The position numbers and the translations under genes are program-made. DNA of 39,269 bases from Methanosaeta sp. PtaU1.Bin112 (GTDB lineage: Archaea; Halobacteriota; Methanosarcinia; Methanotrichales; Methanotrichaceae): NCBI GenBank assembly GCA_002067705.1, contig MVRL01000172.1, positions 1-39,269 of the forward strand. The letters are read 5' to 3'. Shown here piece by piece: positions 1-39,269 of this stretch. Position 1 is the first letter of the stretch; each line of letters starts with the position of its first letter. The notes beneath the pieces were generated by a model. It saw nothing but the letters and a program-made list of their open reading frames with translations, ran no database searches and was not told where the DNA came from.

Positions 1-60
1 AGAGTTTGCGGGAGTTGCTGCGATAGCCGCAACGGATGAAAGCGGAGCCCTTTGCCATGA
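1..60 (+). mobile_element. Decayed right-end footprint of an IS200/IS605-type element
   Basis: The stretch GATGAAAGCGGAGCCCTT at 35-52 is identical to 5597-5614, where it sits in a better preserved tnpB/omegaRNA-like 3' end. A similar sequence follows the tnpB remnant near 597. A small inverted repeat lies just before it (GTTGCTGCGATAGCCGCAAC, 14-33). No coding frame is evident. I infer that this is the trimmed end of an element lying mostly outside the window. Confidence 0.4.
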
Positions 61-183
61 TTACTTTCGCGTCGCCCTCAACTAATATAAATAATAGGCA
101 TGCATATCTATATTCGTATGATGATCTGCTATAAGTATCCATTCTTCCCTAACAAGGTCTCTGCATGAAAGTTAGCGGAGAAT

Positions 184-660
184 TTGGATGCTTGCAGGTG
201 GCTCTATAATCGGCTTGTTCAAGACCTGAATGAAGCAAAAGAAAATGGCATCAAGCTCAAGGCCTATGATACTCAGAACATGATCCCATCTATGAAGCTT
301 GAGAATTCAAAGCTGAATTGCGTCTATTCCAAAGTCCTCCAGATGGTAAATTACACTCTCTGGTCTAACATCAAAGGGCTCGCAGCGTCAAGTGTTCAGC
401 TTGCGCAAAAATAGTAAAGAAAGACCTGTCTGTCCGAGTACATGAGTGCCCATATTGCGGATTCTCATGTGATCGAGACTATAATGCTTCCAGAAACATA
501 CTAATCGCAGGGATGGAACAGCCCGTTGTGCCCATAGAGCCAAAACCGCTACGTCACATATCCGTGATGCAAGTTTTGGCGATAAAGTGGCAAGCCAGAG
601 CCCTTCAGGACGCGGTAGTTCACAGACTAGCTTTGCCGATGGGGGCAAATGCTCTATCTT
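184..660 (+). pseudogene. tnpB: IS605-family TnpB (RNA-guided nuclease) remnant, internally deleted and frameshifted
   Basis: The first frame (184-414) reads CRWLYNRL then a lysine-rich stretch and VYSKVLQMVNYTLW, which matches the N-terminal helical region of TnpB. A second frame starting near 389 reads KCSACAKIVKKDL, HECPYCGFSC and DRDYNASRNIL. That is the C-terminal CxxC...CxxC zinc finger followed by the third RuvC motif with its Asp. A full TnpB has roughly 200 or more residues between these blocks, including RuvC motifs I and II, and they are absent here. The N-terminus is also cut, with a stop just upstream of 184. The protein cannot be active. The 3' part runs into a right-end sequence that recurs at 5606-5632. 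Confidence 0.8.
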
Positions 661-836
661 CGTGCTGGTCGATTCATTTTTGGTTTCGGGAAAGTCGATC
701 CCTCATTTTACATTTCACCCGGTCAGTACCTTTTCCGTTATCTATTATCAGCCTTGAATTGCGGCAATATTGGCTCTAATATACTGATTGATAATATTTC
801 CGACAGGTTTAATGCTTTGCGGACAGTTTTATTATT

Positions 837-1493
837 ATGAATCCACATAGCTTCCCCTGTCAGCTGGTAAGCTGGGATGAAGCCTATAGGCTATCCCGGA
901 AGCTGGCCTGCGATATAAAGTCCTCTGGATTTCATCCCGATCTGATCATCGCCATTGGAAGGGGAGGATACGTGCCGGCCAGGATTGTTTCGGATTTTCT
1001 CTTGCACAGCCTTCTGACAAGCATCAAGGTCGAGCACTGGGACAATGCTGCCCGTAAGAGGCCTGAAGCGGCAGTTCGCTTTCCCCTGGCGGTTGATATT
1101 AAAGGCCAGAAGATTCTGATCGTCGATGACGTCACAGATACGGGAGATACGCTAAGGGTCACGGTTGATTATGTGAGGTCTCTTCATGCAGGCGAGATCA
1201 GAACATCAGTTATGCAGCACAAGATTGTCTCCCAGATTGTACCGGATTTCTATGCAGAGGTGATAACTGAATGGAGGTGGATCATCTACCCCTGGGCGGC
1301 TCATGAGGATCTAGTGGGCTTTGCAGAGAGGGTGCTGTCTGACCAGCCTGCGACAATTAAGCAGATATGCGAGAAGCTAAAAGAGCGGTATTCGCTGGTC
1401 GTGGATGAAAAGGAGCTGCCCGAGATCCTGGCTGATCTTATAGCGATGAAGAAGGCCGAAAGATGCGAGGATCGCTATAAGAATGAGACATGA
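837..1493 (+). CDS. Phosphoribosyltransferase (purine/xanthine PRT-like)
   Basis: This 218-aa protein has the type I PRTase fold. The PRPP-binding motif LIVDDVTDTGDTL lies at residues 94-106, preceded by LIIAIGRGGYVPARI (about 36-50), the hydrophobic strand and loop that bind pyrophosphate. The family transfers a ribose-5-phosphate group from PRPP to a purine base in the cytoplasm, and archaeal relatives are annotated as hypoxanthine/xanthine/guanine PRTases. Residues after about 165 (TIKQICEKLKER...) look like a small helical or winged-helix extension beyond the catalytic core. The ATG at 837 gives the full fold. A TATA-like CTAATATAC at 778-786 lies upstream. The base specificity cannot be read from the sequence. 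Confidence 0.85.
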   Translation: MNPHSFPCQLVSWDEAYRLSRKLACDIKSSGFHPDLIIAIGRGGYVPARIVSDFLLHSLLTSIKVEHWDNAARKRPEAAVRFPLAVDIKGQKILIVDDVTDTGDTLRVTVDYVRSLHAGEIRTSVMQHKIVSQIVPDFYAEVITEWRWIIYPWAAHEDLVGFAERVLSDQPATIKQICEKLKERYSLVVDEKELPEILADLIAMKKAERCEDRYKNET

Positions 1494-1500
1494 ATGCCAT

Positions 1501-1548
1501 GAGAGCAGCGATTAATGGATTTAGATGCAAGAGCAATCGTCTGCTCTC
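1501..1548 (+). terminator. Bulged hairpin after the PRT gene
   Basis: GAGAGCAG at 1501-1508 pairs with CTGCTCTC at 1541-1548. The stem continues as CGATT with AATCG after a one-base bulge, about 13 bp in total. It lies seven bases after the stop codon and is followed by an A/T-rich stretch. It could be a terminator or a structured 3' UTR. Confidence 0.45.
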
Positions 1549-1566
1549 CTATCAAATTTTCTCAGC

Positions 1567-1595
1567 CTCCTTAAATAGTAGAGTTATTTAAGGAG
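1567..1595. repeat. Perfect 11-bp inverted repeat with 7-nt spacer
   Basis: CTCCTTAAATA (1567-1577) and TATTTAAGGAG (1585-1595) are exact reverse complements around GTAGAGT. Each arm contains a TATA-like TTAAATA/TATTTAA core. It could be a hairpin in RNA or an operator. The remaining stretch up to the lipoprotein gene shows no coding frame I would support. Confidence 0.6.
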
Positions 1596-1697
1596 CAATG
1601 ATAAATGCTTTCCTCTGATATATGGTCCAAGATAAGATCAGAATGGAGGACAGATAAACGCTGCATCCACCTTTATTAGAGTGCTTTCATAGCAAAC

Positions 1698-1706
1698 TAT
1701 TTATAT
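1698..1706 (+). promoter_or_regulatory. TATA box of the lipoprotein gene
   Basis: TATTTATAT lies about 45 nt before the ATG at 1750, after an A-rich element that could act as BRE. The predicted transcription start is near 1728. Confidence 0.5.
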
Positions 1707-1749
1707 TGTGGAAATAGGATAGAGCGAAAAAATTTAATGGGTAGATACA

Positions 1750-2436
1750 ATGCAGAAAGATAATTTATGCAAAATAATTATTATGGTGGCAGCGATTGGA
1801 TGTATTGCCTTATTCAACGGTTGTGTAGAGAAAAAAATTGACTCCTCTGTTTTCGATGAAAATATGCTTTCCCATAAATCTATGCAAATTGTGTTCCCTA
1901 ATAACATCTCCCAATTTAGATTGTATAGCAATGAGACGATTAATAGGACATTCGTTGGAACTAATTTGACAGAAATGAGTGCAATCTATCTCCCAAATAA
2001 AGACGCAAATAAATATGTTAGAGCCGCAATGATCCGAATAGTCAAGTATCCTCATAGCTCAATAACGAAAACATCCGAATCAGAAAATTCTAAAGGCGAA
2101 GTTCAAGAATCACCCTCAGATAAGGAATCAATAGTCAAAAGTACCAATGAGAAATTGTCAAACTACTATGCCCAAATAGATTCAAATCCGCGTTCCTTGC
2201 CGAAGGTCATTGGCAGCATGCAGATTTCGGGTTTCATATCTACATATGGAATTCCGATGACCAGTGAGAGAGTTATGACAATAAAGGACGCAAAAAATGG
2301 TACCGAAGAGCAAATTCAAGACCTGACCATGAATTATGCAAGAGTAACTATCTTTACTACTGGCAACGTTGGAAATAAAGAAATCTCTAGTGTTATGGGT
2401 CAACTTTGGAATAACACATTGGATTTGATGAACTAA
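1750..2436 (+). CDS. Predicted lipoprotein, unknown function
   Basis: This 228-aa protein begins with a short basic segment, a hydrophobic helix (IIIMVAAIGCIALF) and a lipobox-like LFNGC, so it is probably exported and anchored at the outer face of the membrane through the Cys near residue 25. The mature part is polar, rich in Asn/Ser/Glu, and has several N-glycosylation sequons. No catalytic motif is visible. The gene is clearly more A/T-rich in codon use than its neighbours, which suggests acquisition or weak selection. It stands alone between an upstream inverted-repeat region and a downstream hairpin. I do not recognise a named family. Confidence 0.75.
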   Translation: MQKDNLCKIIIMVAAIGCIALFNGCVEKKIDSSVFDENMLSHKSMQIVFPNNISQFRLYSNETINRTFVGTNLTEMSAIYLPNKDANKYVRAAMIRIVKYPHSSITKTSESENSKGEVQESPSDKESIVKSTNEKLSNYYAQIDSNPRSLPKVIGSMQISGFISTYGIPMTSERVMTIKDAKNGTEEQIQDLTMNYARVTIFTTGNVGNKEISSVMGQLWNNTLDLMN

Positions 2437-2486
2437 TGCGGCAATCCTAAATTGAGAAAACGGCAGAAAAAAGATCGATCAATCAA

Positions 2487-2511
2487 AGGCACACAAGTGC
2501 CTATTTTTAAA
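2487..2511 (+). terminator. Hairpin plus T-run after the lipoprotein gene
   Basis: AGGCAC (2487-2492) and GTGCCT (2497-2502) form a 6-bp stem with a 4-nt loop, followed by ATTTTTAA. The form is that of an intrinsic terminator. The remaining intergenic bases to 2725 hold only a weak imperfect hairpin near 2643-2667 and nothing else I can support. Confidence 0.55.
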
Positions 2512-2725
2512 TTTTGCAAATATTCCGCTCCAATCAAGCCAAAACTAAAATATTAATAATAATAGGCTGCTTTTTCGTGAATGTTCAAGTCAGCTCCATG
2601 AATAAGACATAAACATCAATTCGATGGGAAAAAAAGCATTTGACGCTCGGTGAGGGAGCCTAGCGCATCATGTGAAGCTACAAGTGAGGTTTCTGCAATT
2701 CAAATCCATTAATATTTTTCCCAGA

Positions 2726-3001
2726 TTAGCTGGTTGCCAGCAAGATCTCCATGGAAGAGACGTTCACGGTCTTGCCATCTTCACCCGGGATGTTCTCCGT
2801 GCCGATGGTTATGCTTTTTACGATGACATTGTGCATAAATCGATTCCTAGTGATCTCAGCCGCATCCACTGCCCGGGAGATGGCTCGCCCCCTGGCCTTT
2901 AGCGTTACTGTGGAGACCGGCTTGTTAAACTGAGTCATTACAGCAAGAACATAATTCATGACTGGTTTATCACCAACAAAAATGACGGCATTGTCTTCCA
3001 T
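2726..3001 (-). CDS. albA: Alba family DNA/RNA-binding chromatin protein
   Basis: This 91-aa protein has the standard Alba length and signature: [14 protein letters not shown] near the N-terminus, [23 protein letters not shown] in the middle and the C-terminal MEILLA strand. Alba dimers coat DNA and bind RNA in most archaea. The lysine pair of crenarchaeal Alba (K16/K17, the first being the reported acetylation site) reads D11/K12 here, so only one of the two is kept. Start: ATG at 3001, preceded on the minus strand by GGGAAGGG. It lies 42 nt downstream of rlmE on the same strand and may be cotranscribed with it. Confidence 0.93.
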
Positions 3002-3043
3002 AGAATCGCCCTTCCCTTCCCTTCACTTTTCTTGGGCAGGTTA

Positions 3044-3814
3044 TTAACTCTTTCTCTCCAATATATCGGCAAAGGCGAAATTAGGCATCACAGTATCGAC
3101 TTTTACCCTCAGCATCTCGCCTTTCTGCGCTTTGCGCACGATGATCGCGAATCCTTCTACCAGAGCCACACCATCTCCGGATTTTCCCAGGTACTCGATC
3201 TGCACATCCAGAATATCTCCCTTCCTTACCGGGCTGGTGAGCATCTTCTTAGCCACAACGTAGGTCTCGGCGCTCTCTTTTCTTGATGCCTGAGGCGAGT
3301 GAGCATGAACTGACGAAAATTCCCTTCTGACTTCGTTTAAGTAGTCCATGAACAGATCGCCCTGAAAGACCTTAACCACAAAGTTGCCTCGCGGCCGGAG
3401 CAGCTTTTTGGCGATCTTCAGGGCAGAACGAGCCAGGTCGACAGAGACGGCATGATCCATGTCCCAGGCGCCGGTGAGGTTTGGCGCGGCATCACAGATC
3501 ACCACATCCGCCTCCCCTCCCAGGGCATCCTTCACCAGGCTCACGGTGCTCTCATGGGTAATGTCCGCCATAAAGGTCTTCACACCGGGGATGGGCGCTA
3601 TGCTCTCCAGGTCCACGCCAACGATGCAGCCGCCGGAGAGCTTGGCCGCAACCTGGAGCCAGCCGCCGGGAGCGGCCCCGAGATCAACCACGCTGTCACC
3701 CTTCTTGATGATGTGAAACTTCTCATTGATCTGCAGCAGCTTATAGGCGGATCGGGCTCTGTATCCCTCTTGCTTTGCAAGCCGATAGTAGTGGTCTCTC
3801 TGATCTCGGGCCAT
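3044..3814 (-). CDS. rlmE: 23S rRNA 2'-O-methyltransferase RlmE/FtsJ with TRAM domain
   Basis: This 256-aa protein has an FtsJ-type Rossmann methyltransferase at about residues 1-190. The SAM motif is VDLGAAPGGWLQVA. The K-D-K-E catalytic set can be placed at K25 (SAYK), D108 (ICDAAP), K148 (VVKVF) and E183 (SAETY). Residues from about 195 form a TRAM domain, an RNA-binding beta barrel that archaeal members carry and E. coli RlmE lacks. The expected reaction is 2'-O-methylation of the uridine in the 23S A-loop using SAM. A TATA-like sequence on the minus strand at 3836-3844 lies about 26 nt before the ATG, so the mRNA is probably leaderless. Confidence 0.93.
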   Translation of the reverse strand: MARDQRDHYYRLAKQEGYRARSAYKLLQINEKFHIIKKGDSVVDLGAAPGGWLQVAAKLSGGCIVGVDLESIAPIPGVKTFMADITHESTVSLVKDALGGEADVVICDAAPNLTGAWDMDHAVSVDLARSALKIAKKLLRPRGNFVVKVFQGDLFMDYLNEVRREFSSVHAHSPQASRKESAETYVVAKKMLTSPVRKGDILDVQIEYLGKSGDGVALVEGFAIIVRKAQKGEMLRVKVDTVMPNFAFADILERKS

Positions 3815-3835
3815 TGTGCTAAATTAAAACGCAGA

Positions 3836-3868
3836 GGGATATAAGCGTATTTCGAGAAGCTTAAGTAT
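3836..3868. promoter_or_regulatory. Divergent rlmE / thiC promoter region
   Basis: The minus-strand CTTATATCC (3836-3844) fits rlmE. The plus-strand CTTAAGTATC (about 3860-3869) lies some 40 nt before the thiC start. Both are TATA-like by eye only. Confidence 0.4.
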
Positions 3869-3908
3869 CTGGCCAGACGCAATAAATTTGCTTTGATGAG
3901 TGAGTCAC

Positions 3909-5162
3909 ATGAACATGAATCTTTTGCAGGCTGCAACTGCTGGCAAAGAGACCTCAGCTATCAATGAAGTGGCTTTTATCGAAGGAGTAGAGCCCAATAT
4001 TCTCTGTAAACAGATTGCATGCGGACGCATTATAATAATGCAGAGAGAAAAAAAGCCGCCTTTGGGAATAGGCGAAGGTCTGAAGACAAAGATCAATGCC
4101 AACATAGGGACCTCTGCAGAGGTATCTGATCCAGATATCGAGGTTGAGAAGGCGAGGATTGCGGAAAAATACGGAGCGGATACTATCTCCGATCTTTCAA
4201 TGGGCGGAGATATCGATTCGATAAGACAAAGAATATTGGATGAGACAAACGTACCAATAACGACTGTACCAATATACCAAACCGTTGTCGAGAAAGGCTC
4301 TTTTCAGGCGATAACAGATCAAGATATTATCGGTATGATCGATAAGCATATTAAAATTGGGATCTCATCCATTGTCATTCATGCGGGCTTTACTCTTGAG
4401 ATGCTGGAAAAGCTTCGGAACTCGAAGAGGATGATGGGCATGGTATCTAAAGGCGGGTCCTTTACATCGGCATGGATGCTGCAAAACCGCAGGCAGAATC
4501 CATTCTCCACTCATTTTGACGAAATATGCAAGATCCTCTCCAAGAAAGACGTCGTGCTTTCTCTGGGAAATACAATGAGAAGCGGGTGTATCCATGACCA
4601 GATGGACGGACCCCAAGAGATGGAGATGGTGATGAATGCATGGCTGGCCAGGAGAGCGAATGAACTGGGGGTTCAGGTAATCATCGAGGGGATGGGCGGG
4701 CATGTCAGCCCCGAGAAAATAGCAACTTATGTCGCCCATTACAAGAAGACGACAGACTACCGACCTCTTTTCGTTGCGGGTCCCCTTCCCATCGATATTG
4801 GCGTGGGGTATGATCATATCTCAGGGTCTGTGGGCGGATCTCTTGCTGCAGGAGCTGGAGCTGATTACCTCTGCTATATCACCCCCTCCGAGCATCTTGC
4901 TCTTCCCAATGTCGCACAGGTAAGAGAAGGGGTTGTAGCCTTCAAGATAGCAGCTCATGTGGGGGATATCTTGAAGTACGGGACAAGATCCGAAGACCAA
5001 ATCCTGGCAGGCCATCGGAGGGCGAGGGATTGGGACGGACAGTTCGCAGCCGCTATTGATGGCGATAGAGCAAAGGAGATTCACCAGCAGGATAGAGCAG
5101 AGACTTGCTCCATGTGCGGAAAGTACTGTGCCATTCTCCTCATGGAAGAATACTTGAAATAG
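3909..5162 (+). CDS. thiC: Phosphomethylpyrimidine synthase ThiC (archaeal form)
   Basis: This is a radical-SAM enzyme family member of about 417 aa that converts aminoimidazole ribotide to the HMP-phosphate of thiamine. Recognisable blocks are KINANIGTS, DTISDLSMGGDI, TVPIYQT, VIHAGFT, SKGGSF, LSLGNTMRSGCIHD, EGMGGHV, PLPIDIGVGYDHI and ITPSEHLALP. The C-terminal cluster motif reads CSMCGKYC, that is CX2CX3C. The bacterial ThiC motif is CX2CX4C. The open frame extends to a GTG at 3900. I prefer ATG 3909 or 3915 because MNLLQAATAG resembles the usual archaeal start. A ThiC paralogue role such as 5-hydroxybenzimidazole synthesis is possible, but ThiE and ThiM nearby favour thiamine. Confidence 0.9.
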   Translation: MNMNLLQAATAGKETSAINEVAFIEGVEPNILCKQIACGRIIIMQREKKPPLGIGEGLKTKINANIGTSAEVSDPDIEVEKARIAEKYGADTISDLSMGGDIDSIRQRILDETNVPITTVPIYQTVVEKGSFQAITDQDIIGMIDKHIKIGISSIVIHAGFTLEMLEKLRNSKRMMGMVSKGGSFTSAWMLQNRRQNPFSTHFDEICKILSKKDVVLSLGNTMRSGCIHDQMDGPQEMEMVMNAWLARRANELGVQVIIEGMGGHVSPEKIATYVAHYKKTTDYRPLFVAGPLPIDIGVGYDHISGSVGGSLAAGAGADYLCYITPSEHLALPNVAQVREGVVAFKIAAHVGDILKYGTRSEDQILAGHRRARDWDGQFAAAIDGDRAKEIHQQDRAETCSMCGKYCAILLMEEYLK

Positions 5163-5202
5163 CGATCTTACATTCGATTGTGCTAAGGCATTCAAGCATA
5201 GG

Positions 5203-5210
5203 TTTATATA
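5203..5210 (+). promoter_or_regulatory. TATA box of the RNase P RNA gene
   Basis: TTTATATA lies 26-30 nt before the predicted RNA 5' end at 5233, which is the normal archaeal spacing. Confidence 0.75.
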
Positions 5211-5232
5211 TCCTCTCACGAATTTGCGATAG

Positions 5233-5538
5233 CGAGAGAGGAAGGACGGCTGCCGCTGGCCAATTCCGGCCGGTGTGGAAAGTCCCTCCACCACTGGACA
5301 CACAGACATCCTTTGAGGATGTGGGGCGAGAGCTCCGGCTCTGGCACAGAAACGAGACCGCTCCGCGCCAAAGCGATGATGCCGCAAGGCTGAGGTCGCG
5401 CGGGAAGCGGATGAAACGGCGAAACCCTGTGGGTGCAAGCCAAAATAGAGCTAAAATCACGGACGTCCAGCCAAGCTCGGGTATGGCGCTAAGCTGAATG
5501 CCGTCAAAGAACAGAAGGGGGCTTACTCTCCTCACTCG
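5233..5538 (+). ncRNA. rnpB: Archaeal RNase P RNA (type A)
   Basis: This is the catalytic RNA of RNase P, which removes tRNA 5' leaders. Conserved blocks are visible in order: GTGTGGAAAGTCCCTCCAC (CR-I/P4 5' side), GATGAAACGGCGAAACCC in the middle, and AGAACAGAAGGGGGCTTACT (CR-V/P4 3' side). The ends can be placed by helix P1: CGAGAGAGGA at 5233-5242 pairs with TCCTCACTCG at 5529-5538 with one mismatch. The TATA box at 5203-5210 agrees with this 5' end. A T-rich stretch (TTTTAACTT) follows and may terminate it. The length of about 306 nt is normal for the family. Open reading frames across this stretch on both strands are not genes. Confidence 0.93.
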
Positions 5539-5569
5539 TTTTAACTTGTAGGATCGCGAAGGGCAGATC

Positions 5570-5632
5570 GGGAAGTCCCCATCCTTCAGGGTGGTGATGA
5601 AAGCGGAGCCCTTCAGGACGCTGTAGTTCACT
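5570..5632 (+). mobile_element. IS200/IS605-type right-end (tnpB 3'/omegaRNA-like) footprint
   Basis: GGGAAGTCCCCATCCTTCAG followed by GGTGG forms a CCATCC/GGGTGG hairpin of the type seen at the 3' ends of TnpB elements, where the guide RNA scaffold is encoded. It is followed by GAGCCCTTCAGGACGC-GTAGTTCAC, which is nearly identical to 597-623 next to the tnpB remnant. GATGAAAGCGGAGCCCTT (5597-5614) also occurs at 35-52. No transposase coding sequence remains here. The footprint sits between the RNase P RNA end and ribK. Confidence 0.6.
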
Positions 5633-5668
5633 TATCGATTAGGATCTTGCGGCTTGATTGATGATGCA

Positions 5669-6028
5669 ATGCACGGAAAAATCTTATCCGGGCTCGGGCA
5701 GGCCCAGTACTTTCTCACCCGGGAGGGCTATAGCCGCCAGTTCGCGGCAAAGCTGGGCTTCGTTCCTTTCCCAGGCACTCTGAACGTGCTCCTGGAGGAG
5801 CCCTTCCCGACTGATGGGCAGGAGATAAAGATCGAGGGCTTCACCGAGGAGGGCCGCACCTTTGGGATGTGCAGGTGTTACCGCATCCGGCTGAATGGCT
5901 ATCAGGCAGCAGTCGTCCGGCCCGAGAAGAGCCGGTACCCCCCGGAGCTGATAGAGGTCATAGCGCCTGTGCAGCTGCGGTCTCTGGGGCTGAAAGACGG
6001 AGACATTGTTGAGGTAGTGCTATTGTAG
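5669..6028 (+). CDS. ribK: CTP-dependent riboflavin kinase (archaeal RibK, DUF120 family)
   Basis: The protein is 119 aa from the ATG at 5669, or 124 aa from a TTG at 5654. The archaeal riboflavin kinase motifs are present: SGLGQAQYFLTREGYSRQF near the N-terminus, LGFVPFPGTLNVLL, and a C-terminal half ending ELIEVIAPVQLRSLGLKDGDIVEV. This family phosphorylates riboflavin to FMN with CTP as donor, unlike the ATP enzymes of bacteria. The length matches stand-alone RibK without the N-terminal helix-turn-helix found in some archaea. The IS right-end footprint ends about 37 nt before the start, so the upstream region has been rearranged. No clear Shine-Dalgarno sequence is visible. Confidence 0.9.
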   Translation: MHGKILSGLGQAQYFLTREGYSRQFAAKLGFVPFPGTLNVLLEEPFPTDGQEIKIEGFTEEGRTFGMCRCYRIRLNGYQAAVVRPEKSRYPPELIEVIAPVQLRSLGLKDGDIVEVVLL

Positions 6029-6048
6029 TTTGATGCTACCTAACATGC

Positions 6049-6852
6049 TCAAAGCCCCCCGTACCTCTGAACATGCTCCCAGGCTCGGTGTTCATCCGGG
6101 AACCGGTCCTTTCGAGAGTAGATCGATGCATCCTCTCGCCCGTAAAGCTTTCTGTCCTCGCCTATTGGGCAGACCTTGATGCAGATGCCACAGGGGGAGA
6201 TGCCCCGACTGTTCAGCTCTGCGCTCCGGGCGGTGCAGCTCTTCTTGTCCGTGAGAGCCTGCGGGTAGTCCTGCTCAGCCAGGGCCTGCACCGGGCACAT
6301 TCTGACGCAGCGCATGCACCGCGTGCATAGCTCTTCTTTCATGAGGGGGCTGGATGCAAGCTCTGCCGCTGTGAGTACCGAAGAAAAGCGCACCCGAGGG
6401 CCGAACTGGGGTGTGAGAAGCATGTTGTTCGTGCCGAAATTGCCCAGGCCTGCCAGGAGAGCAGCATGCCTGTGGGAGAAGAAGGCCACCGGACTCTTCT
6501 GCAAGGCCTTGATCCCGAAGTATCCGTCCCTGGGAACGAAGACCGATGGATAGCCCTTTTCATTGAGAAAATTGGCCAGGCGATAGGTGTACTGGTCGAG
6601 CAGGCTGTTAATGGTGTTATACAGCTCCCGGTAGTAGATGGAGGGCGCAGTCTCCAGCACGGGCAGGCTGACGGGCAGTCCAATTACTATTACCGATTTA
6701 GCCTGGGGGAATATGGATTGGGGATAAAACTCCTCAGGCATCCAGGGCTGAAAGGGCGGGTCGGCCCAGCGGTCCACACCTGCCACCCCCAGCAAAGGGA
6801 TCTCCATCTTTCGGCAACGCCTCCGGATGGCCTTCAATAGATCTTCGTTCAT
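6049..6852 (-). CDS. QueG-like / reductive dehalogenase-like double [4Fe-4S] protein
   Basis: The protein is about 267 aa from the ATG at 6852; the frame stays open to a TTG at 6906. The N-terminal part resembles the cofactor-binding half of epoxyqueuosine reductases, with KSVIVIGLPV, DGYFGIKALQKSPVAF and AALLAGLGNFGTNNMLLTPQFGPRVRFSSVLT. The C-terminal part carries two ferredoxin motifs, CTRCMRCVRMCP and CGICIKVCPIG. Family members use cobalamin plus two [4Fe-4S] clusters, but archaea make archaeosine rather than queuosine, so the substrate is unknown. The gene stands alone between ribK (convergent) and a divergent small gene. Confidence 0.75.
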   Translation of the reverse strand: MNEDLLKAIRRRCRKMEIPLLGVAGVDRWADPPFQPWMPEEFYPQSIFPQAKSVIVIGLPVSLPVLETAPSIYYRELYNTINSLLDQYTYRLANFLNEKGYPSVFVPRDGYFGIKALQKSPVAFFSHRHAALLAGLGNFGTNNMLLTPQFGPRVRFSSVLTAAELASSPLMKEELCTRCMRCVRMCPVQALAEQDYPQALTDKKSCTARSAELNSRGISPCGICIKVCPIGEDRKLYGREDASIYSRKDRFPDEHRAWEHVQRYGGL

Positions 6853-6964
6853 GGCAAACAACTCGCGTTTTATAGCTCTATTTGTATAGCTCTCTTTGGC
6901 TATCAATGGATAAAAAAGATCTGCATAGCGATCTGGCTTGCCGCCATTCTTTCGCTCGAAAGAT

Positions 6965-6971
6965 CTATACC
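6965..6971 (+). promoter_or_regulatory. TATA-like box of the 104-aa protein gene
   Basis: CTATACC lies about 25-30 nt before the ATG at 6995, which suggests a leaderless transcript. Confidence 0.4.
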
Positions 6972-6994
6972 GGAATAAGCACTAATATTGCAGC

Positions 6995-7309
6995 ATGGAC
7001 TACTCATTCAAGCGAGGCTTCAAGCCTGATTTAGAGCGAATTCTAGCGGTTCTGCAAGAGGAATTTCCCACCGATATCAAGCAAGAGGACGGAAAGCTTC
7101 TGCTCAGCTATGGCGCTCTCAAGAGCGTATGCGTATCAATCACCGGCAAGAAGCTGACCGTTACCACTGAATCGGCTACAGGCGCGAGCGATGCCGAGGT
7201 CATGGACACCAATAAACGCTACAGAAATTTTCTTGAGAAAGCCACCGGCTACACTGCCAAACAGAGGCTGCAGATGGCAAAAAAAGAGGTCTCCAAAGGA
7301 GAAGACTAA
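6995..7309 (+). CDS. DUF5611-like methanogen protein
   Basis: This 104-aa soluble protein opens with MDYSFKRGFKPDLERI and has alternating strands and helices (KLLLSYGALKSVCVSITGKKLTVTTES) followed by a helical C-terminus with TNKRYRNFLEKATGYTAKQRLQMAKKEVSK. This matches my memory of a small uncharacterised family conserved in methanogens, often labelled DUF5611. No catalytic residues stand out and no function is known. It converges on the SAM synthetase gene with a 42-nt gap containing CTTTTTCC. Confidence 0.75.
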   Translation: MDYSFKRGFKPDLERILAVLQEEFPTDIKQEDGKLLLSYGALKSVCVSITGKKLTVTTESATGASDAEVMDTNKRYRNFLEKATGYTAKQRLQMAKKEVSKGED

Positions 7310-7351
7310 AGCTCTTTTTCCTTCCGGAATTCGATAGAAATTCAAGTACAT

Positions 7352-8476
7352 TCAATAGATCGTCAGCTTTCCTTCGATGAACTGCTCTATCATAGACTGG
7401 GTGCTCTCCAGCCAATAGTCCATGATGCCGTCGATCTTTGACTGCATGGCTTGAGGCACTTGAGGCATCTTCTTCTCCCCTGAGATCTGCGCGCTTCGCA
7501 GGAGAGGCTGACTTATGGGCGAGCCGATCTTGCTGACGAAGGTCACATAGGCCTCCTCAACCCCATCCAGCTCCGCGATTTCAGCTGCGGCTTTCTGCGC
7601 CATCACATTGTAGATCTTGCCCACGTGGCTGATCGGATTCTTTCCTGCTATGGCCTCCATGGTCATGGGCCGCATGGGAGTGATCAGGCCGCTGCCCCGG
7701 TTTCCCCGTCCGGTGGCACCATCGTCTCCCATCTCAATGGAGGTGCCGGTAACGGTGAGGTAGATGTTCTCCCCCTCGTCAGCGCAGTTGACAAAGACCT
7801 CCACCTCTCCGGCATGATCTGCCCGGGCCTTTCTCATGACTGCCTCCCTGACGGCAGCCTTGGCCTCATCGTAATCCTCTCGCGAACTCAAAAACCGGGA
7901 TACCATCGCTGTGGCAACAACGAGGGTGAGCTTATCGCCTATGCGCACTGCCATGATCTTGATATCCTCTCCAGCCGAAGGCACGCCTCTTACTACCTCC
8001 TCCAGATCCAGGACGAGCTGCTCGGTATTGCTAAATGGTGCAAATCCCACTCCAATAGAAGTATCATTAGCACCTCTCCCAATGAGGCTGGCCAGCTCCG
8101 GAGCGCCCTCCTCCACTCGGGGCTCAACCTGAAATTGCTTCAGATTCCTAACGGTCTTGCGAAAATGAGCTGCAGTAGCATCCTCGATGATCTCGGATAG
8201 TGTGCTAGCAGAGGGCCGGCTGGCCCTGCCGCCCACGACGACTGATGGGGGCTTCAGAATCGCGCCTCCGGAAAAGCGTGGTGCGCTCTTGCCGGCGATG
8301 ATGAGAACTTTGTCCACATTGTGATGCAGGATGCCTCCGAATTCATCCAGATAGTGCCGGCAGAGCGATCGGGAGACAGCCTCAGAGATGCCGTCTGCCA
8401 GCGTATCCGGATGGCCCAGCCCTTTTCGTTCTACAACCTCGAAGGGAAGGGGATTGTGCTCAATTAGGGTGATCAT
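7352..8476 (-). CDS. mat: Archaeal S-adenosylmethionine synthetase
   Basis: This 374-aa protein of the archaeal MAT class differs strongly from bacterial MetK. Motifs are [24 protein letters not shown] at the N-terminus, [16 protein letters not shown] in the middle, [62 protein letters not shown] toward the C-terminus, and VSKIGSPI. It makes SAM from ATP and methionine, feeding the methyltransferases and radical-SAM enzymes in this window (RlmE, ThiC). It is slightly shorter than the usual length of about 400 aa, mainly at the N-terminus. The ATG at 8476 is preceded by TTGAGGT on the minus strand. It is divergent from PAN across a palindrome. Confidence 0.94.
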
Positions 8477-8550
8477 AAAAACCTCAAGATATGATTGGCT
8501 GCTTACGATTAATACTTTTCTGGAGCCTAAAATTTTTCAGGCTATCGCTT

Positions 8551-8578
8551 ATGCATGATCATGCATGAATTTATAAGC
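8551..8578 (+). promoter_or_regulatory. Perfect 16-bp palindrome abutting the PAN TATA box
   Basis: ATGCATGATCATGCAT at 8551-8566 is its own reverse complement. Four bases later TTTATAAGC (8570-8578) looks like a TATA box, placing the transcription start near 8600, at the ATG of PAN (8603). The palindrome occupies the BRE/upstream position and lies between divergent mat and PAN, so it may be an operator for one or both genes. Confidence 0.55.
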
Positions 8579-8602
8579 TTGAAAAACGCAAGATTTCATT
8601 AT

Positions 8603-9838
8603 ATGAGTGATACATCGGCCATTTCCGGTCAAGAGACCATGCAGGAGTCCTTTTTGAAGAGGATAAGCGCTCTGCAATCCGACAACAAGAGCCTCTCCGA
8701 AGAGCTGGAGACCACCAGAATGGAGAGGGAAGAGGTAAGAGCAAAGCTCTTTGAGTCTCTCATAGCCAATAAGAAGTATCTGCGAGAGGTTGAACGGCTG
8801 AAGAAAGAGAATATCCTTCTCAAGAGGATGCCGTTGTTCCTGGCAACGGTCGTGGAGATTGGTTCAGACTATGTCCTGCTCAGGCAGCACGGCAATAATC
8901 AGGAGTTCATCACCACAGTCCCTCCTGAGTTAATGGAGAAGATCCAGACCAATTCTCGCGTGGCGATCAACAACTCGCTTACCATCGTTCGCGTCCTGGA
9001 TCGCTCTGTGGATGTCCGGGCCAAAGTAATGGAGCTGATCGAAGCTCCTGATGTGTCCTACGAACAGGTGGGCGGTCTGGAAAGCCAGATTCAGGAGATC
9101 AGGGAGACGGTAGAGCTTCCACTCACCAATCCTGCAATCTTCAAGGATATCGGCATAGAGCCTCCCAGAGGTGTACTGCTCTATGGTCTGCCCGGCACGG
9201 GAAAGACCATGCTCGCCAAAGCCGTAGCTCACGAATCCCAAGCCACCTTCATACACATGTCCGGATCGGAGCTGGTTCATAAGTTCATAGGAGAAGGCGC
9301 GCAGCTTGTTCGCGATATCTTCCAGATGGCGCGCGAGAAGGCCCCAAGCATCATATTCATCGATGAGATCGATGCTGTGGGAAGCATCCGCACCCATGAC
9401 GGCACCACGGGAAGCGCTGAAGTAAACCGCACTATGATGCAGCTATTGGCTGAGATGGACGGATTTAGAACCAGGGGAGACATAAAGATCATCGCAGCCA
9501 CGAACAGAATCGACATCCTGGATCCTGCGCTGCTCAGGCCTGGCCGGTTTGACAGAATTATTGAGATCCCCATGCCCTCCGCTGCTGGAAGGCTGAAGAT
9601 CCTTGAGATTCATTCCCGGAAGATGAAGAAAGATGAAGATGTGGATCTGATGGAGATTGTTAAGGTAACCGAGGGAGCGAGCGGCGCTGACATTCATGCC
9701 ATTGTGGTTGAGGCGGGCATGAATGCTCTGCGCAGAGGCGCGTCTTCGGTCAGGAGAACCGATTTCGAGGCAGCAATAAGAAAGGTCCTGGGTGATGAGA
9801 TCCAGGGATCTGAAGAAGCTCTGCGGATGTTCTCTTAG
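8603..9838 (+). CDS. pan: Proteasome-activating nucleotidase PAN (AAA+ ATPase)
   Basis: This 411-aa protein is the hexameric unfoldase that feeds substrates to the archaeal 20S proteasome. Residues about 12-75 form a coiled coil, 76-135 the OB domain, and 150-411 the AAA+ module. Visible motifs are Walker A GLPGTGKT (195-202), pore loop KFIGEG (about 227-232), Walker B FIDEID (252-257), sensor NRID, and arginine fingers LLRPGRFDR. The second Walker A residue is Leu, where PAN and Rpt proteins normally have Pro. The C-terminus ends Met-Phe-Ser, an HbYX-like tail with Phe instead of Tyr. The frame is open from 8555, but the TATA box at 8570-8578 lies inside that extension, so I chose 8603, near-leaderless. 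Confidence 0.92.
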   Translation: MSDTSAISGQETMQESFLKRISALQSDNKSLSEELETTRMEREEVRAKLFESLIANKKYLREVERLKKENILLKRMPLFLATVVEIGSDYVLLRQHGNNQEFITTVPPELMEKIQTNSRVAINNSLTIVRVLDRSVDVRAKVMELIEAPDVSYEQVGGLESQIQEIRETVELPLTNPAIFKDIGIEPPRGVLLYGLPGTGKTMLAKAVAHESQATFIHMSGSELVHKFIGEGAQLVRDIFQMAREKAPSIIFIDEIDAVGSIRTHDGTTGSAEVNRTMMQLLAEMDGFRTRGDIKIIAATNRIDILDPALLRPGRFDRIIEIPMPSAAGRLKILEIHSRKMKKDEDVDLMEIVKVTEGASGADIHAIVVEAGMNALRRGASSVRRTDFEAAIRKVLGDEIQGSEEALRMFS

Positions 9839-9870
9839 GCGGCATAAAGCCGCACTTTTTCTCTATTTTC
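9839..9870 (+). terminator. Intrinsic-type terminator after PAN
   Basis: GCGGC-ATAAA-GCCGC hairpin (9839-9853) directly after the stop codon, followed by ACTTTTTCTCTATTTT. Confidence 0.7.
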
Positions 9871-9946
9871 CCAGTTAATCTGCGCAAAAGTATTGTCCAG
9901 GCGAGCCTGGGAAATCTTTAAGTACTCATTTTCTATGCTGGCATTC

Positions 9947-10870
9947 ATGAATCTTACCGCCGTGGCAAGCATGACCGATCCGATATTGCTCGCTAATTTT
10001 ATTCAGAAGGCTGTGGATTCAACGACAGGCAGACATGTTGACCTGGTATTCATCCAGATACTGGCAAATGCAATCAGCAGCATTGATGTAACATCCATCG
10101 TTCTAAATGCATTCTTTATAATTTTAATTGCCCTTTTGACCCGCTCAGCAGCGCGAATTGTGGACCGCATGCTGGTAAACCATATTCCCAGGATGGTGAG
10201 CAAGGTGCAGATGAAGGTGGACGAGACAATGCAGATCATGATGCGCAGACTGGCTTCTGCCGCGATCTACATCATCGGCCTCATGCTCATCATCTATCAG
10301 ATACCCCAGCTGCAGAGCCTGGTCACCGCCGTGCTTGCCGGTGCAAGTATTGCAGGTCTGGCCATCGGCTTTGCTGCCAAAGATTCACTATCCAACTTCA
10401 CCTCCGGAATCTTCATTGCCATCTTTCAGCCCATCCGGGTAGGAGACCTGGTCGACTTCCGAGGCGAGTACGGCCAGATAGAAGATCTGACGCTCAGGCA
10501 TACGGTAATTCGCACCTCCGACAGCAAGAGGATAATTGTGCCCAATAGCATCATCGGCAATGAGCCGATAATCAACTGGTCCATCAGGGAGCCGGAAATC
10601 ATCTGGAATGTCGATTTTGATCTGGAAAAGGCCTCAGACATCGATAGAGCTAGGGAGATCATCCTCGGGGCTGCAAAGAGTCATCCTCTGGTTCTCAAGG
10701 ACAGGCCAGTCAATGTGCTGCTGCTCAACTCCCGGTACTCGGAGCTGACATTGCGGCTGGAGGTTCCACTCCCAGGAAGAAATGTGGCGAAGGTTATCGG
10801 CTGCGATATCAGAGAAGCGGTCAAAAAGGAGTTTGAGGCTGCGGGAATTCCGCCGGCGCCAACTCCGTGA
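9947..10870 (+). CDS. MscS-family mechanosensitive channel
   Basis: This is a membrane channel of the small-conductance family, about 307 aa from the ATG at 9947 and up to 325 aa from a TTG at 9893. Membrane segments lie at about VLNAFFIILIALLTRSAARI and AAIYIIGLMLIIY. The pore helix region LVTAVLAGASIAGLAIGFAAKDSLSNFTSGIFI is the TM3 signature. It is followed by the beta domain FQPIRVGDLVDFRGEYGQIEDLTLRHTVIRT and PNSIIGNEPIINW. It would open under membrane tension and release solutes during hypo-osmotic shock. A TATA-like CTTTAAGTA near 9916-9924 favours a start at 9947 or 9971 over the TTG. It converges with thiE. Confidence 0.88.
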   Translation: MNLTAVASMTDPILLANFIQKAVDSTTGRHVDLVFIQILANAISSIDVTSIVLNAFFIILIALLTRSAARIVDRMLVNHIPRMVSKVQMKVDETMQIMMRRLASAAIYIIGLMLIIYQIPQLQSLVTAVLAGASIAGLAIGFAAKDSLSNFTSGIFIAIFQPIRVGDLVDFRGEYGQIEDLTLRHTVIRTSDSKRIIVPNSIIGNEPIINWSIREPEIIWNVDFDLEKASDIDRAREIILGAAKSHPLVLKDRPVNVLLLNSRYSELTLRLEVPLPGRNVAKVIGCDIREAVKKEFEAAGIPPAPTP

Positions 10871-10907
10871 TAGGATCAGAGATAGTCTTCAATATCTTTT
10901 CTGTTGA

Positions 10908-11528
10908 TCATTTGAAGAGGGCCTGAAACTTTGCAATCTCTTCTTTCACATTCTCCTTGGCTACAACACAGGATATGGCGCAAAGGCCGTCCGCGCCTGC
11001 TCTCACAACCTCTCCGGCATTGTCGTGGTTGATGCCGCCAATGGCTACCAATGGAATGTCCACCTCTTTTCGGATCTCTTCGATCAGCCTGATACCCGCC
11101 GGCTTTCCAGCATCCGGTTTAGTCGCGGTCTGGAAGATGGGCGAGACTCCCAAATAGTCAGCTCCGACGCTTTCTGCCTCCAGAGCTTCGGCGAGGTTGT
11201 GGACGGTAACGCCGATGATCTTCTCTCTGCCTAGAAGCTTGCGGGCTGTCGGGCAGGGCAGGTCTGACTGGCCGAGATGAACGCCATCGGCCTCTGCCGC
11301 CAAGGCAATGTCTATTCGATCGTTGACCAGAAACATGGTGCCGGAGTTTCGGCAGATCTCTCCCAGCCTGACTGCTTCCTCGTACATCTGCAGAGTTTCT
11401 GCATTCTTGTTTCTGTACTGGACGACCTTCACTCCGCAGGAGACGGCAGAGAGCACATCTCTCTCATTTCCGGCGCGGCTCAATTTGCAGTCGGTTATGA
11501 AGTAGTATCCTTTCATCTCCAAGACCAC
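10908..11528 (-). CDS. thiE: Thiamine-phosphate synthase ThiE
   Basis: This TIM-barrel enzyme (206 aa, or 202 from the internal ATG at 11516) joins HMP-pyrophosphate and thiazole phosphate to give thiamine phosphate. Motifs are YYFITD at the N-terminus, VVQYRNKN, FLVNDRIDIALAAEADGVHLGQSDLP, IIGVTVHNLAEA, ADYLGVSPIFQTATKPDA, and IPLVAIGGINHDNAGEVVRAGADGLCAIS. The phosphate-binding and pyrophosphate-binding residues of the family are all present. Thi genes in many archaea use ThiN instead, so a ThiE is notable. It lies 7 nt downstream of thiM on the same strand, so the two form an operon. Confidence 0.94.
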   Translation of the reverse strand: MVLEMKGYYFITDCKLSRAGNERDVLSAVSCGVKVVQYRNKNAETLQMYEEAVRLGEICRNSGTMFLVNDRIDIALAAEADGVHLGQSDLPCPTARKLLGREKIIGVTVHNLAEALEAESVGADYLGVSPIFQTATKPDAGKPAGIRLIEEIRKEVDIPLVAIGGINHDNAGEVVRAGADGLCAISCVVAKENVKEEIAKFQALFK

Positions 11529-11535
11529 CTCAACT

Positions 11536-12339
11536 TCATCTCAGACCTTCCTCTATTTTCATCATCTTTTCCACCGTTTCGGCATCAAGATTGAACACGG
11601 CATCAAAGAGCATTTCCTTGAAGCTGCCCGGCCCCGCAGCCTTTGCGGCTGCCAGCTCTGCTGCCACCTCGTAGCAGACGAGACCGGCAACGCTCGCACC
11701 GACATAATCCTTTTCCACAGCGACAAATGTGCCTATAACCGAAGCGGCCATGCATCCAGTGCCCACGATATTTGCCATCATCTCGTGGCCGTTCTTCACC
11801 ATCACCACTCTTTTCTCATCGGCTACGATATCCTCTTTTCCGGTGATGACCACGGTGCAATCCTTCTTTGCCGCCAGATCTCGGGCTATCTCCTGCAGAT
11901 CCCTTTTGACATCTGAGGCATCCACGCCTTTTGTAGAGACGCTCTCCCCGGCGATTCGGGCAATCTCAGAGGAGTTTCCCTTTATAATGCTCACCTTTGC
12001 CTGATTCAGGATCTCAAAGCATTTTTCATCACGAAATCGTGTTGCCCCGGCTCCGCAAACATCAAGGACCACCGGTATTCCCTTCTTATTGGCGCTCTTT
12101 GCGGCTATTATCATGGACTGCACAAAATCGGAGGTAAGAGTGCCGATGTTCAGGACCAGAGCGCTGGCTATGCCTGCCATCTCTGCCACCTCTTCTCTGG
12201 CATGAGCCATGACCGGAGAGGCTCCAAATACCTTTACAATATTGGCACAATCATAAATAGTAACCCAATTGGTCAGATGATGGATGAGCGGCTTTTCAGC
12301 TCTCACTTTCGTGAGGCACTCCGATGCGATCTCTTTCAC
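11536..12339 (-). CDS. thiM: Hydroxyethylthiazole kinase ThiM
   Basis: This 267-aa protein of the ribokinase-like fold phosphorylates hydroxyethylthiazole, a thiamine salvage step. Signature segments are PLIHHLTNWVTIYDCANI near the N-terminus, SPVMAHAREEVAEM, ALVLNIGTL, PVVLDVCGAGATRFR, VSIIKGNSSEIARIAG, CTVVITGKEDIVAD, and the catalytic anion-hole loop NIVGTGCMAASVIGTF. The length is typical. It precedes thiE by 7 nt; together they supply the thiazole salvage and coupling steps that follow the pyrimidine made by ThiC. A riboswitch upstream was looked for by eye and not recognised. Confidence 0.94.
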   Translation of the reverse strand: MKEIASECLTKVRAEKPLIHHLTNWVTIYDCANIVKVFGASPVMAHAREEVAEMAGIASALVLNIGTLTSDFVQSMIIAAKSANKKGIPVVLDVCGAGATRFRDEKCFEILNQAKVSIIKGNSSEIARIAGESVSTKGVDASDVKRDLQEIARDLAAKKDCTVVITGKEDIVADEKRVVMVKNGHEMMANIVGTGCMAASVIGTFVAVEKDYVGASVAGLVCYEVAAELAAAKAAGPGSFKEMLFDAVFNLDAETVEKMMKIEEGLR

Positions 12340-12376
12340 GGGTATGTCTCCTTTTTCTAACCATTCCAGGGACTGA

Positions 12377-12682
12377 TCCTCAGAAGCTAAAACGTTTTCT
12401 ATTCAGGAAAAGATCTTTGCAGTCCTGAATCTATGCAGTCCTGAAAGGATATTAGTTGCCAGGCTGGATACCTTCGGCTTCCGGAAAGGCGTCTGGCTGA
12501 AGCGAGAGAGATTCGAAAAGGGACCAAAAACATTGGTATCAGTGCAGCGGATCTCATTCGAGCGGATCGAGATGATCTTGATGGGAGATAGTGCGGTTCT
12601 CGATTCAGATTCAGGCAGCAATGAGACGGCAAAGGCAAGAAAGCGAGAAACAATGTACTTATGCTTTGATGTTCAGCTTTGA
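12377..12682 (+). other. Intergenic stretch with a start-less 101-codon open frame
   Basis: The region 12340-12724 has no accepted gene. One frame is open from after a TGA at 12374 to the TGA at 12680. It has coding-like composition (LVARLDTFGFRKGVWLKRER, then LVSVQRISFERIEMIL), but no ATG, GTG or TTG occurs in its first half. A short direct repeat GCAGTCCTGAA lies at 12419-12429 and 12435-12445. It may be a broken gene or chance. Confidence 0.25.
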
Positions 12683-12724
12683 TCTCAGCAATGGGCGGAA
12701 ACAGCGTTTGAGGTATCAGGATCT

Positions 12725-13768
12725 ATGGATCTTTCTCTTAAGGTTCGGGGCTGGGTGGAGCGGGATGGAAAGAGGCTGGATGAGAACGATATCCGAGAAA
12801 TTCTCTTCCGGGACCCGGCTATGATCTCTAGACTGGGGGGCGAGTTTTTCCTGGAATGGAACGAATGCAAGGCCCGCGATCATTTCGGAATCATGCCCGG
12901 AGACTGCCCGGCTGGTGCCATGGTCTGCAAGGGCGATGAGATAAGAAAGGTAGACCCGCAATACCCGCTCATGGATCTGGATGAGGCCATAAGAGTAGCA
13001 GTGCGGCTTCGCAGCGACGAAGGTATTGTGGCCCTATCAGGCGGCGTCGATTCTGCGCTCGTCGCCAGGCTGGCTGGAAGGGAATGCGTTGCCGTGGGAT
13101 TGGCCGGATCGCATGATCTGCGCCATGCCAGAGAGGTGGCAGAGGAGCTTGGCCTCGTCCTTCATGAACAGATAATCGATCCGGCATCAATTGAAGAGGC
13201 CCTGGCAGCCGTTCTCGCCGTTATTCCCAAAAAGGACCCGGTAAACGCCTCCATTGCCACGACGCTCTATTTCGTAAGCCAGTGGGCCGGGCAGCACGGG
13301 CACAGGCGCATTCTGGCCGGCCAGGGAGCGGATGAGCTATTTGGCGGCTACTCCCGCTACCTGGAGACCGCAACCCTTGCCAAGGATATGGAAAAGGATT
13401 TCCAGGGCCTGGCTGTGCAGCTGGCCAGGGATCAGGCGGTGGCCGGACTGCACGGAACATATTTTTCCCTGCCCTACATGGACGAGAGAGTAGTCGTCGC
13501 TGCCAGGAGCATCCCGGCGGAGATGCGGGTGGCGAATGGAGTGCGCAAGAGGCAGCTGCGCGCTGTAGCCGGGCGGTACATGCCTGCGGCAATAGCCCAA
13601 TATGAAAAGAAGGCCATGCAATACGGCAGCGGCGTCATGAAGTGGATCGAGAAGCTCGCCGCCAGAAAAGGATACAGGAGAGCGCTTCAGGATTATTTGC
13701 GGGAGATAGGAAAAGAAGCGGGACTGGAGGCTCACAAAGAAGAGCATTCTTCCAGCTGCGCTCTTTGA
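12725..13768 (+). CDS. Asparagine-synthetase-like PP-loop protein with degenerate glutaminase domain
   Basis: This 347-aa protein carries the AsnB-type synthetase domain. The PP-loop is SGGVDS at 105-110, with ILAGQGADELFGGYSRYL near 200-220 and a helical C-terminal part (FSLPYMDERVV). Residues about 35-75 (GGEFFLEWNECKARDHFGIMPGDCPAG) resemble the end of the class II glutaminase domain, but the N-terminus is short and begins MDLS with no Cys at position 2. Glutamine hydrolysis is therefore unlikely, and ammonia or a partner would be needed. The size of about 350 aa is well below the usual 500-600 aa. It could make asparagine or adenylate another carboxylate. The last residues are SSSCAL. Confidence 0.75.
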   Translation: MDLSLKVRGWVERDGKRLDENDIREILFRDPAMISRLGGEFFLEWNECKARDHFGIMPGDCPAGAMVCKGDEIRKVDPQYPLMDLDEAIRVAVRLRSDEGIVALSGGVDSALVARLAGRECVAVGLAGSHDLRHAREVAEELGLVLHEQIIDPASIEEALAAVLAVIPKKDPVNASIATTLYFVSQWAGQHGHRRILAGQGADELFGGYSRYLETATLAKDMEKDFQGLAVQLARDQAVAGLHGTYFSLPYMDERVVVAARSIPAEMRVANGVRKRQLRAVAGRYMPAAIAQYEKKAMQYGSGVMKWIEKLAARKGYRRALQDYLREIGKEAGLEAHKEEHSSSCAL

Positions 13769-13815
13769 TGCCATTCTCGCTCTGCATTCTCCTTGCTGGC
13801 ACAGTTCCTGGTTGA

Positions 13816-14058
13816 ATGGAAGATGGTGCCGTTGCTCAGGAATTTCAGGATACAGCTTTCGACCTGGCGGCAACTGTCTGCAACTGGGCAAAACAGGCCT
13901 GCCCAGTATTCAGCACAAATCTGCAGAACCTTGGCAAATCAGCCAGCAAATCTCCCCGAGCCAGAGAGGCCATCCAGAATAGCCTCGTAGATCCGACCGC
14001 GCCGCAGGATCGAAGGAAGAACATCTTGGCTCTCTTCGAAGGATTAGAGACGAGATAA
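13816..14058 (+). CDS. Small hypothetical protein
   Basis: This 80-aa soluble, mainly helical reading frame (EFQDTAFDLAATVCNWAKQA, then a Lys/Asn-rich middle and DPTAPQDRRKNILALFEGLETR). Codon use is like the neighbouring genes, and a GGTTGA lies upstream of the ATG. The composition looks real, but I recognise no family. It lies between the asparagine-synthetase-like gene and a Cache protein on the same strand. Confidence 0.5.
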   Translation: MEDGAVAQEFQDTAFDLAATVCNWAKQACPVFSTNLQNLGKSASKSPRAREAIQNSLVDPTAPQDRRKNILALFEGLETR

Positions 14059-14186
14059 TAAAGGGGATCTCCCAGGCCTTTGGCAGATGATTTTCTTAGC
14101 CCGGACGGATAACCCTGGAATGAAGCAATAAAGATAAGAAGCTTGCCGATATGCGTAAGAATATCATTGGGAAGACGGGTGAGCAA

Positions 14187-15080
14187 ATGAATAATCAGAA
14201 TGGTTCGGCAAAAGGCAGGTATTGCCTAGCATTTATGGCATTTGGCATTTCTCTGCTATTATGCGCGTTTTCCGCTGCTGGCCTGGATGAGACAAAAGAC
14301 AATTCTTCTGCCTCAAATGCAACAACAGACATGATCTTCACATTGCTCCAGATTCAGGCAAATGTGCAGGGCTGCCTGAATGATCTGGACCTGGATATAG
14401 CCAATGCATCCCGCGATCTGGCGGCAACAGGCCTTGAGGGAGCTGCTGCGGATGAAGTACTGCGCGAACTGTTAGAGACCAACTCAAACCTGGTAGAAGC
14501 AGTGACCTTCAGCAAAGAAGGAAAGATCATTTCCGCCGAATGCAAAGGATGCGAAGGCGGCGAAGGGGCCGATATAAGCAGCCAGGAGCATATAGCTCAT
14601 GTCTTGAAGGATAAGACCCCCACCTTAAGCAGACAATTCCTGCTGGTAGAAGGATACAACGGCACAGCACTGGCATATCCGGTATTCTCACCGCAAGGAG
14701 AATTCCTGGGAGGGATCAGCGCAATCATTGAGCCGGATAAGATGCTCAATAATGTAGTGGCTGCCCAACTGCACTTTGATATAGAGAATAGGAGCAATAT
14801 CACCGATTACAGCTTCTGGACGATGGACTTGGACGGCCTGATAGCCTATGACCGGGATGCCAGCCAGATTGGCAAGAATCTATTCGAAGACCCGCTCTAC
14901 AAGCCATACCCCAGCCTTCTTGCACTGGGAGAGAGAATGATAATAGAGAGATCGGGACATGGATACTACAGCTTCCAGGTAACAGAGGGCAATAAAAAGG
15001 TCGTGACCAAAGAAAGCTACTGGACAACAGCCGGGCTTCATGGCAGAGAGTGGAGGCTTATTGTCACCAAGATGATGTAA
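14187..15080 (+). CDS. Exported Cache-domain sensor-like protein
   Basis: The protein is about 297 aa from the ATG at 14187, which has GGTGA just upstream; an ATG at 14151 would add 12 residues. A hydrophobic signal or anchor segment (LAFMAFGISLLLCAFSAAG) is followed by a helical stretch and then a PAS-like double Cache fold: VEAVTFSKEGKIISAE, YPVFSPQGEFLGGISAIIEP, FWTMDLDGLIAYDRDASQIGKNLFEDPLY and WRLIVTKM. Cache domains bind small ligands outside the cell. There is no cytoplasmic transmitter here, so it is a stand-alone ligand-binding protein or a partner of a sensor encoded elsewhere. Confidence 0.8.
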   Translation: MNNQNGSAKGRYCLAFMAFGISLLLCAFSAAGLDETKDNSSASNATTDMIFTLLQIQANVQGCLNDLDLDIANASRDLAATGLEGAAADEVLRELLETNSNLVEAVTFSKEGKIISAECKGCEGGEGADISSQEHIAHVLKDKTPTLSRQFLLVEGYNGTALAYPVFSPQGEFLGGISAIIEPDKMLNNVVAAQLHFDIENRSNITDYSFWTMDLDGLIAYDRDASQIGKNLFEDPLYKPYPSLLALGERMIIERSGHGYYSFQVTEGNKKVVTKESYWTTAGLHGREWRLIVTKMM

Positions 15081-15095
15081 TTTATGGCTAATACG

Positions 15096-15104
15096 ATTTT
15101 TTTT
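15096..15104 (+). terminator. T-rich terminator after the Cache gene
   Basis: A run of eight T residues follows 16-24 nt after the stop codon, as expected for archaeal U-tract termination. Confidence 0.45.
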
Positions 15105-15148
15105 CAGACCGAAAGATATTCGTGCAAGGGTTATAATATATGCAACCT

Positions 15149-16432
15149 CTATTTGGTCGATTCAAACTTCACCAGCCCGTCCCACTCCTCTCCCTGAAGC
15201 TTTCCGAAGATCACCACACCCCCCTTTTCAGCAGTCGCATTCCCTTCGAACAGATCCCCTCGCGATGCAAGAGCCGTCCAATCATCCCCGCAGACCACCG
15301 AGACATTCCTGGCGCCGGGAACCCTGATCCGGAAGGAATAGCTCGACCCGGCCTCCAGATTTCCCACCAGCGGCCCGAATAGATAAGCACCGGTTTCGCT
15401 GAACGCTTTAAAAGTTGTAGGAAAGCCGACGCCCCCACCGGAGGAGGCATTGATGCCGTACTCCAAAACAGAGTCATACTTTCCAGGATTGTCTCTTCTC
15501 TTAGCATAGGCCTTCAGGATATAGCTGCCCTCCTCAGGAAACCGAACATCAATATCATAGCTTCCCCCATCCCTCTGGCAGAATGCGTATCCATCCAGTG
15601 CTTCCCCGGTCCCGGCATGCTCAAGCTTTGCCATCATCAAGACATCCTGGGGTGCGAAGATGGAGAGATTGATCTGCTTGTCCGCTATTATCGTCCCATT
15701 TCTCTCCCCGAGCATTAGGCCCAGATTGAAGAAGTCCGCTTCCAGATAAACGAGATTCTCATACTCCCCCTTGGTGAGAGGCTGATCGAGAAGCTGCCAG
15801 CAGCAATCATCCGGGAAGTGGCTGAAAATGAATTGGCAGGGCGGCGTCATAAAATAATGATCATCGAATTTGCGAACGTACTTTCCCTCTCCGCTCACAT
15901 ATCCCGCCCCCCAGGTGCTGTCTATCAGATACCAGGATCCATTTATCTTGACGGCATTCCAGGCATGATTGAATGGACCCGTGAAGTTGCTGCCTGGCAC
16001 ATATCCATACCCCTTGCCATAGCCAGTGACCTTCACCGCCTGCAGGCCCGCCTCTCTGGCTAAAGAGAGGAAGAGATCGGAATAGCCATAACAGATAGAT
16101 CTTCTGCTCTTCAGGACATCCTCAGATTTGGTGGACCCGCTGCTTCCACCAAAAAAGACATCGACATTGTAGTCGATGTTCTCGGTGATCCAGCGGAATA
16201 TGGCCCGCGACTTTTCGCGATCATTCTTCGCCGGCTTGACCAGATAGGCAGCCAGGCTCTCTATCGTCGCCTCGGCAGAAGAAGGCACATTGAGTGCATG
16301 AAGGTCGAGATCTTCATAACTATAATTCAGTGGGACGCAGAAATCATTGGAGAGAATCGGCTCGGATTCATTGCCGGCAGTGGCCACTGCGACAAATAGC
16401 TCCAGCATCAGAAGAGACAAAACGATTTTCAT
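15149..16432 (-). CDS. Secreted transglutaminase-like (kyphoscoliosis-peptidase-type) protein
   Basis: This 427-aa protein has a signal peptide (MKIVLSLLMLELFVAVATAG). Residues about 50-185 form a transglutaminase-like cysteine-protease fold with the Cys-His-Asp set at C114 (SICYGYSDLF), H156 (FNHAWNAVK) and D171 (YLIDSTWGAG). The remainder is beta-rich, with several N-glycosylation sequons, ending GEEWDGLVKFEST. The architecture resembles KY-type proteins, which are peptidases or cross-linking enzymes or binding folds. The substrate is unknown. It would act outside the cell, perhaps on the surface layer or sheath. Confidence 0.8.
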   Translation of the reverse strand: MKIVLSLLMLELFVAVATAGNESEPILSNDFCVPLNYSYEDLDLHALNVPSSAEATIESLAAYLVKPAKNDREKSRAIFRWITENIDYNVDVFFGGSSGSTKSEDVLKSRRSICYGYSDLFLSLAREAGLQAVKVTGYGKGYGYVPGSNFTGPFNHAWNAVKINGSWYLIDSTWGAGYVSGEGKYVRKFDDHYFMTPPCQFIFSHFPDDCCWQLLDQPLTKGEYENLVYLEADFFNLGLMLGERNGTIIADKQINLSIFAPQDVLMMAKLEHAGTGEALDGYAFCQRDGGSYDIDVRFPEEGSYILKAYAKRRDNPGKYDSVLEYGINASSGGGVGFPTTFKAFSETGAYLFGPLVGNLEAGSSYSFRIRVPGARNVSVVCGDDWTALASRGDLFEGNATAEKGGVVIFGKLQGEEWDGLVKFESTK

Positions 16433-16433
16433 T

Positions 16434-17177
16434 TTACAAAACGATCTCCATCATATCATGGCCCAGCGGCCACTGCTTGAGAGCAATCTCATGAGGGGGA
16501 TAGAGGTGGCTGAGATGGGTGAGCAGCAGTCGCTTTGCCCCCAACCGCTCTCCGAGAGCAATGGCTTCGTCTGCCGTCATGTGCTTGCTGATGGTGTAGC
16601 CGGGCGGGGTAATGGCATCCGCCAGCATCAAATCAGCATCTTTCATCAGCTCCAGGCTCTCTTCCGGAATCTCCATCTTGGTATCGCTGGTGATCACCAC
16701 TACTTTATTGCCGTCATCAATGCGCACGCCCACCGTCTCCACTGGGGGGTGGTTTACGGGAAAAAGGGTGAACTGCATTCCAGCGATATCAAAAGGCTGA
16801 TAGGCCAGAGCATCATGGCGGACGGGATTCAGGAAATAGAGGTAATTCAGGATATAGTCCATGGTCCCCTTGAGGGCATAAACATCTACATGGCTTTGCA
16901 CCCGATGAAAATCCCCAAATCCGGCATAATGATCATAGTGGGCATGCGTCCAGATAACGCCGTCCACACTGGCTATATCCTTCTTCAGTAGCTGCCAGCG
17001 CAGATCGGGGCTGCTGTCCACCAGCACCTTTCCGTCATCCTCATCCGATTCGATAAGAACAGAAAACCTCATCCTGCGGCTCCTGCCACCCCGCAGAGCA
17101 TCCATGCAGGCCGGACACTTGCAGCCGATCTTGGGAGTGCCAATGGCATCTCCCGTACCCAGTAAAATGACCTTCAT
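16434..17177 (-). CDS. MBL-fold phosphodiesterase, PhnP-like
   Basis: The protein is 247 aa from the ATG at 17177 (GGGGGAG upstream); a TTG at 17189 is also preceded by GGAG. It is a metallo-beta-lactamase-fold hydrolase with the metal motif THAHYDHYAG, LVDSSPDLRWQLL, NHPPVETVGVRI and a late VVVITSDTK and LLLTHLSH. The N-terminal LGTGDAIGTPKIGCKCPACMDA carries a CxCxxC segment like the structural zinc site of PhnP. PhnP hydrolyses cyclic phosphodiesters, but no phosphonate genes are nearby, so the substrate is open. It ends one base before the transglutaminase-like gene, so the two may be cotranscribed. Confidence 0.85.
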   Translation of the reverse strand: MKVILLGTGDAIGTPKIGCKCPACMDALRGGRSRRMRFSVLIESDEDDGKVLVDSSPDLRWQLLKKDIASVDGVIWTHAHYDHYAGFGDFHRVQSHVDVYALKGTMDYILNYLYFLNPVRHDALAYQPFDIAGMQFTLFPVNHPPVETVGVRIDDGNKVVVITSDTKMEIPEESLELMKDADLMLADAITPPGYTISKHMTADEAIALGERLGAKRLLLTHLSHLYPPHEIALKQWPLGHDMMEIVL

Positions 17178-17217
17178 GCTCCCCCTCAATAGCTCCTAAT
17201 GGCTCATACAATGCCTC

Positions 17218-18510
17218 TCACGCGGTAATGCTCCGCTTGTAATCAAAGATCCTTCGCCGGAACTCCTCAATAGACCTGTCCAGATCCTGCTGGTCCAAAT
17301 GTCTCCGATCCTCCAGGAGGGCATTGAGCACCGCCTCTCTGATCACCAACCGGAGGTCCGAGCCAGAATAGCCATCAGTGGCTTCTGCCAGAGCTTCCGT
17401 ATCGACATCCGCATCAATTCGAGCTATCACCTTGTCCAGGATTTTGCGCCTCATATCCTTGTCAGGCAAGGGGAAGTTCAATACCTTATCAAACCTCCGC
17501 CAGGCCGCATAATCCAATAGCTGCGGATGGTTGGTAGCCGCCAGGAGCAAGACACCATGCTCCACCAGGCTGATCTCATCAATGGCTTTCAAAAGCGAGT
17601 TGACCGCCCTCTTCATGGCACCGTGCTCATCTGAGGTTCTGGTCTTGGCCACAAAATCAAACTCATCAATAAGCAATATGCAGGGAGAGAGCCTCTTGGC
17701 CAGCTCAAAGACCTTGTCGATATTCTTGGATGTCTCCCCTAAATACTGGCTGGTGATCATGGAGAGGCGGACCTCGACAATAGGCAGGGAAAAATAGCTG
17801 GAAAGAGCTCGGGCAGTCGATGTCTTTCCGGTGCCAGGCGGACCGACGAAAAGAAGCTTTCCAATCTCATAAAGGCCGATCTCTCGCAGATATTGCCGGT
17901 TCTTGAGAGCTTTGCCCATCTTTTCGATCTCAGACTTCTGATCCTCAGTCAAGATCAGACCGGCAAGTCTGTCCCTCACATCCTCAGGGGCCTTGATATA
18001 GGCGAGCTTTAGAAGGTCCTCCGCCTCTTTGGAATCCTTGCAGAGCTCTTTGATCTTGGCATCTATCCATTCCCGGTCGGCAGATAGAGGCCTATTAGAG
18101 CTCCTGGCGTGGGCATAACTCACATCGAGAGAATCATAGTTCTCATAGAAATAAGCCAGAGTGGGATTAGATTTTATCCTGTCCAGCTCTTTTTGATTGG
18201 CAAACCACCTGGCTGCCACATCGAATACAGTCAGACGGAGCTGAGAGCCAAACTCCTCAAAAGCCACAAATGTAAGATCTTTTATAGCCGCTTTGACATT
18301 CTCAATGCCGTAAATCTTCTGCGCATCTGCGCTGGTTACATAAATAGGCCTCTTTACGCTTCTAGTCTGCATATCGAAGTAATGCTTGCGAATATTGGGA
18401 GGCAGATCGTCTTCATTCAAATTATCTGTGCGGTTATAAATATCTGCAGTCAGTAGCAGCTCAGCAACATCAATAGCACCAGACTTTTCCAAGCCATTCA
18501 CTGCGCCCAT
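17218..18510 (-). CDS. AAA+ ATPase, single module, unassigned
   Basis: This 430-aa protein has a helical N-terminal half with no recognised domain, then one classical AAA module. Motifs are Walker A GPPGTGKT (223-230), Walker B LLIDEFD (279-285), sensor 1 AATNH, arginine-finger-like AAWRRFDK (336-342), and a lid with sensor 2 region GYSGSDLRLVIREAV. The fold is close to the FtsH/Spastin/PAN group, but no protease domain or Zn motif is present. It presumably remodels a protein or complex. The ATG at 18510 has GGAG eight bases upstream, and a minus-strand TATA-like sequence lies at 18545-18556. The partner is unknown. Confidence 0.8.
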   Translation of the reverse strand: MGAVNGLEKSGAIDVAELLLTADIYNRTDNLNEDDLPPNIRKHYFDMQTRSVKRPIYVTSADAQKIYGIENVKAAIKDLTFVAFEEFGSQLRLTVFDVAARWFANQKELDRIKSNPTLAYFYENYDSLDVSYAHARSSNRPLSADREWIDAKIKELCKDSKEAEDLLKLAYIKAPEDVRDRLAGLILTEDQKSEIEKMGKALKNRQYLREIGLYEIGKLLFVGPPGTGKTSTARALSSYFSLPIVEVRLSMITSQYLGETSKNIDKVFELAKRLSPCILLIDEFDFVAKTRTSDEHGAMKRAVNSLLKAIDEISLVEHGVLLLAATNHPQLLDYAAWRRFDKVLNFPLPDKDMRRKILDKVIARIDADVDTEALAEATDGYSGSDLRLVIREAVLNALLEDRRHLDQQDLDRSIEEFRRRIFDYKRSITA

Positions 18511-18574
18511 CTTTAAAGCTCCATGGAATGAACTAAACTAGTGGCCTATAAAAAGAGATAAAGCTTTCCATTCG

Positions 18575-19639
18575 TCAAGTCTCCCGGTTATTGATAGCTG
18601 CCCGATAGGCAGCCAGGAGAAAGCCGTAGAGAGTAGGGCCGATAATCACTCCAATGATTCCTACTACGAATATGGGTGCAGTATACGCAAGCAATGTAAC
18701 TATGGGATGAATCCGGGAGCTCTTCATGGCCAGATGAGGTCGGATTAAATTTTCTGGTATCACCATGAGCACCACCATTCCAAATATCATGATTATCAGG
18801 AAACGGATTGCATCCCCCATGAACAGAGAATAAAGCGCGAGAGGAATGAATACAAAAGGCGGCCCAAGCATGGGAACGAGGGTAAAGATGCCAACAACAA
18901 CACCCATCAAATAGGGATAGGGGACGCCCAGCATAGAAAAACCTATAGCAGCCAAAACACCGCTCAACATCGACGTGGTGAAGTAGACTGTAAAAAGGGT
19001 GTTATAGATGCCGCTCAGCTCCTGCAGAAAATCCAGAACAATTGCTCGTTTCTGCCTGGGAACCAGGTCTACTGCCTTGGCCAGGAATTCCTTGCCATCG
19101 ACGAGAATGTAATATGTGAAGAAGACCGCGACGATCAATTGAGCAAAAAGGACGGGCAGATTGGAGGCAAATGAGGTTAGCTCTCGCTGCACAATGGGAA
19201 AGAGCCAGGTAGCAATGGTCACAGGGATGTCGCTTATCTCCTGGACGTTTTTGAGTATTATGACACTCACATAATTATAAAACCAATCAGGAAAAGCGCT
19301 CATGGCCCACCTGTCGATCTCCTGGGTTATGGCCGCGAATTGGATGCCAGACAGAGCTCCAGACCTTTCCAGATTGGATATCTCCACTACGAGGACAGTG
19401 GTAATGCCCAGTAGAATGACAAGAATGAATATAAAGACGATCATTATGGAGAACAGAGAGGAGACTTGCCTCTGCCGCGTCAGACGAAAAAAGATGGCAA
19501 AGAGTGGATTGAGGAGAAACATCATGACTATGCTCAGCAGAATAGTAGTAAGGAAATCCTTGGTAAGATAAACTGTGGCCAGAAAGACCAAGAAGACCAG
19601 AGTTCCTGCTGCCATGTCAAAGCGACGGCTGAAATCCAT
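18575..19639 (-). CDS. AI-2E/PerM family membrane transporter
   Basis: The protein is about 354 aa from the ATG at 19639, which has GGTGGAG at proper spacing; a GTG at 19654 lies inside that ribosome-binding site and is less likely. There are about eight hydrophobic segments, starting GTLVFLVFLATVYL and ending FVVGIIGVIIGPTLYGFLLAAYRA. The family motif region is VGIFTLVPMLGPPFVFIPLAL, with PENLIRPHLAMKSSRIHPIVTLLA. Members are called AI-2 exporters or Na+/H+ antiporter-like permeases. The substrate in archaea is unknown. It follows the GNAT gene with a 48-nt gap. Confidence 0.88.
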   Translation of the reverse strand: MDFSRRFDMAAGTLVFLVFLATVYLTKDFLTTILLSIVMMFLLNPLFAIFFRLTRQRQVSSLFSIMIVFIFILVILLGITTVLVVEISNLERSGALSGIQFAAITQEIDRWAMSAFPDWFYNYVSVIILKNVQEISDIPVTIATWLFPIVQRELTSFASNLPVLFAQLIVAVFFTYYILVDGKEFLAKAVDLVPRQKRAIVLDFLQELSGIYNTLFTVYFTTSMLSGVLAAIGFSMLGVPYPYLMGVVVGIFTLVPMLGPPFVFIPLALYSLFMGDAIRFLIIMIFGMVVLMVIPENLIRPHLAMKSSRIHPIVTLLAYTAPIFVVGIIGVIIGPTLYGFLLAAYRAAINNRET

Positions 19640-19687
19640 ATAATAGTTCTCCACCCATAACAGTAAAAACTTTTCCCTAAAACCGCA

Positions 19688-20215
19688 TCATATAGCGCCG
19701 TTGCAGCACGTTTTTTCCAGATTGGCAAATTGCCCGGATTCATCTGCCAATGTCTTTGTCATCACCATCTTCAAGGCACCTGCCTCTTCGTCCATCTCCT
19801 CGCAGATGGGCTTGAATCCTTTGGCCCGATAGAACTCCATCGCACGATGGTTATCGCTGAAGCATTCCAGCTTTGCTATATCATGCCCGGATTTCCTCAA
19901 CTCCGTCTCAACAATATCCAGCAGAGAGCTTCCTATGCCCCTTCGGTGATGGGCGGGATGAATCCAAAGAATGTCTACCTTATCGTCAGACCGTGCAGCA
20001 ACTCCAACGATATCTCCTGCCTTTTCTGCCACAATCATATCTTGCCATTGCTTGTTGACCTGCTCTGCAACCATATCTCCTTCCACCCAAGGCTCAAGCT
20101 TCTCCCAAGGCAGGATCTGACCATAGACCTGCACAATCGTCTCCTTGCACAACTTGATCAGGTTTGGAGCGTCCTCTATGGCCGCCTTCCTGAATATGAT
20201 TTGCTTCTTATCCAT
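19688..20215 (-). CDS. GNAT-family N-acetyltransferase
   Basis: This 175-aa protein has the acetyl-CoA motif HPAHHRRGIGSSLLDIVETEL (motif A), preceded by VDILWIH and followed by LECFSDNHRAMEFYRAKGF, the usual GNAT C-terminal pattern. A shorter tail ends CCNGAI. It transfers an acetyl group to an amine of an unknown acceptor. The start ATG at 20215 overlaps the end of the ferredoxin-like gene by 8 nt, so the two are translationally linked. Confidence 0.88.
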   Translation of the reverse strand: MDKKQIIFRKAAIEDAPNLIKLCKETIVQVYGQILPWEKLEPWVEGDMVAEQVNKQWQDMIVAEKAGDIVGVAARSDDKVDILWIHPAHHRRGIGSSLLDIVETELRKSGHDIAKLECFSDNHRAMEFYRAKGFKPICEEMDEEAGALKMVMTKTLADESGQFANLEKTCCNGAI

Positions 20216-21002
20216 TAATCAGCCTTCCGTCAATTCCCACCACATAGCTCTTCACAGCAACATCTTTCCCAGATTGGCGAACTGCTCTTGCCACCAGTTC
20301 GACAAGCTGAGAGCAGCAGGGCACGGTCATGTGCAGTACGGCAATGTCCAGGATATCATTTTGCCTGAGGATCTCGGTCAGCTTTTCCACAAACGGCTCG
20401 ATCTCATCCAGCTTGGGGCAACCCACCAGAACGGCTCGTCCCTTAATGAATTCCTGCTGTATGGAAGGATAGGCAAACGCAGTGCAGTCTCCGGCCACCA
20501 GCAGGCGAGCGCCCTTCAGGTAAGGAGCCCAGGGACGGGCCAGCCTCATCTGGATAGGCCAGCCGCATAGCTCATTGGCATGGTCTTGTCCGGGTTTTAT
20601 CTTTTCACGGGAAAAATCTGCTTGAGACATTTGATCCCGCTTAAGGGATATGGGTGCAGTACATGGAGCAAATGATGAAGATGGATGGACCGCTGCGCTC
20701 GCCGCGCATCTATCCGTCCCACCTGAATCCGCACCTCTGGCATTGCCCATCCGGCCATGCTTTTGGACAAGACTCTTATGCTCTCTTGCCGCCGCCTCGT
20801 CAAAGGGAGAAGCTTCGCGCTCCTCGATGCGAAGAGCACCCTGAGGGCAAACGGACAGGCATGCGCCCAAGCCGTCGCAGAAGCTGTCGCTCACCACCCG
20901 GGCCTTGCCGTCATGCAGCTGTATGGCTCCTTCCGCACAAGCTGTGATGCACTCGCCGCAGCCGTTGCATAGCTGCGCGTCGATTTTAATGATCTTTCTC
21001 AT
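20208..21002 (-). CDS. Ferredoxin-domain iron-sulfur protein with C-terminal Cys-rich region
   Basis: This 264-aa protein has two [4Fe-4S] motifs in the first 60 residues: CNGCGECITACAEGAI and CDGLGACLSVCPQGAL, the second with widened first spacing. A variable linker follows (about 70-140). The C-terminal part contains LLVAGDCTAFAYPSIQQEFIKGRAVLVGCPKLD and TVPCCSQL, which suggests further metal or cofactor binding. Such proteins are widespread in anaerobes as uncharacterised ferredoxin-type oxidoreductases, and the electron partner is unknown. Overlap with the GNAT gene indicates cotranscription. Confidence 0.82.
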   Translation of the reverse strand: MRKIIKIDAQLCNGCGECITACAEGAIQLHDGKARVVSDSFCDGLGACLSVCPQGALRIEEREASPFDEAAAREHKSLVQKHGRMGNARGADSGGTDRCAASAAVHPSSSFAPCTAPISLKRDQMSQADFSREKIKPGQDHANELCGWPIQMRLARPWAPYLKGARLLVAGDCTAFAYPSIQQEFIKGRAVLVGCPKLDEIEPFVEKLTEILRQNDILDIAVLHMTVPCCSQLVELVARAVRQSGKDVAVKSYVVGIDGRLING

Positions 21003-21032
21003 CCTTCTTATCCTTCGATCCTTCTTATCCGT

Positions 21033-22139
21033 CTATTCTTCTTTTGCCTGCCCACGATCAAATTCCTCATCTATTTCTTTGCGGGTCTTGCTTGCCAGAA
21101 GCACAGGCGAATCCACTACGCCAGGCACATACTCCCATTTCCATAGCTTCTGATTGGCATCATGCTCGGCCATAGCATGATTGGAGGTGTTGACAAATAT
21201 TACCGGATGGCTGTAGTCAATCAAATAGTAGCTGATAGCACATCCGATGCCTTCCGGATCGCCATGTATCGAATCCTCATTCAGATCATTGTTTTTGCCA
21301 TCGATTATGCTGTGAATGTTCTTGAAGATGAAACGGTTGTTTTGCCTATTGCTTCTATCGATAATTATCTTAAAGCTCTCCACATCGGAATCTCGACTAT
21401 ATATTAAACGGCGAAGCTCCCGATATGGGAGGTCAAGGAGGCGATGCTTCCTTAATTCTTCGTTATTGAAGATCAAAGTAACCTCAACCTCAGAAATTCC
21501 ACCATCAAGATCTTTTTGGGCACAATGAACCTCTCTGAGATAATTCTTTAATCCATCCACTGCCGGCTGGTAGATCGTCGGAATGATGCGATCTTTCAGG
21601 CTGCCGGGCGGAGAGCGGAGATGATCTATTACCATCCTATCACTCAGGCTTTTAGGCTGCAGATTAAAGACCTCGCTAAAGCCATCCTGTTTGGCGCCGG
21701 ATAAATTTTCCAGTATTTGCTGATGGATCTTATAGACATTAGAGGAAGTGATGTCCGAAGCATCGTCTTTATACTCCCAAATCCAATAATCTTCGTCCAG
21801 TTGAAATACCCATCGATCTCCAGGACCGGTCCATAATTGGCTGCTATCTTTTAAGTCTCTTATCGAAGCAGGACTCTCGCATTTCAAAGGATCAACTCGT
21901 TCAATATCAAAACCCAACATATATCTCAAGGTCATTGGTCGGTTGACCTTAAACGATGTCTGGTTTCGGTTTGCATTGCTCCTCACCACTACTCTGAGCT
22001 TTTTCTTGGGAGATTTTACAAGCGAAATTGTGCAGCGATCCCAGTTCCATATCTTCGTCTCATCGGTCCATTGGATCGTTCCGTCTTTGACCTGGAAAAT
22101 TTTTTCTCTGTGGGAAAACCAGACTTCATCAGAATTCAT
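21033..22139 (-). CDS. Unrecognised 369-aa protein
   Basis: The start is the ATG at 22139; a TTG at 22145 would add two residues. The N-terminal region is rich in Trp and looks beta-stranded (VWFSHREKIFQVKDG, IQWTDETKIWNWD, then SLVKSPKKKLRVVVRS). The middle is helical and charged. The C-terminal quarter has a striking segment, HPVIFVNTSNHAMAEHDANQ followed by LWKWEYVPG, whose clustered His, Asp, Glu and Asn could form a metal or catalytic site. There is no signal peptide and no membrane segment. I recognise no family. Its codon use is more A/T-rich than the ferredoxin gene downstream, which may mean acquisition. Confidence 0.7.
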   Translation of the reverse strand: MNSDEVWFSHREKIFQVKDGTIQWTDETKIWNWDRCTISLVKSPKKKLRVVVRSNANRNQTSFKVNRPMTLRYMLGFDIERVDPLKCESPASIRDLKDSSQLWTGPGDRWVFQLDEDYWIWEYKDDASDITSSNVYKIHQQILENLSGAKQDGFSEVFNLQPKSLSDRMVIDHLRSPPGSLKDRIIPTIYQPAVDGLKNYLREVHCAQKDLDGGISEVEVTLIFNNEELRKHRLLDLPYRELRRLIYSRDSDVESFKIIIDRSNRQNNRFIFKNIHSIIDGKNNDLNEDSIHGDPEGIGCAISYYLIDYSHPVIFVNTSNHAMAEHDANQKLWKWEYVPGVVDSPVLLASKTRKEIDEEFDRGQAKEE

Positions 22140-22185
22140 TGGCAATCATCCACCAGATCATAGGCATTCTTTCATTTGATATAAC

Positions 22186-22229
22186 ATTATGGCAAGGGAA
22201 ATAAGCAATTATGGCAGGGAAAATATGCA
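22186..22229. repeat. Two imperfect 22-bp direct repeats
   Basis: ATTATGGCAAGGGAAATAAG at 22186 and ATTATGGCAGGGAAAATATG at 22208 are in tandem, differing at few positions, in the gap between two minus-strand genes. They overlap the likely promoter of the 369-aa protein gene. Confidence 0.5.
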
Positions 22230-22251
22230 GCTAAAAAATGGAAATGTGAAT

Positions 22252-22725
22252 CTATGGCGCATCAAGCCAGGAACGAGCATATGCAAGCCACATATCTCCG
22301 CCGCATCTTCCATCTGCCAGAGATTTCATATCACAGCTCTTGCCGTTGGGAAACACGCACATAGTAATATCACCATAAGGTGTATGAACACTCCTCAGAC
22401 TGCCTCCGCTGCCCCGGCAGATGGATTCAGCTGATTGCATCCACATGGCTTCGGGATAAGATGCATATCCCGGCAATATATTAGGCTTCAAGTTGCGGCT
22501 GCAAGTTCCCTGGAAGAATGCCTGAGAGTCGCACCAACTCTTATCAGGAAACATGCAAATTCCCTGACCGCCATTAACAGCCGGAGACGAGCTGTAAAGA
22601 TAGCCCGACCGGACGCAGTAGGTGCGTGCCTGATCAGAGGAATCTTCACCCGTAGCTGCCATCAAGCCTGAAGAGAGAAAGGCCAGCATATAAAGGCACA
22701 AGATAATATTTTTAGAAGATCTCAT
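22252..22725 (-). CDS. Secreted protein with two DUF333 repeats
   Basis: This 157-aa protein has a signal peptide (IILCLYMLAFLSSGLMA). The mature chain contains two similar Cys-containing units. The first is ARTYCVRSGYLYSS, GQGICMFPDKSWCDSQAFFQ and GTC. The second is SICRGSGGSLRSV, DITMCVFPNGKSCDMKSLAD and GRC. Each has four Cys in the DUF333 pattern, probably forming disulfides. DUF333 proteins are usually single-unit small exported proteins called putative hemolysins, without proven activity. It lies 16 nt downstream of another secreted protein gene on the same strand, so they form a pair. Confidence 0.8.
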   Translation of the reverse strand: MRSSKNIILCLYMLAFLSSGLMAATGEDSSDQARTYCVRSGYLYSSSPAVNGGQGICMFPDKSWCDSQAFFQGTCSRNLKPNILPGYASYPEAMWMQSAESICRGSGGSLRSVHTPYGDITMCVFPNGKSCDMKSLADGRCGGDMWLAYARSWLDAP

Positions 22726-22741
22726 CTAATTATCCCTCCTA

Positions 22742-23632
22742 TCACGGCTCCACCAATCCAAAGACCGCCCATCTCCAGTCAACGCCCTTGGTACGAGGAG
22801 AATTTTTCTCGCTCTCTCCAGGAAGCACTATTTGAACATCCTTGCCGAAGTTGCCATAATCGGTTAGCTCCTTTAAAGTCGACTGTATGGAAAAGTCCGG
22901 CTCCTCAATATCGAGGATCGAAGGAGAGAGCGATAAGCGGGAGTCAATCTCGATTCTTCTGATCAGTGAGGTCTCTTTGGAGACCCAGGCTGTAACTGAG
23001 ATATTGCTGCTGGCCTGAATTGAAGTGTTATCCAGGTCAAAGCTATTGTTATCGAATTCGTCGGGCATCGAGAAAGGCGAAGAGAGATAAGCAGCATAGA
23101 TTTGCGTGCCGAGAATGATCTCCCTGATTAAGGGGATCGGTTCTGCTGCAATTACGTAGCATTCGTCTCCATCAACGACCTCTGCGCCAATGATCGACAA
23201 GTTGCTGAAATACAGGAGCGACACTTGACTGGGAAGCTCATTGTAGTCCGCCATGATCGCATCCGGATCGTCGACGATAAATTGGGTCCAGTTGTCTTTC
23301 TCTTTCCAGTACTCAGTACCGTTTGAGAAGTATCCTTGCCAGGTGAGGACCTCTCCGGTTTCATTATCAGTAAGCCGATGGCTCCACCAACCGGACTGTG
23401 CCGTGAGATTCACTCTGCCCTCGGTGTCCTTCATGGCAGCAAATTTTTCATGCAGCGACTCATTGCTGTAAATGGTAGTACTTTCTGCAGAACGATTATA
23501 GGTATACGCGGTGAGATTGTCCGCAGAGGCAGTCATCATCTGCTTGAGCTGATCCGCGCTTATATCATCCGCCAAGACAACAGGCAGATATAGCAGGAAA
23601 ATGACAGCGAGAATTTTCGGAATATCTTTCAT
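22742..23632 (-). CDS. Secreted, heavily sequon-rich protein (LolA-like beta fold possible)
   Basis: This 296-aa protein has a signal peptide (ILAVIFLLYLPVVLADD). The rest has about ten N-X-S/T sequons (for example NLTAYTYNRS, NESL, NETG, NGTEYW, NWTQ, NLS, NNS, NTS, NIS), consistent with heavy N-glycosylation of an external archaeal protein. The pattern DGDECYVIAAEP and SKETSLIRRIEIDSRLSL resembles LolA/LolB-like or DUF-type lipid-carrier folds, but this is only a resemblance. A TATA-like sequence on the minus strand lies around 23669-23679. It precedes the DUF333 gene. Confidence 0.75.
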   Translation of the reverse strand: MKDIPKILAVIFLLYLPVVLADDISADQLKQMMTASADNLTAYTYNRSAESTTIYSNESLHEKFAAMKDTEGRVNLTAQSGWWSHRLTDNETGEVLTWQGYFSNGTEYWKEKDNWTQFIVDDPDAIMADYNELPSQVSLLYFSNLSIIGAEVVDGDECYVIAAEPIPLIREIILGTQIYAAYLSSPFSMPDEFDNNSFDLDNTSIQASSNISVTAWVSKETSLIRRIEIDSRLSLSPSILDIEEPDFSIQSTLKELTDYGNFGKDVQIVLPGESEKNSPRTKGVDWRWAVFGLVEP

Positions 23633-23722
23633 GCAAAACCTCCAGGAGCAAGTGGGTCAAACAGGATTATAAATATTTGTACGTTATATTAAAAAAAATA
23701 TGCAGATATTTCTCGCATCGCA

Positions 23723-24586
23723 CTAAACCAAATGCCATTCTTTGAGGCGGCACCTATGCATCTCTTCACTGCCATGCTCCCGCAGGGACTCCATCTCCTC
23801 CTCATGGAACGCAGAAAGGCGCGACATGAGCAGCTCGTAATTAACAAGGTGGCCGTCAAACTCCGGCCCATCCACGCAGGCCAGCTTCGTCTCTCCACCC
23901 ACCTCAACTCTGCAACTGCCACACATGCCGGTCCCGTCAATCATGATGGGGTTGAGGCTAACGATGGTCTTGATCTGTTGGGGCCGCGTGATCTCGCTGA
24001 CCAGTTTCATCATCAGCACCGGCCCGATGGCCACCACTAACCCAGGGGTCTCTCTTTTCAGAGCTTCTTTCAATAGCTCCGTAACCAGCGCTTTTCGCCC
24101 CAATGAACCGTCATCCGTACAGATCATCAGCACATCGGAGACTGCAGCCATTTCCTCTTGAAGGATCACCAGATCCCTGGTGCGTGCCCCTATGATGCTC
24201 ACCACCCGATTTCCCAGGCTTTTCAATTTTTCGGCAATAGGATAGAGAACAGCCAGACCCGTCCCCCCTCCCACGCAGATGGCCGTTCCCACATTTCCTA
24301 CCTCGGTAGGACGGCCCAGAGGCCCGGCTACATTCAGGTAATGGTCACCTACCTGCAAGGTCTTGAATAGCGCTGTGGACCAGCCTACTACATGGTAGAT
24401 GATGGTAATGGTCCCTTCAGCAGCATTAATATCTGCGATGGTCATTGGGATGCGCTCTCCATCCTCATTGGCCCTGAGAATCACGAACTGTCCCGGCTGA
24501 GCAATTTGGGCGATCTTGGGTGCCTCAATCTCGTTGAGAATGATATCCCCACCAGCCATCTCCCTGCGTTTGACTATCCTGTACAT
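23723..24586 (-). CDS. NfnA/SudB-like flavoprotein (ferredoxin-NADP reductase subunit alpha type)
   Basis: This 287-aa protein of the PyrK/NfnA group has an FAD domain (about 1-95, with ERIPMTIADI and NVAGPLGRPTEVG), an NAD(P)H domain starting ICVGGGTGLAVLYPIAEKL, and a C-terminal [2Fe-2S] site. In the site, C222, C225 and C237 plus D217 (IDGTGMCGSC, then LACVDGPEFDGH) fit the three-Cys, one-Asp ligation known for NfnA. The normal partner (NfnB/SudA, the glutamate-synthase-like large subunit) follows directly in most genomes, but here the next gene downstream is an unrelated secreted protein. The role is NAD(P)H-ferredoxin or sulfide/polysulfide electron transfer, with the partner encoded elsewhere or lost. 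Confidence 0.88.
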   Translation of the reverse strand: MYRIVKRREMAGGDIILNEIEAPKIAQIAQPGQFVILRANEDGERIPMTIADINAAEGTITIIYHVVGWSTALFKTLQVGDHYLNVAGPLGRPTEVGNVGTAICVGGGTGLAVLYPIAEKLKSLGNRVVSIIGARTRDLVILQEEMAAVSDVLMICTDDGSLGRKALVTELLKEALKRETPGLVVAIGPVLMMKLVSEITRPQQIKTIVSLNPIMIDGTGMCGSCRVEVGGETKLACVDGPEFDGHLVNYELLMSRLSAFHEEEMESLREHGSEEMHRCRLKEWHLV

Positions 24587-24639
24587 GCGAGCCTCGATAA
24601 ATATTCACTCAGTAAATGATCCCTTGTTCAAGTAAAACA

Positions 24640-24670
24640 AACTGACGAGATAATTTTATCTCATCAGTCA
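24640..24670. promoter_or_regulatory. Palindromic element in the nfnA upstream region
   Basis: ACTGACGAGAT-AATTTT-ATCTCATCAGT (about 24641-24668) is an inverted repeat of 11-bp arms with one mismatch, enclosing a minus-strand TATA-like ATAAAATTAT, some 60-70 nt before the nfnA start. It could be an operator over the promoter. Confidence 0.45.
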
Positions 24671-24676
24671 TCTCCT

Positions 24677-24736
24677 CAGCCATCCTGAAACCTGCGGTCA
24701 TGAAACCAGCCATCCTGATGCCAGCGGTCACGAAAC
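24677..24736. repeat. Tandem duplication of a 30-bp unit
   Basis: The units 24677-24706 and 24707-24736 match at 26 of 30 positions. Both begin CAGCCATCCTGA, contain GCGGTCA and end GAAAC. The copies are exactly adjacent. They lie in the intergenic region between nfnA and the 24781-25047 gene. No function is evident. Confidence 0.7.
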
Positions 24737-24780
24737 ATGGACAGGAGAGCGATCTTCAGGCATGATCTTCCCGAGCTATA

Positions 24781-25047
24781 TTACCCCTCTGTCTCATCTT
24801 CTGCGGTGTGAGCATTGGGCAAGAAATCCTGCTGCTTGTTATTTCCCCTCAAATTCTCCACATCATATCCGGTATCCTTCGGGACATCTGATTCTCTGAT
24901 CCAGACGATTCTCTCCGGCTCATACATGTCACCAGTGCAATAGCATCTCACCATAGGAGCACCGATAAATTCGACGCGCAAATTGCATAACGGGCAAATC
25001 GCTACAACAACTTCCCCATTTTCATTGATCTTTTTGGTATTGAACAT
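24781..25047 (-). CDS. Small Cys-containing hypothetical protein
   Basis: The protein is 88 aa from the ATG at 25047; the frame is open to a GTG at 25158, which would add 37 less protein-like residues. It contains VVVAICPLCNLRVEFIG, followed by CYC eleven residues later, a possible zinc-ribbon site with only partial pattern. It has an acidic C-terminal tail (HTAEDETEG). No family recognised. It is separated from nfnA by the intergenic repeats. Confidence 0.5.
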   Translation of the reverse strand: MFNTKKINENGEVVVAICPLCNLRVEFIGAPMVRCYCTGDMYEPERIVWIRESDVPKDTGYDVENLRGNNKQQDFLPNAHTAEDETEG

Positions 25048-25275
25048 GGGCCATCGTCTCCACGAAGCATTCCAGTCATCATAACTGCCTTCTCCATAGA
25101 AATAAACATTGGCGCTGGTAACCCAGCGACCAGAAAAGCAAAAAGAAGACACAATCACGCTGCGGCCCCCATAGATCGCGTTTTCACTTCAGATCGGCAA
25201 AATTCCCTCGCGACCAATCTCTTCCCAGAAAGAGATACAACCAAGACGAATATCTTTATCGGCTAAAAGCACCAT

Positions 25276-25989
25276 ATGGAGATAATCCACAGGAGCCATA
25301 CGAAGAATATGACCATTGCGACGCCTAACGTTCTCATCTTAACCCTTCTCGTCTCCTGCGCTTGCACTTGCGGGGAGAACAGCAGCATTACCTGGTATCC
25401 GAGAATAGATACAAAGATCCTTTCCACCTCACAGAATGCAGATTTTATTGGCGGTTTGAGGGCCTACCAGCAGACGACCGAATATACGTGCGGCCCGGCG
25501 GCACTGCTTTCCTTTGCCAAATTCTACGGACATCATGATATTCTAGAGGACACAAAAACGGAAATGCGAATCTCCCAAGAAATGGGTACAAGAGACATGA
25601 ATTCATCCCATCCGGGAACAAAACCAGAAGAAATGGTTGTCTGGCTGGAGAATAATGGTTTTGATGCCAGACTTGAGTTTGAGGACAAAGGTGACGGTAG
25701 CGCGTTGCAGCGGTTGCGAGACAACATTGGACGGGGCATTCCCACTCTGATAGAATGGATAGATCTGAGCGGACATTGGGCGATTGCAGTCGGATACGAT
25801 TATCGAAATGATAGCGATCCGTGGGATGATGTCTTGATATTGGCAGATCCCTATGATAGATACGACGATTACTGCGACGGCTACTCCTTCGTCAATGCCA
25901 ACCGCTTTTACTGGATGTGGTTTGATGCTCTGTATTTTGATAATACCACCTGGAGAACGATGATAACCGCCATACCGAAGAGAGAATAA
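25276..25989 (+). CDS. Exported C39-like cysteine peptidase
   Basis: The protein is 237 aa from the ATG at 25276; ATG 25309 is an alternative just before the signal segment. An export signal is present (VLILTLLVSCACTCG), possibly with a lipobox (LVSC). The catalytic set of the papain-like C39 family can be placed: Cys72 in YTCGPAALLSFAKFYG, His167 in SGHWAIAVGYD, Asp191 in LADPYD. C39 peptidases usually process bacteriocin leaders in ABC transporters. Stand-alone exported members such as this are uncharacterised, and it may cleave peptides or act as a thiol peptidase in the cell envelope. It stands alone on the plus strand. Confidence 0.78.
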   Translation: MEIIHRSHTKNMTIATPNVLILTLLVSCACTCGENSSITWYPRIDTKILSTSQNADFIGGLRAYQQTTEYTCGPAALLSFAKFYGHHDILEDTKTEMRISQEMGTRDMNSSHPGTKPEEMVVWLENNGFDARLEFEDKGDGSALQRLRDNIGRGIPTLIEWIDLSGHWAIAVGYDYRNDSDPWDDVLILADPYDRYDDYCDGYSFVNANRFYWMWFDALYFDNTTWRTMITAIPKRE

Positions 25990-26114
25990 TCTGCGCTTGC
26001 TGCCATACATATCAGGCAAAATTTAATCGTTCGTTGCCGTATCAATGAAAGCGCCGGTCGAACGAGAGAAGCAGAGGGAAGAAGAATCAAACGAATCCTG
26101 ATCAGAAGCGTACC

Positions 26115-26210
26115 ACATATTTATATCGTTGAACGTCGAGCTTGAGATGGGCAAGGTTGAGAAAAGACCATCCTTTCCTCCTACCCGCTATATTATCGAC
26201 CTTGCCTATC
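26115..26210 (+). ncRNA. Candidate small RNA: TATA box followed by a long hairpin
   Basis: CATATTTATATCG (26115-26127) looks like a TATA box, but no gene starts downstream on this strand. About 20-25 nt later, GATGGGCAAGGTTGA (26146-26160) pairs with TCGACCTTGCCTATC (26196-26210) over 15 positions, two of them G-U, around a 35-nt loop. This could be a small RNA. It may instead be a terminator of the minus-strand hydrolase gene that ends at 26232. No C/D or H/ACA boxes were found. Confidence 0.35.
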
Positions 26211-26231
26211 CCTCCTGATATCCAGCTCCGG

Positions 26232-27155
26232 CTATATAACGGCCATGCCATCCAGCTCTTCCTCGATTGCATCATTCATTTGGGCGCAGTAGCCATGCAC
26301 ATTGCACCCTACGGTGTGCAATCTCTTGGGCTGCACCGCCCGAGCAAAGGTCTGCTCAGCCAATTTGCAAGGTATTATAGTATCATTGAGAGAATGAATC
26401 ATTGCCAATGGACGAGGCGCGATCCTGCCAAGGTAGGTCTCTGGATCGATGGACCGGTAGAATCGGACCAAATCGTTATCAACCGCTCCCGCCGAGCCGA
26501 TAGCGGCATCCACTGCATAGCCACAAGTGCTGATGGCTAAGACACCCCTCGCGCTCCTGTCCAATGCGCAGGCTATGATGGCAAAACGGCCCCCATTGCT
26601 CTCCCCAGCGTAGATGATACGCATAGGATCGATCTCAGGGCGACTGCGCAACAGCTCCGCCGCCGCCAGAGCATCATAAACCATCTTATGCTCCGTGGGC
26701 TCTTCTTCCTTCAAGAACAACTGCAGATCGGCCTTTGGATCTATTCCACCCAGATTTCTCTGGTCAAGGGTGATGCTGGCAAATCCCAAGTCGGAAAGAT
26801 ATCTGGCCAGCTTCTGCTCTTTCTCTTTGCTGACGGTCGCACCGGGCAGGAGCACAATGCCGGGAATGCTCCCATTCTTTTCGTCTCCACTCATCCCGGA
26901 TCGCGGGATTCTCAAGAGCGCTGCCATATTCGCGCCGCGACTTTGAAATAAAACAGCGGAAAGGGTGCTGTTTCCATCGTCCTCGGGCGGGCTCAGATTA
27001 TATTGAGGCATGACGGCAACATAATCCAGGACCCCCTCATCGGATACCTTCCATTGACCTGCTGATGAGCTGCTCGAAAAGAAATGCCATCCCAAGAGCA
27101 GAGCGATGACTCCTGCCAGAAGCATTATTCCCTTGACGGTTCTGCGCTCCAACAT
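26232..27155 (-). CDS. Membrane-anchored alpha/beta hydrolase
   Basis: The protein is about 307 aa from the ATG at 27155 (GGTGG upstream), or 321 aa from the ATG at 27197. One N-terminal membrane segment (GIMLLAGVIALLLGWHFF), then an extracellular alpha/beta hydrolase domain. The catalytic triad in 321-aa numbering is S200 in AGESNGGRF, D272 in SLNDTIIP and H301 in NVHGYC. PGIVLLPGATVSKEKEQ carries the oxyanion region and LSDLGFASITLDQR the next strand. The substrate is unknown; an esterase or peptidase of the dienelactone-hydrolase-like type is likely. The start at 27197 would overlap the preceding small gene by 26 nt, so the two are likely cotranscribed. Confidence 0.82.
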   Translation of the reverse strand: MLERRTVKGIMLLAGVIALLLGWHFFSSSSSAGQWKVSDEGVLDYVAVMPQYNLSPPEDDGNSTLSAVLFQSRGANMAALLRIPRSGMSGDEKNGSIPGIVLLPGATVSKEKEQKLARYLSDLGFASITLDQRNLGGIDPKADLQLFLKEEEPTEHKMVYDALAAAELLRSRPEIDPMRIIYAGESNGGRFAIIACALDRSARGVLAISTCGYAVDAAIGSAGAVDNDLVRFYRSIDPETYLGRIAPRPLAMIHSLNDTIIPCKLAEQTFARAVQPKRLHTVGCNVHGYCAQMNDAIEEELDGMAVI

Positions 27156-27171
27156 CTTAGGGTCCACCAGT

Positions 27172-27495
27172 TCAGATGCTCGGTTTCCACTCTTCATCGA
27201 CCACGCGATTCAAAGTGCCGTTATTATCCAACACATAGCCCATGGGAATCTTGCCCCAATCCCACAGGCCAGATTTGTCATTAGTGATAGCTCCGCTTGC
27301 CTGCGTCTGGTTGTCGGCAGTCTCATTTATGGTGGCGTTACTGTCGGATTGGTTCGCAGAACTGTTGGTGAAGTTGGCCAGGATTTCCATGCCGTTTTCC
27401 TGGCTGATCATAACAGCTCCCAGCGACTGAATACTGCATGCCAGCGCAAGAACGACTAAAGTAATGATCAAAGATGATATTGTTAAGTAACTCAT
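27172..27495 (-). CDS. Small secreted Asn/Ser/Thr-rich protein
   Basis: The protein is 107 aa from the ATG at 27495, which has GGAGG at eight-base spacing; an in-frame start at 27516 lies in front of that ribosome-binding site and is rejected. An N-terminal hydrophobic segment (TISSLIITLVVLALACSIQSLGA) is followed by a stretch dense in N-glycosylation sequons (NFTNSSANQSDSNATINETADNQT) and a C-terminal region GLWDWGKIPMGYVLDNNGTLNRVVDEEW. It looks like a glycosylated exported protein of unknown function. It heads the hydrolase gene operon. Confidence 0.65.
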   Translation of the reverse strand: MSYLTISSLIITLVVLALACSIQSLGAVMISQENGMEILANFTNSSANQSDSNATINETADNQTQASGAITNDKSGLWDWGKIPMGYVLDNNGTLNRVVDEEWKPSI

Positions 27496-27673
27496 GCTTT
27501 TGTCCTCCATTAGCACTTTAATAAACTGGTTACCATCCAGTTGTGCAGCTGATTGTCTCCTGTTATGGTCTCATATTACTATACCTTTCCTCTTGGACTA
27601 AGAGAATGATCTTCTCCGTAATGCAATTTTCAAGAGTCTTCTTTATATCATTGGCCTTCCAGAGATCATTGCA

Positions 27674-28123
27674 ATGAGGATAAATGAAAAGGCACCGGTT
27701 ATTGCGTCGGGTCAGATAGAGGTCGCAGCTGATGCCAACACCATTTGGGAGATGATGACCGCCATCGACCAATGGCCGGAATGGAATACAGATGTACTAT
27801 CTGCCACTCTTCAGGGCGAATTGGCTCCAGGGTCAAAATTCACATGGAAAGCAGGCAGACTGACCATCACCTCCACCATCTCAGAGGTAGATCGTCCCAG
27901 AATTTTGGCCTGGACTGGCAAGACCATGGGCATTAAGGCCATCCACATCTGGCAGATGTCAAAAAGAGACAATAAAATGCAGGTTAAGACTGAAGAATCC
28001 TGGGAAGGATTGCTCCCCCGTCTTCTGGCCAGTCAGATGCAAAAAATGTTGAAAAGTTCGATTGATTCAGGGCTGCTGCATCTAAAGGTGGAAGCGGAGC
28101 GAAGATTCGCTTTAATAGGTTAG
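27674..28123 (+). CDS. SRPBCC-fold protein (START/polyketide-cyclase-like)
   Basis: This 149-aa protein has the START-like fold. The pattern is IEVAADANTIWEMMTAIDQWPEWNTDVLSATLQGELAPGSKFTWKAG, then beta strands, then TEESWEGLLPRLLASQMQKMLKSSIDSGLLHLKVEAE as the C-terminal helix. SRPBCC proteins bind hydrophobic small molecules. A TATA-like CTTTATATC at 27639-27647 precedes the ATG by about 30 nt, suggesting a leaderless or short-leader transcript. No pathway context. Confidence 0.85.
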   Translation: MRINEKAPVIASGQIEVAADANTIWEMMTAIDQWPEWNTDVLSATLQGELAPGSKFTWKAGRLTITSTISEVDRPRILAWTGKTMGIKAIHIWQMSKRDNKMQVKTEESWEGLLPRLLASQMQKMLKSSIDSGLLHLKVEAERRFALIG

Positions 28124-28165
28124 CGAAGAATAGGGTAGCGAAGTCTTCCAGGCTCTCATCGATTA

Positions 28166-28654
28166 CTAACGCCATAAACAGTCACAGAGGCACCTCTTTT
28201 CCAGATAGCACTGGATGAAGTCATTTACTTCGGCCTTTTCGGTATCAGGTATGCTGTACTTATTATGATTCCAGATGCTTCTTCTGATCAGATTCCGCTC
28301 TATCCATGGCAGGCTGCACAGTACTCCAGAGCGGTTGATGACCCTGAGGCCGAGCTGAGCATGATCAAGAGTCACGCGGTCATCGAAGGAGCCAAAACCG
28401 CAGAGCTGCTCGAATCGACCTACATCGTGCAAGAGGGCAATTGCCTGCGCCAGGGCCAGGTCGCCCTCATTCATTCTCAGTGACCGGGCAATGATTGCGA
28501 TGTTCTCGCAGACGCGATAGGTATGCGCAAGTTTGAGCCTGATGTTTGATTCAATCTCTTTATCCTGAGAGTGAATCCGGCTGGTGTAGCCTTCAAACCA
28601 TGCGCGGCAGAAAAAAGGGATTCTCGATTCATATAGATGTTTTAGCGCGGCCAT
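28166..28654 (-). CDS. HD-domain phosphohydrolase, C-terminally truncated
   Basis: The protein is about 162 aa from the ATG at 28654; the frame is open to an ATG at 28699. The HD motif is visible: HTYRVCENIAIIA then AIALLHDVGRFEQ, with WNHNKYSIPD further on. In complete HD proteins of this type, the segment after the NHNKYSIP-like motif continues to a DADK motif carrying the distal Asp. Here the frame ends DTEKAEVNDFIQCYLEKRCLCDCLWR without it. Metal binding may be lost. The start overlaps the end of the 112-aa gene by 26 nt. I list it as a CDS because the remaining frame is intact, but it may be a decaying gene. Confidence 0.65.
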   Translation of the reverse strand: MAALKHLYESRIPFFCRAWFEGYTSRIHSQDKEIESNIRLKLAHTYRVCENIAIIARSLRMNEGDLALAQAIALLHDVGRFEQLCGFGSFDDRVTLDHAQLGLRVINRSGVLCSLPWIERNLIRRSIWNHNKYSIPDTEKAEVNDFIQCYLEKRCLCDCLWR

Positions 28655-28967
28655 TCTTAAAGGCGAATTTAATGCCCGAGCAGTCCACCTGCCAGGCATC
28701 CAGACTGCCGTCCTTTATGAATCCCATGGAAAGCCATAGCCCACCCGGAAAGATGCTCTCTCCCGGGTGCTCTTCATTAAACCGGCAGAAGAGATCATAG
28801 ATAGCATGCCATCCTTCTGGTCCCATGTGCGGCTTGCCCTCAAGAATATATTCCACCTCATCCCAGTTGGGGATGACCATTGCAAAGAGAGCAATCAGTA
28901 CGTCGCATTCCTTTTGGCTGGAGGAAAAGATGCCTCTAACCACTTCATCATTCAGGATCTTTTTCAT
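28629..28967 (-). CDS. Hypothetical protein, methanogen-type
   Basis: This 112-aa soluble protein has conserved-looking segments (ECDVLIALFAMVIPNWDEVEYIL, PEGWHAIYDLFCRFNEEHPG, LWLSMGFIKDGSLDAWQVD). No catalytic motif. It sits in the minus-strand gene run between the zinc-ribbon protein (39 nt upstream) and the HD protein, overlapping the latter. I do not recognise a named family. Confidence 0.65.
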   Translation of the reverse strand: MKKILNDEVVRGIFSSSQKECDVLIALFAMVIPNWDEVEYILEGKPHMGPEGWHAIYDLFCRFNEEHPGESIFPGGLWLSMGFIKDGSLDAWQVDCSGIKFAFKNGRAKTSI

Positions 28968-29005
28968 GATGGAATTGCTCTATGAGAAAATGGATTTAGG
29001 GAGTT

Positions 29006-29224
29006 TCAGTGATGCGCTCCATGCCCATCCCCATGAGCGCCGTGGGGCGCAGCTCCGGATCCCGCCTTGGCAGCCAGGAAGTCCTTATCGATATACGCCT
29101 GATGTGCCAGGTCCAGGCACTCCTTGCAAATATGAAATATCTCATCCTTGGGGCCGTGGATAGTGGCCAAATTGAGCTTGACTGGGACAGTCTCCTTCTC
29201 AACAAGACACAGCGCGCACTTCAT
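29006..29224 (-). CDS. Small zinc-ribbon protein with His-rich tail
   Basis: This 72-aa protein has CALC at residues 3-6 and CKEC at about 33-36, two CxxC pairs that would hold one zinc, and ends with a tail HGAHGDGHGAHH. His-rich tails bind Ni, Zn or Co and are found on metallochaperones and on urease/hydrogenase maturation factors. No such enzyme is encoded here. TATA-like GCTTATAACC lies upstream on the minus strand near 29260-29269. It is part of the minus-strand run after ubiX. Confidence 0.7.
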   Translation of the reverse strand: MKCALCLVEKETVPVKLNLATIHGPKDEIFHICKECLDLAHQAYIDKDFLAAKAGSGAAPHGAHGDGHGAHH

Positions 29225-29259
29225 TTAATTCACCTTGCCCGTGGCTCTGATTCGAACGG

Positions 29260-29847
29260 TTATAAGCATTTCCTTTCAGATTTCCTTTCAGCGGTTCCCT
29301 GCCATCGCCGATAGAGATCATTCTCCACTCCGAGAAGATCCAGAACCCGGCCTACCAGCACATCCACCAGGTCATCCAGGCTCTCGGGCCGGGAGTAGAA
29401 GGCAGGGCACGCCGGAAGAACGACCGCCCCAGCTTCAGCGGCGGCGACCATATTGCGCAGCTGCACCAATCCGAGGGGTGTCTCCCTGGGAACTATTATC
29501 AGCCTCCTCTTCTCTTTTAGGCAGACGTCTGCAGCACGAGTGATGAGGGTATCCGAGGAGCCACATGCTATCGCCGATAGCGTCCCCATGCTGCAGGGAA
29601 TGACCACCATGCCGTCGAAGAGATGCGAGCCGCTGGCAAATGGCGCTGCGAAGTCGCCGGGATCGTAAACGTGGTCCGCCAGGCTCTTTACATCCTCCAG
29701 CAGAGAATCGGTCTCAATTTCAATTATTCTGGCCGCCGAATCGGTTATTACCAGATGGATGATGATTCCCTTCTCCCGCAATACCTGCAAGAGCCGAATG
29801 GCGTAGGCCGCCCCGGACGCGCCGCTTATTCCCACAACGATCTCCAA
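29260..29847 (-). CDS. ubiX: Flavin prenyltransferase UbiX
   Basis: This 195-aa protein is the flavin prenyltransferase that attaches a dimethylallyl group to FMN to make prenylated FMN for UbiD-type decarboxylases. Motifs are VVGISGASGAAYAIRLLQVL at the N-terminus, VVIPCSMGTLSAIACGSSDTLITRAADVCLKEKRRLIIVPRETPLG and NMVAAAEAGAVVLPACPAFY. In archaea this cofactor serves a UbiD-like enzyme of the modified mevalonate pathway. It lies downstream of the nucleotidyltransferase pseudogene in the same run. Confidence 0.93.
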   Translation of the reverse strand: MEIVVGISGASGAAYAIRLLQVLREKGIIIHLVITDSAARIIEIETDSLLEDVKSLADHVYDPGDFAAPFASGSHLFDGMVVIPCSMGTLSAIACGSSDTLITRAADVCLKEKRRLIIVPRETPLGLVQLRNMVAAAEAGAVVLPACPAFYSRPESLDDLVDVLVGRVLDLLGVENDLYRRWQGTAERKSERKCL

Positions 29848-29892
29848 TGAAATACCTCGTTATTTGCATGCTAATGAGATTATTAACTATTA

Positions 29893-30286
29893 CTACAGGT
29901 TGGCCTGGACGAGAGTCGATAGAACCTCTTGAACAGCTGAAGGCTTGATGACCAGGCTTGAAAACCAGGAGGGCTCATAGCGTACCAGATGGCGTTGACG
30001 TTTCCCTTGATGAGCTGATTTATGAGATGGCCGATCTCCCAGCCAAGGGTATCATAGATCTCGCCACGATGGGCAGCTATCCGCTGGCGTACGGTGGGCA
30101 GGATCCTCTCCCCCCGGAGAAGAGACAAGGTGGGAGCAATATAGATGATCACCAGATCGATATCGCTCTCCAGAGTATTCATCCCCACATGTGCGAGCCG
30201 GTGCAGCATATAAAGACCGTCCTGGATCTGCTCCCGGCGAGCTGCTCGAATTCGGCGGTATCAATTTCCAGCAGCAATCCCTTCAC
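29893..30286 (-). pseudogene. Nucleotidyltransferase gene broken by two single-base deletions
   Basis: The GTG at 30286 overlaps the deoxyhypusine synthase stop (GTGA), and the frame reads LLLEIDTAEFEQLAGSRSRT, then VFICCTGSHMWG and a stop. If one base is added to the GGGG run near 30175, the frame continues MNTLESDIDLVIIYIAPTLS, giving the nucleotidyltransferase signature GSHMWGMNTLESDIDL. This frame runs through GWEIGHLINQLIKGNVNAIWYAMS. Adding one base to the CCC run near 29970 restores WFSSLVIKPSAVQEVLSTLV and then a stop at 29893. Both breaks lie in homopolymers and both are minus-one. Minimal nucleotidyltransferases of this sort transfer NMP groups or act as toxin-antitoxin parts. Confidence 0.75.
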
Positions 30287-31227
30287 CTGGAAAGATCTTC
30301 CTGCGAAGTCTCTCGGTCTCCCTTCAGCCTCTCCATCGCCGCCGCCACCATCATCGGCAGAGTGATGGTCGCATCCCCATAAACCGTGACAAATTCCGCG
30401 TGCTCAGAGATCTTGCCCCAGGAGACAGCCTCGGAGAGGGTAGCACCGGAGAGGCCTCCGTTCTCGGGCGTGTCGGTGGTAAGCTGTATCGCGAGGTCAA
30501 AGCAATTAGGAGTAACCAGCATGGACTGGAGAGCAAAGTTCTTGGGAGCCCCCCCGCCTACTATCAATATTCCGCTTCGCTTGCACCCGTAGCAGATGTC
30601 CACAATCTCATTGATATCGGCAAACGCATCCACAATAAGCCGATGGGTCTGGCTGAACATCCAGGCTTGAAGGCCGATCATGGAGTCAGGAAGCGCCGGA
30701 CAGAAGACCGGCACATTCATCTCGTAGGCGGAGCGCAATATGGATCTCTCATCGTTTATCTGGCTGCCCAATATGCTCATCAGCTCTCTTCCAGATAACG
30801 TTTTTTCCAGTTCAGGCATGATTTTTTGCATGAGATCTTCAAAACCGACAAAGTCCTCGTCCCTCAGGAAGACATCATAGATGCGGCTCTTGCCTTCCGC
30901 CCGCAGAGCGGCATCATCCGACTCGGCCTTCCCTATGCAATGGCAGCCAAAGGACTCAATAATGTCGTGGACGAGATTGGCCCCAGTGATTACCAGCACA
31001 TCCACATGCCCACCTCTGATCAAGCCAGATATGATCTGCCTCATGCCAGCAGGAACCATCGCGCCGGAGATAGTCAGGAATTTAGTGAAATCTCCGGAAA
31101 GCATCTTTTCATAAATAGCCGTAGCCTGCGCCAGTCTCCTGGCGCCAAAGCCGCAATGGTTCATTCTCTCCACCAGGGCAGCAACGCTCATCCCCGGCCC
31201 GATCTCCAGTTGGCCAACTACATCCAT
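30283..31227 (-). CDS. dys: Deoxyhypusine synthase family protein
   Basis: This 314-aa protein uses spermidine and NAD to convert a lysine of aIF5A to deoxyhypusine. Motifs are FLTISGAMVPAGMRQIISGLI, VLVITGANLVHDIIE, NVPVFCPALPDSMIG, LIVGGGAPKNFALQSML and GGLSGATLSEAVSWGK. The GGGAPKN lysine (K229) aligns with the catalytic Lys that forms the enzyme-butylamine intermediate. The ATG at 31227 is preceded by GGTGA. Length is that of archaeal DHS. It heads the minus-strand run and overlaps the nucleotidyltransferase start by GTGA. A paralogue acting on another substrate is possible. Confidence 0.9.
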   Translation of the reverse strand: MDVVGQLEIGPGMSVAALVERMNHCGFGARRLAQATAIYEKMLSGDFTKFLTISGAMVPAGMRQIISGLIRGGHVDVLVITGANLVHDIIESFGCHCIGKAESDDAALRAEGKSRIYDVFLRDEDFVGFEDLMQKIMPELEKTLSGRELMSILGSQINDERSILRSAYEMNVPVFCPALPDSMIGLQAWMFSQTHRLIVDAFADINEIVDICYGCKRSGILIVGGGAPKNFALQSMLVTPNCFDLAIQLTTDTPENGGLSGATLSEAVSWGKISEHAEFVTVYGDATITLPMMVAAAMERLKGDRETSQEDLSR

Positions 31228-31316
31228 TTAATCACCTTAATAATGATAATATTCATCGGATAGTCCCCGAAAATTGTGATTGAACTTATGCAACGCGAAA
31301 TTTTTTCTCATAAACC

Positions 31317-31325
31317 TTTTATACC
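31317..31325 (+). promoter_or_regulatory. TATA box of the fpo operon
   Basis: TTTTATACC lies about 40 nt before the fpoA ATG and is preceded by an A/T-rich element, with a predicted start near 31345. GGAGGG at 31348-31353 serves as ribosome-binding site for fpoA. Confidence 0.55.
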
Positions 31326-31359
31326 AGGCCTTATGTTTAGCTTTTACGGAGGGTAAACA

Positions 31360-31764
31360 ATGGCCGGCGAACCGATGGCAGTGGTTAATTATATACCACT
31401 TATTATATTTTTGATAATGGGAGCTATAGTGCCCATTGCTGCCTTGGCTGTTATCAAAATCATAGCGCCTAACAGGCCAAAGCGTCAAAAGCTATCGACA
31501 TACGAAGGCGGGCTCAAGCCCATCCGCGACGCTAAGATCCAGTATAGTGTTCAATATTACCTTTTCGCAATCGTTTTTGTTATATTCGATGTTGAGGTTT
31601 TATTCTTGTATCCCTGGATCTATGTGTACGCGAATAAGGTCATGCAACAGTTCATGGTCTTCGGACTCATGAATTACGCCGTCTTCGAGATGCTCCTATT
31701 CATCGTTGTACTGCTGGTAGGACTTGTCTATGCTATCAAGAAGGAGGCTTTGCGTTGGGTATAA
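31360..31764 (+). CDS. fpoA: F420H2 dehydrogenase-type complex subunit A (NuoA-like)
   Basis: This 134-aa membrane subunit has three transmembrane segments (IPLIIFLIMGAIVPIAALAVIKII, YYLFAIVFVIFDVEVLFLYPWIYVY, FGLMNYAVFEMLLFIVVLLVGLVYA). The YEGGLKP loop and the FDVEVLFLYPW motif are typical of NuoA/ND3. It forms part of the proton-translocating membrane arm near the methanophenazine site. The ATG at 31360 has GGAGGG seven bases ahead. First gene of the operon; no fpoF is seen upstream. Confidence 0.94.
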   Translation: MAGEPMAVVNYIPLIIFLIMGAIVPIAALAVIKIIAPNRPKRQKLSTYEGGLKPIRDAKIQYSVQYYLFAIVFVIFDVEVLFLYPWIYVYANKVMQQFMVFGLMNYAVFEMLLFIVVLLVGLVYAIKKEALRWV

Positions 31765-32327
31765 GCGATGTCATACCCGTGCCCGTAGCAATCGATGAGG
31801 AGATTGAGAAGTGGACCATATTCGGCCAACCAGTGGCCGAGGTTTGGTTCACGACTACGGAGAAGATCCATCAAATAATCCAGATGGGACCTATTAAGAA
31901 CATATTCAACTGGGGCAGAAAGAATTCTGTATACTTTCTGATGCAGCCCATGGGGTGCTGCGGTGTGGAGATGTTCGTATTCGGAGCTGCACCCTATGAC
32001 AGCGATCGATTCGGGTGCATTCCCAGAAACACACCCCGCCAAACGGATGTGATGATCATCTCTGGATACCTGACCAGAAAGTACCTGCCGGTATTCAAGA
32101 ATCTCTGGGAGCAGATGCCTGAGCCGAAGTGGTGCATTGCCATCGGCGAGTGCGCCATCTCGGGCGGACCTTTCTATGATTCCTATAATATCGTCCAGAA
32201 TACAGGCGACTATTTCCCAATTGATGTCTATATTCCAGGATGTCCGCCCAGGCCTGAGCAGTTCCTTGAAGGTCTCATCAATCTGCAGGAAAAGATCAAG
32301 CAGCGCAAGGACCTGAGGGAATACTAG
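31755..32327 (+). CDS. fpoB: F420H2 dehydrogenase-type complex subunit B (NuoB-like, N2 cluster)
   Basis: This 190-aa subunit binds the terminal [4Fe-4S] cluster N2 that passes electrons to methanophenazine. Ligand motifs are present: MGCCGVEMF (tandem Cys), GECAIS and PGCPPRPEQFLEGL. The start is TTG at 31755: AAGGAGG at 31741-31747 is at ideal spacing and no ATG fits. It overlaps fpoA by 10 nt. Confidence 0.95.
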   Translation: MGISDVIPVPVAIDEEIEKWTIFGQPVAEVWFTTTEKIHQIIQMGPIKNIFNWGRKNSVYFLMQPMGCCGVEMFVFGAAPYDSDRFGCIPRNTPRQTDVMIISGYLTRKYLPVFKNLWEQMPEPKWCIAIGECAISGGPFYDSYNIVQNTGDYFPIDVYIPGCPPRPEQFLEGLINLQEKIKQRKDLREY

Positions 32328-32342
32328 AGGAGGGATCTTTTC

Positions 32343-34055
32343 TTGACAACAGCAAGCGAGGTCCTTAGCTCCATCCAGTCCGCGTTTCCGGGCGCTGTAT
32401 CTGACGCCAGGGTAGAATCGGACCGGAGGCTATGGGCTACAATTGACTCCAATAAGATCTTGGATGTTTGCAAGCACCTGACCAATAAACTGAATTTTGA
32501 TCATTATTCAGGCTCGGCAGGAATAGATTGGATCGCCCGAAATGAGATGGAGGTTGTAGAGATCATGGCCAGCCACGGTGCTCATCAGGTTGTGGCCATG
32601 CTCAAGGTGAAAACGCCTCGGGCAAACCCCTCCGTCAAGTCCCTGACCGGTCTGTACTGGAATGCCAGCTGGTACGAGCGGGAGATCTGGGAGATGCTTG
32701 GCATCAATTTCGAAGGTCATCCAGAGCTGTATCCTCTGCTCCTTTCCGATCCTCTGGTAGGAGTCTGGCCCTGGAGAAAGGATTTCAAGGGATACCCGGA
32801 CTACACCACAGGCGAAAGGGCAGTGGCAATACCCACGCCGGACGGATATACCGAATACAGCTTCCCGCCCACTCAGGCTGAGATTGAGGCAGGGACTGTG
32901 CCCACGGAGAGGCCGAAGTACCCCACATTCCTGGAAAGAGAGACGCGCGAGATCAAATCCGACTCGGAGATGATCATGCACCTGGGTCCGCAGCATGCCA
33001 TGGTTCCTGGTCCCTTCCTGCTCGATGTCCTTGTAGAGGGCGAGAGGGTTAAGAAAGCCTTCCTGGACATCGGATATATTCACAAGGGCATCGAGAAGAT
33101 CATGGAGAACAGGACATGGCTGCAGGACATCGTCTACACCGACAGGATGTGCTACGTGGCCAGCCTTTCCAATAACGAGTGCTACTGCGGTGCCGTGGAG
33201 AAGATCCTCGGCCTGGAGGTTCCGGAGAGAGCCCAGTATATCCGGGTCATTCTCGAGGAGCTTTCCAGAATTCAGAGCCATCTCATAGGAACGGGCGAGT
33301 TTCTCACCCTTATAGCCGGTGTGGGATTTGCACCCTGGCAGTACATGATCATGGACAGGGAAAGGATAATCTCCCTGATAGAAAGCGTTACGGGAGCCAG
33401 GCTGACTCATACATTTGTGCGCTTTGGCGGCGTCAGAAATGATCTTCCGGACGGCTTTGCAGAGCAGTGCAAGAAAGATCTGCCTTACATGAGATCCAGG
33501 ATTGAAGAGTTCATCGAGCTATTTGCCCAGGATCCGATCTACCACGCCAGGATGGAGAATGTAGGCTCTATATCACCAGAGACCGGCAAGAGGATGGGAT
33601 GCGCCGGACCGGTATTGAGAGCCACAGGCGTTGCCTACGATATGAGGAAGGAAGATCCCATACTGGTCTACCCAGATCTGGACTTCAAGGTAATAACCGG
33701 AACCAGAGGAGATTCTGCAGATAGGATCGACGTCCGAATGAGGGAGATCCTGGAGAGCATTCACATCATAGAGCAGTGTCTGGATAGAATTCCCTCCGGA
33801 CCCATAAAGACTGAGGCCAAGATACCCAAGAAGGTTCCTGCAGGAGAAGCCTACTATCGGGTTGAGGATCCCAGGGGCGAGATGGGAATGTACGTTATCA
33901 GCGATGGTGGCGACAAGCCCTACCGCGTGAAGGTTAGAGGGCCTTTCTATGCTACATTCCAGACCTTGACTCCGCTTCTGGAAGGAACTTATATCGCAGA
34001 TGCGGTGGCAATCGCCGGAAGCATGGATGGTTGCCCATCTGAGTCGGACAGGTAG
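32343..34055 (+). CDS. fpoCD: Fused F420H2 dehydrogenase-type subunit CD (NuoC + NuoD)
   Basis: This 570-aa fusion joins a NuoC-like domain (about 1-165, with WYEREIWEMLGINFEGHPEL) and a NuoD-like domain (about 205-570, with IGYIHKGIEKIMENRTWLQ, RIQSHLIGTGE, RFGGVRNDLP, VISDGGDKPYRVKVR). Both genes are separate in the Methanosarcina fpo operon as I recall it; no stop lies between them here. The quinone-site loop HLGPQHAMVPGPF has Pro where the bacterial GPQHPSTHG carries its second His, while the partner Tyr (RMCYVAS) is kept. The C-terminus ends PSESDR. The TTG start at 32343 is preceded by AGGAGGG. Gap to fpoB is 15 nt. Confidence 0.95.
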   Translation: MTTASEVLSSIQSAFPGAVSDARVESDRRLWATIDSNKILDVCKHLTNKLNFDHYSGSAGIDWIARNEMEVVEIMASHGAHQVVAMLKVKTPRANPSVKSLTGLYWNASWYEREIWEMLGINFEGHPELYPLLLSDPLVGVWPWRKDFKGYPDYTTGERAVAIPTPDGYTEYSFPPTQAEIEAGTVPTERPKYPTFLERETREIKSDSEMIMHLGPQHAMVPGPFLLDVLVEGERVKKAFLDIGYIHKGIEKIMENRTWLQDIVYTDRMCYVASLSNNECYCGAVEKILGLEVPERAQYIRVILEELSRIQSHLIGTGEFLTLIAGVGFAPWQYMIMDRERIISLIESVTGARLTHTFVRFGGVRNDLPDGFAEQCKKDLPYMRSRIEEFIELFAQDPIYHARMENVGSISPETGKRMGCAGPVLRATGVAYDMRKEDPILVYPDLDFKVITGTRGDSADRIDVRMREILESIHIIEQCLDRIPSGPIKTEAKIPKKVPAGEAYYRVEDPRGEMGMYVISDGGDKPYRVKVRGPFYATFQTLTPLLEGTYIADAVAIAGSMDGCPSESDR

Positions 34056-34067
34056 GAGGGAGAGGAT

Positions 34068-35120
34068 TTGGACGGATTAATAGAGATCATCACTGCATTT
34101 GCCGCCCAGGAGCCGGGGATATTCGCCCTCATCATAGGCATAATCGGGGCGGCCGTGCTTTCTGCCGTGGTCAACGTAGGTGCCATGGCAGTCATCTGGG
34201 CAGACAGAAAGGTAATGAGCGATTTCTGCAACCGGTTTGGTCCTAATCGTGTGGGTGGAAGATGGGGCATATTGCAGTTGGGTGCCGATGCCATCAAGCT
34301 CTTTACCAAAGAAGATGTCATTCCAGCCGGCGTTGATAAGGGCGTTTATGTATGGGCACCTATCGTCGCCTCGGCAGGCACCATGCTGGTGGCTGCAGCT
34401 ATACCATTCGGAGCGCTGCACATCGGCGGAAAGGATTATCCCCTTGTCGTGGCCAATATGGACATCAGCGCTTTCTATGTGGAAGCAGCTCTATCCATTA
34501 TGTCCATAGCCGTCTTCATGGCAGGATACAGCTCCAACAATAAGTACTCGATTTTAGGAGCCTTCCGTGGCATGGCCAGGATGATTGCCTATGAAGTTCC
34601 AATGGGAGTCTGCGTCATATCGGTAGCGGTAATGGCACACAGCCTAAATCTGGTGGAAATCGTGCAGAGCCAGACAGTCTGGTATGCATTTGCCCAGCCG
34701 CTGGGGTTCATCATATTCCTGATTGCCCTGGTTACCGATCTGGGAAGGATTCCCTTTGACCAGAGCGAGGCAGAAGAAGAGATCATATGCGGCTACAACA
34801 CCGAGTACAGTGGAATCAGGTGGGGCCTGCTCTACTTCCAGGAGTACAACAACTTCCTTCTGGGATCCATTCTCGTCTCTCTCCTGTTCCTGGGTGGCTG
34901 GCATGGACCGATCATACCTATACCCCTTCTGGACATGATCTCGCCGATGATCTGGCTCGTCATGAAGGTAGTGATCGTAATATGGTTCATCATATTGGTG
35001 AGAGCAGCGCTCTTCAGATTGAGAATCGATCAGGTAACTGACCTGGGATGGAAATGGATGCTGCCACTCTCCCTTGTGAATCTGGGATGGGCGGTCATTA
35101 TCGGGTCTTACTTTGCATGA
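34068..35120 (+). CDS. fpoH: F420H2 dehydrogenase-type complex subunit H (NuoH-like)
   Basis: This 350-aa subunit connects the peripheral and membrane arms and forms much of the acceptor site. About eight membrane segments are visible. Typical segments are VIWADRKVMSDFCNRFGPNRVGG, GILQLGADAIKLFTKEDVIP, NNKYSILGAFRGMARMIAYEVPMGVCV, RIPFDQSEAEEEIICGYNTEYSGIRWGLLYF and ALFRLRIDQVTDLGWKWMLPLSLVNL. The start is TTG at 34068, after TAGGAGGGAGAGGA. The gap to fpoCD is 12 nt. Confidence 0.95.
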   Translation: MDGLIEIITAFAAQEPGIFALIIGIIGAAVLSAVVNVGAMAVIWADRKVMSDFCNRFGPNRVGGRWGILQLGADAIKLFTKEDVIPAGVDKGVYVWAPIVASAGTMLVAAAIPFGALHIGGKDYPLVVANMDISAFYVEAALSIMSIAVFMAGYSSNNKYSILGAFRGMARMIAYEVPMGVCVISVAVMAHSLNLVEIVQSQTVWYAFAQPLGFIIFLIALVTDLGRIPFDQSEAEEEIICGYNTEYSGIRWGLLYFQEYNNFLLGSILVSLLFLGGWHGPIIPIPLLDMISPMIWLVMKVVIVIWFIILVRAALFRLRIDQVTDLGWKWMLPLSLVNLGWAVIIGSYFA

Positions 35121-35132
35121 GGTGGCAATAAG

Positions 35133-35729
35133 ATGCTCAAGAGAAAGATGATAAAGAACTTCACCTGGCCTTTAAAGATAGCCACGAGGGAGATCGAGGT
35201 CACGAGGCTTTATCCTGAAGTGATGATGGAGCTTCCGGCCGTAGAGAGAGGCATTCATGAATTGGATGCCACCACATGCATCGGTTGCGGAACCTGTGCC
35301 AGAGTCTGTCCCAATAGCTGCATCGAGATGGTTAATTTCAAATTTGGAAATCCTCTGAAGAACAAGAAGATGCAGTTTCCACAGATCGACTTCGGACGGT
35401 GTATGTTCTGCGGGCTGTGCGTTGACGAGTGCCCTGTTGAATGCCTGAAGATGGGCAAGAAGGTCATTATGGCAGGCTGGGAGAGAAAGGACATCATAAA
35501 GGGTCCTGACTTCCTGGCGACCAAGAGGTTCTCCGCCAAAGAGGTTGCAGACCTCGAGGCTGAGGCCAAGAGGATAGCTGCCGAGAAGGCTGCAGCCAAG
35601 AAAACCGCTGCCAAAGAAGGTGCTGCGAAAGAGGGCGCCGCCAAAAAACCTGCCAAAGAAGGTGCAGCTCCTGCCAAGAAAAAAGCAAATGGCGCAGAGG
35701 CCAAGCCTAAAGAAGGAGGTGCTGCCTGA
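35133..35729 (+). CDS. fpoI: F420H2 dehydrogenase-type subunit I (NuoI-like) with Lys/Ala-rich tail
   Basis: This 198-aa ferredoxin-type subunit holds two [4Fe-4S] clusters. Ligand motifs are C49-I-G-C52-G-T-C55-ARV-C59 with C63, and C90-MF-C93-GL-C96-VDE-C100 with C104. The core ends around residue 135. Residues about 142-198 are a low-complexity tail of Ala, Lys, Glu and Gly with repeated AAKEG and PAKEG units. Ordinary NuoI/FpoI lack it. The basic tail could dock an acidic ferredoxin, which would suit a complex without FpoF. This is an inference. Start ATG 35133; TGA overlaps the next ATG. Confidence 0.95.
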   Translation: MLKRKMIKNFTWPLKIATREIEVTRLYPEVMMELPAVERGIHELDATTCIGCGTCARVCPNSCIEMVNFKFGNPLKNKKMQFPQIDFGRCMFCGLCVDECPVECLKMGKKVIMAGWERKDIIKGPDFLATKRFSAKEVADLEAEAKRIAAEKAAAKKTAAKEGAAKEGAAKKPAKEGAAPAKKKANGAEAKPKEGGAA

Positions 35730-36160
35730 TGTCATCAAAAGAGTCGGGCGCAAATGTCATTCGGACCATCTTCGAGCTACTGGTTTTGCTTGCAGCTTTG
35801 GGAGTGATCTTTGGCGGCCTGGCGGCGATTGTACTACTATCACCCTGGTCGCAAACGGTCCTGGATAAACTTCTTGCCTTAGATATACGATTTGCCATCG
35901 AGCTTCTGGCATTCCTGGCCATAGCGGCAATAATCGTCCTGCTATCAGCGCTTGTGGTCTATGCAAAAAATATCGTACATAGCGCTCTTTATCTGCTGGG
36001 AAGCTTTGCCGGTGTGGCTGCCCTGTACATTATGCTGAATGCACCCTTTGTGGGCGTAGCTCAGGTTCTGGTGTACATTGGAGCCGTCGGAGTTCTGATG
36101 CTCTTCGCAGTGATGCTCACAAGGAAGACGATTTTGGAGGAGTCCCATGGTGAGATTTAA
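35729..36160 (+). CDS. fpoJ1: F420H2 dehydrogenase-type subunit J, N-terminal part (NuoJ-like)
   Basis: This 143-aa membrane subunit has four hydrophobic segments (VLLAALGVIFGGLAAIVLLSPW, IELLAFLAIAAIIVLLSALVVY, SALYLLGSFAGVAALYIML, VLVYIGAVGVLMLFAVML). It corresponds to the first part of NuoJ/ND6, including the VYIGAVGVLMLFAVM motif around the pi-bulge helix. The second part is encoded separately by the next gene. The ATG at 35729 overlaps the fpoI TGA (TGATG), and the ends of the two J genes overlap by 14 nt. Confidence 0.93.
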   Translation: MSSKESGANVIRTIFELLVLLAALGVIFGGLAAIVLLSPWSQTVLDKLLALDIRFAIELLAFLAIAAIIVLLSALVVYAKNIVHSALYLLGSFAGVAALYIMLNAPFVGVAQVLVYIGAVGVLMLFAVMLTRKTILEESHGEI

Positions 36161-36410
36161 GATAATCATCATTACCCTGGCATTTCTGGCGGCCTTATTC
36201 GCCTCGCTCTCACTTTCCGATTGGGGAGCAGGAAAAGAACAGCCGCTCAGCTTTGAGCCGAGGGAAGGATTGAGGTTGCCGGAAAGCGGCATTGGAGACG
36301 TGGGATTTGAGATATTCACCTCTTACGTCTTTGCCTTTGAGATCTTGGCCCTGGTTTTGACGGCAGCTCTTGTGGGAGCGGTTTGGGTTGCTCGAAAGGA
36401 GGCTGCCTGA
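36147..36410 (+). CDS. fpoJ2: F420H2 dehydrogenase-type subunit J, C-terminal part
   Basis: This 87-aa protein has two membrane segments: IIIITLAFLAALFASLSLSDW and FTSYVFAFEILALVLTAALVGAVWVARKEA. It supplies the last helices of NuoJ as a separate polypeptide. The start ATG at 36147 is preceded by GGAGGAG and overlaps fpoJ1 by 14 nt, so translation is coupled. The split J is a known feature of the Methanosarcina-type operon. Confidence 0.9.
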   Translation: MVRFKIIIITLAFLAALFASLSLSDWGAGKEQPLSFEPREGLRLPESGIGDVGFEIFTSYVFAFEILALVLTAALVGAVWVARKEAA

Positions 36411-36425
36411 GGAGGGCGACAACTC

Positions 36426-36452
36426 ATGACAAGGAGGGATATTAACCGATGA
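36426..36452 (+). other. Eight-codon mini-ORF coupled to fpoK
   Basis: ATG at 36426 opens MTRRDINR and stops at TGA 36450-36452, overlapping the fpoK ATG (36449) as ATGA. GAGGAGGGC (36410-36418) lies at proper spacing for its own ribosome-binding site. The fpoK ribosome-binding site AAGGAGGG lies inside it. It may tune fpoK translation; it is also possibly chance. Confidence 0.3.
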
Positions 36453-36751
36453 TACCGTTGGAGCTTTATATACTGCTAGCATCCACGATGTTCACCATCG
36501 GCTTGTACGGACTCGTTACTCAAAAGAACGGTGTCAAGCTCATGATGTGCATCGAGCTCTTGCTCAATAGCGCCAACATCAATCTTGTCGCCTTCTCAGC
36601 ATATCAGCCCAATGTGAACGGTCAGGTCTTTGCCCTGTTCTCCATTGCATTGGCGGCGGCTGAAGCAGGCGTTGGATTTGCTATATTGATTGCCCTGTAC
36701 AGGCTATACGGAACAATAGACCTGGACAATATTAACACCATGAGGTGGTAA
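36449..36751 (+). CDS. fpoK: F420H2 dehydrogenase-type subunit K (NuoK-like)
   Basis: This 100-aa subunit has three membrane segments. Motifs include [41 protein letters not shown] with the conserved Glu (CIELLLN) of the proton path, and [28 protein letters not shown]. It forms part of the proton-pumping membrane arm. The ATG at 36449 follows AAGGAGGG at eleven bases. The gap to fpoL is 3 nt. Confidence 0.95.
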
Positions 36752-36754
36752 GGA

Positions 36755-38770
36755 ATGTACGCCGATTATGCATATCTGATTGTGGCGCTTCCTGTACTGG
36801 CCTTCCTTCTATGCCTTTTCCTAGGCTGGAATTTGCCCAGAGGAGGCGGATTCATTACCGTCCTGGCAACCCTTGGTGCGTTCATAGTATCTCTTGGGAT
36901 ATTCACTGAGACCTATCCCCATGAGATCGTCCATCAATCGATGCACTGGTTTGCCAACTTCAATGTGGGCATATTGATAGACCCACTGGCGCTCGTAATG
37001 CTGCTCATGGTGTCGTTTGTCGTCACACTGATCCACATCTACGGCAATGGCTACATGAATGGCGATCCAGGTGCAGCCAGGTACTTCGCTGAAGCGGCCC
37101 TGTTTTCGGCTTCCATGCTGGGCCTGGTATATGCCGATAATCTCCTTCAGCTCTTCATATTCTGGGAGCTGGTGGGATTGTGTTCTTATCTCTTGATCGG
37201 CTTCTGGTACAGAAAGCCATCAGCAGCCGCAGCTGCTAAGAAAGCTTTTCTGACAACGCGCGTAGGCGACGTTCTATTCCTGGCAGGCATAATTCTGCTC
37301 TACAATAACCTGGCAGCTTTGAACCTCGACCTCAAGGCAGGAGAGTATCTCTTGCAGTTCCCGGTGATCTATGCCCATATCACCCAGATCCCAGCCGATC
37401 AGCTGACGCTCATTGCTCTGGGATTACTGGGCGGCGCAGTAGGCAAATCAGGTCAGTTCCCCCTGCATGTCTGGCTTCCTGATGCTATGGAAGGCCCAAC
37501 CACCGTCTCAGCCATGATCCATGCTGCGACAATGGTTACAGCAGGTGTCTACCTGGTAGCAAGAATGTTCCCGCTCTTCTACGCCGCGCCCTATGGGCTG
37601 ACAGCTGTAGCTGCCGTTGGTGCATTCACCGCCCTGTTCGCTGCGACCATGGGCCTCACTGCCTTCGATATTAAACGGGTGCTGGCATTCTCCACAGTCT
37701 CGCAACTAGGCTTCATGATGGCCGGCCTGGGCGCTGGTGCAGCTGTGGGCGCAATGGCGGTAGGCGTTTCCATGTTCCACCTCATTGGCCACTCCTTCTT
37801 CAAAGCCCTGCTCTTCCTCTGTGCCGGCTCGGTCATTCACGCCGTCAACACAAACGATCTGCGAGAGATGGGAGGGGTTGGAAAGTACATGAAGTGGACC
37901 ATGTATACCATGCTGATAGGCTCCTTATCCCTGGCAGGATTCCCTCTGTTTACGGGCTTCTTCACCAAGGATGAGATCATCTTGATTGCCTATGAGTATG
38001 GTACAGCGATCAACTTCCTGCCCTACATATTCCTGGTCGTGGCTGCAATTCTGACAGCGATCTATACCTTCAGGATGTGGTTCTCGGTATTTACAGGAAA
38101 AGAGAGATCCAATTACGGCAAGCATGAGTCCCCCTGGGTCATGCTGGGGCCGCTGGTCATCCTGGCGGTATTTGCTTTCGGATTCGGAGTTGCAACCCAG
38201 AGCAATTTCTACAGCTATCTCGACTCAAACTTCGAGCATTACGATGTCGACTTCGCAGAGCTTTCTGCTATCGGTGGACACGCACTTGAAGAAGAGCACG
38301 CTGCTGCTGAAGGAGAGCACGCCCCTGCAGCTGAGGGCGAGCATGGAGCGGAAGAGGAGCACAGCATACCCTGGTATATCCATAATCTGCCAATACTGAT
38401 AGCGATAGGCGGTATTCTCATTGCCGGCCTGTTCTACTGGGACAAGATCAAGAAATTCGATCCAAGCCAGGCAACAGGAGACAACGATCCGCTCAGGCGG
38501 ACGCTTCTCAAAGGCTACTATCAGCACGAAATTCTGACAGGCTGGTTCGCCGAGACCGTTGTTTATGGCACGGCTCTGATCTGCAACATGATAGACATCA
38601 AGCTGGTAGATGGCTGGCTCAACTGGCTATCGGCCTGGGTCATGGGATTCGCTCAGCATGTCAGAAAGGTTCAGACCGGTGTGGTGCAGAATTATGTAAC
38701 CGCACTGGTTCTAGGAGTCGTGGTGCTGGTGGTTGTAATTACTCTGGCTATGGAGGTGGGCCTGGTATGA
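36755..38770 (+). CDS. fpoL: F420H2 dehydrogenase-type subunit L (NuoL-like antiporter) with His/Glu-rich insert
   Basis: This 671-aa antiporter-like subunit of the membrane arm has the MRP-type core: FIFWELVGLCSYLLIGFWY, GKSGQFPLHVWLPDAMEGPTTVSAMIHAATMVTAGVYLVARM, LAFSTVSQLGFMMAGLG, GHSFFKALLFLCAGSVIHA and PLFTGFFTKDEII. The broken-helix lysines and the long lateral helix region (EHEILTGWFAE-like) fit NuoL. Residues about 505-535 hold an insert rich in His, Glu and Ala with repeated AEGEH units (from about 38270 to 38365). The stop overlaps the fpoM ATG (ATGA). Confidence 0.95.
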   Translation: MYADYAYLIVALPVLAFLLCLFLGWNLPRGGGFITVLATLGAFIVSLGIFTETYPHEIVHQSMHWFANFNVGILIDPLALVMLLMVSFVVTLIHIYGNGYMNGDPGAARYFAEAALFSASMLGLVYADNLLQLFIFWELVGLCSYLLIGFWYRKPSAAAAAKKAFLTTRVGDVLFLAGIILLYNNLAALNLDLKAGEYLLQFPVIYAHITQIPADQLTLIALGLLGGAVGKSGQFPLHVWLPDAMEGPTTVSAMIHAATMVTAGVYLVARMFPLFYAAPYGLTAVAAVGAFTALFAATMGLTAFDIKRVLAFSTVSQLGFMMAGLGAGAAVGAMAVGVSMFHLIGHSFFKALLFLCAGSVIHAVNTNDLREMGGVGKYMKWTMYTMLIGSLSLAGFPLFTGFFTKDEIILIAYEYGTAINFLPYIFLVVAAILTAIYTFRMWFSVFTGKERSNYGKHESPWVMLGPLVILAVFAFGFGVATQSNFYSYLDSNFEHYDVDFAELSAIGGHALEEEHAAAEGEHAPAAEGEHGAEEEHSIPWYIHNLPILIAIGGILIAGLFYWDKIKKFDPSQATGDNDPLRRTLLKGYYQHEILTGWFAETVVYGTALICNMIDIKLVDGWLNWLSAWVMGFAQHVRKVQTGVVQNYVTALVLGVVVLVVVITLAMEVGLV

Positions 38771-39269
38771 TTGCAAATGCACTCTCATGGATGATTGCCA
38801 TTCCCCTGCTTGGAGCGGCGATATCCTTCTTTGCGGGAGGCAAAGCAAAATTCGTGGCATTAGTGGCCTCGATTATACCTTTGGCACTCTCATTGCAGAT
38901 GTATATGGAGTTTGACAAGACCTCCCCAATAATGCAGTTCGTGGAGAGCTACGACTGGGTTCCTTCCATCGGCGTCAAATACACAGTCGGCGTTGATGGA
39001 ATAGGATTTCCATTAGTATTGCTCTCGACCATTGTATCCGTATTGGTGATAATCTACTCCTGGGGAGAGACAAAGAAGCCCAATCAGTACTTTGCCCTGC
39101 TCCTGCTTAATGAGGTAGGCGTACTGGGCGTATTTACGGCACTGGACTTCTTCCTGTTCTACATCTTCTGGGAGGTAGTGCTCATCCCCATGTTCTTCCT
39201 CATAGGATCCTGGGGAGGACCAAGAAAGGACTATGCAGCAATCAAGTTCTTTATCTACACCCACGTGGC
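38767..39269 (+). CDS. fpoM: F420H2 dehydrogenase-type subunit M (NuoM-like), partial at window end
   Basis: ATG at 38767 overlaps the fpoL stop as ATGA. About 167 residues are inside the window: an N-terminal membrane helix (WMIAIPLLGAAISFFAGG), VKYTVGVDGIGFPLVLLSTIVSVL, NQYFALLLLNEVGVLGVFTALDFFLFYIFWEVVLIPMFFLIGSW and AAIKFFIYT, the typical ND4/NuoM N-terminal half. The Glu of FWEVVLIP is the conserved charged residue of the antiporter core. The frame is open to the end of the window. Confidence 0.93.
   Translation, partial: MIANALSWMIAIPLLGAAISFFAGGKAKFVALVASIIPLALSLQMYMEFDKTSPIMQFVESYDWVPSIGVKYTVGVDGIGFPLVLLSTIVSVLVIIYSWGETKKPNQYFALLLLNEVGVLGVFTALDFFLFYIFWEVVLIPMFFLIGSWGGPRKDYAAIKFFIYTHV

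Follow-up and report, generated by a model that had tools for sequence, protein, structure and literature searches.

The window, i.e., the whole stretch of 39,269 nucleotides that was analysed, belongs to a 3.44-Mb genome (99% complete) of a Methanothrix-type organism. Methanothrix is the source of a large share of biological methane. Fpo is the main energy-conserving complex of these acetate-consuming methanogens, with FpoI as its electron-entry subunit; FpoF is the usual F420-binding head. From position 31360 to the contig end, the window carries an operon for which Pfam matches gave the order fpoA-B-CD-H-I-J-J-K-L-M. The genes of this operon and the features found in fpoI are compiled in Table 1.

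Table 1. Genes of the fpo operon and features within fpoI, with positions in the window
Feature	Position	Strand	Evidence
fpoA	31360..31764	+	PF00507
fpoB	31755..32327	+	PF01058
fpoCD, 30-kDa and 49-kDa subunits fused, 570 aa	32343..34055	+	PF00329 + PF00346
fpoH	34068..35120	+	PF00146
fpoI, F420H2 dehydrogenase-type subunit I, tail-bearing, 198 aa	35133..35729	+	translation; Pfam Fer4; NCBIfam FpoI 108 bits; NuoI/NdhI fold
First [4Fe-4S] motif CIGCGTCARVCP, residues 49-60	35277..35312	+	translation; Cys invariant in both alignments
Inter-cluster hairpin KFGNPLKNKKM, residues 70-80, candidate ferredoxin-docking element	35340..35372	+	NdhI alignments; loop located between strands 64-69 and 80-86
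Second [4Fe-4S] motif CMFCGLCVDECP, residues 90-101	35400..35435	+	translation
Proximal tail (residues 129-167) under purifying selection, with a helix predicted at 135-167	35517..35633	+	AlphaFold2; dN/dS 0.054
Weak 15-bp tandem repeat encoding AAK(K/E)x	35577..35665	+	repeat units match 63-73%
Distal tail (residues 168-198) with predicted disorder, a net charge of +5 (8 K, 3 E), and variable length and sequence	35634..35726	+	pLDDT 54-57; dN/dS 0.19
fpoJ, N-terminal part	35729..36160	+	PF00499
fpoJ, C-terminal part	36147..36410	+	PF00499, 32.7 bits, slightly below cut-off
fpoK	36449..36751	+	PF00420
fpoL	36755..38770	+	PF00361/PF00662
fpoM, truncated by contig end	38767..39267	+	PF00361

The translation of fpoI contains two CxxCxxCxxxCP motifs (C49-P60 and C90-P101), and the Pfam matches of its neighbours place the gene within a complex I operon. 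The NuoI/NdhI fold was supported by Foldseek matches to subunit I of E. coli, NDH-1L, and Thermus (E to 8e-09). On the NCBIfam FpoI model NF040612, the protein stayed under the cut-off of 180 bits. Every listed FpoI of the Methanotrichaceae scored about 101-115 bits, whereas those of the Methanosarcinaceae reached 246-274 bits. The cut-off thus suits the Methanosarcinaceae only, and the window protein was placed in the wider NuoI/FpoI family. As the Methanotrichaceae proteins tested lie so far under the cut-off, they will be overlooked or misnamed by automatic annotation.

The fusion of FpoC and FpoD was present in the window and in three further Methanotrichaceae checked (three genera); the two proteins are encoded by separate genes in JdFR-19, the Methanosarcinaceae, and two other families. 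Besides the tail of FpoI, the fusion is the second alteration of the peripheral arm that is specific to this family. Elsewhere in the operon, FpoL contains an acidic, His-rich low-complexity insert (HALEEEHAAAEGEHAPAAEGEHGAEEEH, 38279-38362) ahead of its last transmembrane part. One genome of the same genus (G016) has the insert too, but two further Methanotrichaceae genera that were checked do not.

Following the usual ~28 residues after the cluster motifs, FpoI continues for 70 residues past the conserved core (129-198) and ends in ...AAAKKTAAKEGAAKEGAAKKPAKEGAAPAKKKANGAEAKPKEGGAA. The Lys/Ala-rich repeat tail noticed in an earlier, sequence-only reading of this DNA was thereby confirmed: its 70 residues include 25 A, 16 K, 2 R, 9 E, and 1 D, with AKEG occurring three times and AAKEG twice. 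Ten repeated 4-mers were counted, compared to a mean of 2.8 in composition-preserving shuffles (p=0.0016), and the complexity was 2.80 bits vs 3.87-4.10 bits in core windows of equal length. At the DNA level the array is weak and the Ala and Lys codons of the repeat are mixed, which argues against a recent slippage product. The mixed codons, together with the same tail in 43 family members, excluded recent slippage or an assembly artefact. No other match to the tail was found within the source genome, i.e., it is not a generic Lys/Ala tail there.

The tail had also been called basic, which was correct only in a mild sense. The net charge in the window protein is +8 over 70 residues; the helix is near-neutral (+1) and the short end is basic (+5), so that the basic excess is mostly distal. 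Across the family, the extension measures 52-96 residues beyond the core and contains 23% K and 18% D/E; its net charge is positive in 43/43 members, even though the sequence turns over, and ranges from +1 to +8, with only +1 to +5 in the M. harundinacea group. A strongly basic tail was therefore ruled out in favour of a polyampholyte.

An AlphaFold2 model of the window FpoI was computed from a 19-sequence alignment in which only two other rows were tailed. For the helix predicted at residues 135-167, the pLDDT values in blocks of ten residues were 87, 92, 96, and 77, the last at its end. For the FpoI of M. harundinacea, which is 50% identical to the window protein, a helix was predicted at residues 131-182. 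The helix is predicted with confidence in both proteins, but at pTM values of 0.62-0.66 the models do not fix its placement on the core. The tail may be a long A/E/K helix that projects from the fold. The first turns of the helix carry hydrophobic residues in a stripe (V138, L141, A145, and I148, assigned by eye), which suggests that the helix base packs on something.

Among 18 close relatives, dN/dS was 0.076 for the core, 0.054 for residues 129-167, and 0.19 for residues 168-198, at a dS near saturation. Raw pN, which is the safer comparison for this reason, amounted to 0.067, 0.071, and 0.200, respectively. The helix is accordingly constrained like the Fe-S domain and does not behave as neutral filler, and the distal end appears to be under looser, but some, constraint. 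The tail, described earlier as low-complexity, is not merely that, since a helix is predicted and residues 129-167 are as constrained as the core.

FpoI was recovered from 43/50 genomes of the Methanotrichaceae (11 genera) and from 197/238 genomes of the class Methanosarcinia. C-termini were compared for the 43 Methanotrichaceae proteins, two of the JdFR-19 family, and 52 from the five remaining families; L130, an additional FpoI with an aberrant end, was set aside. The tail was present in 43/43 Methanotrichaceae and 2/2 JdFR-19-clade proteins and in 0/52 of those from FpoF/FqoF-bearing families. The number of residues after the last Cys was 76-124 in tailed proteins and 32-52 in the others, with no overlap. 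M. harundinacea UBA475 is among the carriers, as are genomes that we take to be M. soehngenii GP6, M. thermoacetophila PT, and M. harundinacea 6Ac.

That no fpoF precedes the operon had been stated for the window and holds for the whole genome. The best FrhB-like protein scored there (365 aa) reached 191 bits on the NCBIfam FpoF model, compared to a cut-off of 475 bits. A 359-aa protein and two fragments were covered only by the genome-wide FpoF search, which found nothing. A 51-kDa NuoF-family head (PF01512) was likewise not found in the source genome. Among the best 8 candidates per genome, none scored above the FpoF cut-off in 50/50 Methanotrichaceae genomes, and no FpoF was found in any genome of the two tailed families. 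The model detected FpoF in the other families of the class, initially with the exception of the Methanoperedenaceae. These seemed to be FpoF-less at a threshold of 1e-60, but a direct search recovered an insertion-bearing FqoF in 13/14 re-tested genomes, so that they do not constitute a counter-example with neither FpoF nor tail. One genome (G105, 93% complete) was still without FqoF after the direct search.

In the Methanoperedenaceae genome G096, FqoF itself ends in a Pro/Lys/Ala-rich tail (PPPPPPPSAEKPAGEKPAAKV, L151). In its relatives, the match to FqoF falls into two parts because of an additional insertion.

Across the Methanosarcinia, the tail thus tracks the absence of FpoF (45/45 vs 0/52), a comparison that the earlier reading had suggested. 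The same tail in FpoF-bearing species, named beforehand as evidence against a link, was not seen in any of the 52 FpoI sampled from FpoF/FqoF-bearing families. Outside the class sample, Methanomassiliicoccales and 'Ca. Methylarchaeales' are reported to be FpoF-less too, as is Methermicoccus. In a tree of FpoB, C, D, H, I, K, and L, the JdFR-19 clade stood apart from the Methanotrichaceae with 84% support. As the sample is phylogenetically structured and this separation reaches only 84%, the correlation represents one or two events, not 45. The expectation that ordinary NuoI and FpoI lack a tail was correct for the 52 FpoI sampled but not for bacterial NuoI, many of which have 60-90 residues of other sequence after the last Cys. 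One of them, from a Candidatus Zixiibacteriota MAG (L233, 1474-2145), ends in a Lys/Pro/Glu-rich low-complexity tail of ~75 residues. Complex I genomes of Nitrosopumilus and Njordarchaeota were without the 51-kDa head and also without a Lys-rich tail.

The Methanosarcina Fpo has an orthologous FpoI in the same operon position, with two clusters and a hairpin of nearly equal length (29 vs 30 aa between the motifs). It differs in the presence of FpoF, in separate FpoC and FpoD, and in an FpoI that ends 40-52 aa past the last Cys with a short, often acidic terminus. The Fpo of the JdFR-19 clade (Methanomicrobia archaeon JdFR-19) resembles the window in that no FpoF was found and FpoI has a Lys/Glu tail and an NP-KNKK hairpin. 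Its tail sequence is different (KKAEKKSEKKAE), FpoC and FpoD are separate, and the genomes are 89% and 59% complete. The Zixiibacteriota NuoI shares a long Lys/Pro/Glu-rich C-terminal tail on subunit I, but this tail is acidic overall and Pro-rich, and the genome encodes three 51-kDa (PF01512) proteins.

The better candidate for the docking of ferredoxin is the hairpin between the two cluster motifs. In the cyanobacterial NDH-1, which is headless, the residues touched by ferredoxin are Lys86, Lys89, and Lys91 in the hairpin of NdhI (PMC7021789; PMC6992706). One FpoI of the family was aligned to chloroplast NdhI, and chloroplast NdhI to NdhI of T. elongatus. In this alignment K76 of FpoI corresponds to Lys89, K78 to Lys91, and N73 to Lys86, i.e., two of the three positions are basic. 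NDH-1L is like Fpo' in being a headless complex I that receives electrons directly from an acidic ferredoxin via the hairpin of subunit I. It is unlike Fpo' in that additional subunits (NdhS, NdhV, and NdhO) surround the site in place of a Lys/Ala/Glu helix, and in its use of a [2Fe-2S] ferredoxin.

All Methanotrichaceae have the GNPLKNKK loop with at most small differences, and in JdFR-19 it is shifted by one. The FpoF-bearing Methanosarcinaceae have K-x-R in a loop that is one residue shorter, presumably the place where FpoF docks. The hairpin does not separate headless from headed Fpo for this reason, and it was excluded as a hallmark of the headless form. The sequence-only reading had suggested that the tail may recruit an acidic ferredoxin; judged from the alignments, the NPLKNKK hairpin is the likelier docking site. 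The premise of an acidic donor proved sound: a 2[4Fe-4S] ferredoxin of 59 aa encoded in the source genome has a net charge of -11 and a pI of 4.05. The same genome also encodes an 89-aa 2[4Fe-4S] ferredoxin whose hydrophobic N-terminus resembles a signal or anchor (C112:103892-104050).

A headless Fpo' was described for Methanothrix (Welte and Deppenmeier 2011, as cited in PMC3349665 and PMC12918732), with the same cluster without fpoF and in the same family that is tailed here. According to the citing papers, ferredoxin oxidation by the Methanothrix Fpo' is established from membrane assays; the ferredoxin:heterodisulfide oxidoreductase activity of M. thermophila and the truncated Fpo are cited there as well. 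The window FpoI would be the electron-entry subunit of such a Methanothrix-type complex, a ferredoxin:methanophenazine oxidoreductase. Acidic ferredoxin reduced by CODH/ACS would most likely dock on the basic hairpin (K70, K76, K78, and K79) above the first cluster, as in the cyanobacterial NDH-1, and electrons would pass along N6a-N6b-N2-methanophenazine. The helix base (135-148, with the hydrophobic residues named above) probably packs on the peripheral arm, and the remainder of the tail would extend outward as a charged helix, the short Lys-rich end of which is mobile. Such an arm would most likely assist in capturing or orienting ferredoxin where FpoF has left the site free, and possibly also brace the headless arm.

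We tentatively regard the tail as a lineage-specific, selected helical arm of the headless Fpo' that may aid the capture or orientation of ferredoxin. We give this role slightly less than an even chance, and rank it first and structural bracing second. The net charge of only +1 in some members and the small number of events (one or two) are points against it. A strict need for the tail is also contradicted by the complex I genomes of Nitrosopumilus and Njordarchaeota, which have neither the 51-kDa head nor a Lys-rich tail. In addition, the tail-less Fpo of an M. mazei delta-ech strain was reported to oxidise Fdred (PMC12918732, PMC12072023), which together with the Lys-rich tail of the Zixiibacteriota NuoI indicates that the FpoI tail is neither strictly required nor exclusive.

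The helix might instead brace the peripheral arm (FpoI with FpoB, FpoCD, and FpoH) in place of lost FpoF/FpoO contacts, the distal Lys/Ala stretch being a solubilising end with no role for ferredoxin. Such an account leaves unexplained why all distal ends have kept a positive net charge and a high Lys content, and why a similar Lys/Glu tail occurs in the JdFR-19 clade with its separate FpoC and FpoD. It would, however, fit the location of the constraint in the near-neutral helix and not in the basic end, the FpoC-FpoD fusion by which the same arm was otherwise remodelled in the Methanotrichaceae checked, and the extended C-termini of different sequence in bacterial NuoI. We consider a purely structural arm somewhat unlikely.

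A stronger form of the ferredoxin-capture reading relates to a genetic study of 2026, in which over-expression of Fpo' in M. acetivorans left acetoclastic growth unrestored and whose authors call for a Methanothrix-specific modification of Fpo' (PMC12918732). The tail is a specific, family-wide, and selected candidate for this modification. It could be what makes the headless Fpo a dedicated ferredoxin oxidase: a capture arm doing the job of NdhS/NdhV/NdhO, gained at the loss of FpoF, and needed for acetoclastic growth through Fpo'. In this far-reaching form the proposal is rather unlikely. As the tail is transferable into, or removable from, a genetically tractable methanogen, it is a testable candidate for adapting a headless complex to ferredoxin. 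The headless, ferredoxin-driven Fpo itself is already known. For the FpoI tail, with its strict distribution, helical character, and constraint, no description was found in the literature searched, and an earlier remark may exist in the primary work of 2011/2014.

It is quite unlikely that the tail is a low-complexity extension of little function, fixed in a common ancestor and drifting by repeat expansion, with shared ancestry accounting for the coincidence with FpoF loss. The strong purifying selection on residues 129-167, the retention in 43/43 members from 11 genera, the confident helix in two divergent members, and the lack of further tails of this kind elsewhere in the genome speak against drift, even though only one or two events occurred, the length varies by several dozen residues, AKEG is repeated, and the Zixiibacteriota NuoI has a comparable tail. 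Tethering of another partner, such as CODH/ACS, HdrDE, or a soluble FrhB-like detachable F420 head, is very unlikely: the genome encodes an FrhB-like protein of 365 aa that has an Fe-S domain at its N-terminus, and a detachable head of this kind was proposed for M. thermoacetophila (PMC10470525), but no sequence link between the tail and such partners was seen, and Fpo'-FrhB activity is disputed, as an fpoF mutant of M. mazei that still had FrhB was unable to oxidise F420H2 (PMC12072023).

The 365-aa protein (contig C107) has an FpoF-like layout but is closest to FrhB, with 263 bits compared to a cut-off of 269 bits. Similar proteins were present in the other genomes of the family that were searched.
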